DNA of 64,000 bases. Source: Saccharopolyspora rhizosphaerae. GTDB lineage: Bacteria > Actinomycetota > Actinomycetes > Mycobacteriales > Pseudonocardiaceae. This document shows, in pieces, positions 1-64,000 of the stretch. The notes beneath the pieces are model-generated. The model ran no database searches. It was not told where the DNA came from and worked only from the letters and a program-made list of their open reading frames with translations. The translations under genes and the position numbers were made by a program. Position 1 is the first letter of the stretch. Every line of letters begins with the position of its first letter. The stretch covers positions 124,001 to 188,000 of the forward strand of contig NZ_RSAA01000001.1 of NCBI RefSeq assembly GCF_003931915.1. The letters are read 5' to 3'.

Positions 1-133
1 GCACGGTCAGGTTCGGCTCGCCCTCGGGGGCGCCGAGCAGCTCCAGTCCGGCCTCGATGAACACGGCGCGGCGTCCGGCCTGGCGGTCGGAACCGGTCAC
101 GCCGCCGTAGACGCGCAGGGGAGTGGTGGCCAC
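1..133 (-). CDS. TetR-family regulator, N-terminal part only
   Basis: The minus strand opens at a GTG (133) and stays open to the window edge, giving 44 residues that begin VATTPLRVYGGVTGSDRQAG and continue with RRAVFIEAGLELLG. This basic lead followed by an amphipathic helix is the usual start of a TetR DNA-binding domain, helix 1. The rest of the gene lies outside the window, so ligand and targets cannot be judged. It is divergent from the MpaB-like oxygenase at 232, and a small perfect inverted repeat lies between the two starts, the arrangement expected for a repressor controlling itself and its neighbour. An ATG slightly upstream is in another frame, so GTG is preferred. Confidence 0.6.
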   Translation of the reverse strand, partial: MATTPLRVYGGVTGSDRQAGRRAVFIEAGLELLGAPEGEPNLTV

Positions 134-181
134 CGGGACATCTTGACATCTCTCGCGGCTGCTCGTCTCATGTATTTGAAA

Positions 182-192
182 ACAACTGTTGT
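182..192. promoter_or_regulatory. Inverted repeat ACAAC-T-GTTGT, candidate TetR operator
   Basis: A perfect 5-1-5 inverted repeat lies in an AT-rich stretch between the divergent TetR start (133) and the MpaB-like start (232). Position and symmetry suit a TetR operator. That it binds the neighbouring TetR protein is inference. Confidence 0.4.
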
Positions 193-231
193 CAGATCAG
201 CGCGTCGGCGCGGAGCCAGGAGGTCGTGCCC

Positions 232-1056
232 ATGCAGGGACGTGCGGCAGAGCGCACCCAGGTCGACGACTCGGTGCTCGGCGTCGGCGTGCTGGCCGGG
301 GCGGCCAACGTGATCATGCAGCTCAGCCACCCCGGAGTGGGGTACGGAGTGGTGGAGAGCCGCGTCGACAGCGGCAACCTCTTCAAGCGCCCGGTCAAGC
401 GCACCCGCACCACGATCACCTACCTCGCCGTCGCGATGCTCGGCAACGACGAGGAGCGCAAGGCCTTCCGGCGCGCGGTCAACAAGCAGCACGCGCAGGT
501 CCGCTCCACGGAGCAGAGCCCGGTGCGCTACAACGCTTTCGACCCCGAGCTGCAGCTGTGGGTGGCCGCGTGCCTGTACAAGGGCGTCGAGGACATCTAC
601 CGGCTCTTCGGCGACCTCGCTGACCCCGACGAGCTCGACGAGGTCTACCGCTCCTCCGCCGCCCTGGGCACCACGCTGCAGGTGCGGGAGGACATGTGGC
701 CGCCGACCCGCGCCGAGTTCGACCGCTACTGGGACGAGCAGCTCGAGAAGGTCCGCGTCGACGACACCGTCCGCGACTTCCTGCACGACGTGGCCGCGCT
801 GAAGTTCCTGCCGGCACCCCTGAGCACCGCGTTCGGACCGCTCAACGTCTTCATGACCACCGGGTTCCTGCCACCGGAGTTCCGCGATCAGATGCGGCTG
901 CCCTGGACGGAAGCCGACCAGGCCCGCTTCGACCGGATCATCGCGACCATCGCCGGGGCGCTGAAGTACGTCCCCCGCCCGCTGCGACGGTTTCCGTACA
1001 ACCTGGCCCTGTGGGACCTGCGCGCCCGACTCCGCTTTGGTCTTCCATTGGCTTAG
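232..1056 (+). CDS. MpaB-family (DUF2236) oxygenase
   Basis: A 274-residue helical protein of the DUF2236/MpaB family, which includes haem-dependent oxygenases such as latex-clearing protein and the MpaB oxygenase. Family-like features are the early GVGVLAGAANVIMQLSHPGV helix, the R-T-x-T-T-I-T-Y-L segment near residue 65, and the long helical C-terminus ending in LWDLRARLRFG. The length is normal. ATG 232 is preferred over GTG 226 because AGGAGG at 218-223 is correctly spaced only for 232. The gene is divergent from a TetR gene and is followed 16 bases after its stop by an intergenic inverted repeat. The substrate is unknown. Confidence 0.75.
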   Translation: MQGRAAERTQVDDSVLGVGVLAGAANVIMQLSHPGVGYGVVESRVDSGNLFKRPVKRTRTTITYLAVAMLGNDEERKAFRRAVNKQHAQVRSTEQSPVRYNAFDPELQLWVAACLYKGVEDIYRLFGDLADPDELDEVYRSSAALGTTLQVREDMWPPTRAEFDRYWDEQLEKVRVDDTVRDFLHDVAALKFLPAPLSTAFGPLNVFMTTGFLPPEFRDQMRLPWTEADQARFDRIIATIAGALKYVPRPLRRFPYNLALWDLRARLRFGLPLA

Positions 1057-1072
1057 GCGGTCGCTCTGCGTG

Positions 1073-1210
1073 GCGGTGCGGGTGGCAGGTCCTGAGCGGC
1101 TCCGCGGTCTCCGCGCGCCGCTCCTTGAACAGTTGTCGTGCACGGCGTCTCGGCGTACTCGCCACGAAACCGCTCAGGGCCTGCCGCGGTGCAAGGGGGT
1201 CCCGCATGTG
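1073..1210 (+). repeat. Dispersed intergenic inverted repeat, copy 1
   Basis: Full-length copy of an approximately 138-base element found elsewhere in this window. The left arm (TGGCAGGTCCTGAGCGG near 1083) pairs with the right arm (CCGCTCAGGGCCTGCCG near 1170). A conserved interior carries CGCCGCTCC and GGCGTACTCGCCACGAA. It starts 16 bases after the stop of the MpaB-like gene. There is no open frame worth calling and no transposase nearby. Confidence 0.8.
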
Positions 1211-1748
1211 AAGAAGCGGCTGGCAGGCTGCGCCTGGCCCGGTGTGTCGTGGAGGACGGGTGGGGCAGGGCGGCACGGCGTTGGGTTTCGGAGTCGTAGG
1301 GGTGGTCGTGGGCCCGTTCGTCGAGCAGGGTGCGGTTGTCAACACGATCTACAAGATCTTCAACCGGTGGCCGGAGCGGGTGATGAGACCGCCCGCAACT
1401 ACCACGCCGGGCTCTGCCTCGCCGCAACGCTTCAGTGGGGTGAAACCTCGCGCACCTCGCACAGCGTGGTTGCGCAGCGTCAAGTGAGCGGCGGCAGCCG
1501 CATCTCCCGGTGCAGAACACGACCGGCACCACCGCCAGACCCAGGCGGCTTGCGGCGGCGGTCTCGGTCAACGGGGCATTACGGTGACACACGAGGAACC
1601 TCCTGCGTGTTCGGCGTGTGATGTGGTGGTCCACACCGACCCGGAGGGGCTCACTCATTCCAAGATCATCCACCCCCGTGTCCCGTGCACCACCTCCCGA
1701 AGCACTACACCCAGGCCTGACCAGCTGCTTCCGTCGTGGTCCTCCCAC
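1211..1748. other. Intergenic region with no supportable gene
   Basis: This stretch follows repeat copy 1 and ends at the stop codon of the minus-strand dehydrogenase. Open frames exist on both strands, but none has a good ribosome site, recognisable domain or convincing composition. It may be decayed sequence. I see no terminator stronger than the repeat itself. Confidence 0.5.
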
Positions 1749-2534
1749 TCAGGCCTGTTCTTCGGTGAGGCGGGCGTGGAGGTCTCTGCTGGCCGTGGCG
1801 ATGGCGGGGGAGACGCCGAGGTCGGTGAGCATCTCGGCGGCTGCGGCCATCTCGTCGGTGCGGCGCCGCGAGTGCTGGTGGGTGCCCGAGATGATCCGCT
1901 CCACAGTGGACTGCCCGGCAGCGGTGAAGTCGGCGATGATGTTCTCGCGCAGCAGGTCCTCGAAGCCTGCTGCCCTCGCTGCTTCCAACGCCTCCACGAT
2001 CGAGGCCGCCATGCCCTTGAAGTACACGCTGCGCAGCAGCTTCCGCGTTGCCGCCAGGCCCGCCGGCCCGTCGAGCACCTCGACGTTCGCTCCGAAGCGC
2101 CGCAGCAGCTCCGCCGCGCGCTCGGCGCCCGTGCCGCTGACCAGCATCGGCACGCGCAACCGCGGTCCGGGGACCGGAGCCATGATCGCCACGTCGGCGA
2201 AGGCAGCGCCGTGCTGCTCGGCGATCTCTGCCAGCCGCCGCTTCGTCGCCGGTGACGCCGTGTTGAGGTCGGCCCACACCGAACCCTCTGGCAGCGCGCC
2301 GATCCCGGCCTCCATCGCCGCCACGGCGGTGGCCGAGCGGTTCACGCTGAGCACCAGGTCGGCGCCGTCGGCGGCGTCGGCCTCGCTGCTCGCCGCGACG
2401 AGCTCCGGCCCCGCTGTCACCGCCGGGTCGTAACCGCGCACGACCGCGCCCGCCGCAGCCAGGTCGGTGCTAAAGGCGCCACCCGCCTCGCCCAAGCCCA
2501 GCACACCGACCACGGTCCGCTCCGACTGCTCCAT
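1749..2534 (-). CDS. NAD(P)-dependent dehydrogenase, 6-phosphogluconate dehydrogenase-like with DUF1932
   Basis: A 261-residue beta-hydroxyacid-dehydrogenase-type enzyme. Residues 8-30 form the Rossmann segment GVLGLGEAGGAFSTDLAAAG, followed by GYDPAV. LNTASPATKRRLAE marks the second part of the nucleotide-binding domain, and the helical C-terminus with RKLLRSVYFKGMAASIVEAL matches the DUF1932 domain. Such proteins oxidise or reduce 2- or 3-hydroxyacids with NAD(P); the substrate here is unknown. ATG 2534 is chosen because GGAGG lies about 8 bases upstream; a longer in-frame extension has no such support. It is divergent from the symporter at 2815 and may belong to the same aromatic-acid catabolic region. 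Confidence 0.75.
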   Translation of the reverse strand: MEQSERTVVGVLGLGEAGGAFSTDLAAAGAVVRGYDPAVTAGPELVAASSEADAADGADLVLSVNRSATAVAAMEAGIGALPEGSVWADLNTASPATKRRLAEIAEQHGAAFADVAIMAPVPGPRLRVPMLVSGTGAERAAELLRRFGANVEVLDGPAGLAATRKLLRSVYFKGMAASIVEALEAARAAGFEDLLRENIIADFTAAGQSTVERIISGTHQHSRRRTDEMAAAAEMLTDLGVSPAIATASRDLHARLTEEQA

Positions 2535-2814
2535 CCGGTGCCACCTCCGCTGCCCCGTCGTGTCCGCACCGACGGTAGCGGCTCGGACGTCGACCGCCGG
2601 CGATCGTGCTCCACCGCACCGCCCGGGAGGTCCGCAACGGGCGGTCTGCCCGCACAAGCGACATTCGTCCCGTTCGCGCTGCGACAGCAGGCGCGGGCCG
2701 GAGGCGACGCCGGACTCGCGCACGGTGGGGCCGCACCCACTTGGATGGCGGTGGCAGCCCGCCGCCGTTCGCGCCGGACGGCATCGGTCCCTCCGTCCGA
2801 AGGAGTCCGCAGCC

Positions 2815-4119
2815 GTGGCAGCACCCGACACGAGACCCGGTCCGTCGAAGCGGACGATCCTCACCGCCAGCCTCGTCGGCACCTCCATCGAGTGGTACGA
2901 CTACTACATCTTCGGCACCGCGGCCGCGCTGGTCTTCGGCACGCTGTTCTACCCGCAGTTCTCACCCGCCGCTGGCACCATCGCCGCGTTCGGCACCTTC
3001 GCCATGGGTTTCATCGCGCGACCGCTCGGCGGGGCGCTGTTCGGGCACTTCGGCGATCGGATCGGCCGCAAGTCCATGCTCGTCGTGACCCTCGTCATCA
3101 CCGGTGGCGCCACGTTCTGCATCGGACTGCTGCCCACCTACGCCGCCATCGGGCTCGGCGCACCGCTGCTGCTCGTGGGCCTGCGGCTGTTGCAAGGCCT
3201 GGCGGTCGGCGGCGAGTGGGGTGGAGCGGTGCTCATCGCCACCGAGCACGCCCAACCCCGCCAGCGAGCGTTCTACGGCAGCTTCGCCCAGTTCGGCGTC
3301 CCGATCGGCGTGCTCACCTCGAACCTCGCCTTCCTCGCCGTGTCCGGCCTGCCCGACAGCAGCTTCACCTCCTGGGGCTGGCGCGTGCCGTTCCTGCTCA
3401 GCATCGTGCTGGTGGTGGTCGGCACCCTGGTGCGCGCCCGGCTGCAGGACACCCACGACTTCGCCGAGGTCAAGCAACGGCAAGGCGTGAGCACGATGCC
3501 CTTCGGCGAACTCGTCCGCTCCGAACCGCGCAACCTCGTGCTGGCCTGCTTGGCCTCGATCGCCCCGCCCGCCACCGGCTACATGGTGATCGTCTACATG
3601 CTCACCTACGGCACGAAGGTCGCCGGTTTCTCGCGCCCCACCCTGCTCACGCTGATCCTGCTGTCGACGCTGGTGTGGATCGCGGCGATCGTGGTCGCGG
3701 CCCTGGCGGCGGACCGCTACGGCGCGAAGAAGGTCTACGTGCTGGGCGCGTTGACCGCGGTCATCTGGCCCTTCCCGATGTTCGCGCTGGTCAACACCGG
3801 GAACTGGGCGGCCGCCGGGCTCGGGTTCTTCGTCGCCGCCATCGTGCAGGGCATCATGTCCGGCGCCCAAGGCGGTCTGTTCACCGAGCTCTTCGACACG
3901 CGCTTCCGCTACAGCGGCATCTCCATCGCCTACCAGGTGGGCGGCATGATCGGCGGCGCGCTGACCCCCATCGTCGCCACCTCCCTGTACGCCGCGACGC
4001 GGTCCTCGAACCCGCTCGCGCTCTACCTGACGGCGCTGTGCGCGGTCACCCTCGTCACCGTCCTCGGCCTGCGCACCCGCACCGCGGTCACCGCGCCGAA
4101 ACCCGCGGCGGCGGAGTGA
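2815..4119 (+). CDS. MFS metabolite:H+ symporter (MHS family)
   Basis: A 434-residue inner-membrane transporter with about 12 hydrophobic segments. The MHS hallmarks are SIEWYDYYIFG in helix 1, the loop motif GDRIGRKSML near residue 82, and the RLLQGLAVGGEWGGA helix. Relatives (ShiA, KgtP, ProP types) import organic acids or aromatic acids with protons. GTG 2815 follows GAAGGAG at about 10 bases; longer in-frame starts would add a non-hydrophobic, arginine-rich leader typical of read-through noncoding sequence. It is followed on the same strand by a two-component system and then ring-cleavage genes, so an aromatic-acid substrate is plausible but unproved. Confidence 0.82.
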   Translation: MAAPDTRPGPSKRTILTASLVGTSIEWYDYYIFGTAAALVFGTLFYPQFSPAAGTIAAFGTFAMGFIARPLGGALFGHFGDRIGRKSMLVVTLVITGGATFCIGLLPTYAAIGLGAPLLLVGLRLLQGLAVGGEWGGAVLIATEHAQPRQRAFYGSFAQFGVPIGVLTSNLAFLAVSGLPDSSFTSWGWRVPFLLSIVLVVVGTLVRARLQDTHDFAEVKQRQGVSTMPFGELVRSEPRNLVLACLASIAPPATGYMVIVYMLTYGTKVAGFSRPTLLTLILLSTLVWIAAIVVAALAADRYGAKKVYVLGALTAVIWPFPMFALVNTGNWAAAGLGFFVAAIVQGIMSGAQGGLFTELFDTRFRYSGISIAYQVGGMIGGALTPIVATSLYAATRSSNPLALYLTALCAVTLVTVLGLRTRTAVTAPKPAAAE

Positions 4120-4200
4120 ACCAGCTTTCCGCCGCCTGGACGCGTGGTTGATCCCGCCTGTTCGATGCGCCTTAGATGCAGGGGGCGGCGAGGAGGCTGG

Positions 4201-5715
4201 ATGCGACCACGGGAGTGCGCGACCTCGGCGGGCGGCACCGCCGACCCGGTGCTGCGCGCGCTGGTCGACGTCTCCGCCGACGGGCTGGCCGTGCTCGCCG
4301 AGGACGGCCGGTTCGGCCAGGTCAACGCCTCCGGCCAGCGCATCCTCGGACTCGACGAGCACGCGTTGCGCGGACGGGTCTCGCCGTTCGAAGCCGGTCG
4401 CCGCCAGCCCCTCTCGGACGTCCGCAGGTCGACCGAGTGGCGCGGTGGCGACGGGCGCCGGCAACACCTGGAGTACCGGGTCTCGGCGATGCCCGACGGC
4501 CGGTGCGCCGTGTGGTTCACCGACATCACCGAAACCCTGCGCGAGCGGGAACGGCTCTCGGCGATCACCAGCGCCGCCGCCAGCGTCGCCGACTCCGGTG
4601 CGCTCAGCGCCACGCTCGACGCGATGGCCCGGGAGGTCTGGAAGACCTCGAACATCGCCGCCGTGCAGATCATGACCATCGACAACCCGCACGACGAGCT
4701 GCGGGTGCTGGGCATGGCCGGCTTCGGCGACACCACCGGGTTCACCGAGCGGCTCAGCGAATGCCGCAGGCTGGGCGCCGACGTCCGCTTCACCGACGCC
4801 CTCCGCCAGCAGCGGCCCGTCGTGGTGCCGCACCGCAAACCGGCGATCATGGCCGACCCGCACTGGTCCCCGCTCAAGGAGATCATGAGCGAGCCGGACT
4901 GGGACAGCTTCGTGTCCATGCCGCTGAAGGTGCGGGGCCGGGTGCTCGGCGTCCTCAACGCCTACTACGTGCCCGGTGACGACCCGGGCCCCAGCTCGCT
5001 GGCGTTCCTGTCGGCCATCGCCGACCACGCGGCCGTGGCCGTGGAAACCGCGTCGCTGCTGGACCAGACCCGCTCCCGCGCGCAGATGGAGGAACGCCGC
5101 AAGCTCGCCCGCGACCTGCACGATTCCGTGGTGCAGCAATTGTTCTCGATGGGCATGCAGGCCAGGGCGCTGCGCACGCTGCTGGACCGCAACGGCGAAG
5201 GTCGTGCCGACGTGCGCGACGGCGTCGAGGAGATGGTGGGCCTCGCGCGCAACGCGCTGGCCGACCTGCGCGGGCTGGTGTTCGAGCTGCACCCGCTCGA
5301 CCTCGCCGACCGGGGCCTGGTCGACGCCGTGCGGACCTACGCCGCCGGGGTCGAAGCCCGCCACGGCCTGGTCGTCGACGTGCGCGCACCCGAGGAGCTG
5401 GAGCTGGACCTCGGTGTCGACGTGGAGGAGGACCTCTACCGGATCGTCCAGGAAGCTCTGCACAACGTCGTCAAGCACGCCCGCGCCACCCACGTCGAGA
5501 TCGCCTTCGCCCGCAGCGGCCGCGACGACCACGAGGTGACCGTGCGCATCACCGACGACGGCGTCGGCGCGACCACGCCCTCCGGCGGGTCCAACCTCGG
5601 CCTGGTGTCGATGCGGGAACGCGCCGAGCGCTGGCGCGGCGGACTCGTCGCCGGCGCCGAACCCGGTGGGGGGTGGGCCGTCGAGGTCGCCCTGCCCGTC
5701 ACCGCGAGCCGCTGA
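4201..5715 (+). CDS. Soluble PAS-GAF sensor histidine kinase (NarL-partner type)
   Basis: A 504-residue kinase with no membrane segment. A PAS-like domain covers about residues 15-110 (LVDVSADGLAVLAEDGRF), a GAF domain about 125-285 (FVSMPLKVRGRVLGVLNAYY), then a HisKA_3 dimerisation domain with the phospho-acceptor in RKLARDLHDSVVQQLFSMG (His307), then HATPase_c with the N box EALHNVVKHA and DDGVG. ATG 4201 directly follows GAGGAGG; upstream in-frame residues look non-coding. The response regulator begins 23 bases after its stop, so the two form a pair. Being cytoplasmic, it should sense an internal ligand, possibly an aromatic intermediate bound by GAF; that is inference from the neighbourhood. 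Confidence 0.85.
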   Translation: MRPRECATSAGGTADPVLRALVDVSADGLAVLAEDGRFGQVNASGQRILGLDEHALRGRVSPFEAGRRQPLSDVRRSTEWRGGDGRRQHLEYRVSAMPDGRCAVWFTDITETLRERERLSAITSAAASVADSGALSATLDAMAREVWKTSNIAAVQIMTIDNPHDELRVLGMAGFGDTTGFTERLSECRRLGADVRFTDALRQQRPVVVPHRKPAIMADPHWSPLKEIMSEPDWDSFVSMPLKVRGRVLGVLNAYYVPGDDPGPSSLAFLSAIADHAAVAVETASLLDQTRSRAQMEERRKLARDLHDSVVQQLFSMGMQARALRTLLDRNGEGRADVRDGVEEMVGLARNALADLRGLVFELHPLDLADRGLVDAVRTYAAGVEARHGLVVDVRAPEELELDLGVDVEEDLYRIVQEALHNVVKHARATHVEIAFARSGRDDHEVTVRITDDGVGATTPSGGSNLGLVSMRERAERWRGGLVAGAEPGGGWAVEVALPVTASR

Positions 5716-5738
5716 ACGCGGAGGAAGGAGTGCTCCAG

Positions 5739-6407
5739 ATGAGGGCGACCGACGTGGTGGGAGTGCTCGTGGTCGACGACCACGCGATCGTGCGCCGGGG
5801 CCTGCGCGCTTACCTCGACTCCGAGCCTGCGCTGAAGTTGCTCGGCGAGGCCGTCGACGGGCAGGACGCCGTGGAACGGCTGCAGCAGTGGCGCGTCACC
5901 GGCGCCCGCATGCCGGACGTGGTCCTGATGGACCTGCAACTGCCCAAGATGGACGGCATCGAAGCGACCCGGGTCGTCGTCCGCGACCACCCCGAGGTCA
6001 AGGTGGTGGTGCTGACCAGCTTCGGCGAGGCCGAGCGGGTGCACGCCGCCCTGGCCGCCGGTGCCGCTGGCTACGTCCTCAAGGACGCCGACCCCGACGA
6101 GGTGGCCACCGCCATCCGCGCCGCCGCCACCGGCGAGGTCCACCTCGACTCGGCCGTGGCCCGCCAGCTCGCCCGCCGGATGGCCGCACCTCGGACCGGG
6201 TTGAGCTCGCTGACCACCCGCGAGCGCGAAATCCTCGTCCTGGTGGCGCAAGGGCTGTGCAACCGCGAGATCGCCGAGCACCTCGTCATCAGCGAACGCA
6301 CCGCCCGCACCCACGTCTCCAACCTGCTCGGCAAGCTCCAACTGTCGTCGCGGACCCAAGCGGCCCTGCTCGCCATCCGGGAAGGCCTCGTCGCCCCGCC
6401 CACCTGA
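5739..6407 (+). CDS. NarL/LuxR-type response regulator
   Basis: A 222-residue regulator. The receiver domain has the acidic pair Asp13-Asp14, the phospho-acceptor Asp65 in VVLMDLQLPKMDG, the switch threonine in VVVLTSFGE and the lysine in GYVLKDADP. The C-terminal LuxR helix-turn-helix is LTTREREILVLVAQGL followed by NREIAEHLVISERTARTHV. ATG 5739 sits 8 bases after GGAGGAAGGAG; GTG 5730 is too close to it. It is the partner of the kinase at 4201 and may control the downstream hydrolase and ligAB genes. Confidence 0.87.
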   Translation: MRATDVVGVLVVDDHAIVRRGLRAYLDSEPALKLLGEAVDGQDAVERLQQWRVTGARMPDVVLMDLQLPKMDGIEATRVVVRDHPEVKVVVLTSFGEAERVHAALAAGAAGYVLKDADPDEVATAIRAAATGEVHLDSAVARQLARRMAAPRTGLSSLTTREREILVLVAQGLCNREIAEHLVISERTARTHVSNLLGKLQLSSRTQAALLAIREGLVAPPT

Positions 6408-6554
6408 CCGCGGCGGCGGAAGCGACGGATGACGTAGCCGGGGCCGCCGCAACGGCGGTGGGTGTGGCGACAGCCGTCGGATCTCCGGCGGGGGGCGGGT
6501 TCGTAGGTTCGTCGCCAGGACGACGTTCCCGACCGGACAGGGAGATCCACGGGC

Positions 6555-7265
6555 ATGGACGAGACCTTCGTGCTGGTGCACGGGGCCTGGCACGGCGGTT
6601 GGTGCTGGGACCGGGTCGCCCCGCTGCTGCGCGAGGCCGGCCACGAGGTGCACGCGCCGACGCTGACCGGCCTCTCCGAGCGGTCCCACCTGATCTCCCC
6701 GCAGGTCGGCCTCGACACCCACACCGAGGACGTCGTGCGCCACATCGACGTGCTCGGGCTGCGCGACGTCGTCCTGGTCGGCCACAGCTACGCGGGCCAG
6801 CTGGTCACCGCCGTCGCCGACCGGCGCCCGGAAGCGCTGTCCCGCCGGGTCTACCTCGACGCGTTCGTCGGCGCCGACGGCGAAGCCGCCTGCGACCTGC
6901 TGCCGGAGCAGGTCCGCCACCACTGGGCCGAATCGGCCCTCACCGACGGGTTCGGCTGGATGGTGCCGCCGCGTTCCCTGGCAGTGCTGGGAGTCAGCAA
7001 GACCGAGGACGTCGACTGGCTCACCCCGAAGCTCACCCCGCACCCGTGGAAGACCTACACCGACCCGCTGCGGCTCACCGGAGCCGGGGCCGAGGTGCCC
7101 GCGGTGTTCGTCGAGTGCGTCGACTGGATGCGGGTCTTCCGCGCCCACGCCGCCCGCGCGCACGCCCGGGGCTGGCCGGTGCACGAGCTCAAGACCGGCC
7201 ACGAAGCCATGGTCACCGCCCCGAGCGAACTGGCCGACACCCTGCTCGACATCGTCCGGACCTAG
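6555..7265 (+). CDS. Alpha/beta hydrolase (esterase / hydroxynitrile-lyase-like)
   Basis: A 236-residue alpha/beta hydrolase. The oxyanion segment FVLVHGAWHGGWCWD is at residues 5-19, the nucleophile elbow GHSYAG near 76, and the catalytic histidine is expected in the C-terminal KTGHEAMV. Small single-domain members of this subgroup include salicylate-ester esterases and hydroxynitrile lyases. The start has GGGAG about 12 bases upstream. Located between the two-component system and the ligAB trio, it may release an aromatic acid from an ester or open a lactone, but the sequence does not decide this. Confidence 0.75.
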   Translation: MDETFVLVHGAWHGGWCWDRVAPLLREAGHEVHAPTLTGLSERSHLISPQVGLDTHTEDVVRHIDVLGLRDVVLVGHSYAGQLVTAVADRRPEALSRRVYLDAFVGADGEAACDLLPEQVRHHWAESALTDGFGWMVPPRSLAVLGVSKTEDVDWLTPKLTPHPWKTYTDPLRLTGAGAEVPAVFVECVDWMRVFRAHAARAHARGWPVHELKTGHEAMVTAPSELADTLLDIVRT

Positions 7266-7327
7266 TTCCTCGTGGGGAGGAACGGTGCTGCCGAACCAGG
7301 CCCGCGCACCCCGCGGCCACCTCAGAA

Positions 7328-7493
7328 TTCGCGCGAAGCTCGTACCGGAGCGCCCCGCCGAAGTTCTCGCGGAGTTCGAGGCCCGAAGTTCCGCGTCGAA
7401 CTCGTCGCGAAGTTCGACACCGGGAGCTCCCCGTCGAACTTCTCGCGGAGTTCGAGGCCCGAAGTTCCCCCTCGAAGCTCTCGCGAAGTTCGA
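7328..7493. repeat. Array of GAAGTTC-like palindromic words, about two 76-base units
   Basis: The gap 7266-7579 is filled with variants of GAAnTTC and GAGnTC. Two tandem units start at 7359 and 7435 (period 76). Each carries TCTCGCGGAGTTCGAGGCCC, then GAAGTTCC, then TCGCGAAGTTCGAC. Further words (GAATTC, GAAGCTC) lie just upstream. Because the words are near self-complementary the transcript can fold in many ways. Several frames stay open through the array on both strands, but their serine/arginine-rich products look like repeat translation, not genes. It lies immediately upstream of the isomerase-ligA-ligB genes. Confidence 0.75.
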
Positions 7494-7579
7494 CGGGGTC
7501 CCAGGCGGCGCCACCGCCCCCGGGCTGCTGGTACCCGCTGGGCACAGCAACCCCTCTACGAACACCGAGGAGGAGTGAC

Positions 7580-7861
7580 GTGGAGTTCTTGGTCCGGTCG
7601 GAGAACCGGTTGCCGCCCGACACGCCGGAGGAGGAGCGGGCTGCGCTGAAGAGCGCCGAACGCGCTCGGGCCGTGGAGCTGCGGGAAGCCGGGGTGCTCA
7701 AGCGGCTCTGGCGGGTGCCCGGCCGCAACGCCACCGTCGGCCTCTACGAGGCCGACGACCCGGCGCAGCTGCACGAGGCGCTCATGTCGCTGCCGATGGC
7801 GCCGTGGCTCGACGTCATCGTCGAGGTCCTCGCCACCCACCCCCAGGAGGCGCAGACATGA
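7580..7861 (+). CDS. Muconolactone delta-isomerase-like protein
   Basis: A 93-residue protein, the usual length of muconolactone isomerase (CatC family). Family-like features are the opening VEFLVRSENRLPPD, the basic helix EERAALKSAERARAVELREAG, LKRLWRVPGR, GLYEADDPAQLHEAL and the ending SLPMAPWLDVIVEVLATHP. GTG 7580 follows GAGGAG at 5-7 bases. Its stop overlaps the ligA ATG by four bases, indicating one transcript. In the beta-ketoadipate pathway this fold isomerises muconolactone after 1,2-cleavage of catechol. Its pairing here with an extradiol 4,5-dioxygenase is unusual, so it may act on a different lactone or tautomer. Confidence 0.82.
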   Translation: MEFLVRSENRLPPDTPEEERAALKSAERARAVELREAGVLKRLWRVPGRNATVGLYEADDPAQLHEALMSLPMAPWLDVIVEVLATHPQEAQT

Positions 7862-8208
7862 CCGGCGACGACGTCCCCGCGACCTACGTCTTCGACGGAC
7901 GTGCCGGACGCCGCGGCTACCGGCTCAACAAGATGCTCATGACCTTCCGCGACCCGGCGGCCCGGCAGCGCTTCCTCGACGACGAAGCGGCCTACTGCGA
8001 CGAGTTCGGGCTCACCGACTCGCAGCGCACCGCCGTGCTGGTCCGTGACTGGCGCGCGCTGTGCGACGAAGGCGGCAGCATCTTCCACGTCTTCAAGCTC
8101 GCGATGGTCGACGGCAGGTCGATGCAACACCTCGGCGCCGCCTTCACCGGCATGACCGAGGACGAGTTCGTGGCGATGATGCGCGCAGGCGGGAGGACCG
8201 ATGGCTGA
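7858..8208 (+). CDS. ligA: Protocatechuate 4,5-dioxygenase alpha subunit
   Basis: A 116-residue LigA-family small subunit. Matching features are YVFDGRAGRRGYRLNKMLM, the FLDDEAAYCDEFGLT helix, VLVRDWRALCDEGGSIFHVFKL and the C-terminal GMTEDEFVAMMRAGGR. In LigAB enzymes this subunit caps the active site of LigB and contributes to substrate binding. ATG 7858 overlaps the isomerase stop by four bases, and its own end overlaps the ligB start by eight bases, so the three genes are translationally coupled. It is shorter than the Sphingobium protein (139 residues) at both ends. Confidence 0.88.
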   Translation: MTGDDVPATYVFDGRAGRRGYRLNKMLMTFRDPAARQRFLDDEAAYCDEFGLTDSQRTAVLVRDWRALCDEGGSIFHVFKLAMVDGRSMQHLGAAFTGMTEDEFVAMMRAGGRTDG

Positions 8209-9073
8209 AGTGATCTGGGGACTGGCGACGTCCCACGTCCCGTCGATCGGCGCCGCCATGGACGGCGGCAAGACCCAGGACCCGTACTGGAAACCGCTGT
8301 TCGACGGCTACCGCCCGGCGCGCGAGTGGATGGCCGAGCACATCCCGGACGTGGCGCTGGTGGTCTACAACGACCACGCCAACGCCCTGGACGTCGACGT
8401 GGTGCCGACCTTCGCCCTCGGCACCGCCGAGCGCTACCCGGTCGCCGACGAGGGTTTCGGCCCACGCCCGGTGCCCGACCTGCTCGGTGCCCCCGACCTC
8501 TCGCTGCACCTGCTGGAGCGCCTCGTCGACGACGGTTTCGACATGACCGTGCTGCAGCACCTCGAGGTCGACCACGGATGCACCGTCCCGCTGTCGGTGT
8601 ACTGCCCCGAACCCGGCGACGCCTGGCCGTGCGCGGTGATCCCGCTGCTGGTCAACGTCATCCAGCACCCGCAGCCCACCGCCGCCCGCTGCTACGCCCT
8701 CGGCAAGGCCATCGGACGCGCCCTGCGCGAGGACCCCGGCGACACCACGGTCGCGATCTTCGGCACCGGCGGGATGTCGCACCAGCTGGCCGGATCCCGC
8801 GCGGGGTTCATCAACCCCGAGTTCGACCGGATGTTCCTGGACAAGATCGAAACCGACCCGGAGCACCTGGCCGGTCTGTCCCGCGCCGACTACGTCGCCC
8901 AGGCGGGCTCCGAGGGTTTCGAGCTGGTCATGTGGCTGATCATGCGCGGCGCGCTCTCCGAGCAGATCACGCGGGTGCACGACGTCTACCACGTCCCGGC
9001 CTCCAACACGGCCGCCGGGCTGGCGCTGTTCGACAACTCCGGCGTCAGCGCAACCACAACGCGGCAGCCGTGA
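8201..9073 (+). CDS. ligB: Protocatechuate 4,5-dioxygenase beta (catalytic) subunit
   Basis: A 290-residue extradiol dioxygenase of the LigB family. The non-haem iron ligands known from LigB are present: His12 in LATSHVPS, His59 in VVYNDHAN, and a glutamate in GSEGFELVMW (238-241). The catalytic-base histidine is at 194 in TGGMSHQL. The conserved blocks VDHGCTVPLS and VYHVPASNTA are intact. With LigA it would open protocatechuate or a close relative (gallate, methylgallate) between C4 and C5. The 3' end overlaps the convergent amidohydrolase gene by 29 bases. The usual downstream 4,5-pathway genes (ligC, ligI, ligJ, ligK) are absent from the window. Confidence 0.88.
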   Translation: MAEVIWGLATSHVPSIGAAMDGGKTQDPYWKPLFDGYRPAREWMAEHIPDVALVVYNDHANALDVDVVPTFALGTAERYPVADEGFGPRPVPDLLGAPDLSLHLLERLVDDGFDMTVLQHLEVDHGCTVPLSVYCPEPGDAWPCAVIPLLVNVIQHPQPTAARCYALGKAIGRALREDPGDTTVAIFGTGGMSHQLAGSRAGFINPEFDRMFLDKIETDPEHLAGLSRADYVAQAGSEGFELVMWLIMRGALSEQITRVHDVYHVPASNTAAGLALFDNSGVSATTTRQP

Positions 9074-10298
9074 CCAGCGCCGCCGAGGCGCGCAGCAGGG
9101 TCGGCTCCAGGCCGGTGGGCACGAACTCGGGGGAGTGGTTGCCCGGCGCCTTCCCCGCCGCCACCGCCGAGTTCGGCTTCGCCGGGTCCGGGTAGAGCGC
9201 CGGGTCGAAACCGCCGAAGTTCCAGAAGACCGACGGCACCTCGGCCGCGGCACCGAACACGCCGAAGTCCTCGCTGCCCGCCTTCGCCGGGGGTTCGTGC
9301 ACGAACTCGGCGCCGAACTGCTCGGTGAAGGCGTCCGCGATGCGCAGGGCGGCCTCGGAGTCGTTGACCAGCAACGGGAACCCGTTGATGGGCTCGATGT
9401 CGGGCTCGCGCGGTGCCCCGGCTGCGGCGGCCTCGTGCCGCACGATGCGCCGGATGCAGTCGAGCACGCGCTCGCGCACGTCAGGGTCGAAGGTGCGCAC
9501 GTTGAGCGTGAGCTCGGCGGTGGTGGGGATGACGTTCTCCTTGCCGCCCGCGTGCACCGCGGCCACCGTCACCACCGCGACGTCGTCCGGTGAGATCTCC
9601 CGGGCCACGACGGTCTGCAACCGCAGCACGGTGGAGGAGGCGATCACGATCGGATCGACGGTGGCCTGCGGTTGCGCGCCGTGCCCACCCCGGCCGTGCA
9701 CGGTGACCCGCAGGCTGTCGGCGGCGGCCATGAACACCCCGGGACGCACGTACAGGTGCCGGCTGGGTGCGGAGGCGATGTGCTGGCCCAGCGCCACGTC
9801 GAAAGCCGGGAAGCGCTCCAGGAAACCGTCGTCGATCATCGCCTGCGCGCCCCCGCCGCCCTCCTCGGCCGGCTGGCACACCGCCAGCAGGGTGCCGGAC
9901 CAGGAATCCCGGTGGGCGGCGAGCTGTTCGGCGGCGCCGATCAACGCCGCCATGTGCGTGTCGTGGCCGCACGCGTGCATCACCGGCTGCTCGGTGCCGT
10001 CGGCGGCCACCCCTGTCGCGGTGCTGCGGTAGGGGACGGCCTCGACCTCCTGGATCGGCAGCGCGTCCATGTCCGCGCGCAGCAGCACCCCGGGCCCCGG
10101 GCCGTTGCGCAGCACCCCGACCACGCCGGTTCCGCCGACACCGGTGGTCACCTCGTAGCCGGCCGCCCGCAGCCGCTGCGCCAGCACCCCGGCGGTGCGC
10201 ACCTCCTGGAACGACAGCTCGGGGTGGCGGTGCAGGTCCTCGCAGAGCTCGCGGACCCCCGTGATGCGCTCGTCCAACCCGGCCAGCAGACCCGACAT
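9045..10298 (-). CDS. M20-family amidohydrolase (N-acyl amino acid / hippurate hydrolase type)
   Basis: A 417-residue metallo-amidohydrolase. The metal-binding blocks are ACGHDTHM (about 110-117), CQPAEEGGGGA, and the late KAGSEDFGVF; the dimerisation domain begins near GRGGHGAQPQATVDP. Family members cleave N-acyl groups from amino acids such as hippurate, indole conjugates or N-acetyl amino acids. The ATG at 10298 is preceded by GGGAG. It overlaps the 3' end of ligB on the opposite strand. If it releases aromatic acids from conjugates it could feed the ring-cleavage genes, but that is speculation. Confidence 0.85.
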   Translation of the reverse strand: MSGLLAGLDERITGVRELCEDLHRHPELSFQEVRTAGVLAQRLRAAGYEVTTGVGGTGVVGVLRNGPGPGVLLRADMDALPIQEVEAVPYRSTATGVAADGTEQPVMHACGHDTHMAALIGAAEQLAAHRDSWSGTLLAVCQPAEEGGGGAQAMIDDGFLERFPAFDVALGQHIASAPSRHLYVRPGVFMAAADSLRVTVHGRGGHGAQPQATVDPIVIASSTVLRLQTVVAREISPDDVAVVTVAAVHAGGKENVIPTTAELTLNVRTFDPDVRERVLDCIRRIVRHEAAAAGAPREPDIEPINGFPLLVNDSEAALRIADAFTEQFGAEFVHEPPAKAGSEDFGVFGAAAEVPSVFWNFGGFDPALYPDPAKPNSAVAAGKAPGNHSPEFVPTGLEPTLLRASAALVTAAALWLR

Positions 10299-10470
10299 GA
10301 TCGCTCCCTCCCGCGCTCGTGCGGGATCAGCCTCGCACCCCGCACGTCCTCGGGCGAGACCGGCTTGCGAGGCCTCTCTTCGGGCGACCGGCCTCGCCAG
10401 ACCGAGGCCTCAGCGCCATGCTGGGGTGGATCTCACCGCCCGCGGGCGGCCGTCCTGGGGGAGGGAACGC

Positions 10471-12390
10471 ATGACCATCACCGAGAGGCCCGCGACCACG
10501 ACCGCGCACCCGCTGGACCCGATGACCGCCGAGGAGGTGAACGCGGTGCGCGCGGCGCTCGAGCAGGCGGGGTTGCTCGGCGAGCACGTCCGGTTCACCT
10601 TCGTGGCGCTGGAAGAACCGGACAAGGACTCGGTGCTGGCCCACGAGCCGGGCCAAGCTGTCGACCGCAGGTTCCGGGCGGTGCTGCTGGACCTGGCCAC
10701 CGGCGTCTCGCACGACACCGTCGTGTCCGCCACGCGCTCCACTGTGGACTCCATGCGCCGGCTCGACCCCGCCGTCGACGGCCAGCCACCGATCATCGAC
10801 ACCGAGTTCGAACTTGTCGAGCAGATCGTCAACGCCGACGAGCGCTGGACCGGTGCGCTGCGCAGGCGCGGCATCGACCCGGCCACCGTGCGGGCCGCGC
10901 CGCTGTCGGCCGGGGTGTACGACGAGCCGGGCGAGCGGGGCAGGCGCATCATCCGCTCGCTGGGCTTCCAGCAGTTCCACGACGCCGACCACCCCTGGGC
11001 ACACCCGGTCGACGGGCTGTGCGCCCACATCGACCTGACCCGTCGCGAGGTCCTGCGCGTCGTCGACCACCGGGAGTTCCCGGTGCCGCAGGAGCCCGGC
11101 AACTTCGACGACCCCGAGGTCACCGGTCCGCCCCGCACCAGCCTGAAGCCCATCGAGATCACCCAGCCCGAGGGCCCGAGCTTCACCGTTGACGGCCACC
11201 GGGTGCGCTGGGAGAACTGGGACCTGAGGATCGGCTTCAACGAGCGCGAAGGCCTCACGCTGCACCAGGTGTCCTTCCACGAGCGCCCGGTGCTGCACCG
11301 CGCGTCGATCGCCGAGATGGTGGTGCCCTACGCCGACCCGTCCCCGGTGCGGTTCTGGCAGAACTACTTCGACTGCGGCGAGTACATGTTCGCCCGCTAC
11401 ACCAACTCGCTGGAGCTGGGCTGCGACTGCCTCGGCGAGATCCACTACTTCGACACCGTGGTCGCCGACGACTTCGGCCGTCCCCGCACGATCCGCAACG
11501 GCATCTGCATGCACGAAGAGGACTACGGGGTGTTGTGGAAGCACACCGACGTGTTCACCGGGTCGAGGGAGACGCGACGGCAGCGCAGGCTGGTGATCTC
11601 GTTCTTCACCACGGTCGGCAACTACGACTACGGCTTCTACTGGTACTTCTCCCTCGACGGCACGATCCAGCTGGAGTGCAAGGCCACTGGCATCACCTTC
11701 ACCAGCGCCTACCCCGAGGAGGGGCACAAGCACGCCTCGCAGGTCGCTCCGGGCCTGGGCGCGCCGTTCCACCAGCACCTGTTCTGCGCCCGCCTGGACG
11801 TCGCGGTCGACGGCCGGCACAACGCCGTGGAGGAGGTCGAGGCCGAACGCGTGCCGGTCAGCGACGGCAACCCGCACGGGAACGCCTTCCGCGCCAAGCG
11901 GACCCGGTTGCGGACCGAAGCCGAGGCGGCCCGCCTGGCCGACAACGCCAAGGCCCGGACCTGGCACATCGTCAACACGGAGAGCCGGAACCGCTACGGC
12001 GACAACGTGGCCTACGTCCTGCGCCCCGAAGGCCAACCGGTGATGCTCGCCGACGATGCGGCCTCGGTGCACGCCCGGGGCACCTTCGCCACGAAGCACC
12101 TGTGGGTCACCCCGTACCACCCCGAACAGCGCTACCCGGCGGGCGACCTCGTCAACCAGCACCCCGGTGGGGCCGGACTGCCGTCCTGGACCCGGGCCGA
12201 TCGCGACGTCGACGGCCAGGACATCGTCGTCTGGCACACCTTCGGGCTCACGCACTTCCCGCGCCCGGAGGACTGGCCGGTCATGCCCGTGGACCGGGCC
12301 GGGTTCACGCTCACCCCGCAGGGCTTCTTCGACCGCAACCCCACGCTGGACGTCCCGCCCTCGTCGAACGGCCACTGCCACCCGAGCTGA
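10471..12390 (+). CDS. Copper-containing primary amine oxidase
   Basis: A 639-residue copper amine oxidase, normal length. The self-processed topaquinone tyrosine is Tyr385 in TVGNYDYGFYW, matching the N-Y-D/E signature. Copper histidines are expected in PFHQHLFCARLDVA and in GLTHFPRPEDWPVMP. The catalytic-base aspartate is likely in the conserved FDCGEYMFARYTNSLELGCD region. It oxidises primary amines to aldehydes with release of ammonia and hydrogen peroxide, probably in the cytoplasm since no signal peptide is seen. ATG 10471 follows GGGGGAGGG. It is divergent from the amidohydrolase across a 172-base GC-rich gap. Confidence 0.92.
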   Translation: MTITERPATTTAHPLDPMTAEEVNAVRAALEQAGLLGEHVRFTFVALEEPDKDSVLAHEPGQAVDRRFRAVLLDLATGVSHDTVVSATRSTVDSMRRLDPAVDGQPPIIDTEFELVEQIVNADERWTGALRRRGIDPATVRAAPLSAGVYDEPGERGRRIIRSLGFQQFHDADHPWAHPVDGLCAHIDLTRREVLRVVDHREFPVPQEPGNFDDPEVTGPPRTSLKPIEITQPEGPSFTVDGHRVRWENWDLRIGFNEREGLTLHQVSFHERPVLHRASIAEMVVPYADPSPVRFWQNYFDCGEYMFARYTNSLELGCDCLGEIHYFDTVVADDFGRPRTIRNGICMHEEDYGVLWKHTDVFTGSRETRRQRRLVISFFTTVGNYDYGFYWYFSLDGTIQLECKATGITFTSAYPEEGHKHASQVAPGLGAPFHQHLFCARLDVAVDGRHNAVEEVEAERVPVSDGNPHGNAFRAKRTRLRTEAEAARLADNAKARTWHIVNTESRNRYGDNVAYVLRPEGQPVMLADDAASVHARGTFATKHLWVTPYHPEQRYPAGDLVNQHPGGAGLPSWTRADRDVDGQDIVVWHTFGLTHFPRPEDWPVMPVDRAGFTLTPQGFFDRNPTLDVPPSSNGHCHPS

Positions 12391-12400
12391 GGGGCCGGCG

Positions 12401-12610
12401 TCAGCGGCCCCTGACCTGGAGGCTGCTCAGCAGCGTGGCGGTGGCCCGCTCGACCTCGTCCACCGCCTGTTCGAAGCTCTCGGCGTTGTGGGACGCCGGA
12501 GCGCGGAAGCCCGAGACCTTGCGGACGTACTGCAGGGCGGCCGCGTGGATGTCGGCGTCGGTGACCTGCTCGGAGTAGGGCGGGCGCAGCGTCTTGATGC
12601 TTCGGCACAT
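12401..12610 (-). CDS. DUF2277 small protein
   Basis: A 69-residue protein beginning MCRSIKTLRPPYSEQVTDAD, the standard opening of the DUF2277 family, followed by AAALQYVRKVSGFRAPASHN. ATG 12610 is chosen because family members begin at MCRSI; five codons further upstream also fit the frame. It converges on the amine oxidase gene with a 10-base gap. Function is unknown. Its middle resembles helix-hairpin proteins in length only; no catalytic motif is seen. Confidence 0.8.
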   Translation of the reverse strand: MCRSIKTLRPPYSEQVTDADIHAAALQYVRKVSGFRAPASHNAESFEQAVDEVERATATLLSSLQVRGR

Positions 12611-12684
12611 ACCCGCATCATCCACCTGCTCCCCGACGGTGACCAGCGGTAACGTGGACCGGTCGCCGACACCAGGGAGGAACG

Positions 12685-13476
12685 ATGGGGTGGCCGATCT
12701 GCGCGACGTGCGGGATGCAGTACGCGGAGACCCGCGACGTCTGCCCGATCTGCGAGGACGAACGCCAGTGGGTTCCCCGCGAGGGCCAGCAGTGGACCGA
12801 CCTGGACACCCTGCGCGCCGAGCACGAGGCCGTTCTGCGCGAGGAAGGGGGCGTGCTGGGCATCGGCTGCGAACCGAAGTTCGCCATCGGCCAGCGCGCT
12901 CTGCTGGTGCGCACCGAGGCCGGCAACGTGCTCTGGGACTGCACCGCCTACCTCGACGACGAGATCATCTCCACGATCAACGACCTGGGCGGGCTGATCG
13001 GCATCGCGATCAGCCACCCGCACTACTACACGACGATGGTCGAATGGGCCCGCGCCTTCGCCGTGCCCATCCACCTGCACGAGTCCGACAGCCCGTGGGT
13101 CGGGCGACCGGACCCGGCGATCCACCACTGGCGTGGTACCACGTACGAGATCGCGCCCGGGTTGACGCTGATCAACCTGGGCGTGCACTTCGCGGGCGGC
13201 ACCGTCCTGCACCACGCTTCCGGCGCGGGCTCGCTGTTCAGCGGCGACATCGTGCAGGTGATCCCGGACCGCACCCACGTCGGGTTCATGTACAGCTACC
13301 CGAACCTCATCCCGGAACGGCCCTCGGTGGTGCGCCGGGCGGCCGAGATCCTCGACGGCTGGGAGTTCGACTCCCTCTACGGTGCGTGGTGGGACACGGT
13401 GATCCCGACCGGGGCGCACGAGGTCGTGCAGCGCTCGGCGGCCCGCTACCTCAAGTTCGTCCTCGAGGAGGACTGA
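12685..13476 (+). CDS. Metallo-beta-lactamase-fold protein with N-terminal zinc ribbon
   Basis: A 263-residue protein. Residues 6-23 hold two Cys-x-x-Cys knuckles (CATC and CPIC), a zinc-ribbon or rubredoxin-like site. The rest follows the metallo-beta-lactamase fold, but the usual HxHxDH motif is replaced by SHPHYYTTMVEW. Later ligand positions are present in LGVHFAGG, TVLHHASG and LFSGDIV. The missing aspartate suggests one metal or altered chemistry. GGGAGGAACG precedes the ATG. It is divergent from the DUF2277 gene and ends at a strong bidirectional hairpin. Confidence 0.75.
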   Translation: MGWPICATCGMQYAETRDVCPICEDERQWVPREGQQWTDLDTLRAEHEAVLREEGGVLGIGCEPKFAIGQRALLVRTEAGNVLWDCTAYLDDEIISTINDLGGLIGIAISHPHYYTTMVEWARAFAVPIHLHESDSPWVGRPDPAIHHWRGTTYEIAPGLTLINLGVHFAGGTVLHHASGAGSLFSGDIVQVIPDRTHVGFMYSYPNLIPERPSVVRRAAEILDGWEFDSLYGAWWDTVIPTGAHEVVQRSAARYLKFVLEED

Positions 13477-13484
13477 ACGACGAA

Positions 13485-13514
13485 GCGGGCACCGGCGAGG
13501 TTGCCGGTGCCCGC
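13485..13514. terminator. Bidirectional hairpin terminator
   Basis: A perfect 12-base stem, GCGGGCACCGGC with GCCGGTGCCCGC, and a 6-base loop lie between the convergent metallo-hydrolase and transporter genes. No T-run follows, which is common in actinomycetes. Confidence 0.75.
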
Positions 13515-13528
13515 TCCCGGGTCGACCG

Positions 13529-14869
13529 TCAGGCCGCGTCCTGGGGGACGTTGAGGTCGCGGTCCTTGGTCTCCGGAGCGATCAGCGAGGCGCCGAAGCT
13601 GATCGCCATGACCACCATCATGTAGACCGCCACCGGGACCCACGAGCCACCGAAGGCGGCCATCAGCCCGGCGCAGATCAGCGGTGCCACACCGCCGCCC
13701 ACGACCGCGGAGAACTCCCGGCTCAACGCCACGCCCGCGTAGCGGTAGCGGTTGCCGAACAGCTCAGGGAAGTAGCTCATCTGCACGCCGACCGACCCGT
13801 GGCAGGCCAGCACGAAGCCGATGACGATCGCCACCGTGATCGCGATCGGCGAGCCCGTGTTGAGCGCGATGAAGGTCGGCACCGGCAACAGCACCAGCGC
13901 GCCCATGATGGTGGAGTAGACGCTCTTGCGACCGACCACATCGGACAGCGCGCCGAAGCCGAACGCCGCGATGCCACCGCAGATCGCGCCCAGCAGCAGC
14001 ACCTTCGGCACGAACGCCTTGTCGACTCCCACCGACGAGACCAGGTAGGACGCCATGAACACCTGGTAGGTGTAGGACTGGGCGTTGGAGCCCACGTTGA
14101 GGAAGAAGGCCAGCAGCAGCGGCTTGCGGCCCTTGCGGAAGGTTTCGGCGACCGGCGCCTTGGTCTCGCCGACCTGCTCCTTGAGCTCCTGGAACACCGG
14201 GCTCTCGTTGAGCTTGCGCCGGATGATCAGCGCGGCGATCGTCACCAGCAGGCTGCTGCCGAACACCAGCCGCCAGCCCCAGCTCATCAGCGCGTCCTCA
14301 GGCAGCGACTGCGCGAGGATCCACGCCACAGCGCCCAGCGCGGTGCCCAGCGCCGCACCGGTCATCACCAGCGAGGCCAGCGTGCCGCGCTTGCCCCTCC
14401 CGGCTGTTTCGGTGAGCAGGGTCGCGCCGCCTGCTTGTTCCGCGCCGGCGCCCATGCCCTGGAAGAACCGGCACGCCACCAGCAGCACCGGGGCCAGCAA
14501 GCCCACCTGCGAGTACGTCGGCAGCAGACCGATGGCCAGGGTGGAACCGCCCATCAGCAGCAGCGTGGCCACCAGGACCCACTTGCGGCCCAGCCGGTCA
14601 CCGAAGCGGGAGAAGATCAGCCCACCCAGCGGTCGCGCGGCAAAACCCACCGCGTAGGCGCTGAACGAGGCCAGGATGCCGGCGACCGGCGAGATGTTCG
14701 GGAAGAACAGCTTGCTGAAGATCAGCGCCGAGGCGGTGCCGTAGATGACGAAGTCGTACTGCTCCAGCGTCGTGCCGATCAGGCCGGCCCAGGCCGCCCT
14801 CCGCACGGCCTTGCGGTCCGGTGGGGCCTCTGTCGCGGTGTCCGCAGTGGAACTTCTTTGTTCGGTCAT
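13529..14869 (-). CDS. MFS metabolite:H+ symporter (MHS family)
   Basis: A 446-residue transporter with about 12 membrane segments. MHS features are TTLEQYDFVIYG in helix 1, FGDRLGRKWVLV in the first loop, CRFFQGMGAGAEQAGG, and the central SWGWRLVFGSS. It lies 29 bases downstream of a mannitol/fructuronate-type dehydrogenase on the same strand and behind a LacI gene. A polyol or hexuronate-derived acid is therefore a reasonable cargo, though MHS carriers usually move organic acids. ATG 14869 has a weak ribosome site; an in-frame GTG three codons upstream is possible. Confidence 0.83.
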   Translation of the reverse strand: MTEQRSSTADTATEAPPDRKAVRRAAWAGLIGTTLEQYDFVIYGTASALIFSKLFFPNISPVAGILASFSAYAVGFAARPLGGLIFSRFGDRLGRKWVLVATLLLMGGSTLAIGLLPTYSQVGLLAPVLLVACRFFQGMGAGAEQAGGATLLTETAGRGKRGTLASLVMTGAALGTALGAVAWILAQSLPEDALMSWGWRLVFGSSLLVTIAALIIRRKLNESPVFQELKEQVGETKAPVAETFRKGRKPLLLAFFLNVGSNAQSYTYQVFMASYLVSSVGVDKAFVPKVLLLGAICGGIAAFGFGALSDVVGRKSVYSTIMGALVLLPVPTFIALNTGSPIAITVAIVIGFVLACHGSVGVQMSYFPELFGNRYRYAGVALSREFSAVVGGGVAPLICAGLMAAFGGSWVPVAVYMMVVMAISFGASLIAPETKDRDLNVPQDAA

Positions 14870-14898
14870 CGGGTCCACGCAATCTGGTCGTGCTGCTG

Positions 14899-16371
14899 TT
14901 ATCTCTGGGCTTGCAAGGCTTCCTGGGAAGCCGCGGCGACCCCGTGGGCGGTGAGCACGTCGACGAGCTCGGCCACCCGTTCCTGGAACTGCTGGTGCTC
15001 GGCGAGCTCGTCGCCCAGCAAGCCACCGCGCAGGGCGGCGGAGACGAAATCGGCGGTGCCGGTGGACTCGGCGTGCTTCGCGCGCAGCGCTTCGGCGGCC
15101 GGGTCGACCAGCGCAGCGGTGTGCGGCGTGGTCCCGGGCGCCGTCGTGGCGCGCAGGTAGGCGGCCACGCACAGCGCGAGGTGGTGCGGCATCCGGCCGG
15201 ACTGGAGGTGCATCGCCGCAGGTTCCGGCACGCGCTGGGCGAGCTTGTTCGACCCGTCGGACCCGACCTGTCGGGTCCGGTGGCCCAGCGAGGTGTTGCT
15301 CCACCGCGTGAACAGCTGCGCGGAGTAGTCGTGGAAGTCGACGTCGGCGGGCATCGTCAGCGTCGGCAGGTAGTCGCTGCGCATCAGCTGCCGCGCGGCC
15401 TCGGCGATGTGCGGCCGGGCGGTGGCCTCCGCGATGAGGTCGCAGCCGTCCAGTGCACCCAGGTAGGCGATCAGCGAGTGCGTGCCGTTGAGCAGTCGCA
15501 GCTTCATCAGCTCGTAGGGCTCGACGTCGTCGGTGAAGGTCACCCCGCCGTGCTCCCACGCCGGCCGCCCGGCGGCGAAGCGGTCTTCCAGGACCCACAT
15601 GCTGAACGGCTCGGCAGGCACGGGAACCTCGTCGCGCAGCCCGAGCCGGTCGGCCACGGCCGCGCGGTAGGTGTCGGTGGTGGCGGGCACGATCCGGTCC
15701 ACCATCCCGTTCGGGAAGCTCACCGAGGTGTCCAGGTAGGACAGCAGGTCCTCGCGCTCTGCGGCCGGCAGCGCTGCGGCGAACTCGCGCACCAGGCGTC
15801 CGGTGAGGTCACCGTTGCCGGTGAGGTTGTCGCAGCTGAGGATCGTCACCGGAGCGGCGTGCGTGGCGGTGCGGCGCTGCAGCGCGCGGGCCAACCGGCC
15901 GATCGTGGTGCGCGGGAGACCTCCGGCCAGATCGGTGCGCACGTCGGGGTTGTCGAGGTCCAGGTTCTTGGTGCGCGGTGAGTAGGTGTAGCCCTTCTCC
16001 GTGATCGTCAACGTCACGATCCGCGTCTCCTGGGCCGCCAGCGCGTCCAGCACGGCCTGCGGTTGCTGCGCGGCCACGAGCACGTCGCTGTGCACGGCAG
16101 GCACGACCACCTCGGTGCGCTCGGGCGAGATCTCCACGACTCCGTAGCGCAGGTCCTGTTCACGCATCACCTCGGCGACGGTGGCCGAGGAGTGGGCCAC
16201 GCCGATGATCGCCCACGGCCCGTCGGCGTGCTCCAGCGCGCGTGCGGTGTGCACGGCCTGGTGCGCGCGGTGGAAGTTGCCCAGTCCGAGGTGGACGATG
16301 CCGGGCGCGCCCAGCGCGCGGTGGTGCTGCAGCGCCGAGGCCGGCGTGGTGGACGCGGTGAGTCGTTGCAT
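14899..16371 (-). CDS. Mannitol / fructuronate dehydrogenase family oxidoreductase
   Basis: A 490-residue NAD-dependent long-chain polyol dehydrogenase (MtlK/UxuB/UxaB family). The opening IVHLGLGNFHRAHQAVHTA is the dinucleotide-binding segment. TITEKGYTYS and LSCDNLTGNG are family blocks. The catalytic lysine is expected in ELMKLRLLNGTHSLIAYLG. The enzyme interconverts ketoses and polyols (mannitol-fructose, arabinitol-xylulose) or fructuronate and mannonate; the sequence does not settle which. It is transcribed after the LacI gene (22-base gap) and before the symporter, forming a three-gene sugar module. Confidence 0.88.
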   Translation of the reverse strand: MQRLTASTTPASALQHHRALGAPGIVHLGLGNFHRAHQAVHTARALEHADGPWAIIGVAHSSATVAEVMREQDLRYGVVEISPERTEVVVPAVHSDVLVAAQQPQAVLDALAAQETRIVTLTITEKGYTYSPRTKNLDLDNPDVRTDLAGGLPRTTIGRLARALQRRTATHAAPVTILSCDNLTGNGDLTGRLVREFAAALPAAEREDLLSYLDTSVSFPNGMVDRIVPATTDTYRAAVADRLGLRDEVPVPAEPFSMWVLEDRFAAGRPAWEHGGVTFTDDVEPYELMKLRLLNGTHSLIAYLGALDGCDLIAEATARPHIAEAARQLMRSDYLPTLTMPADVDFHDYSAQLFTRWSNTSLGHRTRQVGSDGSNKLAQRVPEPAAMHLQSGRMPHHLALCVAAYLRATTAPGTTPHTAALVDPAAEALRAKHAESTGTADFVSAALRGGLLGDELAEHQQFQERVAELVDVLTAHGVAAASQEALQAQR

Positions 16372-16393
16372 GGTGAACCAATCGGTGGACGGG

Positions 16394-17374
16394 TCAGCGG
16401 GAAGCAGGTGCGGTGGAGTCGCGCACGACCAGCTGCGCGGGCAGCAGGTGCTTGCGCGGCGGCGGGCGGTGCCCGCCCAGGATCGGACCGAGCAGTTCCA
16501 CGCTGAGCGCCCCTGCCTTCGACCACGGGATGGAGATGCTGGTCAGCGAAGGGCGGGAGACCTCGGTGAGGGCCACGTCGTCGATGCCGATGACGCTGAG
16601 CCCGTCGGGGACCTCGACGCCGAGGGCACGGGCGCCCTTGATCACCCCGAGGGCCACCAGGTCGTTGTGCGTGATCACGGCGGAGGCGCCGGTGGCCAGG
16701 ACGCTGGCGGCGACCGCGGTTCCGGCGGCGACCGTCTCGGCTTGCCAGGCCAGCACGTCCAGTTCGATGCCGGCCGCAGCGGTGATCTCCTCGACCAGCT
16801 GCACGCGGCGAGGGCTGGACCAGGAGTGGGTGGAGCCGGAGACGAACGCGATGCGCGCGTGGCCGAGCGCGGCGAGGTAGTCGACGGCTTGCCGCAGACC
16901 GTCACCCGCGTCGGCGAGCACGCAGTCGACCTCGTCGTGCTCCTGGTTGATCAGCACCGACGGCGTCGACCCGCACAGCTCGACGAGCTCGTCGGCGGGC
17001 AGCCGCGACGAGCACAGCACGATCGCCGCGACCTGGCTGCGCAGGTGGGAGATGGCTTCGCGCTCCCGGTCCGGGTCGCGGTCGGTGTCGTGCAGCACGA
17101 GGGTCTGCCTGCGCCGGCGCCCCTCGCCCTGGGCGGCTTTGACGAGCGTGCCGTAGACGGGGTTGGCGATGTCCGGGACGACCATCGCCACCGTGGACCC
17201 GGCGACCTGGTCGTCACCGCCCTTGGCGGCGGCGTGGTAGCCCAGCTCTTGGGCGGCGGAGAGGACCTTGCGCAACGTTTGCGGACCGAGCCGCTGCGGG
17301 TCGCTGAACGCGCGCGAGGCGGTGGACAGGGCGACGTCGGCTCGTTTCGCCACGTCGGTCAAGGTCGGCGCCAT
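16394..17374 (-). CDS. LacI-family transcriptional repressor
   Basis: A 326-residue regulator. The N-terminal LacI helix-turn-helix and hinge read LTDVAKRADVALSTASRAFS, then LGPQTLRKVLSAAQELGY. The periplasmic-binding-like domain begins at VAMVVPDIANPVYGTLVK and contains AVITHNDLVALGVIKGARAL and IGIDDVALTEVSRPSLTSI. It should respond to a sugar or polyol and control itself plus the downstream dehydrogenase and symporter. GGAGGGGCG precedes ATG 17374. A palindromic site in its upstream region may be its operator. Confidence 0.88.
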   Translation of the reverse strand: MAPTLTDVAKRADVALSTASRAFSDPQRLGPQTLRKVLSAAQELGYHAAAKGGDDQVAGSTVAMVVPDIANPVYGTLVKAAQGEGRRRRQTLVLHDTDRDPDREREAISHLRSQVAAIVLCSSRLPADELVELCGSTPSVLINQEHDEVDCVLADAGDGLRQAVDYLAALGHARIAFVSGSTHSWSSPRRVQLVEEITAAAGIELDVLAWQAETVAAGTAVAASVLATGASAVITHNDLVALGVIKGARALGVEVPDGLSVIGIDDVALTEVSRPSLTSISIPWSKAGALSVELLGPILGGHRPPPRKHLLPAQLVVRDSTAPASR

Positions 17375-17437
17375 CGCCCCTCCGCTCTCTCACAGCCCGG
17401 CGGAGCACCGGGCAGAGCAGATCTTGACCAACCTTGC

Positions 17438-17447
17438 ACAAGCTTGT
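17438..17447. promoter_or_regulatory. Palindrome ACAAGCTTGT, candidate LacI operator
   Basis: A perfect 10-base palindrome with flanking TTGC and CAA lies 64 bases upstream of the LacI start. The surrounding 40 bases contain several CTTG repeats. LacI proteins bind such central-CG or GC palindromes near their own promoters. Assignment is by position only. Confidence 0.45.
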
Positions 17448-17492
17448 CAACTCCCTTGCAGGGGGAGCGGGTAAGAGCGGTTGCTGTGCTCA

Positions 17493-17630
17493 GCGGTGCG
17501 GGTGGCAGGACCTGAGCGGCTTCGTGGACTCCGTGCGCCGCTCCTCGAGCATTCGATCCGTGTCGTCACGGCGTACTCGCCACGAAGCCGCTACGAACGG
17601 CGGCGGTGCCGGCTGACTCCCACACCTGAC
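17493..17630 (+). repeat. Dispersed intergenic inverted repeat, copy 2
   Basis: Near-consensus copy. The left arm is GGCAGGACCTGAGCGGCTTC, the interior CGTGCGCCGCTCCTCGAGC, the right side GTCACGGCGTACTCGCCACG then AAGCCGCT, and the tail CGGTGCCGGCTGACTCCCAC. It lies between the start of the LacI gene and the stop of the next minus-strand regulator. The right arm has lost its final CAG pairing. Confidence 0.8.
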
Positions 17631-17659
17631 GAAACGGTTGCCGTCGCGGGCCGCCTCGA

Positions 17660-17690
17660 GTGGCGGTGCCGGTCGAGTCCGCACCTGACG
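17660..17690 (+). repeat. Extra tail fragment of the dispersed repeat
   Basis: About 30 bases (TGGCGGTGCCGGTCGAGTCC then GCACCTGACG) repeat the last part of copy 2, which ends 30 bases earlier. Only the tail is duplicated, with no arms. It suggests partial duplication or an older nested copy. Confidence 0.55.
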
Positions 17691-17717
17691 GGTGGCTCCG
17701 CCGCATGGTGGAGCTCC

Positions 17718-19013
17718 TCAGTCGCAGGTGGGGTCTGGGGGGCTGAGGGCGTTGCCGAGGCGTAGGCGGTAGAGGCGGGTGGGGCGGCCGCGGCGGGTGG
17801 GCTGCGCGCTGCCCTCGGCGGTGACCAGCTCGGCGGTGCTGAGCTTGCGGATCAACCGCCTGCCGCTGGGATCGGTGATGCCCAGCAGCGTCGCCAGCTC
17901 GCTGGGCGTGACCGCGCGGCCGTGCAGCTCGCGCTCCACCGATTCCAACCGGGACAACGTCGCCGGGCTCAACCCCACCTCGTGGGCCAGCCGTTCGACC
18001 TCCGCGCCGTGGTCGCGGTAGGAGAACTCGGCACGGCGGCCGTTGCCCCCGATCGGGCCGATGATCACGCCGCTGTCCTGGATGACGAACCCGCACGAGT
18101 ACGGCTCGGCCTCGGCCCGCACCGCCGCGCGATCGGCGAGCGCAATGCCCGCCCGCACCGACGCCCCCAAGCCGAACCCGGCGGCGATCCGCACGTCCAT
18201 GCTGCCCCCGGCCTTGTGCAGCGCCGGCACCACCTGCCAGTCGGCCGTGGCGCGCTGCAGCAGCGCCTGGTGCGCGAAGACCAGGACTCCGCGCGTGCCG
18301 CGGTCCTCCACCCAGGCGCCGGCCAGCTGCGGGTCCTGGAGCAGGACTTCGCGCAACCCGTCCCGCGCTCCTTCCACGTCCGCACCGTCCCGGACCTGGA
18401 AGACGCCCACGGCGAAGCGGTGTTCCTCGGCCCGAGCGGTGCGCGCCCGCAGCGCGAGGTCCTGCAGCGCGCTGCGCACCGACGCCGCGAGCAGCTCGAC
18501 CTCGACCACCGGCGCCTCCGCGCGCAGTGCTTCGGCCACTTCCCGGAGCGGGGTGATGACGACGCCACCGTGGTGCAAGGCCTGCCGGTGGTGGGCGATG
18601 ACCTCCTCCACCGGTTGTCCCGGCGGGTGCGGCAGGGCGGAGTGGCGCACCCCGAGCGTGGTGGCGACCTCCTGGAGCACGTGCTGGTCGAAGGTGTCGA
18701 TGCTGGCCCGGCGGTGTTCGGGGTGGTCGGCGCGCATCCGCGCGACCGCCAGCGCCAGCTCGAGCGCTCCCGGGCGCACCACGGCCACCGCCAGCTCGGC
18801 CGGGAGCTGGTCGTGCAGGGCCTCGTGGGCGCGCGGACCGAGCAGCAGACCGTCCACACCGGGCGCGGCCACCAGCTCCCGCAGCCGGTCACCGGCTTCC
18901 TCCGGTTCACGGTGGACGGCCCAGCGCAGGGTGGCGCCGGTGGTGGTGCTCGCGCCCTGGCGGAAGACGTCCTGGTGCCGCACGTGCACCAGCACGCCGA
19001 TCACCACGCTCAT
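17718..19013 (-). CDS. Three-part transcriptional regulator with cyclase/GGDEF-like middle and C-terminal winged helix
   Basis: A 431-residue protein I cannot place in a named family. Residues about 1-120 form a Rossmann-like sensor segment (GVDGLLLGPRAHEAL). About 190-330 resemble a degenerate GGDEF or GTP-cyclohydrolase-III-like domain: FAVGVFQVRDGADVEGARDG, then AAGFGLGASVRAGIALADRA and DSGVIIGPIG. The C-terminus (about 350-431) holds a winged helix, SELATLLGITDPSGRRLIRK with RRGRPTRLYRLRL. No active GG[DE]EF signature is seen. It probably binds DNA in response to a small molecule. Repeat copies flank it on both sides. Confidence 0.6.
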   Translation of the reverse strand: MSVVIGVLVHVRHQDVFRQGASTTTGATLRWAVHREPEEAGDRLRELVAAPGVDGLLLGPRAHEALHDQLPAELAVAVVRPGALELALAVARMRADHPEHRRASIDTFDQHVLQEVATTLGVRHSALPHPPGQPVEEVIAHHRQALHHGGVVITPLREVAEALRAEAPVVEVELLAASVRSALQDLALRARTARAEEHRFAVGVFQVRDGADVEGARDGLREVLLQDPQLAGAWVEDRGTRGVLVFAHQALLQRATADWQVVPALHKAGGSMDVRIAAGFGLGASVRAGIALADRAAVRAEAEPYSCGFVIQDSGVIIGPIGGNGRRAEFSYRDHGAEVERLAHEVGLSPATLSRLESVERELHGRAVTPSELATLLGITDPSGRRLIRKLSTAELVTAEGSAQPTRRGRPTRLYRLRLGNALSPPDPTCD

Positions 19014-19243
19014 GTCGCCACCCGGGTTCGGCTCGCCGACGAAACTTCACCAGGATTGCGCGAACACCGCACGCGGTCAACGACCCGGACCCAGAGCCAC
19101 CCAGAGCCCGCACCCAGCCGCCCCCTACCGGCCGCTCCGGAAAACGGCCAGGTCCACTTCAGAACCGCGGCGAAAGCCCCCTGTTCCAGCTGCGGGCCCC
19201 ACGTGCCCGCCGCCCCAGGCGGCCCGGCGGCAGCCGCTTCTCC
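19014..19243. other. Upstream region without a gene
   Basis: This region holds the presumed promoter of the preceding minus-strand regulator. I see no open frame with a ribosome site and no convincing operator. It runs directly into repeat copy 3. Confidence 0.4.
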
Positions 19244-19382
19244 AGGTGTGGGACTCACCTTGCACCGCCGCAGGTTCTGAGCGGTTTCGTGGCGAGTACG
19301 CCGTGACGACGCGTGTTCGAAAGCTCGAGGAGCGGCGCACGGAGACCACGAAGCCGCTCAAGCCCTGCCACCCGCACCGCTG
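19244..19382 (-). repeat. Dispersed intergenic inverted repeat, copy 3
   Basis: The best-preserved copy, in reverse orientation. Read on the minus strand it has GGCAGGGCTTGAGCGGCTTC, CGTGCGCCGCTCCTCGAGC, GTCACGGCGTACTCGCCACG, AAACCGCTCAGAACCTGC and the tail GGTGAGTCCCACACCTGG. The two arms pair over most of their length, so the whole element can fold into one long imperfect hairpin. It lies just past the stop of the winged-helix gene at 19409. Confidence 0.85.
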
Positions 19383-19408
19383 AGCAAACCGGTTCCCTCG
19401 ACAAAGCG

Positions 19409-19894
19409 CTAATCCTTGATGATGTGGAGGCGGTCTGGTTGGTCCAACCGATACCCCACCCCCCGGACCGTCGTGATCAGGTCCAGCTCGGGGCCCAGCT
19501 TGTTGCGGATCCGCCGCACGTGCACGTCCACCGTGCGGGTGCGGGGTTCGCTGGAGAAGTCCCAGACCGCTGCCAGCAGCGTGTTGCGGTGGTGCACCCG
19601 GCCGGGATTGCGGGCCAGGAACAGGAGGAGGTCGAACTCCAGCCGCGTGAGGCGCACGTGAGTCCCGTCCGGACTGACGATCTGCCTGGCGGCCACCAGG
19701 ATTCGCAGGTGCGGCGTCATCGGCGCACCGTCCATCGTGGACTGCGCGGGGATGGTCTCGCGCAGCTCGGCGTTGCGGGTCAGCACGCGTTCCAGCAGGG
19801 CCAGGTCTTCGCGGTTGACCACGAACCGGGCGGTGACTTCGACGAGACCGGCGTCTTCGGGGACGAAGTCCGCTGCTGCGGGTTCCAGCGTCAT
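19409..19894 (-). CDS. Orphan OmpR-type winged-helix DNA-binding protein
   Basis: A 161-residue protein with no receiver domain. The C-terminal half is a complete OmpR/PhoB-type effector domain: VRLTRLEFDLLLFLARNPGR, TLLAAVWD, then TRTVDVHVRRIRNKLG and TTVRGVGYRLD. The N-terminal 75 residues are acidic, with no recognised domain. ATG 19894 has GGAGGAAC 8 bases upstream; another ATG five codons upstream lacks this. Such receiver-less proteins are common in actinomycetes, and their signal is usually unknown. Confidence 0.8.
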   Translation of the reverse strand: MTLEPAAADFVPEDAGLVEVTARFVVNREDLALLERVLTRNAELRETIPAQSTMDGAPMTPHLRILVAARQIVSPDGTHVRLTRLEFDLLLFLARNPGRVHHRNTLLAAVWDFSSEPRTRTVDVHVRRIRNKLGPELDLITTVRGVGYRLDQPDRLHIIKD

Positions 19895-20091
19895 GGCACG
19901 TTCCTCCATCGCTGCGAGTGGTGAACGGGCGGGAGCAGAGGAGCTCAACCGCGCGGACACGCAGCGGAAGCGACCCACAGCAGGTCGATGTGCGCACGCT
20001 GCACCAGCAGCGGTCCCGATGCCATGCCACCAGATCGAAGCAGCACGGGACGCGCCGGTCAAAGACCGCCCGCACAGTGGGAAAGCGCAGT

Positions 20092-20580
20092 TCAGCGGCG
20101 GAACCAGCGGCTGAACCAGCCGCGCCGGCGAGTCCGGGGGCGGTGCGCCGCCGGCGCCGGGGCCAACGGCGGGGGAGTGGCCCGCTGCGCCCGCCACTGC
20201 TCGACGAGGGCGTCCACGTCCACCGGCGCCACCGCCACCCGCGGGCCCTCCGGGAACCGCAGGTGGTCCACGATGCGGCGGTTGAGCTCGGCGGCGGCGT
20301 CGCGCACCGCCTGCTCGGTGCTCAGCTCGGACACGGTCACCGGCAGCCGCTCGACCTCGCGGCGCAGCCGCAGCGAGGTGGGCAGCAGCGCGTCACCGGA
20401 GATGCCTTCGCGGCGGATCTGCTCCTTGATCCACCACTGCTCGTCCAGCGGCGCACCGGCGCCGGGCAGCGGTTTCCCCGCACCGGGCAGGTCGTCGAAC
20501 TCGCCCCGTTCCTGCGCGGTGCGGATCTGGCGTTCCACCCACGACTCGAACGTGACCCCAGGAGGCTTGCGTTCGCTCAT
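20092..20580 (-). CDS. DUF1992 (DnaJ-homologue C28-type) protein
   Basis: A 162-residue protein. The conserved block FESWVERQIRTAQERGEFDD followed by LPGAGKPLPG defines DUF1992, and IKEQIRREGI continues it. The C-terminus turns proline-rich and then strongly basic (RTRRRGWFSRWFRR), which may bind membrane or nucleic acid. Biochemical function is not established. The start at MSERKPPG is preferred by family resemblance; an ATG six codons upstream is possible. Confidence 0.82.
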   Translation of the reverse strand: MSERKPPGVTFESWVERQIRTAQERGEFDDLPGAGKPLPGAGAPLDEQWWIKEQIRREGISGDALLPTSLRLRREVERLPVTVSELSTEQAVRDAAAELNRRIVDHLRFPEGPRVAVAPVDVDALVEQWRAQRATPPPLAPAPAAHRPRTRRRGWFSRWFRR

Positions 20581-20619
20581 GCCGCGATTGTCCTGCACCA
20601 GCGGTCCGGGCCGCCAGCG

Positions 20620-21129
20620 TCAGCTGGTGCGGGTCAGGAACCCCTTGAGCAGGGCGGCCTGCCCGGCGTGCTGCAGGTCGTCGGCGATCACGCTCACCAG
20701 ACGCACGCCGAGGGTGACCGGCGGCGACCAGCTGGTGTCGATGACCTCGTCCAGGTCGGCGTCGCTGAGGCCGGTGACGAACCGCAGCGTCTGCTCGTGC
20801 ACTGCGTCGTAGTAGCCGGTCAGCAGCTCGCCGGAGGCGCGCACCGACTCCACCTGCTCGGGGTCGTGGCCGAAGCCGGTGTCCTCCTCGTCGAGCGGCA
20901 GCGCGAAGCGCGCGGCCCAGTTCTGCACCAGCCACACCTGCTCGGTCTCGGCGACGTCGGCGATGTGGTCGTCCTGGACCCGCGCGAGGTGCCACACCAA
21001 CCAGGCGATCGAGTTGGTCTCGGGGTCGATGCGGTGCGCCAGCTGCTCCTCGTCGAGGCCGGCGACCGCCTCGTGCACCACTCCCTGAACCCGGCTGAAC
21101 GCATCGACAAGCACATCGGCGCTGGTCAT
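20620..21129 (-). CDS. DinB-family (mycothiol-transferase-like) protein
   Basis: A 169-residue four-helix protein of the DinB/DUF664 group. The three metal histidines characteristic of the family fit AWLVWHLARVQDDHIADVAE and DDLQHAGQAA. Actinobacterial members include mycothiol-dependent detoxification enzymes, which is the likely but unproved role. It is transcribed just ahead of the DUF1992 gene with a 39-base gap, so the two may share a transcript. Confidence 0.8.
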   Translation of the reverse strand: MTSADVLVDAFSRVQGVVHEAVAGLDEEQLAHRIDPETNSIAWLVWHLARVQDDHIADVAETEQVWLVQNWAARFALPLDEEDTGFGHDPEQVESVRASGELLTGYYDAVHEQTLRFVTGLSDADLDEVIDTSWSPPVTLGVRLVSVIADDLQHAGQAALLKGFLTRTS

Positions 21130-21226
21130 CCGGTCCTGCTCCTCACATCCGGTGGCAATCGCTCACGGGCACACGGTACGGCGCACGGGTGCTCACGGCA
21201 TGGATCACCGGCGGCGCGTTCGTGTT

Positions 21227-22141
21227 TCACCGGCGCGGCGGCACCGGGACGCGGTCGAGGTCGGCGGCCACCACGACCTGCCCGTCGAACGCCGCCGCGG
21301 CCTCCTCCTGGAAGCGCCGCGGATCGGCGTAGCGCTGCGAGAAGTGGGTGAGCACCAGGCAGCGGACTCCGCACGCGGCCGCGACCCGACCGGCCTGGGC
21401 GGCGGTGAGGTGCCGGTAGCGCTCGGCGAGCGTCGCGTCCTGGTCCAGGAAGGTCGATTCGATGACCAGCATGTCCGCGCCGTCGGCGAGCTCGAACACC
21501 CCGTCGCAGAGCCGGGTGTCCATCACGAAGGCGAAGCGCTGACCGGGCCGCGGCCGGCTGACCTGCGCCAGCTCCACCGTCCGGTCGCCGACCACGACCG
21601 ACCCCTCGCGCTGCAACCGGCCGATGTCCGGTCCGCGCACGCCCGTCCGGGCCAGCTCCTCCGGCAGCATGCGGTGGCCGTCGGGTTCCTCCAGCCGGTA
21701 GCCGAAGGTGTCGATCCGGTGCTCCAGCCGCACCGCTCGCAGCGTCCCGGCCGCCTCGTGCGCGATCACGCCGTCGCGGGTGATCGGGTGCTCCTCCAGC
21801 CGCACCGAGTCGTCGTAGGCCGAGGCGTAGCGCAGGTGGTGGAAGAACGTCGCCCCCGAGGCCGGGTAGTGCGCGTGCACCGCGCCCCGCACCCGGTCGG
21901 TCGTCATCCGGTGGAGCACGCCGGGCACGCCCAGGCAGTGGTCGCCGTGGAAGTGCGTGAGGCACAGGTGGTCGACGTCGTTGGCGCTGACCCCGGCGAA
22001 GGTCATCTGCCGCTGGGTGCCCTCGCCCGGGTCGAACAGCAGCCCCAGCCCGTCCCAGCGCAGCAGGTAGCCGTTGTGGTTGCGGGTTCGGGTCGGCGCC
22101 TGGCTGGCCGTGCCGAGCACGACGAGTTCCCGGTTGGACAC
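21227..22141 (-). CDS. rnz: Ribonuclease Z / MBL-fold tRNA 3'-processing endonuclease
   Basis: A 304-residue metallo-beta-lactamase enzyme. The start [20 protein letters not shown] and [14 protein letters not shown] are typical of RNase Z. The metal site is [11 protein letters not shown], with further ligands in [17 protein letters not shown] and [10 protein letters not shown]. It trims tRNA 3' ends to permit CCA addition. The GTG start at 22141 is the only initiator near the conserved N-terminus; the ribosome site is weak. The gap to the preceding minus-strand qcrB stop is 43 bases. Confidence 0.85.
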
Positions 22142-22184
22142 GGCGGCAACCCTATGCGCCCGACCGGCCTGCGCGGGGCCGGCC

Positions 22185-23828
22185 TCAGTCCTCGGGCGGG
22201 CGCGGTCGACCGGAGCCCACCTCGGTCTGCTCGTGCTCCTCGCGCTCGAGCGCGGCGTCCAGCTCGCGGGTCTCCTCCGGCGGGTCGGGACGCAGCAGGC
22301 TGCCCGGGACCGAGCGTCCGGCGGCACCGAGCTGGTTCATCTTCTTCGGCACCGGCGCGCCCTGGTAGTCCAGCGGCACCGGGTGGCCGTGCTCGTCGAC
22401 CGGGCCCAGCGGCTGGTGGACCTCGATGAACTCGCCGTGCGGCAGCCGCTTGACCACGCCGGTCTCGACACCGTGGTCGAGCACCTCGCGGTCGCCGCGC
22501 TGCAGGCCCAGGCAGAGCCGGTAGGTGACGTAGTAGGCGAGCGGCGGCAGCACCAGCACCCCGACGCGACCGGCCCAGGTCATCATGTCCAGCGACAACC
22601 CGAACACGAAGGCGACGATGTCGTTCATCCCGGAGATCAGCACGATGACGAAGAAGGTGATCGCCATCGCGCCCAGCGAGGTGCGCACCGGGCAGTCTCG
22701 GGGTCGCTGCAGCAGGTTGTGGTGGGCGTCGTCGCCGCTGAGCTTGCGCTCCAGCATCGGGTACATGGCGGCGATGGTGAACACCAGGCCCATGCCGAGG
22801 ATCAGCGGGAAGAACGGCGCGGGCACGGTGAACGGTCCCAGGTAGAGCTCCCACGGCGGCCACAACCGGCCCATCCCGTCGGTCCACATCATGTACCAGT
22901 CGGGCTGGGAGGCCGCCGAGACCTGCGCCGCCAGGTAGGGGCCGAAGTTCCAGATCGCGTTGATCTGGAAGATCCCGCTCATGATCGCCAGCACCCCGGT
23001 GACGATGAGGAAGAAACCGGTGGACTTCACCGCGAACACCGGCATGATCCGCACGCCGACCACGTTCTGCTCGGTCCGCTTGGGCCCCGGGAACTGGGTG
23101 TGCTTCTGGTACCAGACGATCGCCAGGTGGGCCGCCACCAGCGCCAGGATGAGGCCCGGCAGCACGAACACGTGGAACAGGTAGAACCGCGGGATGATCA
23201 CGGTGCCGGGGAACTCGGCGCCGAACAGCAACCACTGCAGCCAGGTGCCGATGATCGGGATGGACAGCACGATGCCGGAGGCGATCCGCAACCCGGTTCC
23301 GGAGAGCAGGTCGTCGGGCAGCGAGTAGCCGACGAAGCCCTCGAACATGCCGAGCACGAACAGCGAGACGCCGATGAGCCAGTTCGTCTCGCGCGGGCGG
23401 CGGAACGCGCCGGTGAAGAAGATGCGGAACATGTGCGCGGTGAGCCCGCACATGAAGATCAACGCGGACCAGTGGTGCAGTTGCCGCGCGAACATCCCGC
23501 CGCGGACTTCGAAGGAGATGTCGAGGGTGCTCTCGAACGCCCGGGACATCTCGACACCGCGCAGGTTGGTGAAGGCCCCGTTGTAGGTCACCTCGGCCAT
23601 CGACGGGTCGAAGAAGTACGCGAGGTAGGTCCCGGTGATCAGCAGGATGATGAAGCTGTAGAGAGCGATCTCGCCCAGCAGGAAGCTCCAGTTGGTGGGG
23701 AAGACCTTGTTCAGCTGCCGTCTCATCCCCGGAGCCGCCCGGAAGCGCTTGTCCAGCTCGTCGGCGCCTTCGGCGACCGACCGGGACAACCTGCTCTCCG
23801 GCTTCGTCGGCTGCGTCAGCTTGCTCAT
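22185..23828 (-). CDS. qcrB: Cytochrome bc1 complex cytochrome b subunit, stand-alone
   Basis: A 547-residue actinobacterial QcrB. About eight or more membrane helices are visible. Haem-ligand histidines fit [19 protein letters not shown] and [12 protein letters not shown] with [10 protein letters not shown]. The quinone-site segment is [10 protein letters not shown], where PEWY/PPWE-type motifs occur. The 150-residue cytoplasmic tail with KKMNQLG and an acidic end is typical of this phylum. ATG 23828 has TGGAG at 6 bases; ATG 23843 does not. The usual qcrC-qcrA partners are absent here, so this is probably an extra paralogue rather than the main copy. Confidence 0.88.
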
Positions 23829-23912
23829 GTCGACTCCAGGCATCGCCGGAATTCACGACATTGCCGACCCAGATTACTCCGCCCTGTGCCGGTGAGCAGC
23901 CGAAACCGTGTG

Positions 23913-24098
23913 CTACTTGCCGTGGAACAGCGCCTGGAAGAAGGTCGTCAGCGAGCTCACCACGGTGGTCAGCGCCTCCACGATGGTGGTGACGGCGTTG
24001 CGCACGGCTTCGGCGGCCGACACGGGGTCGCGCACCAGCAACGATCCGCAGACCAGCACCACGACAACGACGATCACGGTCACGGCTTTGCGGTTCAT
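23913..24098 (-). CDS. Small single-span membrane protein
   Basis: A 61-residue protein. Residues 4-22 (AVTVIVVVVVLVCGSLLV) form a clear membrane segment or uncleaved signal, followed by an amphipathic helix rich in Thr, Val and Ala (EAVRNAVTTIVEALTTVVSS) and a short LFHGK end. GGAGG precedes the ATG. Function is unknown. It lies upstream of qcrB on the same strand, and divergent from the ferritin-VIT gene. Confidence 0.65.
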   Translation of the reverse strand: MNRKAVTVIVVVVVLVCGSLLVRDPVSAAEAVRNAVTTIVEALTTVVSSLTTFFQALFHGK

Positions 24099-24285
24099 GC
24101 GATCAGCCTCCGTCGGTCCGCCCGGCGTGCCGCAGGAACCCTACCTCCCACACCCGCCTCGTCCGTCACGCGACGGGGTCACGCGTGTCACTCCGGCCCC
24201 GCGGGTGCCGCCGGCCGGGGGAAGACCGCCGAGGAACCGCCCGCGTCGACTGGTGGTGGCGCTGGGGCGCTGGGAAGCTGCACGC

Positions 24286-25410
24286 GTGCAGGACAAGATC
24301 ACCGACAGCCGGTCGATCCGCCGCTGGCGGCGCCGGCTCGCCGACGAGCGCGAGGAAGCCCGCGTCTACCGGAGCCTGGCCGCCCGCCGCAGCGGTGAGG
24401 AGCGCGAGATCCTGCTGGGGCTGGCCGAAGCCGAGGAGCGCCACGCCCGCTTCTGGGAGGGCCTGCTCGGCGACGAGATCGGACCGCACCGGCGCGGCCA
24501 GTTCCGGATGCGCATCCTCGTCGCCCTCGCCCGCCGCTTCGGCTCGGTGTTCGTCCTGGCCCTGGCCCAGCGGGCAGAGAGCCGCTCGCCGTACCGCTAC
24601 GACCAGGACGTCCCCGCCTCGATGGCCGCCGACGAACGCATCCACGAGGAGGTCGTCCGCGCCCTGGCAGCCCGCGGCCGGGCCCGCGTGTCGGGCTCGT
24701 TCCGCGCAGCGGTCTTCGGCGCCAACGACGGCCTGGTCAGCAACCTGGCCCTGGTGCTGGGCGTGATCGGCGGGAACGTCCCCTCCGACGTCGTCCTGCT
24801 CACCGGACTGGCAGGACTGCTGGCCGGGGCGCTGTCCATGGGCGCCGGCGAGTACATCTCCGTGCGCTCCCAGCGCGAGCTGCTCTCCGCCGCGCGCCCG
24901 GACCCCCGGGCCCGAGCCGTGGTCGCCGACCTCGACTTCGACGCCAACGAACTGGCCCTGGTCTACCGCGCCCGAGGCATGGACGAGGAGGAAGCCCACC
25001 GCCGCGCCGACGCCCTGCTGAGCAAGATCCAGCTCAACCTGCCCGCCCGGCACGAAGGGGCGGAGCCCACCGCGGAGGACGCCCACGGTGGGCAGGACAG
25101 GTCGAGCGAGACCACCGACGGCCACGAGGTGGTCGGCACGGCCATGCGAGCGGCGTTGTCGAGCTTCGTGTTCTTCGCCTCCGGCGCCCTCGTCCCCGTC
25201 CTGCCCTTCGCCGCCGGCCTCACCGGCGTCCTGGCCGTCGTGCTCGCGGTCGTCCTGGTCGGCATCGCGCTGATGCTCACCGGAGCCACCGTCGGCGTCC
25301 TGTCCGGCGCCGCCCCGCTGCCCAGGGCCGTCCGCCAGCTCGCCATCGGACTCGGAGCCGCCGCGGTCACCTACCTGCTCGGGGTCCTCTTCGGCGCGAC
25401 GGTCGGTTGA
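24286..25410 (+). CDS. Ferritin-like domain fused to VIT1/CCC1 membrane transporter
   Basis: A 374-residue protein. The N-terminal 130 residues are a rubrerythrin-like helical bundle with ExxH-type ligands in LGLAEAEERHARFW and ADERIHEEVV. The rest is a VIT1/CCC1 transporter with GANDGLVSNLALVLGVIGG, SMGAGEYISVRSQRELL, and three C-terminal helices. The architecture matches MbfA-type membrane-bound ferritins, which export iron or manganese in other bacteria. GTG 24286 is the most likely start; the ribosome site is poor. A histidine/acidic linker (about 255-285) separates the two membrane blocks. Confidence 0.82.
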   Translation: MQDKITDSRSIRRWRRRLADEREEARVYRSLAARRSGEEREILLGLAEAEERHARFWEGLLGDEIGPHRRGQFRMRILVALARRFGSVFVLALAQRAESRSPYRYDQDVPASMAADERIHEEVVRALAARGRARVSGSFRAAVFGANDGLVSNLALVLGVIGGNVPSDVVLLTGLAGLLAGALSMGAGEYISVRSQRELLSAARPDPRARAVVADLDFDANELALVYRARGMDEEEAHRRADALLSKIQLNLPARHEGAEPTAEDAHGGQDRSSETTDGHEVVGTAMRAALSSFVFFASGALVPVLPFAAGLTGVLAVVLAVVLVGIALMLTGATVGVLSGAAPLPRAVRQLAIGLGAAAVTYLLGVLFGATVG

Positions 25411-25451
25411 CCTCCGGCTTTCCCGGCGCGAGGGTGGGAGCGACTCTGGGG

Positions 25452-27660
25452 GTGGTCGCGATCGAGCGGGGACGTGTGCCGGTGCCACTGACCCGGTTCT
25501 TCGGGCGCACCGCGGAAGTCGAGCAGGTCACCGGCTTGCTCCGGGAATCACGCCTGGTCACGCTGGTGGGTGCGCCGGGAGCGGGGAAGACCCGCCTCGC
25601 CGGCGAGATCGTCGGCGACGGGTGGTTCGTGCCCCTGGCACCGATCACCGACCCCGACACCGTCCCGGGCGCGGCGGCCTCCGCGCTGCACGTCGCCCAG
25701 AAGACCGGGTCGACGGAGACCGAGGCTCTCGTCGAGGCGTTCGCGGACACCGACGCGGTGCTCGTCTTCGACAACTGCGAACACCTCGCCCCCGCCGTCG
25801 CCGCGTTGGTGCACCAGCTGCTGCTCGGCTGCCCGGGACTGCGGGTCCTGGCCACCAGCAGGATCGCGCTGGGCATCACCGGGGAACGCACCTTCCGGGT
25901 GCCGCCCCTGGACGAGGAGTCCGCGCTCGCGTTGTTCACCGACCGCGCCCGGCTCGTGAGCCCGGGCTTCGAGCCGGGCGCGGTCGAACACCGCGAGGCG
26001 CGGCGGATCTGCCGCCGGCTGGACAGCCTTCCGCTGGCCATCGAACTCGTGGCCGCCTGGAACCGGGTGCTCACCCCGACCCAGGTCCTGCACCGCCTCG
26101 ACACCATCCTGCCGATGCTGACCAGCACCGACGGGACGGTCGCCGACGAGCGGCAGCGCACGATGGAGGCGACCGTGGCGTGGAGCCACAGGCTGCTCAG
26201 CCCCGCCCAGCAGGAGCTGTTCGAGCTGCTGTCGGTCTTCGCCGGTGGGTTCGACCTCGAGGCCGCCGAAGCCGTGGTCGGGTCCGAGGCGCTGCTCGCG
26301 GACCTGACCGCGCTGGTGGACCACTCGCTGGTGCTGGCCGACCCGGTCGGGCCCCGCGATGCGCTACCGCATGCTCGAACCCGTCCGCGAGTACGGCCTC
26401 GCCGCCCTGGCCCGGCGGGCCGACCAGCAGCAGCGGACCCGCGCTGGCCACGCCGAGCACTACGCAGGACTGGCGCAGCGGTGCGACGTCGGGCTCCGCC
26501 GCGAGGACCGCAGCCGTCACCTGCTCACGATGTGCCGCGAGGAGGACAACCTGCTGGCGGCGTTGGCCTGGGCGCGCGAGCACGACCGCGACCTGGCCCT
26601 GCGGCTGGCGACCGCGCTGGCCTACTTCTGCGAACTGCACGGGCTGGTCAACGACGGGCGCGCGTGGCTGAGCGGACTGCTCGACAGCGGAGCGGGCGAC
26701 GAGCGGACCCGGGGCGAAGCCTCCGCCCGCCTCGGCCGGCTCGCCTGGCGGCAAGGGGACAACGACGGCGCGCGGAGGTACTTCGGTGACGGCCTCTCCC
26801 TCGCGCGCTCTCTCGGCGACCGCCTGCGGATCGCCACCGGACTGCGCAACCTCGCGCTCGTGGAGTGCTCGGCCGGCAACGGTGAGCGGGCCCTGGAGCT
26901 CAGCGAGCGCAGCGTGAAGCTGCACGCCGAGCTGGACGACGTGGGCCGGGGGTGGGCGTGGACGGTGCTGGCGCTGGCCAAGGCCACCACGGCCCAGTGG
27001 GCCGACTGCGACCGGGCCTCCCGAGAAGCTTTGGCGGCCAACCGGGTCCAGCGCAGCACCGCGCTGGAGGCGACCGCCCGGATCGGGATCGCCTTCGCCG
27101 CGGCCAACACCGGGGACACGGCGACGCACCGCGCGCACCTGCGTGTCCTGCTGGCCGACATCGGTGAGGCCGGCGAGCTCGTCGACGACTCCGACTGGTT
27201 GTGGTCCGCCAGCGGATTGGCCTGCAACGAGGGGCGGTTCCGCGCGTCGCTGCGGCTCGCGGGCGCAGCCCGCGCCGTGAGCGAGCGAGGCTGCACCATG
27301 CCCCTGACGACGATGCCCTTCACCGAGTCCTGCCTCGAACGCGCGCGGCAGCAGCTCGGGAGGCGGAGCGCGGACCGGCTGATGCGCCAAGGCACCGCGA
27401 TGACGACCGAGCAGTTGATCGCCGAAGCACTGCAGCAGCCCACCGCCGGTGACCGCCCGCTGTCGCCGCGGGAGCGCGAGGTCGCCGAACTGGTCGGCGA
27501 CGGCAAGACCAACGAGCAGATCGCCGCCGCCCTCGTCCTCTCCCGGCGCACCGTCGAATCCCACGTCGAGAGCCTCAAGACCAAGCCCGCCCTGGGCGGC
27601 AGGAACGAGCTCATGGCATGGGTCCTCGCGCGGCGGTTCGATTGCGTCCCACCGCGCTGA
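25452..27660 (+). pseudogene. LuxR-family ATPase regulator (AfsR/MalT-like), frameshifted
   Basis: Two adjoining frames make one protein of about 735 residues. Frame 1 from GTG 25452 holds an NB-ARC-type ATPase: Walker A GAPGAGKTRL near residue 40, Walker B VLVFDNCEH, LATSRIALG and LDSLPLAIELVAAWN. It breaks near 26349-26355 (GTCGGGCCCCGCG): removing one base there restores VGPAMRYRMLEPVREYG, the standard continuation. Frame 2 to 27660 holds TPR-like helices and a C-terminal LuxR helix-turn-helix (LSPREREVAELVGDGKTNEQ, SRRTVESHV). Either the gene is inactivated, or this is an indel error in a G/C run, or two polypeptides are made. Confidence 0.8.
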
Positions 27661-27728
27661 CTGAGCCGCCGAAGAATCCGTGCGTTTACGGATGCCGCGA
27701 GTCAGCTCTTCTCGGGAGCCTGGACGGC

Positions 27729-28513
27729 ATGACGGCACAGCACTACATGTTCAACACCGCCGAGGAGTCGAGCACGAACGTCTGCGCGCCCAGGCGCAGG
27801 TGTGGGACCGGTTGACCTTCCGCAGGCTGGCGGAGTGCGGCGTCACCGAGGGCTGGGACTGCCTGGACGTCGGGGCCGGATCGGGAACCGTGGTGCAGTG
27901 GCTCTCCGGCAGGGTCGGCGACAGCGGCCAGGTCGTGGCCACAGACCTGGAGACGACCTGGTTGCAGCGGCTCAAGGCGGCCAACCTCGAAGTCCTCCGG
28001 CACGACGTGAGCGTCGACCCGTTCGGCGAATCCGTGTTCGACCTGATCACCCTGCGGCTGGTGCTGGTTCACCAGCGAGACCAGCGAGCCGTGCTCGACA
28101 AGCTCGTCGCGGCGCTCAAGCCCGGCGGCACACTGCTCGTGGAGGAGTGCGACTTCGGCACGCTGCCGATGTCGGACCCGCCGGACAGCACCTGGAGCAC
28201 GGTCGCCGCCGCACCCGCGGCCCTGGTGGAACTGCTCGGCGCGGACCCGCACCTGGGGGACCGGTTGCCGCGCATGCTGCGCGAATCGGGACTCACCGAC
28301 GTGGACGCCGAAGCGGTCGCCTTCCCGCGGCGGATGCCCGACATCCCCAGCTGGCAGAAGAACTTCCAAGAACTGCGGGACCGGATGATCGAGGCCGGCC
28401 TGGTGGAGCAGGCTCAGGTCGACGAGGTCATCGCCACCTTCGACGACCCCTCGTGCGAGCTCGTCGTGCGCGGGCCGACGATGGTGTCGGTGCGGGGGCG
28501 CAAAGCGGCGTGA
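27729..28513 (+). pseudogene. SAM-dependent methyltransferase, probable frameshift near its start
   Basis: The body (27770-28513) encodes a class I methyltransferase: LDVGAGSGTVVQWLS is the SAM-binding motif, then ATDLETTWLQRL, DLITLRLVLVHQRDQ and ALKPGGTLLVEECD. In this frame there is no good initiator near the domain. The natural N-terminus, MTAQHYMFNTAEES from ATG 27729 with GGGAG upstream, is in another frame. One missing base near 27768-27770 (GAGTCGAGC for GAGTCGGAGC) would join them as AEES-EHERLRAQAQVWD. It follows the frameshifted LuxR gene. Substrate unknown; sequencing error is possible. Confidence 0.65.
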
Positions 28514-28563
28514 GGAGTCGCGTCGTCGGCTCTGGGGGCTTCACGCCGAGCGCGTCCCGGTGC

Positions 28564-28608
28564 GGCGCCGCAGCAGCGGTTCCCGCGGAGGAGCCGCTGC
28601 TCGGCGCC
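28564..28608. terminator. Strong bidirectional hairpin
   Basis: GGCGCCGCAGCAGCGG pairs with CCGCTGCTCGGCGCC almost perfectly, with a short GC loop region. It lies between the convergent methyltransferase and aldo-keto reductase genes, 50-60 bases from each stop, and suits termination in both directions. Confidence 0.75.
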
Positions 28609-28671
28609 CACGCCGTGCGCAGGGGTGAGGTCGCGCAGGCGCCGAACAGCGGCCGGTCCCGGCACCGGCGG

Positions 28672-29649
28672 TCAGCGGTCCAACCTGGACATGCCGTCGG
28701 GGTGGTACCGCTCGCCCGCGGCGGCACCGGGCGGGAACCGGTCGGAGAGCTCGGCGACCAGGTCCGGGCTCAGGGTGGTCGTGGCGGCCTGGATGTTGGC
28801 CTCGACGCGGTCGAGGCGGCGGCTTCCCGGGATCGGCAGGACGTCCTCGCCCTGGGCCAGCAACCACGCCAGCGCCAGCTGCGCCGGGGTCAGGCCGAGC
28901 TCCTCGGCGCGCTCGCGCAGCGGCCGGGTCAGCTCGATGTTGCGCTGCAGGCTCTCCTCCTCGAAGCGCGGGTACCGCTTCGCGCGAGCCTCGAGGTTCT
29001 CCACGTCGGAGACGCTGGTGAACGTGAGCACCCCGCGACCCAGCGGGGAGTAGGCCACCAGGCTCACGCCCAGCTCCCGGGTCGCCGGCAGCAGTTCGGA
29101 CTCGGGATCGCGGGTGAACAGCGAGTACTCCTGCTGCACCGCCGTGATCGGGTGCACCTGGTGCGCGCGGCGCAGCGTGGCGGCGCTGATCTCCGACAAG
29201 CCGATGTGCTTGATCTTGCCGGTCTCGACGAGCTCGGCCATCGCGCCGACGGTTTCCTCGATCGGCGTGGTCTTGTCCAGCCGGTGCAGGTAGTAGAGGT
29301 CGATGTGGTCGGTGCCCAACCGCGACAGGCTCGCGTCCACGGCCTGCCGCACGTAGTCCGGCTTGCCGCCGCCGGTCTCCTTGTTCGCGCCGAACTTGGT
29401 GGCCAGGACGACCTCGTCGCGCCGCTGGGCCAGCAGGCCGCTGATGAGCCTCTCGTTGTGCCCGTCGCCGTAGACGTCGGCGGTGTCGAGGAAGTTCACC
29501 CCGAGGTCGAGCAACTGGTCGAGCAGCCGCGCCGATTCGGCGTCGTCAGCGGTGCCGTAGACGCCGGACAGGCCCATCGCGCCGTAACCGAGGGCGCTGA
29601 CCTCCGGACCGTGGCGTCCGAGCCTGCGACGTGGGGGGGTGTCGGACAC
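28672..29649 (-). CDS. Aldo/keto reductase
   Basis: A 325-residue NADP-dependent reductase. The catalytic tetrad fits [10 protein letters not shown] (Asp, Tyr), VLATKFG (Lys) and LYYLHRLD (His). The cofactor end is [18 protein letters not shown]. It resembles the AKR13/YakC-like group that reduces aldehydes and ketones, with broad substrates. The N-terminus [20 protein letters not shown] is normal. It follows the small GNAT gene on the same strand with a 96-base gap containing a 16-base palindrome. Confidence 0.9.
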
Positions 29650-29708
29650 GAGAGGGACTCCTGATCATGCGACGGTGGACGGCACCAGCGTAGTTCCTGT
29701 CGGAGGAT

Positions 29709-29724
29709 CCGCCTCGCGAGGCGG
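29709..29724. terminator. Perfect palindrome CCGCCTCGCGAGGCGG
   Basis: A 16-base perfect palindrome sits 22-37 bases past the GNAT stop and upstream of the aldo-keto reductase start. It could terminate the GNAT transcript or be an operator for the reductase. Confidence 0.4.
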
Positions 29725-29745
29725 CCGTGCGCACGGGGTTCGGCT

Positions 29746-30057
29746 TCAGAGTTCGAACTCGGGGCGGCGGTCGGCGGGCACCAGGTCGACGTGGTCGGGG
29801 TGCTTGGCGATCCAGCCGCGCACGAACGGGCAGAAGGGCAGGACCGCCAGCTCGCGTCGGCGGGCCTCGTCGAGCGCGCCGCGCACCAGCGCGCCGGCGA
29901 CGCCCTGGCCGCTGAACTGCTCGCCAACCTCGGTGTGCAGCAAGGAGATCTGGCCGTCCCGCAGCTTGTACTCGGCGAATCCGGCGAGCTCACCGCCCAC
30001 GCGGACCTCGAACCGGTTCGCAGCGGGGTTGTCCTCGATCACGGGCTCGGTGCTCAC
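29746..30057 (-). CDS. Small GNAT-like N-acetyltransferase (YjdJ type)
   Basis: A 103-residue single-domain acetyltransferase of the short GNAT subfamily. FEVRVGGELAGFAEYKLRDG and ISLLHTEVGEQFSGQGVAGAL give the acetyl-CoA loop (GQGVAG), followed by LVRGALDEARRRELAVLPFC and a terminal WIAKHPDHVDLVP. Substrate unknown. It starts with GTG 30057 and is divergent from the pirin gene across 136 bases. Confidence 0.85.
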   Translation of the reverse strand: MSTEPVIEDNPAANRFEVRVGGELAGFAEYKLRDGQISLLHTEVGEQFSGQGVAGALVRGALDEARRRELAVLPFCPFVRGWIAKHPDHVDLVPADRRPEFEL

Positions 30058-30193
30058 GACGTGCTCCCGTCGGTAGACGACCCGACGAGCCTAACGCGCG
30101 GGCAGGCCGAGGTGTCCGATCACGACGGGCGGGTCCGGGGACGTCCGGCGGGGTGGTGTGCGTCCCGGCCGCCCGCGGAGGAGGCTGGGGTGC

Positions 30194-31186
30194 GTGAGCA
30201 ACGTCGAGAGCCGACCGGACGAACTGCGCTGCGGAGGCGTGGCCACCGCCGCGCCCGGACCGGAGCTGCTGCGGCCGCGCGAGGTCCCGCTGGGCGGTCC
30301 TCGGGCCATGCTGGTCGGCCGCACCCTGCCCAACCGTCACCGCCGCATGGTCGGAGCCTGGTGCTTCGCCGACTTCTACGGGCCGGCCGACATCACCGGG
30401 CAGCCCGGCATGCAGGTCCCGCCGCACCCGCACACCGGCCTGCAGACCGTGAGCTGGCTGCTCGACGGGCAGGTGCTGCACTGCGACAGCGTCGGCAGCA
30501 CGCAGCTCGTCGAACCGGGCCGGCTGAGCCTGATGACCGCGGGCCGCGGCATCGCGCACTCCGAGGAGTCCCCGGCCGACCACTCCGCAGTCCTGCACGG
30601 CGTGCAGCTGTGGATCGCGCTGCCGGGCGAGGAACGCGGTGTCGCCCCGCACTTCGAGCACCACGCCGACCTGCCGGTGATCAGCACTCCGGAGGGCACG
30701 GCGACGGTGCTGGTGGGCTCGCTGCTCGGCGGCACCTCGCCCGCGACTACCTACTCAGCGTTGGTGGGCGCCGAGCTCAGCGTGCACCCGGGCACGACGA
30801 TGGTGATCCCGGTCGAGGCCCACTTCGAGCACGCCGTGCTGGCGCTGTGGGACATCACCGTCGACGGGCACGAGGTGAGCACCGGCGACATGCTCTACGT
30901 GGGCAGCGGTCGTGACGCGGTGACGATCACCGCCGCCGGGCGGGGCAGGGCGATGTTGCTCGGCGGAGTGCCGTTCGAGGAGCAGATCGTCATGTGGTGG
31001 AACTTCGTGGGACGCAGCCACGAGGAGGTCGCCGAAGCCCGCGCGGAGTGGGAGCGGAATCGCCGGGCGCTCGACGAGCCGGGGCGCTTCGGCGTCGTGC
31101 ACGGCCACCACGCCCCGCCGTTGCCCGCGCCCGCCCTGCCCAACGCCGCGCTGCGCGCTCGGGGCCGCACCCGTGACCGGCCATGA
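30194..31186 (+). CDS. Pirin-family cupin protein
   Basis: A 330-residue bicupin. The iron site of pirins fits PPHPHTGLQTVSWLLDG with a later GVQLWIALP; GRGIAHSEESP is a family block. The C-terminal cupin runs from about 190 and ends with EEQIVMWWNFVGRSHEEVAE, also conserved. Bacterial pirins may be quercetinase-like dioxygenases or redox-linked regulators. GTG 30194 follows GGAGGAGG. The proline-rich last 25 residues are extra. Confidence 0.85.
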   Translation: MSNVESRPDELRCGGVATAAPGPELLRPREVPLGGPRAMLVGRTLPNRHRRMVGAWCFADFYGPADITGQPGMQVPPHPHTGLQTVSWLLDGQVLHCDSVGSTQLVEPGRLSLMTAGRGIAHSEESPADHSAVLHGVQLWIALPGEERGVAPHFEHHADLPVISTPEGTATVLVGSLLGGTSPATTYSALVGAELSVHPGTTMVIPVEAHFEHAVLALWDITVDGHEVSTGDMLYVGSGRDAVTITAAGRGRAMLLGGVPFEEQIVMWWNFVGRSHEEVAEARAEWERNRRALDEPGRFGVVHGHHAPPLPAPALPNAALRARGRTRDRP

Positions 31187-31197
31187 TCAAGGCCTCG

Positions 31198-31226
31198 TGG
31201 TCGGCCCGCGGACGGCGACGTAGAGT
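31198..31226 (+). promoter_or_regulatory. Possible promoter of the MDR oxidoreductase
   Basis: A -10-like TAGAGT at 31221 is preceded 17 bases upstream by a weak -35 (TGGTCG). The start codon at 31264 follows AAAGGATC. This is a weak match. Confidence 0.3.
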
Positions 31227-31263
31227 CCGGAGAAGGAAAATGTTCCGATGAAAGGATCAGTTC

Positions 31264-32268
31264 ATGAGCAAGGGTCTGGAGATCCGCCTCGCGTCCCGGC
31301 CGCAGGGGCTGCCGACGATGGACAACTTCGAGTTCGTCGAGGTGGAGGCTCCGCAGCCGGGCGAGGGGCAGCTGCTGGTGCGCAACCTGGTCATGAGCGT
31401 CGACCCCTACATGCGCGGCCGGATGAACGAGGGCAAGTCCTACGTGCCCCCGTTCGAGGTCGGCAAGGCGCTCGACGGCGGCGCCGTAGGTGAGGTCGTC
31501 AGCAGCAACGCCGAGGGCTTCCAGTCCGGTGACCTGGTGCTGCACCAGCTGGGCTGGCGCGACTACGCCGTGGTCCCGGCCGAGCACGCGACCAAGGTCG
31601 ACCCGAACATCGCGCCGCCCAGCGCCTACCTCTCCGTGCTCGGCATGCCTGGCATGACCGCCTACGCGGGCCTCGTCGACGTCGCCGAGCAGAAGGAGGG
31701 CGACGTCGTGTTCGTCTCCGGTGCTGCGGGTGCCGTGGGTTCGCTGGCGGGCCAGATCGCCAAGCTGCGCGGGGCCAAGAAGGTCATCGGCAGCGCGGGC
31801 TCGGCGGAGAAGGTCAAGTACCTGCTCGACGAGGTCGGCTTCGACGCCGCCTTCAACTACCACGACGGTCCGGTCCGCGAGCAGCTCGCGCACGCCGCGC
31901 CCGAGGGCATCGACGTCTACTTCGACAACGTCGGCGGTGAGCACCTCGAAGCCGCGATCTTCTGCTTCAACGACTACGGCCGCGCCGCCGAGTGCGGCAT
32001 GATCTCGCAGTACAACAACGAGAAGCCGGAGCCCGGCCCGCGCAACATGATGATGATCGTGCAGAAGCGCCTGAAGGTGCGCGGCTTCATCGTCATGGAC
32101 CACGCCCACCTCAAGGACCAGTTCTTCAAGGAGGTCGGCGGCTGGCTGTCCGAGGGCAAGATCAGCTACCGGGAGACCGTCGTGGAGGGGCTGCGCAACG
32201 CCCCCGACGCGTTCCTCGGGCTGATGCGCGGCGACAACACCGGGAAGATGCTGGTCAAGATCGCCTGA
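31264..32268 (+). CDS. Zinc-independent medium-chain reductase (CurA / prostaglandin-reductase-like)
   Basis: A 334-residue NADP-dependent MDR enzyme. The start LRNLVMSVDPYMRGRM is the family hallmark, and the Rossmann site is VFVSGAAGAVGSLAGQIAKL. ECGMISQYN and GFIVMDHA are further family blocks. Members reduce the double bond of enones and enals without zinc. AAAGGATC provides the ribosome site. It is convergent with an NmrA-like gene, the stops lying only five bases apart. Confidence 0.9.
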   Translation: MSKGLEIRLASRPQGLPTMDNFEFVEVEAPQPGEGQLLVRNLVMSVDPYMRGRMNEGKSYVPPFEVGKALDGGAVGEVVSSNAEGFQSGDLVLHQLGWRDYAVVPAEHATKVDPNIAPPSAYLSVLGMPGMTAYAGLVDVAEQKEGDVVFVSGAAGAVGSLAGQIAKLRGAKKVIGSAGSAEKVKYLLDEVGFDAAFNYHDGPVREQLAHAAPEGIDVYFDNVGGEHLEAAIFCFNDYGRAAECGMISQYNNEKPEPGPRNMMMIVQKRLKVRGFIVMDHAHLKDQFFKEVGGWLSEGKISYRETVVEGLRNAPDAFLGLMRGDNTGKMLVKIA

Positions 32269-32273
32269 TCAGC

Positions 32274-33074
32274 TCACTGGGCGGGGTGGTCGCGCAGCCA
32301 CTCCGCCCAGGTCCGCCGCCCGTGCCGGTCGTGCGGGCAAGTCCAGTCGGAGGCGATGCGCCGCAAGCGCTTCGGCGCGGGAACGGTGATCACGCGCGCA
32401 CGGCCGCCGCGCACCTCCTGCCAGGTCTGCACCGCCTCGCCCAGCGTGAGCACCTCGGGGCCACCGAAGTCCGGGCGCCGTCCGGCCGGTCCTTCGGTCA
32501 CGCAGGTCGCGAGGTAGGCGGCGAAGTCTGCCTCGTCGACCGGTTGCGTCGGCAGCGATGCCGGCAAGGGCAGCACCGGAAGCCGGGCGGCCCGTCCGAA
32601 CATCCGGTCCAGCAACCAGTGGAACTGGGTGGCGCGCACGATCGACCACGGCACTTCGGCGACGCTGACCAGCTCCTCCGCGGTGTGCTTGAGCCGCAGG
32701 TAGGGCAGCGCGGGGCGGTCCACGCCGACGATCGACACGTAGGTGAAGTGCTCGACGCCCGCGGCCGCGGAGGCCTCGAGCAGCCGCGAGGTGCCGTCGA
32801 CGTCGACGTCCGGTGGGCTGCGCCAGAAGTCCGCCGGATGCGGCAGACCGCGCTGCGCCATCGGTGACCACGTCGCCGCGTGCACCACGGTGCGAGCGCC
32901 GGTGACGAGCTCTTCCACGCCCTCGCCGGTCGCCAGATCGCCCGCCACCCACTGGACTTCGGCGTCCGTGCCCGGGTGGCGGGTGAGCACCCGCGTGCGG
33001 TGCGTCGGTTTGAGCGAGCGCACCAAGTGGCGTCCCACGTGGCCGGTGCCACCGGTGATCGCGACCGTGTCCAT
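32274..33074 (-). CDS. NAD(P)-binding NmrA/SDR-like protein
   Basis: A 266-residue atypical short-chain dehydrogenase. The N-terminus VAITGGTGHVGRHLVRSLK is the dinucleotide site. YVSIVGVDRPALPYLRLKH places a tyrosine and lysine where an SDR active site would be, but the spacing is that of the atypical NmrA group. It may be a redox sensor or a reductase. GGAGGT lies upstream of ATG 33074. Confidence 0.8.
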   Translation of the reverse strand: MDTVAITGGTGHVGRHLVRSLKPTHRTRVLTRHPGTDAEVQWVAGDLATGEGVEELVTGARTVVHAATWSPMAQRGLPHPADFWRSPPDVDVDGTSRLLEASAAAGVEHFTYVSIVGVDRPALPYLRLKHTAEELVSVAEVPWSIVRATQFHWLLDRMFGRAARLPVLPLPASLPTQPVDEADFAAYLATCVTEGPAGRRPDFGGPEVLTLGEAVQTWQEVRGGRARVITVPAPKRLRRIASDWTCPHDRHGRRTWAEWLRDHPAQ

Positions 33075-33131
33075 GGGCCGGCACCTCCTGGGATCAACGA
33101 TCCCACCGGTGCGCGGGTCCCGCGAGCGGCG

Positions 33132-33800
33132 TCAGCGCCCCAGCAGCGGATCGGTGAGGCCCTCGACCACACCACCGACCAGCGGGAGCAGGCCCGGCTT
33201 CGGCTCGGAGGGCTGGGTGGGCTCCGGGGTCTCGCCGGGCTCGGACGGCTGGGAGGGTTCCGAGGTCTGCGTCGGCTCCGAGGTCTGCGTCGGCTGGGAG
33301 GTCTGCGTCGGCTGGGAGGTCTCCGGCGGCGGAGCCGGCTGGGAGGTCCGCGTCGGCTCGCTGGTCGGCTCCGGGGTGCTGGTGGCCGACGGGGTGCTCG
33401 TCCGCGAGGCCGAGGTCGACGTCGGCGAGCGGCGCTTCGCCGTGGTCTCCGGGGCCGCGCGCTCCGTGGAGGTGGTCACGGCCGGAGGCGGTGAGGCCTG
33501 GGCCGAGGAAGTCGGTGCGGGCGGGGCGATCGGCACGACCGGCGGAGCGGTCCCGGTGCCGCCCGGCTGCAGCTGCGGCAAGTACTGCCGGGTCGGCGCG
33601 GAGGCCTGCGCACGCGCCGCGTTGGCCGGGTCCGGCGTCGCGGCCTGCTCGGCGCGCGTCTGCGAGTAGTGCGCGCTGGTGACGGCGATGACGGCCAGCA
33701 CCGCCGCGGTGGTGTAACCGAGCACCGGTGCGGTGTACCGCCACGCGATGCCACGCCGGTGGCGCCCTCGTGCGGTCCGCGCCAACGACGACCTGCCCAC
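33132..33800 (-). CDS. Pro/Thr/Ser-rich membrane-anchored protein with SQPTQT repeats
   Basis: A 222-residue protein. A basic cytoplasmic head (residues 1-22) is followed by a single membrane segment, VLGYTTAAVLAVIAVTSAHY. The outer part is low-complexity Pro, Thr, Ser and Ala; residues about 160-200 repeat SQPTQT, SEPTQT and SEPSQP units. It ends in LLPLVGGVVEGLTDPLLG. This looks like an extended cell-wall-spanning stalk, possibly O-glycosylated. No enzymatic domain. GTG 33800 start. Confidence 0.7.
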   Translation of the reverse strand: MGRSSLARTARGRHRRGIAWRYTAPVLGYTTAAVLAVIAVTSAHYSQTRAEQAATPDPANAARAQASAPTRQYLPQLQPGGTGTAPPVVPIAPPAPTSSAQASPPPAVTTSTERAAPETTAKRRSPTSTSASRTSTPSATSTPEPTSEPTRTSQPAPPPETSQPTQTSQPTQTSEPTQTSEPSQPSEPGETPEPTQPSEPKPGLLPLVGGVVEGLTDPLLGR

Positions 33801-34022
33801 TACAACTCACCCCACTGCTGAATGATCCATTCCGACCAAGATCCATCACCCGAATGAGTGAAGGAAGGCAGGTCGAACCCTACGTCACCGCCGCGCGATC
33901 TCGCCAGCACCGTCGGGGAGCGGGTCGGATCTCCGCCCGCGGCGGGACCACCCGCTCGAGAAGGGGGTGGAGCGCGGTGTTCGGAGCGCTATGTTCCCGG
34001 CGAGCCGAACGAGAGGTGAGAA

Positions 34023-35189
34023 GTGAATCTGCTCGACGATGCCCGTGACCTGCTGCCCACCGATCACGACGTGGCCGTGCTGGTCGGTCGACTGCACGAC
34101 CCGGACGAGGGCGGGCCTGCCGTGGTCGCCGTGCGCGGCGACGAGCTGATCGACCTCACCGACACCGCACCGACCCTGACCGACCTGCTCGAGCACCGCG
34201 ATCCCGTGGCGCTCGCCCGCACGGCCGCGCCCCGCAAGAGCTGGTCGTTGCTCGACGTGCTGGCCGAAACCCTGCGCGACAAACCGGGTCCGAAGCTGCT
34301 GGCACCGGCCGACCTGCAGGTCCTCAAGGCGGCCGGAGTCACCTTCGTGCAGAGCATGCTCGAGCGCGTCATCGAGGAGCGCGCCGCCGGCGACGTGACC
34401 CGCTCGGCCGAGATCCGCGAGCAGGTCGAATCCGCCATCGGCGGCACCCTCGCGGCGGTGCGGCCCGGCTCGGCCGAGGCGCGCGCGGTCAAGGACGTGC
34501 TGGTGCGCGACGGCCTCTGGTCGCAGTACCTGGAGGTCGGGCTCGGGCCCGACCCGGAGATCTTCACCAAGGCACCGCTGCTGTCCGCGGTCGGCGCGGG
34601 CGCGCAGATCGGCATCGCCGAGGGCTCGGACTGGAACAACCCCGAGCCCGAAGTGGCCCTGGCGATCCGCAGCGACGGCACCATCGTGGGCGCCACCCTG
34701 GGCAACGACGTCAACCTGCGCGACGTCGAGGGCCGCAGCGCGCTGCTGCTGCCCAAGGCCAAGGACAACAACGCCTCGGCATCGCTGGGGCCCTTCCTGC
34801 GCCTGTTCGACGACGGGTTCGGCCTCGACGACGTCCGGCAGCTCGACGTGCGGCTGGAGGTGCGCGGGCGGGACGGCTTCGTCCTCGACGGGCTCAGCTC
34901 GATGCGCGAGATCAGCCGCGACCCGGAAGAGCTGGCCGCCGCCGCGCTGGGCGCGCACCACCAGTACCCGGACGGGCTGGTCCTCTACACCGGAACCCTC
35001 TTCGCCCCCACCGAGGACCGCGGTGCGCCCGGCAAGGGCTTCACCCACGAGGTCGGTGACGTGGTGCGGATCTCCACCGCGAAGCTGGGCACCCTCGCCA
35101 ACCGGGTCAACCGCAGCGAGCAGTGCCCGCGGTGGGACTTCGGCGTGCGCTCCCTCATCACGAACCTGACCCACCGCGGACTGCTCTGA
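34023..35189 (+). CDS. Fumarylacetoacetate-hydrolase family protein
   Basis: A 388-residue protein of the FAH superfamily. The C-terminal catalytic half contains WNNPEPEVALAI (metal-binding acids), GNDVNLRDVEGRSALLL and KDNNASASLGPFLRL. It resembles the longer FAH members acting on sugar-acid derivatives (2-keto-3-deoxy-acid dehydratases) more than true fumarylacetoacetases; this is judged by length and blocks only. GTG 34023 follows GAGAGGTGAG. A clean terminator follows its stop. Confidence 0.8.
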   Translation: MNLLDDARDLLPTDHDVAVLVGRLHDPDEGGPAVVAVRGDELIDLTDTAPTLTDLLEHRDPVALARTAAPRKSWSLLDVLAETLRDKPGPKLLAPADLQVLKAAGVTFVQSMLERVIEERAAGDVTRSAEIREQVESAIGGTLAAVRPGSAEARAVKDVLVRDGLWSQYLEVGLGPDPEIFTKAPLLSAVGAGAQIGIAEGSDWNNPEPEVALAIRSDGTIVGATLGNDVNLRDVEGRSALLLPKAKDNNASASLGPFLRLFDDGFGLDDVRQLDVRLEVRGRDGFVLDGLSSMREISRDPEELAAAALGAHHQYPDGLVLYTGTLFAPTEDRGAPGKGFTHEVGDVVRISTAKLGTLANRVNRSEQCPRWDFGVRSLITNLTHRGLL

Positions 35190-35204
35190 CAACCCCCTGC
35201 GACG

Positions 35205-35234
35205 GCACCGGCCCGCCTGACGGCGGGCCGGTGC
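35205..35234. terminator. Hairpin terminator
   Basis: GCACCGGCCCGCC and GGCGGGCCGGTGC form a perfect 13-base stem around a TGAC loop, 16 bases after the FAH-family stop and just before the small minus-strand gene's stop. It probably serves both. Confidence 0.85.
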
Positions 35235-35238
35235 TCGC

Positions 35239-35391
35239 TCATCCGCCCAAGCGGACGCTGCGCTTGACCTGAGCCACGATCTCCTTGAGCCCCCGCCGGG
35301 TGCTCATGGACCCGGTGCCGTCCAGCGCGTCGGTGAACATCACGAACCCCAGAACCAGAACCAACAGCATTGCCACGACGACGACGAACAC
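35239..35391 (-). CDS. 50-residue single-span membrane protein
   Basis: A short minus-strand gene beginning GTG 35391 directly after GGGAGGAAAC. The product opens with a strong membrane segment (VVVVAMLLVLVLGFVMF) and ends in a basic tail (GLKEIVAQVKRSVRLGG). Composition and codon use are gene-like, and its stop abuts a strong terminator. Function is unknown. It may be a peptide modulator of a membrane complex. Confidence 0.6.
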   Translation of the reverse strand: MFVVVVAMLLVLVLGFVMFTDALDGTGSMSTRRGLKEIVAQVKRSVRLGG

Positions 35392-35605
35392 GTTTCCTCC
35401 CCTGTCTGCCTGCGATATCGAGCTCTCGCGAAGCCCCGTTACTCGAGGGACGCGTTACCCCCGTCAGGGTGGCGCAAAACCACCCGAATGTGACGCACAT
35501 CGCTCTCCGTGGCCGCGTCATGTCGTTCAGCAACGCGTCGTACGATGCGCAGCGGCCGCCGAACGGACGGCCGCGCAGCACTTCGACGAGGACTAGCCTG
35601 GACCC

Positions 35606-36010
35606 ATGGCGACCACCCCGCCCGCGCCGACGTCACGCCCCAACCCGGCGCAGTGGGTGTGGTACGCCTTCGGCGGCAAGCTGCCGGACCGGTGCGCCGA
35701 GTGGGTGCTCCACGACGTCACCTGCCGCACGTGGGTGTGGAGGCACCTCGCCCGCGCCCTGACCCAGCTCGCCCCGTTCTGCGTCGTGGTCCTCCTGGTG
35801 CCCGGTCCGATGTGGATCCGGCTGAGCGCGCTGGCGCTCGGCGTGCTGGTCGGCCTCTTCTACTCGCTGTGCTACATGGGCGAAACCGGCGAGCACCGCG
35901 CCATCAAGCACGGCTTCCCGCCCGGCGTGGCCCGCGACACCCGCACCATGCGGCGAGACCTCGACCGCGCCAACAAGCACGGCGTCGGCTACCGCCCCTG
36001 GTGGGAGTAG
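35606..36010 (+). CDS. DUF5313-type membrane protein
   Basis: A 134-residue protein with two membrane spans (about 56-71 and 74-90). It opens with RPNPAQWVWYAFGGKLPDRC and contains VLHDVTCRTWVWRHLARAL, then a basic tail ending NKHGVGYRPWWE. These are features of the actinobacterial DUF5313 family, function unknown. No operon partner is evident. Confidence 0.75.
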   Translation: MATTPPAPTSRPNPAQWVWYAFGGKLPDRCAEWVLHDVTCRTWVWRHLARALTQLAPFCVVVLLVPGPMWIRLSALALGVLVGLFYSLCYMGETGEHRAIKHGFPPGVARDTRTMRRDLDRANKHGVGYRPWWE

Positions 36011-36127
36011 CCCGACACACCGGCGCGTGAGCCGGTCGAGCGAATTCCCCCGCGGCCCTGGACCGCGTCCTCCCTCGCAGCGCCCTCGCGCACGGCCGAA
36101 CCGTCACCGGGAGTGCCTGATCGGTGA

Positions 36128-36156
36128 TTGCGGGTGCACGACGGCGGGCCTACGTT
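36128..36156 (+). promoter_or_regulatory. Candidate promoter of the pyrimidine catabolism genes
   Basis: TTGCGG and TACGTT are separated by exactly 17 bases, 58 bases ahead of the nitrilase start. The preceding 110 bases hold no gene. Confidence 0.4.
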
Positions 36157-36213
36157 CGGTGACACCCCGCCCGAAGTCCGGCGGGAGGTCCCGAGCGAGG
36201 AGGTGGCCCGCTG

Positions 36214-37056
36214 ATGGCCAACGTCGTCCGCGCTGCTCTCGTGCAGGCCAAGTGGACCGGTGACACCGCGAGCACGGTCGACGCGCACGAGCAGCACGCC
36301 CGAGCCGCCGCCGCGCGAGGTGCGCGGATCATCGGGTTCCAAGAGGTCTTCAACGCGCCCTACTTCTGCCAGGTCCAGGACGACGAGCACCACCGCTGGG
36401 CCGAAGCGGTCCCGGACGGCCCGACCGTGCAGCGCATGTGCGCGCTCGCGCGCGAGCTGTCGATGGTCGTCGTCGTGCCCGTCTTCGAGGTCGACGGCCC
36501 GGGTTTCCACTACAACACCGCGGCGGTCATCGACGCCGACGGCTCCTACCTCGGCAAGTACCGCAAGCACCACCTGCCGCACCTGCCGGGCTTCTGGGAG
36601 AAGTACTACTTCCGTCCGGGCAACCTCGGCTGGCCGGTCTTCGACACCGCAGCCGGCCGGGTGGGCGTCTACATCTGCTACGACCGGCACTTCCCGGAGG
36701 GCTGGCGCGCGCTCGGGCTGGCTGGAGCGCAGATCGTCTACAACCCCTCGGCCACCAGCAGAGGCCTGTCGTCCTACCTGTGGAAGCTCGAGCAGCCGGC
36801 CGCCGCCGTGGCCAACGAGTACTTCATCGCCGCCATCAACCGCGTCGGCGTCGAGGAGTACGGCGACAACGACTTCTACGGCACCAGCTACTTCGTCGAC
36901 CCCTACGGCCAGTTCGTCGGCGAACCCGCCAGCGACACCGAGGAAGAGCTGCTGGTGCGCGACCTCGACCTGGACCTCGTCGACGAGGTCCGCCGCAAGT
37001 GGGCCTTCTACCGCGACCGCCGGCCCGACGCCTACGACCCGCTGACCCGGCCCTGA
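36214..37056 (+). CDS. Nitrilase-superfamily amidase, probable beta-ureidopropionase
   Basis: A 280-residue carbon-nitrogen hydrolase. The Glu-Lys-Cys triad fits Glu44 in IIGFQEVFN, lysine in GKYRKHHLPH and Cys155 in VYICYDRHFPE. The segment FWEKYYFRPGN and the VANEYFIAAINRVG block match N-carbamoyl-beta-alanine amidohydrolases. It would hydrolyse N-carbamoyl-beta-alanine to beta-alanine, carbon dioxide and ammonia. GAGGAGG precedes the ATG. Dihydropyrimidinase follows after 11 bases, which supports this assignment. Confidence 0.85.
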   Translation: MANVVRAALVQAKWTGDTASTVDAHEQHARAAAARGARIIGFQEVFNAPYFCQVQDDEHHRWAEAVPDGPTVQRMCALARELSMVVVVPVFEVDGPGFHYNTAAVIDADGSYLGKYRKHHLPHLPGFWEKYYFRPGNLGWPVFDTAAGRVGVYICYDRHFPEGWRALGLAGAQIVYNPSATSRGLSSYLWKLEQPAAAVANEYFIAAINRVGVEEYGDNDFYGTSYFVDPYGQFVGEPASDTEEELLVRDLDLDLVDEVRRKWAFYRDRRPDAYDPLTRP

Positions 37057-37067
37057 AGGAGTCCGCG

Positions 37068-38462
37068 ATGAGCAGGACCGCCATCCGCGGTGGGCTGGTG
37101 ATCACCGCGACCGAGGAGACCGAGGCCGACGTCCTCGTCGAAGACGGCACGATCGCCGCCATCGCCACCCCGGCGCTCGCCCAGGAGTGGAACGCCGACA
37201 CCGTCCTCGACGCCACCGGGCTCTACGTGATCCCGGGCGGCGTCGACGCGCACACCCACATGGAGATGCCCTTCGGCGGCACCTTCGCCGCCGACACCTT
37301 CGAGACCGGCACCCGCGCCGCCGCCTGGGGCGGCACCACCACGATCATCGACTTCGCCATCCAACCCGTCGGCCGCTCGCTGCGCGAAGGCGTCGAGGCC
37401 TGGCACGCCAAGGCCGACGACCAGTGCGCCATCGACTACGCCTTCCACGGCATCCTCTCCGACGTCGGCGACGGTGTGCTCAAGGAGATGGACGCCCTGG
37501 TGGGGGAGGGCATCACCAGCTTCAAGATGTTCATGGCCTACCCGGGCGTCTTCTACAGCGACGACGGGCAGGTCCTGCGGGCCATGCAGCAGGCCGGCGA
37601 CAACGGCGCGCTGATCATGATGCACGCCGAGAACGGCATCGCCATCGACGTCCTGGTCCGCCAGGCGCTCGACGCCGGGCTCACCGGTCCGGAGAACCAC
37701 GGCCGCGTCCGCCACCCGCTGCTGGAGGCCGAAGCGACCCACCGCGCGATCCAGCTGTCCAAAGTGGCCGGATCACCGCTGTACGTCGTGCACGTGTCGG
37801 CCACCGAGGCCGTCGCCGAGATCACCCGAGCCCGCAGCGACGGCTTCAACGTCTTCGGCGAGACCTGCCCGCAGTACCTCTTCCTGACCGTCGACGAGCT
37901 CGCCGGGCCCGGTTTCGAAGGCGCGAAGTACGTCTGCTCCACACCGCTGCGCCCGGCCGAGCACCAGGCCTCGCTGTGGCGGGCGCTGCGCACCGACGAC
38001 CTGTCGGTGGTCTCCACCGACCACTGCCCGTTCTGCTTCACCGGGCAGAAGGAGCTCGGGCGCGACGACTTCTCCAAGATCCCCAACGGCATCCCGGGAG
38101 TGGAGAACCGGCTGGACCTGCTGCACGACGCCGTGGTCGCCGGGCGCATCAGCCGTCGCCGCTGGGTGGAGATGGCCAGCACCACCCCGGCGCGGATGTT
38201 CGGCCTTCACCCGCGCAAGGGCACCCTCGCACCCGGTGCCGACGCCGACGTCGTGCTCTACGACCCCGCTGCCGAGCAGGTGCTGTCGGCCGAGACGCAC
38301 CACATGAACGTGGACTACAACGCCTACGAGGGCAGGCGCATCACCGGCAGGGTCCGCACCGTGCTCTCCCGCGGCGAGGTGGTCGTGCACGACGGTGACT
38401 ACCGCGGACGCCCGGGCCGGGGGCGGTTCCTGCGCCGCGAGCCCTGCGGCTACCTGAGCTGA
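37068..38462 (+). CDS. hydA: Dihydropyrimidinase (D-hydantoinase)
   Basis: A 464-residue cyclic amidohydrolase. The binuclear metal site is complete: GGVDAHTHMEMP, the carbamylated Lys153 in SFKMFMAYPG, LIMMHAENG, YVVHVSATEA and STDHCPFCFTG. The enzyme opens dihydrouracil or hydantoins to N-carbamoyl acids, the substrates of the upstream amidase. GAAGGAG precedes the ATG 37068. The gene lies in a row with the nitrilase and LLM genes, with gaps of 11 and 9 bases. Confidence 0.92.
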   Translation: MSRTAIRGGLVITATEETEADVLVEDGTIAAIATPALAQEWNADTVLDATGLYVIPGGVDAHTHMEMPFGGTFAADTFETGTRAAAWGGTTTIIDFAIQPVGRSLREGVEAWHAKADDQCAIDYAFHGILSDVGDGVLKEMDALVGEGITSFKMFMAYPGVFYSDDGQVLRAMQQAGDNGALIMMHAENGIAIDVLVRQALDAGLTGPENHGRVRHPLLEAEATHRAIQLSKVAGSPLYVVHVSATEAVAEITRARSDGFNVFGETCPQYLFLTVDELAGPGFEGAKYVCSTPLRPAEHQASLWRALRTDDLSVVSTDHCPFCFTGQKELGRDDFSKIPNGIPGVENRLDLLHDAVVAGRISRRRWVEMASTTPARMFGLHPRKGTLAPGADADVVLYDPAAEQVLSAETHHMNVDYNAYEGRRITGRVRTVLSRGEVVVHDGDYRGRPGRGRFLRREPCGYLS

Positions 38463-38471
38463 GGAGCGGAG

Positions 38472-39470
38472 ATGGACTTCGGAGTGGTGCTGCAGACCGA
38501 CCCGCCCGCCTCGTTGCTCGTGGAGCGGATGCGGCGCGCGGAGGAGCTGGGCTTCACCCACGGGTGGACGTTCGACTCCTGCGTGCTGTGGCAGGAACCG
38601 TTCGTCATCTACAGCCGCGTTCTGGACGCCACCCGGAACCTGCGCGTCGGTCCGATGGTGACCAACCCCAGCACGCGGGACTGGACGGTGACCGCGTCGC
38701 TGTTCGCCACCCTCAACGACATGTACGGGCCGCGCACCGTCTGCGGCATCGGACGCGGCGACTCGGCCGTGCGCGTCACCGGCGGCACACCGGCGACGCT
38801 GGCCCGGCTCGGCGAGGCCATGGCGGTGGTCAAGGCGCTCGCCGAAGGGCGCGAGGCCGATGTGCGCGGCACTCCCGTCCGGTTGCCGTGGGTCCGCGAC
38901 GGCCGGCTGCCGATCTGGATGGGCGCCTACGGGCCCAAGGCGCTGGAGCTGGCAGGGCGGCAGGCCGACGGGTTCATCCTGCAGCTGGCCGACCCGTACC
39001 TGACCCGGTGGATGGTCGAGCACGTCCGCGACGCCGCGCGCAACGCCGGACGCGATCCCGCGGAGGTCACCGTGTGCGTGGCCGCACCCGCTTACGTCGG
39101 CACCGACCTCGCGCACGCCCGCGAGCAGTGCCGCTGGTTCGGCGGCATGGTCGGCAACCACGTCGCCGACCTCGTCGCCCGCTACGGCGACTCCGGCGGT
39201 GTGGTCCCGTCCGCGCTCACCGACTACGTCAAAGGCCGCGAGGGCTACGACTACTCGCACCACGGGCGCGCGGGCAACGCCAGCACCGAGTTCGTGCCCG
39301 ACGAGATCGTGGAGCGGTTCTGCCTGCTCGGCCCCGCTGCCGCGCACGTGGAGCGGCTCGCCGAACTCCGCGACATCGGCGTCGACCAGTTCGCCGTCTA
39401 CGCGATGCACGACGCCATCGACGACACGCTGCAGGCCTACGGCGAGACGGTCATCCCTGCGCTTCGCTGA
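38472..39470 (+). CDS. LLM-class (F420/FMN-dependent) oxidoreductase, TIGR03842-like
   Basis: A 332-residue luciferase-like flavoprotein. It opens MDFGVVLQTDPPASLLVERM and contains GWTFDSCVLWQEPFVIYSRV, RVGPMVTNPSTRDW and RLPIWMGAYGPKALELAG, features of the group often placed beside hydantoinase genes. Deazaflavin F420 is the likely cofactor in actinomycetes. It may carry out the redox step at the pyrimidine or hydantoin ring that a dihydropyrimidine dehydrogenase performs elsewhere; no such dehydrogenase is seen here. This role is inference. Confidence 0.8.
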   Translation: MDFGVVLQTDPPASLLVERMRRAEELGFTHGWTFDSCVLWQEPFVIYSRVLDATRNLRVGPMVTNPSTRDWTVTASLFATLNDMYGPRTVCGIGRGDSAVRVTGGTPATLARLGEAMAVVKALAEGREADVRGTPVRLPWVRDGRLPIWMGAYGPKALELAGRQADGFILQLADPYLTRWMVEHVRDAARNAGRDPAEVTVCVAAPAYVGTDLAHAREQCRWFGGMVGNHVADLVARYGDSGGVVPSALTDYVKGREGYDYSHHGRAGNASTEFVPDEIVERFCLLGPAAAHVERLAELRDIGVDQFAVYAMHDAIDDTLQAYGETVIPALR

Positions 39471-39516
39471 TCGAGCGCGGGCTGCGGTGCCGATCACAGG
39501 GGAGGTGGTCCGTAGA

Positions 39517-39556
39517 GTTCCGCCTCGATCCGGCGGTCCCGCGCTGCGGGCGGAAC
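39517..39556 (+). promoter_or_regulatory. Hairpin in the uracil permease leader
   Basis: GTTCCGCC pairs with GGCGGAAC around a GC-rich interior, ending 8 bases before AGGGAGG. It could attenuate, or simply be intercistronic structure. Confidence 0.3.
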
Positions 39557-39569
39557 AGGGAGGTGTGCC

Positions 39570-40913
39570 ATGCGGCGGGGAGTGGGTGCCCGGCTCGGCA
39601 TCGGGTGGACGTTGCACGGGGACGGCGGAACCCCGCGGCCCGGTGAGGCCGTGGCCCCGGACGAACGCCTCTCCTGGGGCCGCACCATCGGGCTCGGCGC
39701 CCAGCACGTGGTGGCGATGTTCGGCGCCACCTTCGTCTTCCCGGTCCTGATGGGACTGGACCCGAACCTGGCGATCATGGTCTCGGGCGTGGCGACCATC
39801 CTGTTCCTGCTCATCGTGCAGGGCAAGATCCCCAGCTACCTCGGCTCCAGCGCGTCGTTCGTGGGCGCGGTGACCGTCATCCGCGCCGGGGGCGGCGACA
39901 GCTCCACGGTGACCGGGGCGGTCTTGGTCTGCGCCCTGGTGCTCGGCGCGGTCGGCCTGGTCGTGCACTTCGTCGGAGCCGGCGCGGTGCACCGGGTGCT
40001 GCCGCCCGCGGTCTCCGGTGCCGTGGTGATGCTGATCGGCTTCAACCTCGCACCGGTGGTCGCCGAGACCTACTGGCCGCAGGACCAGTGGATCGCGTTG
40101 ATCACCATGGTCGTCGTGCTGACCGCCAGCGTGCTGCTGCGCGGTTTCTGGGGCCGCATCGCGGTGTTCCTCGGGCTGGCCGCAGGGTACGCGCTGTCGT
40201 GGGTGTTCGACCTGGCCTTCGGGCCGATCACCGCGCCCGACGCGGACGGCAACGTCAGCACCCACCCGCGGCTGGACCTCGGCGGCGTCGCCGACGCTCC
40301 GTGGTTCGGACTGCCGCAGCTGCACGGCCCGTCGTTCGACCTGGCCGCGATCGTGGTGGTGCTGCCCGCGGTGATCGCGCTGATCGCCGAGAACACCGGG
40401 CACGTCAAGGCGGTCGAGCAGATGACCGGCAGCAAGCTCGACGGGAGCCTGGGCCGCGCGATCTTCGCCGACGGCCTCGCCAGCGCCCTGTCCAGCGCGG
40501 TGGGCGGCCCGCCGACCACCACCTACGCGGAGAACATCGGCGTCATGGCCGCCACCCGCGTGTACTCCACCGCCGCCTACTGGGTGGCCGCGGTGGTGGC
40601 GATCGCCTTCGGCCTGTGCCCGAAGTTCGGCGCGGTCATCGCCGCGACCCCGGGCGGCGTGCTCGGCGGCATCACGGTCGTGCTCTACGGCATGATCGGT
40701 CTGCTGGGCGCCAAGATCTGGGTGGAGAGCCGGGTCGACTTCGCCGACCCCGTCAACCTGCTGCCACTGGCGGCCGGTCTGGTCGCCGGCATCGGCGGGG
40801 TCTCCCTCCAGATCACCCCGTCGTTCGAGTTCAGCGGCATCGCCCTCGGCACGCTGGTGACGCTCATCGGCTACCACGTGCTGCGGGCGAGCGTGGCCCG
40901 CGTGAACCGGTAG
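39570..40913 (+). CDS. Uracil-xanthine permease (NCS2 family)
   Basis: A 447-residue membrane protein with about 14 segments. Conserved NCS2 features are LGAQHVVAMFGATFVFPVL, YLGSSASFVGAVTVI, the substrate-site block VIALIAENTGHVKAV and GGPPTTTYAENIGVMAATRV. It imports uracil or another pyrimidine or purine base with protons. Its place after the catabolic genes makes uracil likely. GGGAGGTG precedes ATG 39570. An inverted repeat copy lies 23 bases after its stop. Confidence 0.9.
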   Translation: MRRGVGARLGIGWTLHGDGGTPRPGEAVAPDERLSWGRTIGLGAQHVVAMFGATFVFPVLMGLDPNLAIMVSGVATILFLLIVQGKIPSYLGSSASFVGAVTVIRAGGGDSSTVTGAVLVCALVLGAVGLVVHFVGAGAVHRVLPPAVSGAVVMLIGFNLAPVVAETYWPQDQWIALITMVVVLTASVLLRGFWGRIAVFLGLAAGYALSWVFDLAFGPITAPDADGNVSTHPRLDLGGVADAPWFGLPQLHGPSFDLAAIVVVLPAVIALIAENTGHVKAVEQMTGSKLDGSLGRAIFADGLASALSSAVGGPPTTTYAENIGVMAATRVYSTAAYWVAAVVAIAFGLCPKFGAVIAATPGGVLGGITVVLYGMIGLLGAKIWVESRVDFADPVNLLPLAAGLVAGIGGVSLQITPSFEFSGIALGTLVTLIGYHVLRASVARVNR

Positions 40914-40935
40914 CGGTCGGGGACCGCTCCGCTCC

Positions 40936-41060
40936 GGCGGTGCGGAGGGGACCTGAGCGGCTCCGCGGAGTCCGTGCACCGCTGCGGGCGCACGGCATCC
41001 GGTGGACTCACCGCGAAGCTGCTCAGAACCTCCGGCGGTGCAGGCTGAGCCCCCACCTCG
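40936..41060 (+). repeat. Dispersed intergenic inverted repeat, copy 4 (diverged)
   Basis: It contains GGTGCGGAGGGGACCTGAGC, GGCTCCGCGGAGTCCGTGC, then a shortened interior, CTCACCGCGAAGCTGCTCAG and the tail CGGTGCAGGCTGAGCCCCCA. The interior has lost about 10-15 bases relative to copies 2 and 3. It lies between the convergent permease and TetR genes. Confidence 0.75.
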
Positions 41061-41096
41061 GAAGCAGCGGCGGTGCCGCCGCTGTCCTGACCGGGC

Positions 41097-41756
41097 TCAG
41101 ACCTCCACCTCGGGGGTGCGGACCACGACCTCCTCGGCGGAGATCGGCCTGCCGGGCAGCGGCCGCGGGTTGTCCGCGCGCAGGCCGTCGAGCAGCACCG
41201 CGATGTAGCGCGCCGGGGCGAGGCTGCGCAGCTGCTCGGGAAGCGCCTGCACGCCCTGCAGCGCCAGCGAGCTCAACACGGCGATGTCGCCGGTGCTGAC
41301 GTCGTTGCGCAACGTGCCGTCGGCCTGGGCGCGCTTGACCAGGGCGTCGACCATCCCGAAGAACTCGTTGTGCACCGCGTCGGTGTTGGGGTCGGAGTTG
41401 ATGATCGCCCGGGCCCGCGAGGACAGGACGGTCAAGCGGACCACGGTGCGCAGCGCCATGCCGCGGTGCATGATCTGGCTCAACGCGCGCCACGCGTCGG
41501 GCTCCTGCTCGATGGTCGCGCGGGTGTCTTCCAGCACCGTGGTGAACGCGTCCTGGGCAACGGCGCGGATCAGCGAGTCGCGGTCGGGGAAACGGCGGTA
41601 GAGGGTGCCGACCCCGACTCCGGCGGAGCGGGCGACCTCCTCCATCGGCACCTCGGTGCCCCGTTCGGTGAACACGGCCTGAGCGGCGGTGATGATCCGG
41701 TCCCGGTTTCGGCGAGCGTCTGCGCGCAGGCGCGGCGTCGTGTCGGTGGTGGTCAT
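41097..41756 (-). CDS. TetR-family repressor
   Basis: A 219-residue regulator. The helix-turn-helix is RIITAAQAVFTERGTEVPME, EVARSAGVGVGTLYRRFPDR. The C-terminal ligand domain carries TVVRLTVLSSRARAIINSDP and is unassigned. It converges on the uracil permease, so control of the pyrimidine genes is only possible by analogy. It starts at ATG 41756 with a long upstream region that may hold its operator. Confidence 0.85.
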   Translation of the reverse strand: MTTTDTTPRLRADARRNRDRIITAAQAVFTERGTEVPMEEVARSAGVGVGTLYRRFPDRDSLIRAVAQDAFTTVLEDTRATIEQEPDAWRALSQIMHRGMALRTVVRLTVLSSRARAIINSDPNTDAVHNEFFGMVDALVKRAQADGTLRNDVSTGDIAVLSSLALQGVQALPEQLRSLAPARYIAVLLDGLRADNPRPLPGRPISAEEVVVRTPEVEV

Positions 41757-42094
41757 GATCCTCGTTTCAGCCCTCGTGTGCTTGGGGCGGATTGTCGCAC
41801 GGCGGGTGCTCCATCAAGGGGATGATCAGCCTCCGATTTGCCCAACGGGGAGCTGTGGTTCCGCGACCAGCGACGTTCCCTCGGTAGAGTGAGATGGCGA
41901 GATCCCATGATGATGCGCCGACCGGGTGTCGTGCAAATAACAAGCGTCCTGTTTGGGAACTCGCGAAACGTGGCCCTAGGATTGGTACGTACCGGGTTAT
42001 CACCCAAACCTTCTTCCGATCGACCTGCCCAGGCGGGTGTGTGTGCGTGCGCGCGTTCGGAAGGTGGGGCGGACATGTGGAGAGGAGGCAAGAA
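41757..42094. other. Intergenic region between TetR and a small membrane gene
   Basis: AT content is higher than around it. It contains the perfect palindrome GGTACGTACC (41984-41993), a likely protein-binding site. Open frames run through part of it in line with the small gene at 42095, but lack a ribosome site. No gene is called here. Confidence 0.45.
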
Positions 42095-42229
42095 GTGGCA
42101 ACGGTGTGGGTGGCCCTGACGGCCGAGGCAGTAGTGCTCCTGGCTGCAGCTGGGGCGCTGACCAGCTGGGTCCGGCGTTCCGACGAGAGGCCGGAGCAGG
42201 TCGTGGAGCCCACCGGGCAGATCGCCTGA
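42095..42229 (+). CDS. 44-residue single-span membrane protein
   Basis: GTG 42095 follows AGAGGAGGCAAGAA, an excellent ribosome site. The product is one membrane segment (VWVALTAEAVVLLAAAGALT) and a short charged tail (RRSDERPEQVVEPTGQIA). A hairpin terminator lies 13 bases after its stop. Function is unknown. The good ribosome site and terminator make it a convincing gene despite its size. Confidence 0.65.
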   Translation: MATVWVALTAEAVVLLAAAGALTSWVRRSDERPEQVVEPTGQIA

Positions 42230-42241
42230 CGTTAGCGCGCG

Positions 42242-42276
42242 CACGGGCTTGCTCCCACGACGGGATCAAGCCCGTG
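42242..42276 (+). terminator. Hairpin terminator
   Basis: CACGGGCTTG and CAAGCCCGTG make a 10-base perfect stem with a 15-base loop directly after the small membrane gene. The sequence beyond it is AT-rich for this genome. Confidence 0.7.
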
Positions 42277-42506
42277 AAGCCTTCCAATCGTTCTTGGAAC
42301 GCACTTCGTTACAGGGTTTCGAAGCAATTTTTCTCTCATTCTCGCAGCCGGTCGAGCAGCTCCCGGCGAATTGCGGGAATCCTGATCTCGAATTCGCAGA
42401 CCTCCGTCACCCCCCGTGGTGTGCGGTACTGGTGTGCGCCCGGTCGCAGATCGCCCGATAGGCTGTGCGCACCAACGACCGGCCACACCGATCGGGAAGG
42501 GCATCC

Positions 42507-43187
42507 GTGACCTCACCACACACGTCCAGCAACCCGAAGAGCTCGCCGACGCAGTCTGCGGAGGCACCAGGGAACGGGCGCGGCGGTGGCTCGGTGCTGC
42601 AGCACTACCGGACCTTCCTGCAGCGCGCGGTGAGCAAACCGGGTCAGGTCGGTGCGGTGGCCCCCAGCTCGCCCCACCTCGCTCGGGAGATCGCCTCGGT
42701 CGTGCCGCGGACCGGTTCTCCGGTGGTCGTCGAGCTCGGCCCCGGCACGGGTGCCTTGAGCTCCGGCATCGCCAACAGGCTGCCGGCTGGTGGCCGGCAC
42801 GTGGCCATCGAGCTCGACTCGGGCATGGTCGAGCACCTCAACCGCGAGCTGCCGTGGCTGGAGGTCGTGCAGGGTGATGCGTCGCAGCTGGGGTCGCTGC
42901 TGTCGGACGCGGGCATCGACCGGGTCGACGCGGTGGTCAGCGGCTTGCCGTGGTCGATCTTCCCGGCCAGGCTCCAGCACGACATCCTGCAGCAGGTCGG
43001 TTCAGTGCTGGCCCCGGGCGGGGCGTTCACGACCTTCGCCTACCTGCACGCGCTGGGCATGTCCGGCGCCCGCCAGTTCCGCCGCCGTCTCGACGTGTGC
43101 TTCGACGAGGTCGTCACCACCCGCACGGTCTGGCGCAACGTCCCCCCGGCCCGGACCTACGTCTGCAGGCGCCCCCACCTCCTCTGA
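42507..43187 (+). CDS. SAM-dependent methyltransferase, phospholipid N-methyltransferase / KsgA-like
   Basis: A 226-residue class I methyltransferase. After a Ser/Gly-rich 35-residue lead come LQHYRTFLQRAVSKPGQVGA, the SAM motif VVVELGPGTGALSSGIANRL, AIELDSGMVEHL and VVSGLPWSIFPARLQHDIL. The S/G-L-P-W block and the layout match the PmtA/rRNA-dimethylase-like group that methylates phosphatidylethanolamine. GTG 42507 with GGAAGGG is chosen over GTG 42465. Substrate assignment is tentative. Confidence 0.78.
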   Translation: MTSPHTSSNPKSSPTQSAEAPGNGRGGGSVLQHYRTFLQRAVSKPGQVGAVAPSSPHLAREIASVVPRTGSPVVVELGPGTGALSSGIANRLPAGGRHVAIELDSGMVEHLNRELPWLEVVQGDASQLGSLLSDAGIDRVDAVVSGLPWSIFPARLQHDILQQVGSVLAPGGAFTTFAYLHALGMSGARQFRRRLDVCFDEVVTTRTVWRNVPPARTYVCRRPHLL

Positions 43188-43252
43188 ACCACCGGGGAAG
43201 CTCGACGCTCGACGGACGAGCGCTCGAGTTCGACGTCTCCCGACTCATCGCG

Positions 43253-43274
43253 CCAAGGGGGAGTACCCCCTTGG
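43253..43274 (+). terminator. Hairpin terminator
   Basis: CCAAGGGGG-AGTA-CCCCCTTGG, a perfect 9-base stem, lies 65 bases after the methyltransferase stop. The remaining region 43275-43573 holds no gene, only a remnant of the dispersed repeat. Confidence 0.75.
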
Positions 43275-43489
43275 GGACATCGTCGCGAGGGCCTCGGCCG
43301 AACTGAGCTGCCGGAGAAGGCGGCGGGAGCGACCACGCCCGTGCGGCGCTGCGCATCACGGATCGACCACCACACGCGGGGGACCCGCCACTCATCCGGA
43401 GGTCGGCCCAGGCTTCGCGCTCCAGCAGCGTGAGAGTTGTGCAACAACCCAGCTGATCACCCGCCACCGCCGCACGCCGGGGACGCCGG

Positions 43490-43545
43490 GAGCAGTGCGC
43501 GAGGAGCGGTGCGCGGAGCCGCTCAGGTGCTGGCACCGCTGGTCA
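43490..43545 (-). repeat. Remnant of the dispersed inverted repeat, copy 5
   Basis: On the minus strand GCACCTGAGCGGCTCCGCG and CACCGCTCCTCGCGCA resemble the left arm and interior of copies 1 and 4; the right arm is missing. It lies between the convergent methyltransferase and aconitase genes. Confidence 0.45.
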
Positions 43546-43573
43546 GGAGGACAACGGAGCCTTGCACGAGAGG

Positions 43574-43620
43574 AAGAACGGGCCCGGCGGGAGCTTGTGA
43601 CTCCCACCGGGCCCGTTCTT
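43574..43620. terminator. Strong hairpin terminator of aconitase
   Basis: AAGAACGGGCCCGG-C-GGGAG pairs with CTCCC-A-CCGGGCCCGTTCTT over about 19 bases around a 7-base loop, 29 bases past the acnA stop. The A and T ends give short U-runs in both directions. Confidence 0.88.
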
Positions 43621-43649
43621 GAAGATCCTGCCCGGGTGCAGGCAGGGGA

Positions 43650-46454
<2,805 letters not shown>

Positions 46455-46552
46455 GTTCAACTCCATCTCGCGACGGGCGCAAGTTCGGGAACGATCGCAA
46501 GTCTCGCGCACGTCAGCTGAGCGTGCGCGGGGACTCGCGCTCTTCACCGCTA

Positions 46553-46582
46553 ACAGTACGCGCGTCCTATAAAGCCGCTCAA
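46553..46582 (-). promoter_or_regulatory. acnA promoter
   Basis: Read on the minus strand, TTGAGC (46582-46577) and TACTGT (46558-46553) are spaced by 18 bases. The predicted 5' leader of about 90 bases shows no obvious riboswitch. The stretch 46583-46756 holds no gene. Confidence 0.5.
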
Positions 46583-46756
46583 CAAAGGGTGACCTGACCT
46601 TCGAACGCTTCTGCTGTTTTCGTCAAAAAAGCCGAGTGTTTCCGGTTCGCCAACACCGGGTTCCCGCGTCGGCAACCCCGCCGGTGTCGATGTTGCCCGC
46701 ACCGGGAGCAGCGGCAGGGGTGGTGGGCCGTTCGGCGGTGTCGCGGGGGCAGCCGG

Positions 46757-46855
46757 TCAGGCCGTGCGGAACGCCGACTTGACCACGTGCACGACCAGCT
46801 TCTCGATCAGCGCGATGGCCACGCCGGTGATGATGGTGTTCAGCAGAGCAGGCAT
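46757..46855 (-). CDS. 32-residue hydrophobic peptide
   Basis: A very short gene, ATG 46855 to a TGA at 46757. The product is a single amphipathic or membrane helix (LLNTIITGVAIALIEKLVVH) with a basic end (VVKSAFRTA). GAGGAGAGGAACG lies 15-25 bases upstream. I recall similar tiny peptides in related actinomycetes, but this memory is not evidence. The size makes chance possible. Confidence 0.45.
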   Translation of the reverse strand: MPALLNTIITGVAIALIEKLVVHVVKSAFRTA

Positions 46856-46915
46856 CGGTAGCGCCCTCGTTCCTCTCCTCGGTGCAACGACGCCTCCGAC
46901 TGTCCGGGCCACGGG

Positions 46916-49900
46916 TTAGCCCGGCGCGGTGCCCAGGTTGCCTGCGGGTGAACCGGGGTCCAATTCCGCAGGTCGACCGGGAACCGATCGCCCCAGGGGC
47001 CACGCCTGCCACACCCGCACCGCCACGGCGACCGCCACCGAGACGCCCAGCGCGATGGCCCACTGGTGCGGCAGCAGCGGGCTGGAGCCGAAGAACTGGC
47101 TGACCCCGGGCAGCTGCACCAGCGCGGCCAGCACCAGCAGCGAGCCGACCGCCGCGAGCACCACCAGTGGCGTGCGCCCGCGCGAGGTGACCGTCTGCGC
47201 CAGCTGGGCCGACACCAGCGCGACCAGTCCGGCGGTGCGCGCCTGGGCGGCGGTGGCCAGCGGGCGGGTGAGCACCCAGGCAAGCCCGGCCGCCGCCCCG
47301 GTGGCCACCGCCCGTTCACCGACCGCGCGGGCCAGCGCGCCGCCCAGCGAGGCTTCCGGGCCCTCGGCGAGCAGCGCCTCCGGGGTGCGGTCGGCCGGTG
47401 GACGCACCGCGATGGCGATGGTGGGCAGCACGTCGGTGAGCATGTTGACCACCAGCAGCTGCCGGGCGTTGAGCGCCGCGGACGGGCTGATCAGCCCGGT
47501 GCCCAGCGCGTAGCCGATCTCGCCGAGGTTGCCGCCGAGCAGCACGGCCAGCGCCTCCCGCACCGAGGTCCACATGCCGCGGCCTTCGACGATGCCGTCG
47601 GTGAGCGTTTCGATGCGGTCGTCGGCGACCACCAGGTCGGCGGCGTCGCGCGCCGCGGTGGTGGCGCGGGAGCCGAAGGCGATGCCCACGTGCGCCAGGT
47701 TGATCGCGGGCACGTCGTTGGCGCCGTCGCCGGTCATCGCCACCACCCGCCCGGCGTCCCGCAGGCAGCGCACGATGCGCGCCTTCTGCGCGGGGGAGAC
47801 CCGGGCGTAGACGGAGATCTTGGGGACCTCGCCGGCCAGCTGGGCGTCATCGAGCTCGTCGAGCTCGGCGCCGGTGAGCACCCGCTTGCCGCCGAGCATC
47901 CCCAGGTCGGCGGCGATGGCCTCGGCGGTGCTGGGGTGGTCACCGGTGATCATGATGACGTCCACACCGGACCGCTCCAGCTGCGCCACGGCGGCCGCAG
48001 CTGTCTCGTGCACCGGGTCGGACAGGCCCAGCAACCCGACGAACTCCAGCTCGTCCACATCGGACTCGTCGAGCCCGGCGCCGCGGCCCACCCGCTTCTC
48101 GGCGACGGCGAGCAGCCTCAGCCCGTGCAGCGCCAGCCGCTCGACCTCCGACTCGACCTCGGCGCGCGCTTCGGCGTCGAAGGCCCGCGAGGAGCCGTTG
48201 CGCTTCCAGCGCGCGCACCGGCCCAGCACGACCTCGGGCGCACCCTTGACCGACAGCAGCCCGTCGGTGCGCACCGCGTGGAACCCCCGCGAGGGTTCGA
48301 AGGGCAGCTCGTCGAGCACCGCGCCGTCGGGGTTCAGCCCGATCGCGGCGGCTCCTTCGAGCACCGCGCGGTCGGTCGGGTGCGGCAGCGGCCGGTCGTC
48401 CTGCTCGCGCGGAGTGGCCCGCAGGGCGGCGGCCACGACCTCCCGGTGCAGGCTTTGCAGATCGTGCACCCGGCGCGAGCCGCGGCCGTCGGAGACCTCG
48501 CTCAGCGCGATCCGGCCCTGGGTGAGCGTGCCGGTCTTGTCGAAGCACAGCGCGTCGACCCGGCCCAGCGCCTCGATGGTGGCGGGACTGCGCACCAGCA
48601 CGCCGCGCCGGGACATCCGGCGCGCGGCCGCGAGCTCGGCCAGCGTCGCCACGAACGGCAGGCCCTCCGGCACCGCGGCCACCGCCAACCCGACCGAGCG
48701 CGCCACGGTGCGGCCCAGCGGCACGCCGCGCAGCACGTCGGAGGTGAACAGCAGCGCACCGGCGCCGACGGAGATCGGCAGCACCTTCTTGGTCAGGTCG
48801 GCCAGCCGCGCCTCCACGCCGGTGTCGTCGTCGGTGCCGGGGACCTGCGCGGCGGTGCGGCCCAGCTCGGTGTGCGACCCGACCGCGACCGCCACCGCCA
48901 CGGCGCTGCCGCTGGCGATGACCGTGCCCTGGTAGAGCATGCAGGTGCGGTCGGCGACGGTCGCCGCCGTCGTGGGAGCGGCGGTCTTGGTGACCAGGTG
49001 GGATTCGCCGGTGAGCCCGGATTCGTCCACCTCGAGGGAATCCACCGACAGCAGCCGGCAGTCCGCGGGGACGCCGTCTCCGGCGCGCAGCTCGACGACG
49101 TCGCCCGGCACCAGCTCGTCGGCGGAGACGACCTCGGTGCCCGCTTGGCCCCGCCGCCGCGCGGGCGTGCGCCCGGTGGCCAGCAGCTTGCCCAGCTCGC
49201 GTTCGGTGGCCGCGCGCTGGAAACCGTCGACAAGGGCGCTGGCCAGCAGCACACCGCAGATCAGCACCGCGTCGACCACCGACCCCAGGCCCGCGGAGAT
49301 CACCGCCCCGGCGCCGAGCACCGGCGTGATCGGCGTGATCAGCGCCTCGACCGAGGCCGCGAGCACGCCCACCGGTGCGTGCCCGTCGTCGCGGGGACGG
49401 CGCCGTTGCGCCGCCAAGGACTCGTCGAGCCCGCGCTCGGAGCTGTCCAGGGTGGACAGCACGGCGTTGGCGGGCATCGCGTGCCACGGCGTGCGTTCCC
49501 GGGGCAGCGGTGGGGGTCTGCGGGTGAAGCGGGAGGCGAGCCAGGTGCCGGTGGCGAAGGCGGCGAGGGTGGCGGCGTGCACCGGCATCGACGCCCGCGA
49601 CGGAGCGCCGGAGGCCGTGCCGAACGCGGCGAGCAGCGAACCCAGCACCGCACCGGCCACCGAGAGCCCCGCGGCGCACCGGCTCGCCGCTCGGGCGTCG
49701 GCGGCCGCGGCCAGCAGCCCGTCGAGCACCGCGGCGCTCGGGCAGAGGAGGTCAGCGGCCCAGCACGACGGATCCGATGTGGACAGACCGATGCCCAGGT
49801 CCGCAGCGGCGAGACCGCGGTCGTGGTGGTGCGAGACGACCGCCGCGACCGCGCCGTCCTCCTGCAACGCGCGCACCGAACCGGCCAGCTCGGCTCCGCC

Positions 49901-51304
49901 GGGCACCGATCCGTCCAGCGCGAGCCTGCGGTCCAACCCGGCGCCCGCGACGAGCACGGTGGTGGCGACCTCGCGCGCGGTGTCGACCAGGGCTTCGGCG
50001 AGCGGGTCGAGCTCGTCGACCACCACCACCAACGCCACCGTCCGTCCACTGCGGACGAGTTCGAGGATGGTCGCGCCGCACTGCGTCCCGGCCTCGGCGG
50101 CGCCGCGCGCTGCGGCAGGCAACCTGCGGGAGGAGTTCCAGGGGGTGACCGACCAGGCGCCGCTGCTGCTCGACCCGGCCGGACCGGTCGGGTCGACCAG
50201 CTCGCTGGCGCGGGCGAACAGCTCCGCGGACTCCGCGTCGTCCTCCAGCGGGATCACCGAGTCCACCACGCGGCGCCCGGACAGCAGTGCGGGGGCGTCG
50301 AAGACGACGGTGTCGAGCCGGTCCAGCAGCCGCAGCGCGTCCGGTTCGACCACCAGCGCGCCGCGCGCCGCCAGCGAGGTGCTCAACGTGGAGGCGAACG
50401 CTTCCCGCCCGCCCGCGGCGGGTTTGGGCACCGCGGCCAGCAGCGCGGCCACCGCGCGCTGCGGCGCGCGGGACAGGGCGAACGCGGTCACCGCGCCGCC
50501 CAGGGCGGCTCCGCCGGAGACGTTGGCGACCCGCTCCACGGGGCCGTCGGGCACGGGGCACGGACGCGGTCCCTGCGGCACGGCGTCGCAGGCGTGCGGC
50601 AGCACCCCTTCCCAGTGCTGCCAGGCCTGGTGGCGGGCGATCGCCTCCCGCGCGGTGCCGAAGCGCCCGCACAGGTCGGTCAGCGCACCCAGCGGCGAGC
50701 CGGTCAGGCCCGGACCGGCCGCGCCGCCCAGCGCCAGCACCAGCTCCAACGGCCCCTGCCCGAGGACCCGCTGCGCGCTGCGGTGCAGCCACGGCACCGT
50801 GTCCACCAGCGACGTCGCGGCCGGCACGAGCGGTGAGACCACGCGCGCGGGCAGCAACGCACTCAGCCCGGCGTAGCCGAACCCCACCACGCTGACCGCG
50901 AGGGCGCCGGCATCGCGCAGCAGCGCCTCGGAGTTGGCCGGATGCCGCTCGCCGTGCGGTGCCACGTCCTCGTCACCGAGTCCGAACTCGGCCTCGACGT
51001 CGCTGAGGACACGCGCGGGTTCGGTGAGGTCGGTCAGGTCGGGGGCGTGGCGGATCACCACGCGGCCCAGCGCGCCGTTGAGCTCCGCGTGCGTGATGCC
51101 CGGCAGCTCGCGCAGGCGCCGCTGCGCCTCCTGCGCCGCGTCGGTGTGGCCGGGCAGGTGCGCGCCGCGCATCTCGAGGTGGCTGCGCTCGCGTCCGCGC
51201 CAGACCCGGCGGCCTCCGGGGGAGGAGGTGACCGCGCGGGCTGCCTGCAACACCGGTGCGGCGACGTCGGCGGCCTGCGACAGCAGCCAGCGCAGCATCG
51301 ACAC
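46916..51304 (-). CDS. CtpI-like giant P-type cation ATPase
   Basis: A 1,462-residue membrane ATPase, about double the usual size. The second half is a full P-type ATPase: VPGDVVELRAGDGVPADCRL, DESGLTGES, AVPEGLPFVATL, the phosphorylation site CFDKTGTLTQG (Asp922), SVKGAPEVVLG, MITGDHPSTAEAIA and MTGDGANDVPAI. The first half starts with a heavy-metal-like fold (GITHAELNGALGRVVIRH) and then carries a degenerate copy: LDTVVFDAPALLSGRRVVDS in place of the D-K-T-G-T site (Asp336 kept). This matches mycobacterial CtpI. Substrate ion unknown. Its partner gene ends 10 bases upstream. Confidence 0.88.
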   Translation of the reverse strand: MSMLRWLLSQAADVAAPVLQAARAVTSSPGGRRVWRGRERSHLEMRGAHLPGHTDAAQEAQRRLRELPGITHAELNGALGRVVIRHAPDLTDLTEPARVLSDVEAEFGLGDEDVAPHGERHPANSEALLRDAGALAVSVVGFGYAGLSALLPARVVSPLVPAATSLVDTVPWLHRSAQRVLGQGPLELVLALGGAAGPGLTGSPLGALTDLCGRFGTAREAIARHQAWQHWEGVLPHACDAVPQGPRPCPVPDGPVERVANVSGGAALGGAVTAFALSRAPQRAVAALLAAVPKPAAGGREAFASTLSTSLAARGALVVEPDALRLLDRLDTVVFDAPALLSGRRVVDSVIPLEDDAESAELFARASELVDPTGPAGSSSSGAWSVTPWNSSRRLPAAARGAAEAGTQCGATILELVRSGRTVALVVVVDELDPLAEALVDTAREVATTVLVAGAGLDRRLALDGSVPGGAELAGSVRALQEDGAVAAVVSHHHDRGLAAADLGIGLSTSDPSCWAADLLCPSAAVLDGLLAAAADARAASRCAAGLSVAGAVLGSLLAAFGTASGAPSRASMPVHAATLAAFATGTWLASRFTRRPPPLPRERTPWHAMPANAVLSTLDSSERGLDESLAAQRRRPRDDGHAPVGVLAASVEALITPITPVLGAGAVISAGLGSVVDAVLICGVLLASALVDGFQRAATERELGKLLATGRTPARRRGQAGTEVVSADELVPGDVVELRAGDGVPADCRLLSVDSLEVDESGLTGESHLVTKTAAPTTAATVADRTCMLYQGTVIASGSAVAVAVAVGSHTELGRTAAQVPGTDDDTGVEARLADLTKKVLPISVGAGALLFTSDVLRGVPLGRTVARSVGLAVAAVPEGLPFVATLAELAAARRMSRRGVLVRSPATIEALGRVDALCFDKTGTLTQGRIALSEVSDGRGSRRVHDLQSLHREVVAAALRATPREQDDRPLPHPTDRAVLEGAAAIGLNPDGAVLDELPFEPSRGFHAVRTDGLLSVKGAPEVVLGRCARWKRNGSSRAFDAEARAEVESEVERLALHGLRLLAVAEKRVGRGAGLDESDVDELEFVGLLGLSDPVHETAAAAVAQLERSGVDVIMITGDHPSTAEAIAADLGMLGGKRVLTGAELDELDDAQLAGEVPKISVYARVSPAQKARIVRCLRDAGRVVAMTGDGANDVPAINLAHVGIAFGSRATTAARDAADLVVADDRIETLTDGIVEGRGMWTSVREALAVLLGGNLGEIGYALGTGLISPSAALNARQLLVVNMLTDVLPTIAIAVRPPADRTPEALLAEGPEASLGGALARAVGERAVATGAAAGLAWVLTRPLATAAQARTAGLVALVSAQLAQTVTSRGRTPLVVLAAVGSLLVLAALVQLPGVSQFFGSSPLLPHQWAIALGVSVAVAVAVRVWQAWPLGRSVPGRPAELDPGSPAGNLGTAPG

Positions 51305-51314
51305 CCCTTCGCGC

Positions 51315-51758
51315 TCAGGCCTGGCCGTTGCCCCGGGAGGCCGTGCGCTGCACCACGGCCGTGCCGATGCCGATGGCGGCCGCGACCGGCCACTCGATCA
51401 CGCTCAACGCCGCCGCGGCGGTCAGCCCGCTGTAGAACAGCAGCTGCTCGCGGGAGGGGAGTGCCCCGCGGACCGCGGAGACCGTCGAGGCGACCTCGTC
51501 GCGTCCGGGGATCTGCGGGAGCGGGACCTGGGTGGTGTGCCACTGCGCCGTCACGTACGGCACGGGGATCGACGCGCCCGAGGGCTGCTGGGAAGTCGAC
51601 CCCGACGAGGTCGACCGCCTGGTCGTGGACCGCCCGGACGTCGAACGGGATTGCGTGGAGGCCCTGCTCGTCGTGGTCGACGCCGAGGTCGAACGGCTCT
51701 GCTTCGACGCGGACCGCCGCTGGCTTCGCTGCGCGGACCCCGTGGTGGTGCTGGCCAT
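51315..51758 (-). CDS. Ser/Thr/Arg-rich partner protein of the CtpI-like ATPase
   Basis: A 147-residue protein. Residues 1-65 are low-complexity Ser, Thr and Arg (TSRASTQSRSTSGRSTTRRS). A middle segment, IPGRDEVASTVSAVRGALPS, leads to a membrane hairpin (LLFYSGLTAAAALSVIEWPV, AAAIGIGTAVV). GGAGG lies 8 bases before ATG 51758. With only 10 bases to the ATPase gene, it is co-transcribed and likely acts as a membrane accessory. I recognise no family. Confidence 0.7.
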   Translation of the reverse strand: MASTTTGSAQRSQRRSASKQSRSTSASTTTSRASTQSRSTSGRSTTRRSTSSGSTSQQPSGASIPVPYVTAQWHTTQVPLPQIPGRDEVASTVSAVRGALPSREQLLFYSGLTAAAALSVIEWPVAAAIGIGTAVVQRTASRGNGQA

Positions 51759-51796
51759 GGCGACGACCTCCAAGTGGCGGAAGCGAGAACCTGTCC

Positions 51797-51825
51797 AGAA
51801 TACGACGATCGGAGCATTGACGACA
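51797..51825 (-). promoter_or_regulatory. Candidate promoter of the ATPase operon
   Basis: On the minus strand TGTCGT and TATTCT are spaced by 17 bases, giving a leader of about 30 bases before ATG 51758. The -10 is good and the -35 weak. Confidence 0.4.
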
Positions 51826-51872
51826 GGCGAACGCTCCCCGGTCCGCCGTGGAGGTCGATCAGCGCGCGAAGA

Positions 51873-52562
51873 TCAGGCGGCGGAGACGCCGTCGCGCACC
51901 GCGCACCGGTACCGCTGCACGACCACGTCGACCACGGCGGGGTGCGCCCCCAGCGGTTCGGCGACACCGGCCGCCGGCAGCTCGCCCAGCCTGCGGTGGA
52001 ACAGGCCCGGCGCCAACAGGTACGGCGCGAGGAAGTCGCCCGGTGCGCAGACGTCTTCGGTGGCCGGGCTCGCGGTGGTGATGTAGCTGGGGGAGAGCCA
52101 CTGCCCGCAACGCCGGCCCAGCTGGCGGGCCGCTGCCGCCACGTCGGCCAGCGCGCTGCGGTCGGAGGATCCCGCCGCCGCGAACAGCACCCGGTCACCG
52201 CGACGCCACCCGGCTTCGCACAACCGGTCCAGCAGCGCCTCGGTGATCCGCGGATCCGGGCCGAGCGGCTCGGTGAACGTCACGTCCCCGCGTCCGGTGG
52301 AGGCCACCTGTTCGGGCAGGTCTGTGCGCACGTGGTAGCCGGCGGCCAGGAACGCCGGCAGCGCCACCACCGGTCCCGGCACCGACTCCACGACCTCAGC
52401 CGCGGTCGGCCCGATGACGTCGACGTAGCCCACGCGCACCGGCACGCCGAGCCGCGCGCCGGCGGCCCCGGCCAGCTGTTCGACCACCCGCGGTCCCGCA
52501 GGATCGCGGGTTCCGTGGGCGACCAGCAGCAACGGCGGGTTCACAGCACGGGAACGGCGCAT
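51873..52562 (-). CDS. Sirohydrochlorin chelatase (CbiX/SirB family)
   Basis: A 229-residue two-lobed chelatase. LLLVAHGTRDPAG (near residue 10) carries the metal-binding histidine, and PAFLAAGYHVRTDLPEQ contains the second. The C-terminal lobe repeats the fold (VLFAAAGSSDRSALADVAAA, FLAPYLLAPGLFHRRLGE). It would insert iron into sirohydrochlorin to give siroheme for NirB. The ATG at 52562 has GGAGG 10 bases upstream and overlaps the nnaR end by 22 bases. It is the last gene of the nitrate operon. Confidence 0.85.
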   Translation of the reverse strand: MRRSRAVNPPLLLVAHGTRDPAGPRVVEQLAGAAGARLGVPVRVGYVDVIGPTAAEVVESVPGPVVALPAFLAAGYHVRTDLPEQVASTGRGDVTFTEPLGPDPRITEALLDRLCEAGWRRGDRVLFAAAGSSDRSALADVAAAARQLGRRCGQWLSPSYITTASPATEDVCAPGDFLAPYLLAPGLFHRRLGELPAAGVAEPLGAHPAVVDVVVQRYRCAVRDGVSAA

Positions 52563-53683
52563 CGCGGGGAGTCCTCCATCGGTTCCAGCGGAAGTCGGTA
52601 TCCGCGCTTGATCACGGTCTGCACCAGCTGCGGCGCGCCCAGCGACGACCGCAGCCGCGCCACCGCCTGCTCGACGGCGTGCTCGTCGGCGGCACCCCCG
52701 GCGCAGTGCAGCGCCTCGGCCAGGGCCCGCCTCGACACCACTCTGCCTGGCCGCTCGGCCAGTGCCCGCAACAAAGTTCTTCCTTGCGGGGAGAGCTGTT
52801 TCACCGCACCGTCCACGATGGCCGCGTGCCCGCGCACCTGGAGGCTGCGTCCGGCCACCGGCAACGTCGGCGACCGCCTCGGCAGCGCCTCGCACAGCGA
52901 CCGCACCAGCGCACCGAGGCGGTACCGCTCCGGCACCACCGCAGGCACGCCCTGGTCGGCCAGCGGCGCGTGCGTCACCGGCCCCACGCAGGCCGCCAGC
53001 ACCGGACCGCGCAACGCCGCCAGCAACTCCTCCCGCCAGCCGCGCTCGGCGGCCAGCGACAGCAGGCTCGCCGCCGCTGGGGCGCTGGTGAAGGTCACCG
53101 CGTCCACCTGCTGCGCGCACACCGCTGACAGCAGGTTCTCCAGCGCGGTGATGTCGGCCGGAGCCGTCCACCGGTACACCGGGACTTCGATGACCTCCGC
53201 CCCCGCGCACCGCAACGCCTCGACGAAGTCCGGCAGCGGCTGACCGTGCAGCTGCACGGCGATCCGCATCCCCTCCAGGGGCTCGCCGAGCAGGTGCTCG
53301 AGCAGTTCCGCGGACGACTCCGATCCCGGCGACCACGCGTCGGGCAGACCCGCCGCACGCACCGCGCCGCGCGCCTTCGGCCCTCGGGCCAGCAACCGAG
53401 CCTGGCCCAAGGCCTCGAGCAGCTCGGCACCCGCACCCCAGCCGTCGGCCGCCTCGACCCACCCCCGGAAGCCGATGCCGGTGGTGGCGACCACCGCATC
53501 GGGCGGCTGCGCGAGGCACTGCTCGGTCGCCCGGCGCAGCTCGGTGTCGTCGGCGAGCGGCAGGATCCGCAGCGCCGGGCCGTGCAGGACCCGGGCGCCG
53601 CGGCGTTCGAGCAGCGAGCCCAGCTCTTCGGCCCGCCTGGCCGCCGTCACGGCGACGGTGTAGCCGGTCAGTTCCTCGCTCAA
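52541..53683 (-). CDS. nnaR: HemD-like / winged-helix regulator NnaR
   Basis: A 380-residue fusion. The first 255 residues follow uroporphyrinogen-III synthase (YTVAVTAARRAEELGSLLER, VVATTGIGFRGWVEA, AVTFTSAPAAASLLSLA). The last 100 are an OmpR-type winged helix (LSPQGRTLLRALAERPGRVV, AVEQAVARLRSSLG, VIKRGYRL). In Streptomyces, proteins of this design (NnaR) activate nitrite/nitrate assimilation genes together with GlnR. The TTG start at 53683 overlaps the nirD TGA, with GGAGG correctly placed. The synthase part may sense a tetrapyrrole or still be active. Confidence 0.82.
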   Translation of the reverse strand: MSEELTGYTVAVTAARRAEELGSLLERRGARVLHGPALRILPLADDTELRRATEQCLAQPPDAVVATTGIGFRGWVEAADGWGAGAELLEALGQARLLARGPKARGAVRAAGLPDAWSPGSESSAELLEHLLGEPLEGMRIAVQLHGQPLPDFVEALRCAGAEVIEVPVYRWTAPADITALENLLSAVCAQQVDAVTFTSAPAAASLLSLAAERGWREELLAALRGPVLAACVGPVTHAPLADQGVPAVVPERYRLGALVRSLCEALPRRSPTLPVAGRSLQVRGHAAIVDGAVKQLSPQGRTLLRALAERPGRVVSRRALAEALHCAGGAADEHAVEQAVARLRSSLGAPQLVQTVIKRGYRLPLEPMEDSPRCAVPVL

Positions 53684-54003
53684 GGGAGCGCGACCTCCAC
53701 CGACGAACCGCGCCGCCGCACCGGGAACACCGGCAGCCGCGCGTCGGGGACGTCCAGGCACTCACCGGTGCGCAGCGAGAACACCTGCTTGAGCATCGGG
53801 GAGGCCACGGTCGGCTCCCCGCCCCGGTCGCCGACGATGCCGCGGCTGATCACCCCGGCCCCGCAGAGCGGGTCGACGTTGCCCACCGCGAACAGCTCGT
53901 CGTCGTGGGTGCGGAAGACCGCCACCGGGTGCCCGTCCACGAGCGCCGGAACACCGCACTCGGGCTGGAGCAGGGCGAGGTCGCAGATCGGTCGCCAACT
54001 CAT
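53680..54003 (-). CDS. nirD: Nitrite reductase small subunit
   Basis: A 107-residue NirD, a Rieske-like fold. It contains CGVPALVDGHPVAVFRTHDD, FAVGNVDPLCGAGVISRGIV, and ASPMLKQVFSLRTGECLD. The Rieske cluster histidines are not conserved, which is typical of NirD. It partners with NirB in reducing nitrite to ammonium. Its ATG shares one base with the nirB stop. Confidence 0.9.
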   Translation of the reverse strand: MSWRPICDLALLQPECGVPALVDGHPVAVFRTHDDELFAVGNVDPLCGAGVISRGIVGDRGGEPTVASPMLKQVFSLRTGECLDVPDARLPVFPVRRRGSSVEVALP

Positions 54004-56519
54004 CAGTGCACCTCCTGGGTCTGGGACGCCGGCACCGGCATCGGCAGCGAGACCGGTCCCGGCCGGATCTGGCCGCGCTCCTCGATGAAGCGGATCGTCG
54101 GGTCGGGCGCGTCGGGGGCGTTGACGAAGGAGACGAACCGCGACAGCTTGGCCGGGTCGGCCAGCACCCCTGCCCACTCGTCGGAGTAGTGGTCGACGTG
54201 GCGCTGCATCGCGGCCTCGAGCTCCTCGGCGATGCCCAGCGAGTCCTCCACCAGCACCTCCTTGAGGTGCTCCAGACCGCCGTCGAGCGACTCCACCCAC
54301 GCCGAGGTGCGCTGCAAGCGGTCGGCGGTGCGCACGTAGAACATCAGGAACCGGTCGATGAGCTTGACCAGCTGCTCGTCGTCGAGGTCGGCGGCCAGCA
54401 GTTCGGCGTGCCGCGGGGTGAACCCGCCGTTGCCGCCGACGTAGAGGTTCCAGCCCTTGTCGGTGGCGATCACGCCGAAGTCCTTGCCGCGCGCCTCGGC
54501 GCACTCGCGGGCGCACCCCGACACCGCCGACTTGAGCTTGTGCGGCGAGCGCAGGCCCCGGTAGCGCAGCTCCAGCCGGATGGCCATGCTCACCGAGTCC
54601 TGCACCCCGTAGCGGCACCAGTCGTTGCCCACGCAGGACTTGACCGTGCGCAGCGCCTTGCCGTAGGCGTGCCCGGACTCGAAGCCGGCCTCCACCAGTT
54701 TCTTCCAGACCTGCGGGAGCTGTTCAACGCGCGCGCCGAAGAGGTCGATGCGCTGCCCGCCGGTGATCTTGGTGTAGAGCCCGAACTCCTTGGCCACCTC
54801 GCCGAGCACGATGAGCTTCTCCGGCGTGATCTCTCCGCCGGGAACCCGGGGCACCACCGAGTACGTGCCGTTGCGCTGCAGGTTGGCCAGGAACCGGTCG
54901 TTGGTGTCCTGCAACGCCGCCTGCTCTCCCTCGAGGATGTGGCCGTTGCCGAGGCTCGCGAGGATCGAGGCCACCGCCGGTTTGCAGAGGTCGCAGCCGC
55001 GGCCGGTCCCGTGCTTGGCGATCAGCTCCGAGAACGAGCCGACACCGGTGGCCTGCACGATCTCGAACAGCTCGGCACGCGACTGGGTGAAGTGCTCGCA
55101 CAGCGCCTGGGAGGTCTCCACCCCGCACTCGCCCAGCAGCGTCGTGATCATCGGCACGCACGAACCGCAGCTGGTGCCGGCCTTGGTGCAGGACTTCACG
55201 CCCGCGACGGCGTCGAGGCCGTGCTCGGCGATCGCATCGGTGATCTGTCCCTTGGAGACGTTGTTGCACGAGCACACCACCGCGTCGTCGGGCAGCGCGG
55301 CCGAGTCCACACCGGACCCGGCGGGCAGCAGCAACTGCTCCGGCGGAGCGGGCAGCTCGCGGTCGACCAGTGGCCGCAGCACGCCGTAGGCGCTCGCATC
55401 GCCGACCAGGACCCCGCCCAGCAGCACCCGCGCGTCGTCGGAGAGCACGAGCTTGGCGTAGGTGCCCGCCGCGTTGTTGGCGTAGACGACCTCCAGCGCG
55501 CCCTCTGTCGTGGCGTGGGCGTCACCGAAGCTGGCCACGTCGACGCCGAGCAGCTTGAGCTTCGTCGACAGGTCGGCACCGGGGAAGGTGCCCTCGCCCT
55601 GCTCCAGCAGCTGCTCGGCGACCCCCTCGGCCATGGCGTAACCGGGCGCCACCAGCCCGTAGCAGCGACCCTCGACCGCCGCGCACTCGCCGATGGCCCA
55701 CACGCCCGCCACACCGGTGCGGCACGCCTCGTCGACCAGGAAACCGCCCCGCTCACCGCGCGCCAGACCGGCCACCTCGGCGAGCTCGTCGCGCGGGCGC
55801 ACCCCGGCGGAGAACACGACCAGGTCGGTGTCGATGACGGTGTCGTCGGCCAGCGTCACGCCCGTGACGTGCTCCTCGCCGTCGACCGACCGGGTCGCCG
55901 CTCCGGTGTGGACGGTCAGCCCCAGCTGCTCGACCAGGCCGCGCAGCACCGCGCCGCCGCCCTCGTCGACCTGCAGCGGCATCAGCCGCGGCGCCATCTC
56001 CACCACGTGCGGGCGCATGCCCAGCAGCCGCAGCGCGTTCGCCGCTTCCAAGCCCAGCAGACCACCGCCGATGACCACGCCCTGCCGCCCTTCGGTGGCG
56101 GCCTCGCGGATCGCGTCGAGGTCCTCGATGGTGCGGTAGACGAAGGTGCCGGGCAGCTGGCGACCGGGCACCGGCGGCACGAACGGCTTCGAGCCCGTGG
56201 CCAGCACCAGCGCGTCGTAGCTCAGCGACTCGCCGCCGGCCAGCGCCACCGTGCGGGCGGCGGTGTCCACACCGGTCACCGCCGCGCCCAGCCGCAGCTC
56301 GACCACCGGGTCGTCGAGGAGGTCCTGACCGGTCAGGCCGAGGTCCTCGGCGGTCTTGCCGTCCAAGTAGGACGACAACCCCACCCGGTCGTAGGCCGCG
56401 CGCGGTTCTTCACCGAGGACGACGATCCGCCAGGTACCGAACTCATCGCGTTCGCGCAGTACCTCGACGAGCCGGTGGCCGACCATCCCGTGGCCGACGA
56501 CGACGAGCGTGCGGGTCAT
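54003..56519 (-). CDS. nirB: Assimilatory NAD(P)H nitrite reductase large subunit
   Basis: An 838-residue enzyme. Residues 1-400 form the FAD/NAD module (LVVVGHGMVGHRLVEVL, VVIGGGLLGLEAANAL). A BFD-like [2Fe-2S] domain follows (VVCSCNNVSKGQI, CTKAGTSCGSCVP). The C-terminal part is the sirohaem/[4Fe-4S] reductase, with cluster cysteines in SCVGNDWCRYG and SGCARECAEARG. It reduces nitrite to ammonium with six electrons. ATG 56519 overlaps the preceding stop (ATGA). Confidence 0.95.
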   Translation of the reverse strand: MTRTLVVVGHGMVGHRLVEVLRERDEFGTWRIVVLGEEPRAAYDRVGLSSYLDGKTAEDLGLTGQDLLDDPVVELRLGAAVTGVDTAARTVALAGGESLSYDALVLATGSKPFVPPVPGRQLPGTFVYRTIEDLDAIREAATEGRQGVVIGGGLLGLEAANALRLLGMRPHVVEMAPRLMPLQVDEGGGAVLRGLVEQLGLTVHTGAATRSVDGEEHVTGVTLADDTVIDTDLVVFSAGVRPRDELAEVAGLARGERGGFLVDEACRTGVAGVWAIGECAAVEGRCYGLVAPGYAMAEGVAEQLLEQGEGTFPGADLSTKLKLLGVDVASFGDAHATTEGALEVVYANNAAGTYAKLVLSDDARVLLGGVLVGDASAYGVLRPLVDRELPAPPEQLLLPAGSGVDSAALPDDAVVCSCNNVSKGQITDAIAEHGLDAVAGVKSCTKAGTSCGSCVPMITTLLGECGVETSQALCEHFTQSRAELFEIVQATGVGSFSELIAKHGTGRGCDLCKPAVASILASLGNGHILEGEQAALQDTNDRFLANLQRNGTYSVVPRVPGGEITPEKLIVLGEVAKEFGLYTKITGGQRIDLFGARVEQLPQVWKKLVEAGFESGHAYGKALRTVKSCVGNDWCRYGVQDSVSMAIRLELRYRGLRSPHKLKSAVSGCARECAEARGKDFGVIATDKGWNLYVGGNGGFTPRHAELLAADLDDEQLVKLIDRFLMFYVRTADRLQRTSAWVESLDGGLEHLKEVLVEDSLGIAEELEAAMQRHVDHYSDEWAGVLADPAKLSRFVSFVNAPDAPDPTIRFIEERGQIRPGPVSLPMPVPASQTQEVH

Positions 56520-57931
56520 GCCGCGCCCTCCTTCTCTGGTTCGATGCGGTCCGCCAACGCACTGCACAACCGGCCGACGTCGTCGGCGCAGCCACCGCAG
56601 CCGGTGGTGGCCCGCGTTGCCCTGGCCAGTTCGGCGACCGAGCGGGCGCCGCCGTGCCAGGCGTGGATCAGGGACTTCCGGGTGACGGTGTTGCAGCGGC
56701 ACAGCACCGCGTCCTCCGGCGGCTCCACCGGCGCGCCCGGCACCGCCGCCGGGGTGCCCAGCAGCACCGACAGCCGGTCGGCGGGCATCGGCAGGTCGCG
56801 GTCGTGCAGCTGGCTGACGGTGGCGATCGCGGCCGGGAACCCCAGCAGCACCGCGCCGCTGATCCGCCCGGCGTGCAGCGCGAGCTTGGCGTAGCGGGAC
56901 CGCGCCGGGTCCGAGAGCGTGACGATCTCGGCGTCACCGGCGAACGAGTCCCGCACCGAACCGATCGACACCAGGTCGACCTCCCGCGCCCGCAGCCGCG
57001 CCACCACGCGGGTGCCCGGGTAGTCCGCGCCGCTGCCGGTCAGCTGCGCGGCCAGCGCGTCGGCCTGCTCCCACGCCGAGGCCGCCGAACCCGGTGTGGC
57101 GCCCCGGTGTTCGGCGCAGTCACCGATGGCGTGGACGTGCGGGTCGCTGGTGCGCAGCCGGTCGTCGACGACGACACCGCGGTTGACCGACACCCCGGCG
57201 CGCTGCGCCACGGTCACCTCCGGCCACACACCGGTGCAGGCCACCACGAGTTCGGCGGGCACCTCCGCACCGTCACCGAGCCGCAGCGTCCCCGGGCGGT
57301 AGGAGGTGGCCTTCACCCCGAGCCGGACGTCCACGCCGAGCTCGGTCAACCGCTCGGCCAGCATCCGGCCGCCGACCTCGTCGACCTGGCGCTCCACGAG
57401 GTGCTCCTCGCGGTGCACCAGCACCACCCGGTGCCCGCGCGCCAACAACGCGCGCGCCACCTCCACACCGAGCAGCCCGCCGCCGAGCACCGCCACCGGA
57501 CCGGTGGCGGCGGTGACGCGGGCGCAGTCGGCGAGCGTGCGCAGCGCGGTGAACCGCTCGGAGTCCAGACCCACGACCTCGGGGACCAGCGGCCGCGCAC
57601 CGGTGGCCAGCACGAGCACGTCGTAACCGAACTCGCGGCCGTCCTCGGTGCGCACCGCGCGCCGGGCGCGGTCGATGCCGGTCACCGCGCACCCCTGGTG
57701 CACCTCGGCGTCCAGGGCCGGCAACGACACCGCGGACGGCGGCAGCGACCCGTCGAGCACCGAACCCAGCAGGACCCGGTTGTAGGCCGGGTGCGCCTCG
57801 GCTCCGAGCACGGTGATCGGCCCGTCGTGGCCTCGGGTGCGCAGCCGCTCGACGAACCGGTGCGCGGCCGGGCCGGCTCCCACCACGACCACGCGCCCCG
57901 CGAGGCGGTTGAGGGGGAGGGCGGTGCTCAT
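56516..57931 (-). CDS. FAD-dependent reductase with BFD-like [2Fe-2S] domain, nitrate reductase electron-transfer subunit
   Basis: A 471-residue flavoprotein. The FAD site is VVVVGAGPAAHRFVERLRTR, the NAD(P) site VAVLGGGLLGVEVARALLAR, and the C-terminus has the cluster motifs DAVLCRCNTVTRKS and ATTGCGGCADD. It resembles the first half of NirB. Located between nasA and nirB with four-base overlaps on both sides, it most likely passes electrons from NAD(P)H to NasA, like NasB-type subunits. Confidence 0.85.
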   Translation of the reverse strand: MSTALPLNRLAGRVVVVGAGPAAHRFVERLRTRGHDGPITVLGAEAHPAYNRVLLGSVLDGSLPPSAVSLPALDAEVHQGCAVTGIDRARRAVRTEDGREFGYDVLVLATGARPLVPEVVGLDSERFTALRTLADCARVTAATGPVAVLGGGLLGVEVARALLARGHRVVLVHREEHLVERQVDEVGGRMLAERLTELGVDVRLGVKATSYRPGTLRLGDGAEVPAELVVACTGVWPEVTVAQRAGVSVNRGVVVDDRLRTSDPHVHAIGDCAEHRGATPGSAASAWEQADALAAQLTGSGADYPGTRVVARLRAREVDLVSIGSVRDSFAGDAEIVTLSDPARSRYAKLALHAGRISGAVLLGFPAAIATVSQLHDRDLPMPADRLSVLLGTPAAVPGAPVEPPEDAVLCRCNTVTRKSLIHAWHGGARSVAELARATRATTGCGGCADDVGRLCSALADRIEPEKEGAA

Positions 57932-60003
57932 GACGCCACCGCCGTCCGGTGGGGCTCGATGCGCACCGCGCTGACCTTGAACTCCGGCATCCGGCTGCGC
58001 GGGTCCAGCGCGTCCCCGGTGAGCAGGTTCGCCCGCCCCTCGCCCGGGAAGTGGAACGGCAGGAAGACCGTGTCGGTGCGCATGGTCGGCACGAGCCGGA
58101 CCTCGGCGATCGTGCTGCCGCGCGCCGAGGTGATCCGCGCCGGCGCCCCGTCGGTGAGACCGGCGCGGGCGGCGGTGTCGGGGTGGACCTCCACGAACGC
58201 CCCGGGACTGGCCTCGTTGAGCTCCGCGACCCGGCGGGTCTGCGCCCCGGACTGGTACTGGGCCAGCACCCGCCCGGTGGTGGCGGTCAGCGGGAACACC
58301 TCGTCCGGCACGTCACCGGCCTCGCGGTGCTCGACCGGCGCGAACCGCGCGCGGCCGTCGGGGTGGGCGAAACCGTCCAGGAACAGCCGCGGGGTGCCGG
58401 GGTGGTGACCGTTCGGGCACGGCCAATGCAGCGCCTCGCCGGCGTCCAAGCGCTCGTAGCTGATGCCCGAGTAGTCGGCCCTGCCACCGGCCGAGGCCCG
58501 GCGCAGCTCCTCGAAGACCTCGCGCGGCCGGGTGGGGTAGCGCTCACCCGGCTCGCCCAGCCGCGTGGCGATGCCGTGCAGCACCTCCAAGTCGCTGCGC
58601 GCGTCTCCCGGAGGCGCCTGCAACCGGCGGCGCCGCAGGACGCGGCCCTCGAGGTTGGTCATGGTGCCCTCCTCCTCGGCCCACTGGGTCACCGGCAGCA
58701 CCACGTCGGCCAGCTCGGTGGTCTCCGACGGCACGAAGTCGGCCACCACCAGCAGGTCCAGGGACCGCAACCGCCGCACGACGTGCTCGGCGTGCGGGGC
58801 CGAGACCGCCGGGTTGGAGCCGAACACCAGCAAAGCGCCGGGGCCGTCCTCGGTGCCCAGCGCGTCGAGCAGCTCGTAGGCCGAGCGGCCCGGGCCGGGC
58901 AGCACCTCCGGCAGCACGCCCCAGACCTCGGCGACGTGCTCGCGGGCGGTCTGGTCGGTGATCGTCCGGTAGCCGGGCAGCTGGTCGGCCTTCTGCCCGT
59001 GCTCCCGGCCGCCTTGGCCGTTGCCCTGCCCGGTCAAGCAGCCGTAGCCGCGACCCGGCCGGCCCGGAAGCCCCAGTGCCAGTGCGAGGTTGATGAACCC
59101 GGAGACGGTGTCGACGCCCTTGCTGTGCTGCTCGGCGCCCCGGCCCGTGAGCACGTAGGCGCTGGTGGCCTCGGCGAGCATCCGCACCGCCTGGCGCTGC
59201 TCGGCGACCGCGACACCGGTGACCCGCTCGACCCGCTCCGGCCACCAGGACATCGCTCGCTGCCACGCGGCCTCGAAGCCCTCGGTGCGTTCGCGGACGT
59301 AGCCGGCGTCGGTGTGGCCGTCGACCACCGCGATGTGCAGCAACCCCAACGCCAGCGCCAGGTCGGTGCCCGGCAGCGGTCGCAGGTGCAGCGCCGCCTG
59401 CTCGGCGGTGGCCGTTCCGCGCGGGTCGATGACGACCAGCTGCGCCGAACGCAGGTGCTGCATCAGCGGCGGCATCGTCTCCGCCGGGTTCGCCCCCGCC
59501 AGCAGCACCACATCGGCACCCGCGAGGTCGGTCACCGGGAACGGCAGACCCCGGTCCAGCCCGAACGCGGCGGTGCCCGCCGCGGCCGCCGAGGACATGC
59601 AGAAACGCCCGTTGTAGTCGATCTGGCTCGTCCGCAACGCCAGCCGCGCGAACTTGCCCAGCAGGTAGGCCTTCTCGTTGGTCAGCCCACCGCCCCCGAA
59701 CACCCCGATCGCGTCCGGCCCGCGTTCGGCGCGGAGGCGGTCGAGGCCGGTGGCGACGGTGTCGAGCGCGGTGTCCCAGGAGACCGGGACGAGCTCGCCG
59801 TCGCGGCGCAGCTGCGGGTGGCGCAGCCGGTCCGGAACGCCCAACAAGGACGGTGCGGTCCAGCCCTTCTGGCACAGCCCGCCCTGGTTGACCGGGAAGT
59901 CCGCGGGTCGCACCGACACCCCGTCCCGCTCGCGCGTGAGCCGGGTGCCGCACTGCAGGGCGCAGTAGGGGCAGTGGGTGGCCACGGTCCGCGGATCAGG
60001 CAC
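57928..60003 (-). CDS. nasA: Assimilatory nitrate reductase catalytic subunit (molybdopterin enzyme)
   Basis: A 691-residue molybdo-bis-MGD enzyme. The N-terminal [4Fe-4S] site uses Cys11, 14, 18 and 44 (THCPYCALQCG, GGLCQKGW). Further family features are SSAAAAGTAAFGLDRGLPF, YVLTGRGAEQHSKGVDT, GQGNGQGGREHGQ and QWAEEEGTMTNLEGRV. It reduces nitrate to nitrite in the cytoplasm; there is no Tat signal. The start overlaps narK by eight bases. It is shorter than NasA proteins with a fused C-terminal [2Fe-2S] domain; here that domain is on the next gene. Confidence 0.92.
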   Translation of the reverse strand: MPDPRTVATHCPYCALQCGTRLTRERDGVSVRPADFPVNQGGLCQKGWTAPSLLGVPDRLRHPQLRRDGELVPVSWDTALDTVATGLDRLRAERGPDAIGVFGGGGLTNEKAYLLGKFARLALRTSQIDYNGRFCMSSAAAAGTAAFGLDRGLPFPVTDLAGADVVLLAGANPAETMPPLMQHLRSAQLVVIDPRGTATAEQAALHLRPLPGTDLALALGLLHIAVVDGHTDAGYVRERTEGFEAAWQRAMSWWPERVERVTGVAVAEQRQAVRMLAEATSAYVLTGRGAEQHSKGVDTVSGFINLALALGLPGRPGRGYGCLTGQGNGQGGREHGQKADQLPGYRTITDQTAREHVAEVWGVLPEVLPGPGRSAYELLDALGTEDGPGALLVFGSNPAVSAPHAEHVVRRLRSLDLLVVADFVPSETTELADVVLPVTQWAEEEGTMTNLEGRVLRRRRLQAPPGDARSDLEVLHGIATRLGEPGERYPTRPREVFEELRRASAGGRADYSGISYERLDAGEALHWPCPNGHHPGTPRLFLDGFAHPDGRARFAPVEHREAGDVPDEVFPLTATTGRVLAQYQSGAQTRRVAELNEASPGAFVEVHPDTAARAGLTDGAPARITSARGSTIAEVRLVPTMRTDTVFLPFHFPGEGRANLLTGDALDPRSRMPEFKVSAVRIEPHRTAVAS

Positions 60004-61390
60004 GGCCGGCCTCCGCGGTCCGCTCCTCCAGCGGCGCAGCCGGAGCCGGGCTCGGCTTGAGCGGTCCCCGCAGGTACACCGAGTAGGTCACCAGCACGCA
60101 CACCAGGTAGTAGGCGAGGAACACCACCAGGGCCGCGTCACCGCTGGCGGCCGCGCCGCCGTAGGAGGAGCGGAACGCCAGGTTGATGCCCACGCCGCCC
60201 AGCGCGCCGATCGCGCCGGAGATGCCGATGACCGCGCCGGACAGGCGCCGCGCCTTGGCGAAGGCCGCGATCGCCTCACCACCGGAGGTGACCTCCACCT
60301 CGGCCTCCTCGGCGTGGACCGCGGGGATCATCTTGTAGGTCGAGCCGTTGCCCAAGCCGGTCAGCAGGAACAGCGCGATGAACGCCGTCACGTACAGCCC
60401 GAACGAGCCCTGCGCGGAGGCCACCAGCAGCACCGCGACCCCTGCGGCCATCAGGGCGAAGTTCCACAGCGTCACCCGCGCTCCGCCGGCCCGGTCGGCC
60501 AGCCAGCCGCCCAGCGGCCGGGACAGCGATCCCACCAGCGGGCCGAGGAAGGTCCAGCTCGCCGCCTGCAGCGGGGTGAAGTCGAACTCGGTCTGCAGCA
60601 CCAGCCCGAAGGCGAAGCTGTAGCCGATGAACGAGCCGAAGGTGCCGACGTAGAGCAGCGAGATCCACCAGGTGTGCTTGCTGCCGCAGGCCTCCAGCAA
60701 CGCGCCCGGCTTGGCCTTGATGGCGTCGACGTTGTCCATGAACAGCGCCGCGCACACCGCGGAGACGGCGACCAGCGGCAGGTAGATCGCCGCCACGTAG
60801 GACGGGTGTGTGCCGCCGGCGAAGGCGATCACCAGCAGGCCCACCACCTGGATGGTGGCCACGCCGATGTTGCCGCCACCGGCGTTGAGCCCCAGCGCCC
60901 AGCCCTGCAGCCGCTGCGGGAAGAAGATCGTGATGTTGGTCATCGAGGAGGCGAAGTTGCCGCCGCCGAGACCCGCCGTGGCACCGATGAGCAGGAACAC
61001 CCACAGCGGTGTGCCCGGCTGCTGCACGAAGTGGAACGCCAGGCCGGTGGGCACCAGCAGCACCACAGCGCTGAAGATCGTCCAGTTGCGCCCGCCGAAG
61101 CGGGTCACCGCCGCGGCGTAGGGCAGCCGCAGCACCGCGCCGACCAGGTTCGGAACGACCACCAGCAGGAACTTCTCGGAGGCGGTGAAGGGCAGTCCGA
61201 TGTCCGGACCTGTGAACAGCACCAGGACCGACCAGATGCTCCACACGGAGAAACCGATGTGCTCGGAGAGGATCGAGAAGATCAGGTTCCGGCGCGCGAC
61301 GTGCTTGCCGGTCGACTCCCACAGGGCTTCGTCCTCGGGGTCCCACCCCTCGATCCAGCGGCCTCTCGCGGCCGGTGCGCTCGTGCTCAA
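59996..61390 (-). CDS. narK: Nitrate/nitrite transporter, NNP family
   Basis: A 464-residue MFS transporter with 12 membrane segments. The nitrate signatures are GGGNFASSMTNITIFFPQ and GLGNGSTYKMIPAVH, and the lead WDPEDEALWESTGKHVARRN is typical. It imports nitrate for the downstream reductases. The start is TTG 61390, supported by AAGGAG 6 bases upstream and by the conserved N-terminus. It is the first gene of the seven-gene operon and is divergent from the sirtuin gene. Confidence 0.92.
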   Translation of the reverse strand: MSTSAPAARGRWIEGWDPEDEALWESTGKHVARRNLIFSILSEHIGFSVWSIWSVLVLFTGPDIGLPFTASEKFLLVVVPNLVGAVLRLPYAAAVTRFGGRNWTIFSAVVLLVPTGLAFHFVQQPGTPLWVFLLIGATAGLGGGNFASSMTNITIFFPQRLQGWALGLNAGGGNIGVATIQVVGLLVIAFAGGTHPSYVAAIYLPLVAVSAVCAALFMDNVDAIKAKPGALLEACGSKHTWWISLLYVGTFGSFIGYSFAFGLVLQTEFDFTPLQAASWTFLGPLVGSLSRPLGGWLADRAGGARVTLWNFALMAAGVAVLLVASAQGSFGLYVTAFIALFLLTGLGNGSTYKMIPAVHAEEAEVEVTSGGEAIAAFAKARRLSGAVIGISGAIGALGGVGINLAFRSSYGGAAASGDAALVVFLAYYLVCVLVTYSVYLRGPLKPSPAPAAPLEERTAEAGRA

Positions 61391-61433
61391 CGCGGCTCCT
61401 TCCCACGGGTTGCCCCGAAGGTAGGAACCCCCT

Positions 61434-61460
61434 GTTTCCCTCGTGCTCGCCTCGAGTTAC
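61434..61460 (-). promoter_or_regulatory. Candidate GlnR box upstream of the nitrate operon
   Basis: On the minus strand GTAAC-n6-CGAGC-n6-GAAAC matches the spacing of actinobacterial GlnR boxes, with good first and third elements and a poor middle one. It lies 44-70 bases upstream of the narK start. GlnR control of nitrate genes is known in Streptomyces; here it is predicted. Confidence 0.45.
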
Positions 61461-61577
61461 CGCGAAGCAAAACGGGCTTCACATGATCGGCGCGCGGCCG
61501 GTCAGGACCGCCGTGACCAGCGGCACACGCGGGCCCCGGTGTGCCGCCGACCACCGGTTCCGTGGCACCGTGGAGGT

Positions 61578-62420
61578 GTGACGCAACGAGGTTCGGGTCC
61601 CGACGACAGCGCCGACCGGCAGCGCGCCCGCCACCTGTTCGGCGCCGCCCGGCGCATCACCGCGCTGACCGGAGCGGGCGTCTCCACCGCCTCCGGCATC
61701 CCCGACTTCCGGGGCCCCAACGGGGTCTGGACCCGCGATCCGCGCGCGGCCCGGCTCAGCGACATCGACAGCTACCTCGCCGACGAGGACGTCCGCGTGC
61801 ACGCCTGGCGCGCCCGCGCCGAGAACCCCGCGTGGCACGCCGAACCCAACGCCGCGCACCAGGCCTTCGTCGACCTCGACGCCGCGGGCCGGCTGGGTGC
61901 GGTGCTGACCCAGAACATCGACGAGCTGCACCAGCGGGCGGGCCTCGCGCGCGACCGCGTGCTGGAGCTGCACGGCACGATGCGCCGCACGGTGTGCGTG
62001 CACTGCGGTGGCACCGGCGCCATGACCGACGCCTTGCGGCGCGTCGCCGAGGGCGAGCAGGACCCGGATTGCCGGGCGTGCGGCGGGATCCTCAAGTCCG
62101 CGACGGTGTACTTCGGCCAGGCGCTGGACCCCGACGTGCTGCGCGAGGCCCGGCGCGCGTCGCTGGACTGCGACCTGTTCCTGGCGGCGGGCACCTCGCT
62201 GACGGTCCACCCCGCGGCGGCGTTCGTGGAGCTGGCGGCGAAGGCCGGCGCGAAGCTGGTCATCTGCAACGCCGAGCCCACGCCCTACGACGAGATCGCC
62301 GACGCGGTCCTGCGCGGCCCCCTGGACGAGGTGCTGCCCGACCTGGCCCGCGCCCCGGTGGTCGAGCTGGGTGAACGGCTGCGGACGTGGGGAGATCCCA
62401 GCACCTGGGATCACATGTGA
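61578..62420 (+). CDS. Sirtuin-type NAD-dependent protein deacylase
   Basis: A 280-residue sirtuin. The NAD site is ITALTGAGVSTASGIPDFRG, then LTQNIDELHQRAG, the catalytic histidine in VLELHGTMRR, a zinc site with CVHCGG and CRACGG, and AAGTSLTVHPAA. The lack of an R-x-x-Y pair suggests a deacetylase, not a desuccinylase. GTG 61578 is the best start in frame, though GGAGG is only one base ahead, so initiation may be weak or lie elsewhere. It is divergent from narK. Confidence 0.88.
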   Translation: MTQRGSGPDDSADRQRARHLFGAARRITALTGAGVSTASGIPDFRGPNGVWTRDPRAARLSDIDSYLADEDVRVHAWRARAENPAWHAEPNAAHQAFVDLDAAGRLGAVLTQNIDELHQRAGLARDRVLELHGTMRRTVCVHCGGTGAMTDALRRVAEGEQDPDCRACGGILKSATVYFGQALDPDVLREARRASLDCDLFLAAGTSLTVHPAAAFVELAAKAGAKLVICNAEPTPYDEIADAVLRGPLDEVLPDLARAPVVELGERLRTWGDPSTWDHM

Positions 62421-62505
62421 CACGTGTGGTTGATGTTGCAAACGATACGTCCGATTCGCGTGGTGCGTCCGGGACGGTGATGTCACACTCCGGCTGATCA
62501 TGACT

Positions 62506-62535
62506 CCGTTCGGATTAAAGACCGACTCCGAACGG
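62506..62535 (+). promoter_or_regulatory. Hairpin in the NlpC/P60 leader
   Basis: CCGTTCGGA and TCCGAACGG form a perfect 9-base stem with a 12-base loop ending 25 bases before the TTG start. It could shape translation or mark a processed leader. I do not see the conserved blocks of a c-di-AMP riboswitch. Confidence 0.4.
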
Positions 62536-62560
62536 GTGCATCCGCTGGAGGTGACGGGCG

Positions 62561-63871
62561 TTGTCCACTAGTCGAGTCGGGCGCAGGATCGGTGCGCTGG
62601 CGCTGCTGAGCGCAGTGGGTCTGGCCTCCACCGGAACCGGCGTGGCGGTCCCGCCGCCTCCGCCCAACCCCAGCGACGCCGAGATCCAGTCGGGTGAGGC
62701 CGACGCGGAGCGCACTGCCGGTCGAGCCGGCGAACTCGCCAACCGCCTCGCCGATGCCGAGTCGCGCCTGGTCGGCCTGCAGTCGCAGGTCGAGGTGAAG
62801 ATGGAGGACGCGAACAAGGCTCGCGTCGACCTCCAGCGCGCCGAAACCGCCTACGGCCGGGCCCGTCTCGCCGCCGACGCCGCAGCCGCCGAAGCCCGTG
62901 CCGCGGCCCAGCAGATCGAGGCGCAGCGCAGCCGGCTCGACCAGTTCGCCGCCAGCAGCTACCGCCAGGGCAGCAGGCTCGGGTCCATCACCGCCTACGT
63001 CGGAGCCCGCAACCCGCAGGAGGTGCTCGAGCGCGCCTCCCTGCTCGACGCCCTCAGCGACTCCCAGCTCGACGTCCTCGACGACCTCGAACGGGCCCGC
63101 ATCGAGAAGGTCAACAAGGACTCGCTGACCCGCGCGGCCCTGCAGGAGGCCGAAGCCAGGCGCCGTGCCGCCGACGAGGCCCGCGCGACCGCCGAAGCGG
63201 CCCAACAGGCGGCGGTCCAGGCCCGGGCGCAGCAAGCGGTCCAGGCCCAGAGCCTGCAAGCCGATCGCGACGCCGTGCAGGCCGAGCTGGACGCCGCGCG
63301 CTCCCGCGTTTCCGGGCTGCAGACCCAGCGCGAGGACTACCAGGAGTGGGTGCAGGACAAGGCCCGCGAGGAGCAGGCCGCGGCGGCGGCTGCCGCGAAG
63401 CCGTCCCAGAACCACAGCGGCGGCAGCGGCCAGTCCTCCGCCTCGTCGTCCGGGGACGTCGAGGCCGTCATCTCGCGGGCGCTGTCGCAGCTGGGCATGC
63501 CCTACGCCTGGGGCGGCGGCAACTCGCGCGGCCCGACGCGCGGCATCCGCGACGGGGGAGTGGCCGACTCCTACGGCGACTACGCCAAGATCGGCTTCGA
63601 CTGCTCCGGGCTGATGATCTACGCCTTCGCCGCCGGGGGTGTCTCGCTGGACCACTACAGCGGCTACCAGGCGCAGTCCGGCAAGCGCGTCCCGCTGTCG
63701 CAGATGCGCCGCGGCGACATGCTCTTCTGGAACGACGGCGGGCGGATCCACCACGTCGCCCTGTACCTGGGCGGCGGGAAGATGGTCGAGGCCCCGTACT
63801 CCGGTTCCCGCGTCCGCGTCACCTCGGTCCGCTACAGCGGCATCGCCCCGTACGCGGTGCGCGTGCTCTGA
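62561..63871 (+). CDS. Secreted NlpC/P60 peptidoglycan endopeptidase (RipA-like)
   Basis: A 436-residue secreted protein. A signal peptide (RRIGALALLSAVGLASTGTG) is followed by two coiled-coil blocks (about 43-135 and 165-275) rich in Ala, Glu, Gln and Arg, a Ser/Gly linker, and an NlpC/P60 domain from about 305. The catalytic Cys348 is in IGFDCSGLMIYAF and the histidine in GGRIHHVALYLGGG. It should cleave peptide stems in cell-wall peptidoglycan during division. TTG 62561 has GGAGGTGA 7 bases upstream. Confidence 0.92.
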   Translation: MSTSRVGRRIGALALLSAVGLASTGTGVAVPPPPPNPSDAEIQSGEADAERTAGRAGELANRLADAESRLVGLQSQVEVKMEDANKARVDLQRAETAYGRARLAADAAAAEARAAAQQIEAQRSRLDQFAASSYRQGSRLGSITAYVGARNPQEVLERASLLDALSDSQLDVLDDLERARIEKVNKDSLTRAALQEAEARRRAADEARATAEAAQQAAVQARAQQAVQAQSLQADRDAVQAELDAARSRVSGLQTQREDYQEWVQDKAREEQAAAAAAAKPSQNHSGGSGQSSASSSGDVEAVISRALSQLGMPYAWGGGNSRGPTRGIRDGGVADSYGDYAKIGFDCSGLMIYAFAAGGVSLDHYSGYQAQSGKRVPLSQMRRGDMLFWNDGGRIHHVALYLGGGKMVEAPYSGSRVRVTSVRYSGIAPYAVRVL

Positions 63872-63916
63872 CCGCCTGGCGGGGGCGCGAGCCGCACGGC
63901 CTGGGAGCATGGGTGC

Positions 63917-64000
63917 GTGGCGGATTTCGCGGCGGTGGTGCTGGCCGGCGGTCGAGCGCGTCGGCTCGGTGGCGTGGACAAGGTGATGCTGCCGGTGCAA
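63917..64000 (+). CDS. mobA: Molybdenum cofactor guanylyltransferase, N-terminal part
   Basis: The first 28 codons before the window edge read VADFAAVVLAGGRARRLGGV then DKVMLPVQ. The LAGGRAxRLGGxDK pattern is the nucleotide-binding opening of MobA, which adds GMP to molybdopterin. GGGAG lies about 9 bases before the GTG. NasA in this window needs the product. Other NTP-transferases share the motif, so the call depends on the missing remainder. Confidence 0.7.
   Translation, partial: MADFAAVVLAGGRARRLGGVDKVMLPVQ

Follow-up and report, generated by a model that had tools for sequence, protein, structure and literature searches.

What is a dense cluster of GAAGTTC-like palindromic words doing between an esterase gene and the isomerase-ligAB genes of Saccharopolyspora rhizosphaerae, and does it serve those genes? 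The cluster lies at 7328-7493 of the window (the whole stretch analysed, 64,000 nt, G000:C10:124001-188000 of a 5.82-Mb draft genome; Table 1). We put a probability of about 0.72 on the reading that this array arose by local amplification of one member of a REP/BIME-like palindrome family restricted to Saccharopolyspora, which would have spread, persisted at gene ends and grown in tandem as proposed below. The family is dispersed and nearly always intergenic; the orthologous operons lack it, and in the window species it has multiplied locally.

Table 1. Features of the array, its host operon and the second palindrome family (window positions unless a genome is given).
Feature	Position	Strand	Details
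Alpha/beta hydrolase (esterase) gene	6555-7265	+	PF12697, 1.3e-19; directly before the array in the split operon
Esterase-isomerase gap, 314 nt	7266-7579	+	Lineage-specific insertion; 1-57 nt in six orthologous operons
Decayed palindrome 0	7322-7343		TCAGAATTCGCGCGAAGCTCGT; 17/22 match to the family pattern; 36 nt 5' of palindrome 1
Tandem pair of 76-nt copies, one palindrome pair each	7347-7498	+	64/76 identity from 7347; TRF
Palindrome 1	7358-7379		20/22 match; first in the 38-nt register
Spacer, 16 nt, GGCCCGAAGTTCCGCG	7380-7395	+	GAAGTTC at centre
Palindrome 2	7396-7417		20/22 match
Spacer, 16 nt, degenerate	7418-7433	+	From the array anatomy
Palindrome 3	7434-7455		21/22 match
Spacer, 16 nt	7456-7471	+	GAAGTTC at centre
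Palindrome 4	7472-7493		21/22 match
Muconolactone delta-isomerase-like gene	7580-7861	+	PF02426, 3.4e-30; downstream of the array
ligA	7858-8208	+	PF07746, 6.5e-35
ligB	8201-9073	+	PF02900, 1.3e-67
AGTTTTCATGAAAACT family loci L104-L123	G015 contig C19		e.g. L123, 2881-3230

The array contains four palindromes of 22 nt at an exact pitch of 38 nt (7358-7493), with the family consensus TCGAACTTCGCGCGAAGTTCGA; the spacer consensus is CGCCCGAAGTTCCCCG (24 family copies). The half-sites TCGAAC and GTTCGA of the palindrome consensus equal the half-sites of the actinobacterial LexA box, but with 10 rather than 4 bases between them. GAAnTTC occurs six times in 7328-7493 (0.03 expected from the rate in the rest of the window) and GAGnTC three times (0.45 expected from the same rate), and any other 160-nt stretch of the window holds at most two GARSTYC words. 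A preliminary description of this DNA had counted about a dozen GAAnTTC or GAGnTC words; strictly there are nine, the dozen being reached only with the near-matches GAACTC and GAAGCTC, but the dense cluster is real. The 76-base tandem duplication that it reported was confirmed by TRF (period 76, 2.3 copies, 85% matches, 7320-7494), which also gave a period of 38 with 3.9 copies over the array. The two 76-nt halves are identical at 64 of 76 positions, and repeat finding in the array gave three 72-nt copies at spacings of 38 and 38. The expectation that RNA with such self-complementary words is prone to hairpins also held: the predicted fold of 7320-7500 is -92.8 kcal/mol on the + strand (z -4.9) and -91.4 kcal/mol on the - strand (z -3.1), and on neither strand was any of 200 dinucleotide shuffles as stable.

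A coding origin of the array was rejected, the 38- and 76-nt periods not being multiples of 3 and no gene being called there. A CRISPR array was rejected as well: the repeats are palindromes and two of the three spacers have GAAGTTC in common, where identical repeats with unique spacers would be expected. Rfam gave no match above the gathering cut-off in window 6500-9100, where three miRNA-family matches reached about 22 bits and the cut-offs are 90. A scan of 7200-7650 detected no sigma-70-like promoter, though such a scan is weak in DNA this rich in GC (expected 0.0). Elsewhere in the window, at 33200-33330, there is a tandem array with a period of 18/36/54 nt, a multiple of 3, which is perhaps coding.

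The array is one of many copies. With the array alone as query, blastn found at least 86 matches in at least 40 places of the window genome, its own array included (matches within 1 kb merged; best 40 of 200 candidates scored). The preliminary description had proposed control specific to ligAB, to be abandoned if the same array stood beside unrelated genes genome-wide, and a genome-wide word search did find the palindromes beside unrelated genes. Counted with up to three mismatches, there are 303 palindromes in the window genome (G000), 180 in S. endophytica (G016), 36 in S. dendranthemae (G001), 7 in G007, 1 in G009, 0 in G012 and 1 in G015, and the reversed-pattern control gave 0 everywhere except 1 in G007. 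Exact matches to TCGAANTTCGCGCGAANTTCGA number 42, 134 and 12 in the first three, so that by these whole-genome counts the exact share is 42/303 in the window species and 134/180 in S. endophytica.

A covariance model built from 24 copies was run on 22 genomes of the genus, with both strands counted, so that sites are fewer than matches. It gave at least 147 matches in the window genome and at least 150 in S. endophytica (150 candidates scored in each), 27 in S. dendranthemae, 7 in G007, 2 in G009 and 1 in G012, and none in 16 of the 22 Saccharopolyspora genomes. Palindromes 3 and 4 of the window array make up the match G000:C10:131430-131497, whose 86.4 bits are third best among the window-genome matches listed, this copy being itself one of the 24 used to build the model. 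With stricter filters, G000 and G007 were the only ones of 120 family genomes to give a model match, and none of 393 other class genomes contained the exact pattern. A scan of named genomes with another exact pattern, which may omit records closely similar to the window genome, gave matches only in S. dendranthemae DSM 46699 and S. endophytica KCTC 19397 (9 stretches). The array with its flanking genes, compared with 61 genomes, gave weak array overlaps outside the genus (G028, 1.7e-4; G048, 9.4e-4), which we take as chance, as we do the one match in plasmid records (44 nt, in a haloarchaeal oxidoreductase gene); phage records gave no match to the repeat. The family thus has many copies in the window species and S. 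endophytica, fewer in S. dendranthemae, and traces in a few congeners.

To place these copies relative to genes, we used a codon-usage gene caller whose training set was this window and whose calls were inspected on the first 14 kb of it. At 57 loci of the window genome, the 68 junctions with an element are 39 convergent, 25 tandem and 3 divergent, with 1 inside a called gene (intergenic at 67 of 68), vs 24 convergent, 107 tandem and 47 divergent junctions without it at the same loci (Fisher p 8e-12 for convergent). The corresponding convergent/tandem/divergent counts at 43 loci of S. endophytica are 23/18/2 with and 18/83/26 without the element (Fisher p 8e-7), and at 24 loci of S. dendranthemae 14/9/1 and 17/81/31; L175 and L210 show one and the same junction in the latter species, and removal of the duplicate leaves 13/9/1 vs 17/81/31 (Fisher p 2e-5). 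The element is nearer to the upstream stop codon in 20 of 25 tandem gaps of the window species, 17 of 18 of S. endophytica and 9 of 9 of S. dendranthemae, at median distances of 193, 30 and 24 nt, respectively; because of the 193 nt, "just after the stop" does not describe the window species. In all three species, the palindrome family is over-represented in convergent gaps, and its copies in tandem gaps tend to lie towards the stop codon.

Seven orthologous gaps have a family element in more than one species: L032/L160/L174 is common to three species, and L059/L190, L063/L170, L089/L185, L043/L180, L091/L178 and L157/L173 are each common to two, so that much of the movement may be old. The L157/L173 pair, from S. 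endophytica and S. dendranthemae, has matching flanks, but the 16-nt spacer in one species is, by eye, approximately the reverse complement of that in the other. Eight of 12 S. endophytica sites on contig C29 could be placed in S. dendranthemae, L204, L184, L205 and L207 having no clean placement. The family palindrome is present in both species at L203, L152, L206, L160 and L158; the S. dendranthemae counterpart of L190 is a shortened related hairpin (17/22 at best), L208 has no family palindrome there, and the counterpart of the L209 pair (L200) is a long hairpin of unrelated sequence, as if hairpins at gene ends are replaced over time. Five window-genome sites on contig C10 (L044, L045, L093, L039, and L051) were placed in the syntenic genome G015, where all five gaps are shorter and without the family palindrome. 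By eye, four site pairs showed no clear target-site duplication of the kind that marks a MITE with terminal inverted repeats.

In the G015 counterpart of L051 there are five copies of a different palindrome, AGTTTTCATGAAAACT; by eye, a near copy of AGTTTTCATGAAAACT stands in the counterpart of L045 and a plain hairpin in that of L039. A 400-kb portion of G015 contains 15 exact copies of AGTTTTCATGAAAACT, three with one mismatch and three with two (reversed control 0), and their spacing, where within 150 nt, is not 38 but 46 to 110. The 12 called junctions with AGTTTTCATGAAAACT are 6 convergent, 4 tandem and 2 divergent, none inside called genes, vs 62, 227 and 63 without it (p 0.012 for convergent), and at all 4 tandem junctions it is nearer to the upstream stop. 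Elsewhere it was found 0 times in the G000 loci (324 kb), 0 times in G016 (235 kb) and 7 times in G001 (311 kb, overlapping loci included). Congeners thus carry different palindrome families at their gene ends, and one and the same gap can be taken by either family.

These findings bear on the reading that the copies are ordinary bidirectional terminators sharing sequence by chance. Their stop-side and convergent placement is what such terminators would show, other hairpins stand in orthologous gaps (L200 in G001; L109, L116, and L123 in G015, the latter by eye), and AGTTTTCATGAAAACT is similarly placed in G015; its copies in an orthologous gap raised our estimate for this reading slightly. 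Nevertheless, termination needs neither a common sequence that includes the loop nor an exact pitch, and the window genome shows no covariation. The window gap has no U-tract either: 0 U-tract terminator sites were found in 7200-7650, and classic intrinsic termination at the array is not indicated. We regard chance-alike terminators as possible but doubtful.

A second dispersed repeat of about 107 nt with near-inverted ends (module B) was seen at window positions 1095-1192, 17515-17616 and 19262-19358, and in part at 40993-41048. It has 43 blastn matches in the genome, mostly away from the palindrome family, and its first copy sits in an unaligned stretch of about 700 nt vs 34 nt in the syntenic G015. 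Module B was rejected as part of the palindrome element, 10 of the 12 B loci fetched being without a palindrome within about 1.5 kb.

The usual family unit consists of two palindromes of 22-24 nt whose starts are 38 nt apart around a 16-nt spacer. All 38 sampled pairs of S. endophytica (37 loci) are at 38 nt. The mean majority-base frequency there is 0.99-1.00 in the palindromes, with the centre as constant as the arms, 0.73 in the spacer and about 0.5 in the flanks, and 67 of the 76 sampled palindromes are TCGAATTTCGCGCGAAATTCGA; these loci are mostly best model matches, which favours intact copies, while the genome-wide 134/180 is free of that bias. Of 81 neighbouring palindromes within 60 nt in the window genome, 59 have the 38-nt spacing; the palindromes there have a majority-base frequency of 0.87-0.89, and exact C/G palindromes account for 12 of 118. 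The species have dialects at one stem pair, changed on both sides, T-A vs C-G (TCGAATTTC..GAAATTCGA vs TCGAACTTC..GAAGTTCGA), and the dialect of S. dendranthemae is mixed (TA 9, TG 7, CA 5, CG 2, and others 4 among 27 distinct palindromes).

In the window genome, neither arm covariation within single palindromes (139 distinct palindromes) nor covariation between the two palindromes of a pair (56 elements) was above shuffles, and because arm covariation is absent there, a role for RNA structure is unsupported in this genome. Compensated changes numbered 7 vs 18, a deficit that is not evidence against pairing, since the palindromes were picked by total mismatches, which disfavours double changes. 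Pairing of palindrome 1 with palindrome 2 was 0.80 vs 0.75 shuffled in S. dendranthemae (1 and 2 of 1000; 10 elements) and borderline in S. endophytica, which has little variation (0.988 vs 0.985; 53 of 1000). In the latter species, spacer pairing was below shuffles and outer-flank complementarity not above them; the single copies L165 and L152 form long arms. The invariant centre, the fixed pitch and these pairing results would favour recognition of the DNA sequence over selection for an RNA fold, at least in S. endophytica.

Such recognition could mean that the pair is a fixed-pitch site for a dedicated DNA-binding protein, serving chromosome organisation or gene-end insulation, under selection and co-evolving with the protein. 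The invariable 38-nt spacing in S. endophytica with variable spacer and flanks and a centre as constant as the arms, the T-A, C-G and mixed dialects, and the orthologous sites common to species all speak for it. However, 16 of the 22 genomes of the genus are without a model match, and the palindrome is decayed in the window species (42/303 exact); we think such a site unlikely. A bolder version, to which we likewise give a low chance, is that the 38-nt-pitched pair may be a gene-end DNA mark with a dedicated putative reader protein in a small Saccharopolyspora clade, its dialects co-evolved and other congeners using different marks at comparable positions (AGTTTTCATGAAAACT in G015), and that relaxation in the window species may have led to decay and local satellites, one of which splits a catabolic operon.

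The preliminary description had also raised the possibility of a growing satellite, and this is partly right: there is local expansion in the window species, but the unit itself is a genus-level palindromic repeat. Gaps with at least two separate palindrome blocks make up 22 of 68 in the window species, 5 of 43 in S. endophytica and 0 of 23 in S. dendranthemae, and the median element-bearing gap is 573, 195 and 119 nt, respectively. Several window-species gaps contain tandem copies of about 200-300 nt that include the element (by eye, with similar flanks), and at the three-species site L032/L160/L174 the gap is 900 nt in the window species vs 137 and 107 nt. The window array is a milder case of this growth, with duplication at the 38- and 76-nt level. 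That the family is a purely neutral minisatellite, grown in tandem by slippage with no mobility or role and with remnants as its dispersed copies, would agree with these tandem periods, with the multi-block gaps, and with arms that vary independently in the window genome. Slippage is, however, not expected to give one consensus over 68 examined gaps, nor the gene-end bias in three species and the near-invariance in S. endophytica, and we judge this account quite improbable.

With the copy number and its growth in hand, the host operon itself can be considered. The array had been described as lying directly before the isomerase-ligAB genes, which is literally true, yet orthologs show that it stands inside an operon, after the first gene, that of the esterase (orthologs of 88-90% in G015 and G016). 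The orthologous esterase-isomerase gaps measure 42 nt in G015, 11 in G016, 1 in G054, 1 in G051, 12 in G006 and 57 in G014, and no family palindrome (at least 18/22) was found in the 3-4-kb loci of these six operons. Because the six gaps are so short and without the palindrome, vs 314 nt here, the array must have been inserted into the operon in this lineage specifically. G015 and G016 keep the response regulator, the esterase, the isomerase, ligA and ligB, all without the array. A ligB match at E <= 1e-40 was found in 5 of the 22 Saccharopolyspora genomes, G000 included, and since G001 carries the repeat without such a match, repeat and operon are independently distributed. The array is not a dedicated switch for the catabolic operon. 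In practice, it splits the operon and should not be modelled as the operon promoter.

The multi-site operator or structured leader proposed for isomerase-ligAB, bound for instance by the LuxR-family response regulator at 5739 (of the two-component pair upstream of the array), has the dense symmetric words, the strong predicted fold and that pair in its favour, but is very improbable: the same palindromes stand at no fewer than 40 scored places, G015 and G016 retain both the regulator and the operon yet have no array, and a further four orthologous junctions are also free of it. As concerns the leader, the array is in mid-operon and arm covariation in the window genome does not exceed shuffles. 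Because the operon is conserved without the array and six orthologous junctions lack it, the role of the regulator at 5739 as a binder of a ligAB operator is unsupported.

Coming back to a locally amplified member of a dispersed family, the course of events might have been as follows. Some trans-acting factor that recognises the palindrome pair at the DNA level would have spread the elements, which may persist at gene ends where the double hairpin does no harm or serves as a terminator or other 3'-end structure, and which could be swapped there for another palindrome over evolution. One copy would have entered between the esterase and isomerase genes in the window lineage and grown there as units of 38 and 76 nt were duplicated in tandem, probably through replication slippage at the hairpin. 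As to function at the esterase-isomerase locus, we infer that the array transcript, with its very stable predicted structure (-92.8 kcal/mol), would lower or process read-through into isomerase-ligAB rather than sense a signal.

A Y1_Tnp/RAYT enzyme as the mover was sought in vain, its distribution not tracking with the repeat: there is one Y1_Tnp gene each in G000 and G016, none in G001, and 19 matches in G006, which has no element. The repeat was also absent beside Y1 genes in three stretches fetched from the window genome and S. endophytica. At L065 (G000:C5:20123-20470) there is a lone IS200-type Y1 transposase-like gene, with an HUH motif altered by eye and no repeat beside it. Reportedly, the REPINs that Bertels and Rainey described in 2011 go with RAYT transposases and have paired conserved ends, a more variable spacer and species-specific populations. 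The window family likewise has paired conserved ends, a variable spacer and species-specific sequence populations, but it differs in having no RAYT-like Y1 transposase that tracks with it. As no such gene tracks with or adjoins the repeat, identity with REPINs was rejected. The DNA-uptake-sequence terminators of Neisseria have species dialects and paired copies at gene ends; the window family is alike in its dialects and gene-end pairs, with far fewer copies.

The closest likeness is to the REP/BIME elements. According to Di Nocera et al. (2013; PMC3733652), the GTAG and CGTC super-families are extragenic 20-40-nt palindromes in high copy number, usually located near 3' ends and between genes that converge or run in the same direction; they are often paired and can fold together, some spacers vary in sequence with similar length, and CGTC REPs are without a dedicated transposase, how they spread being an open question. 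The main text of that paper has no mention of Saccharopolyspora, Streptomyces, Actinobacter- or Actinomycet-. The window family is similarly short (22 nt), high in copy number (303 and 180 in two species), extragenic, at gene ends, convergent-biased and paired. It differs in having no unpaired GTAG or CGTC tag: the flanks are near a majority frequency of 0.5 in both species, and the letters CGTC in the consensus of the window species overlap the stem. It is moreover a full palindrome with an exact 38-nt pitch, found here only in one actinobacterial genus. REP-like DNA in Actinomycetota is not new, because RepRanger, which defines REP-like sequences broadly, lists them by the thousand for each of three Actinomycetota (PMC12306157); Saccharopolyspora has 0 occurrences in that paper. 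A literature search of titles and abstract openings gave no palindromic repeat family reported in Saccharopolyspora. Close species here offer sites with and without the element, two dialects of it, one gap filled by an unrelated palindrome instead, and one species in which the element is breaking down into satellites, and because of such contrasts the dispersal, the maintenance and the expression effect of RAYT-less REPs are directly testable in this genus. The best reading of the palindrome family is that of a tag-less, RAYT-less variant of the REP/BIME type, tolerated or used at gene ends.
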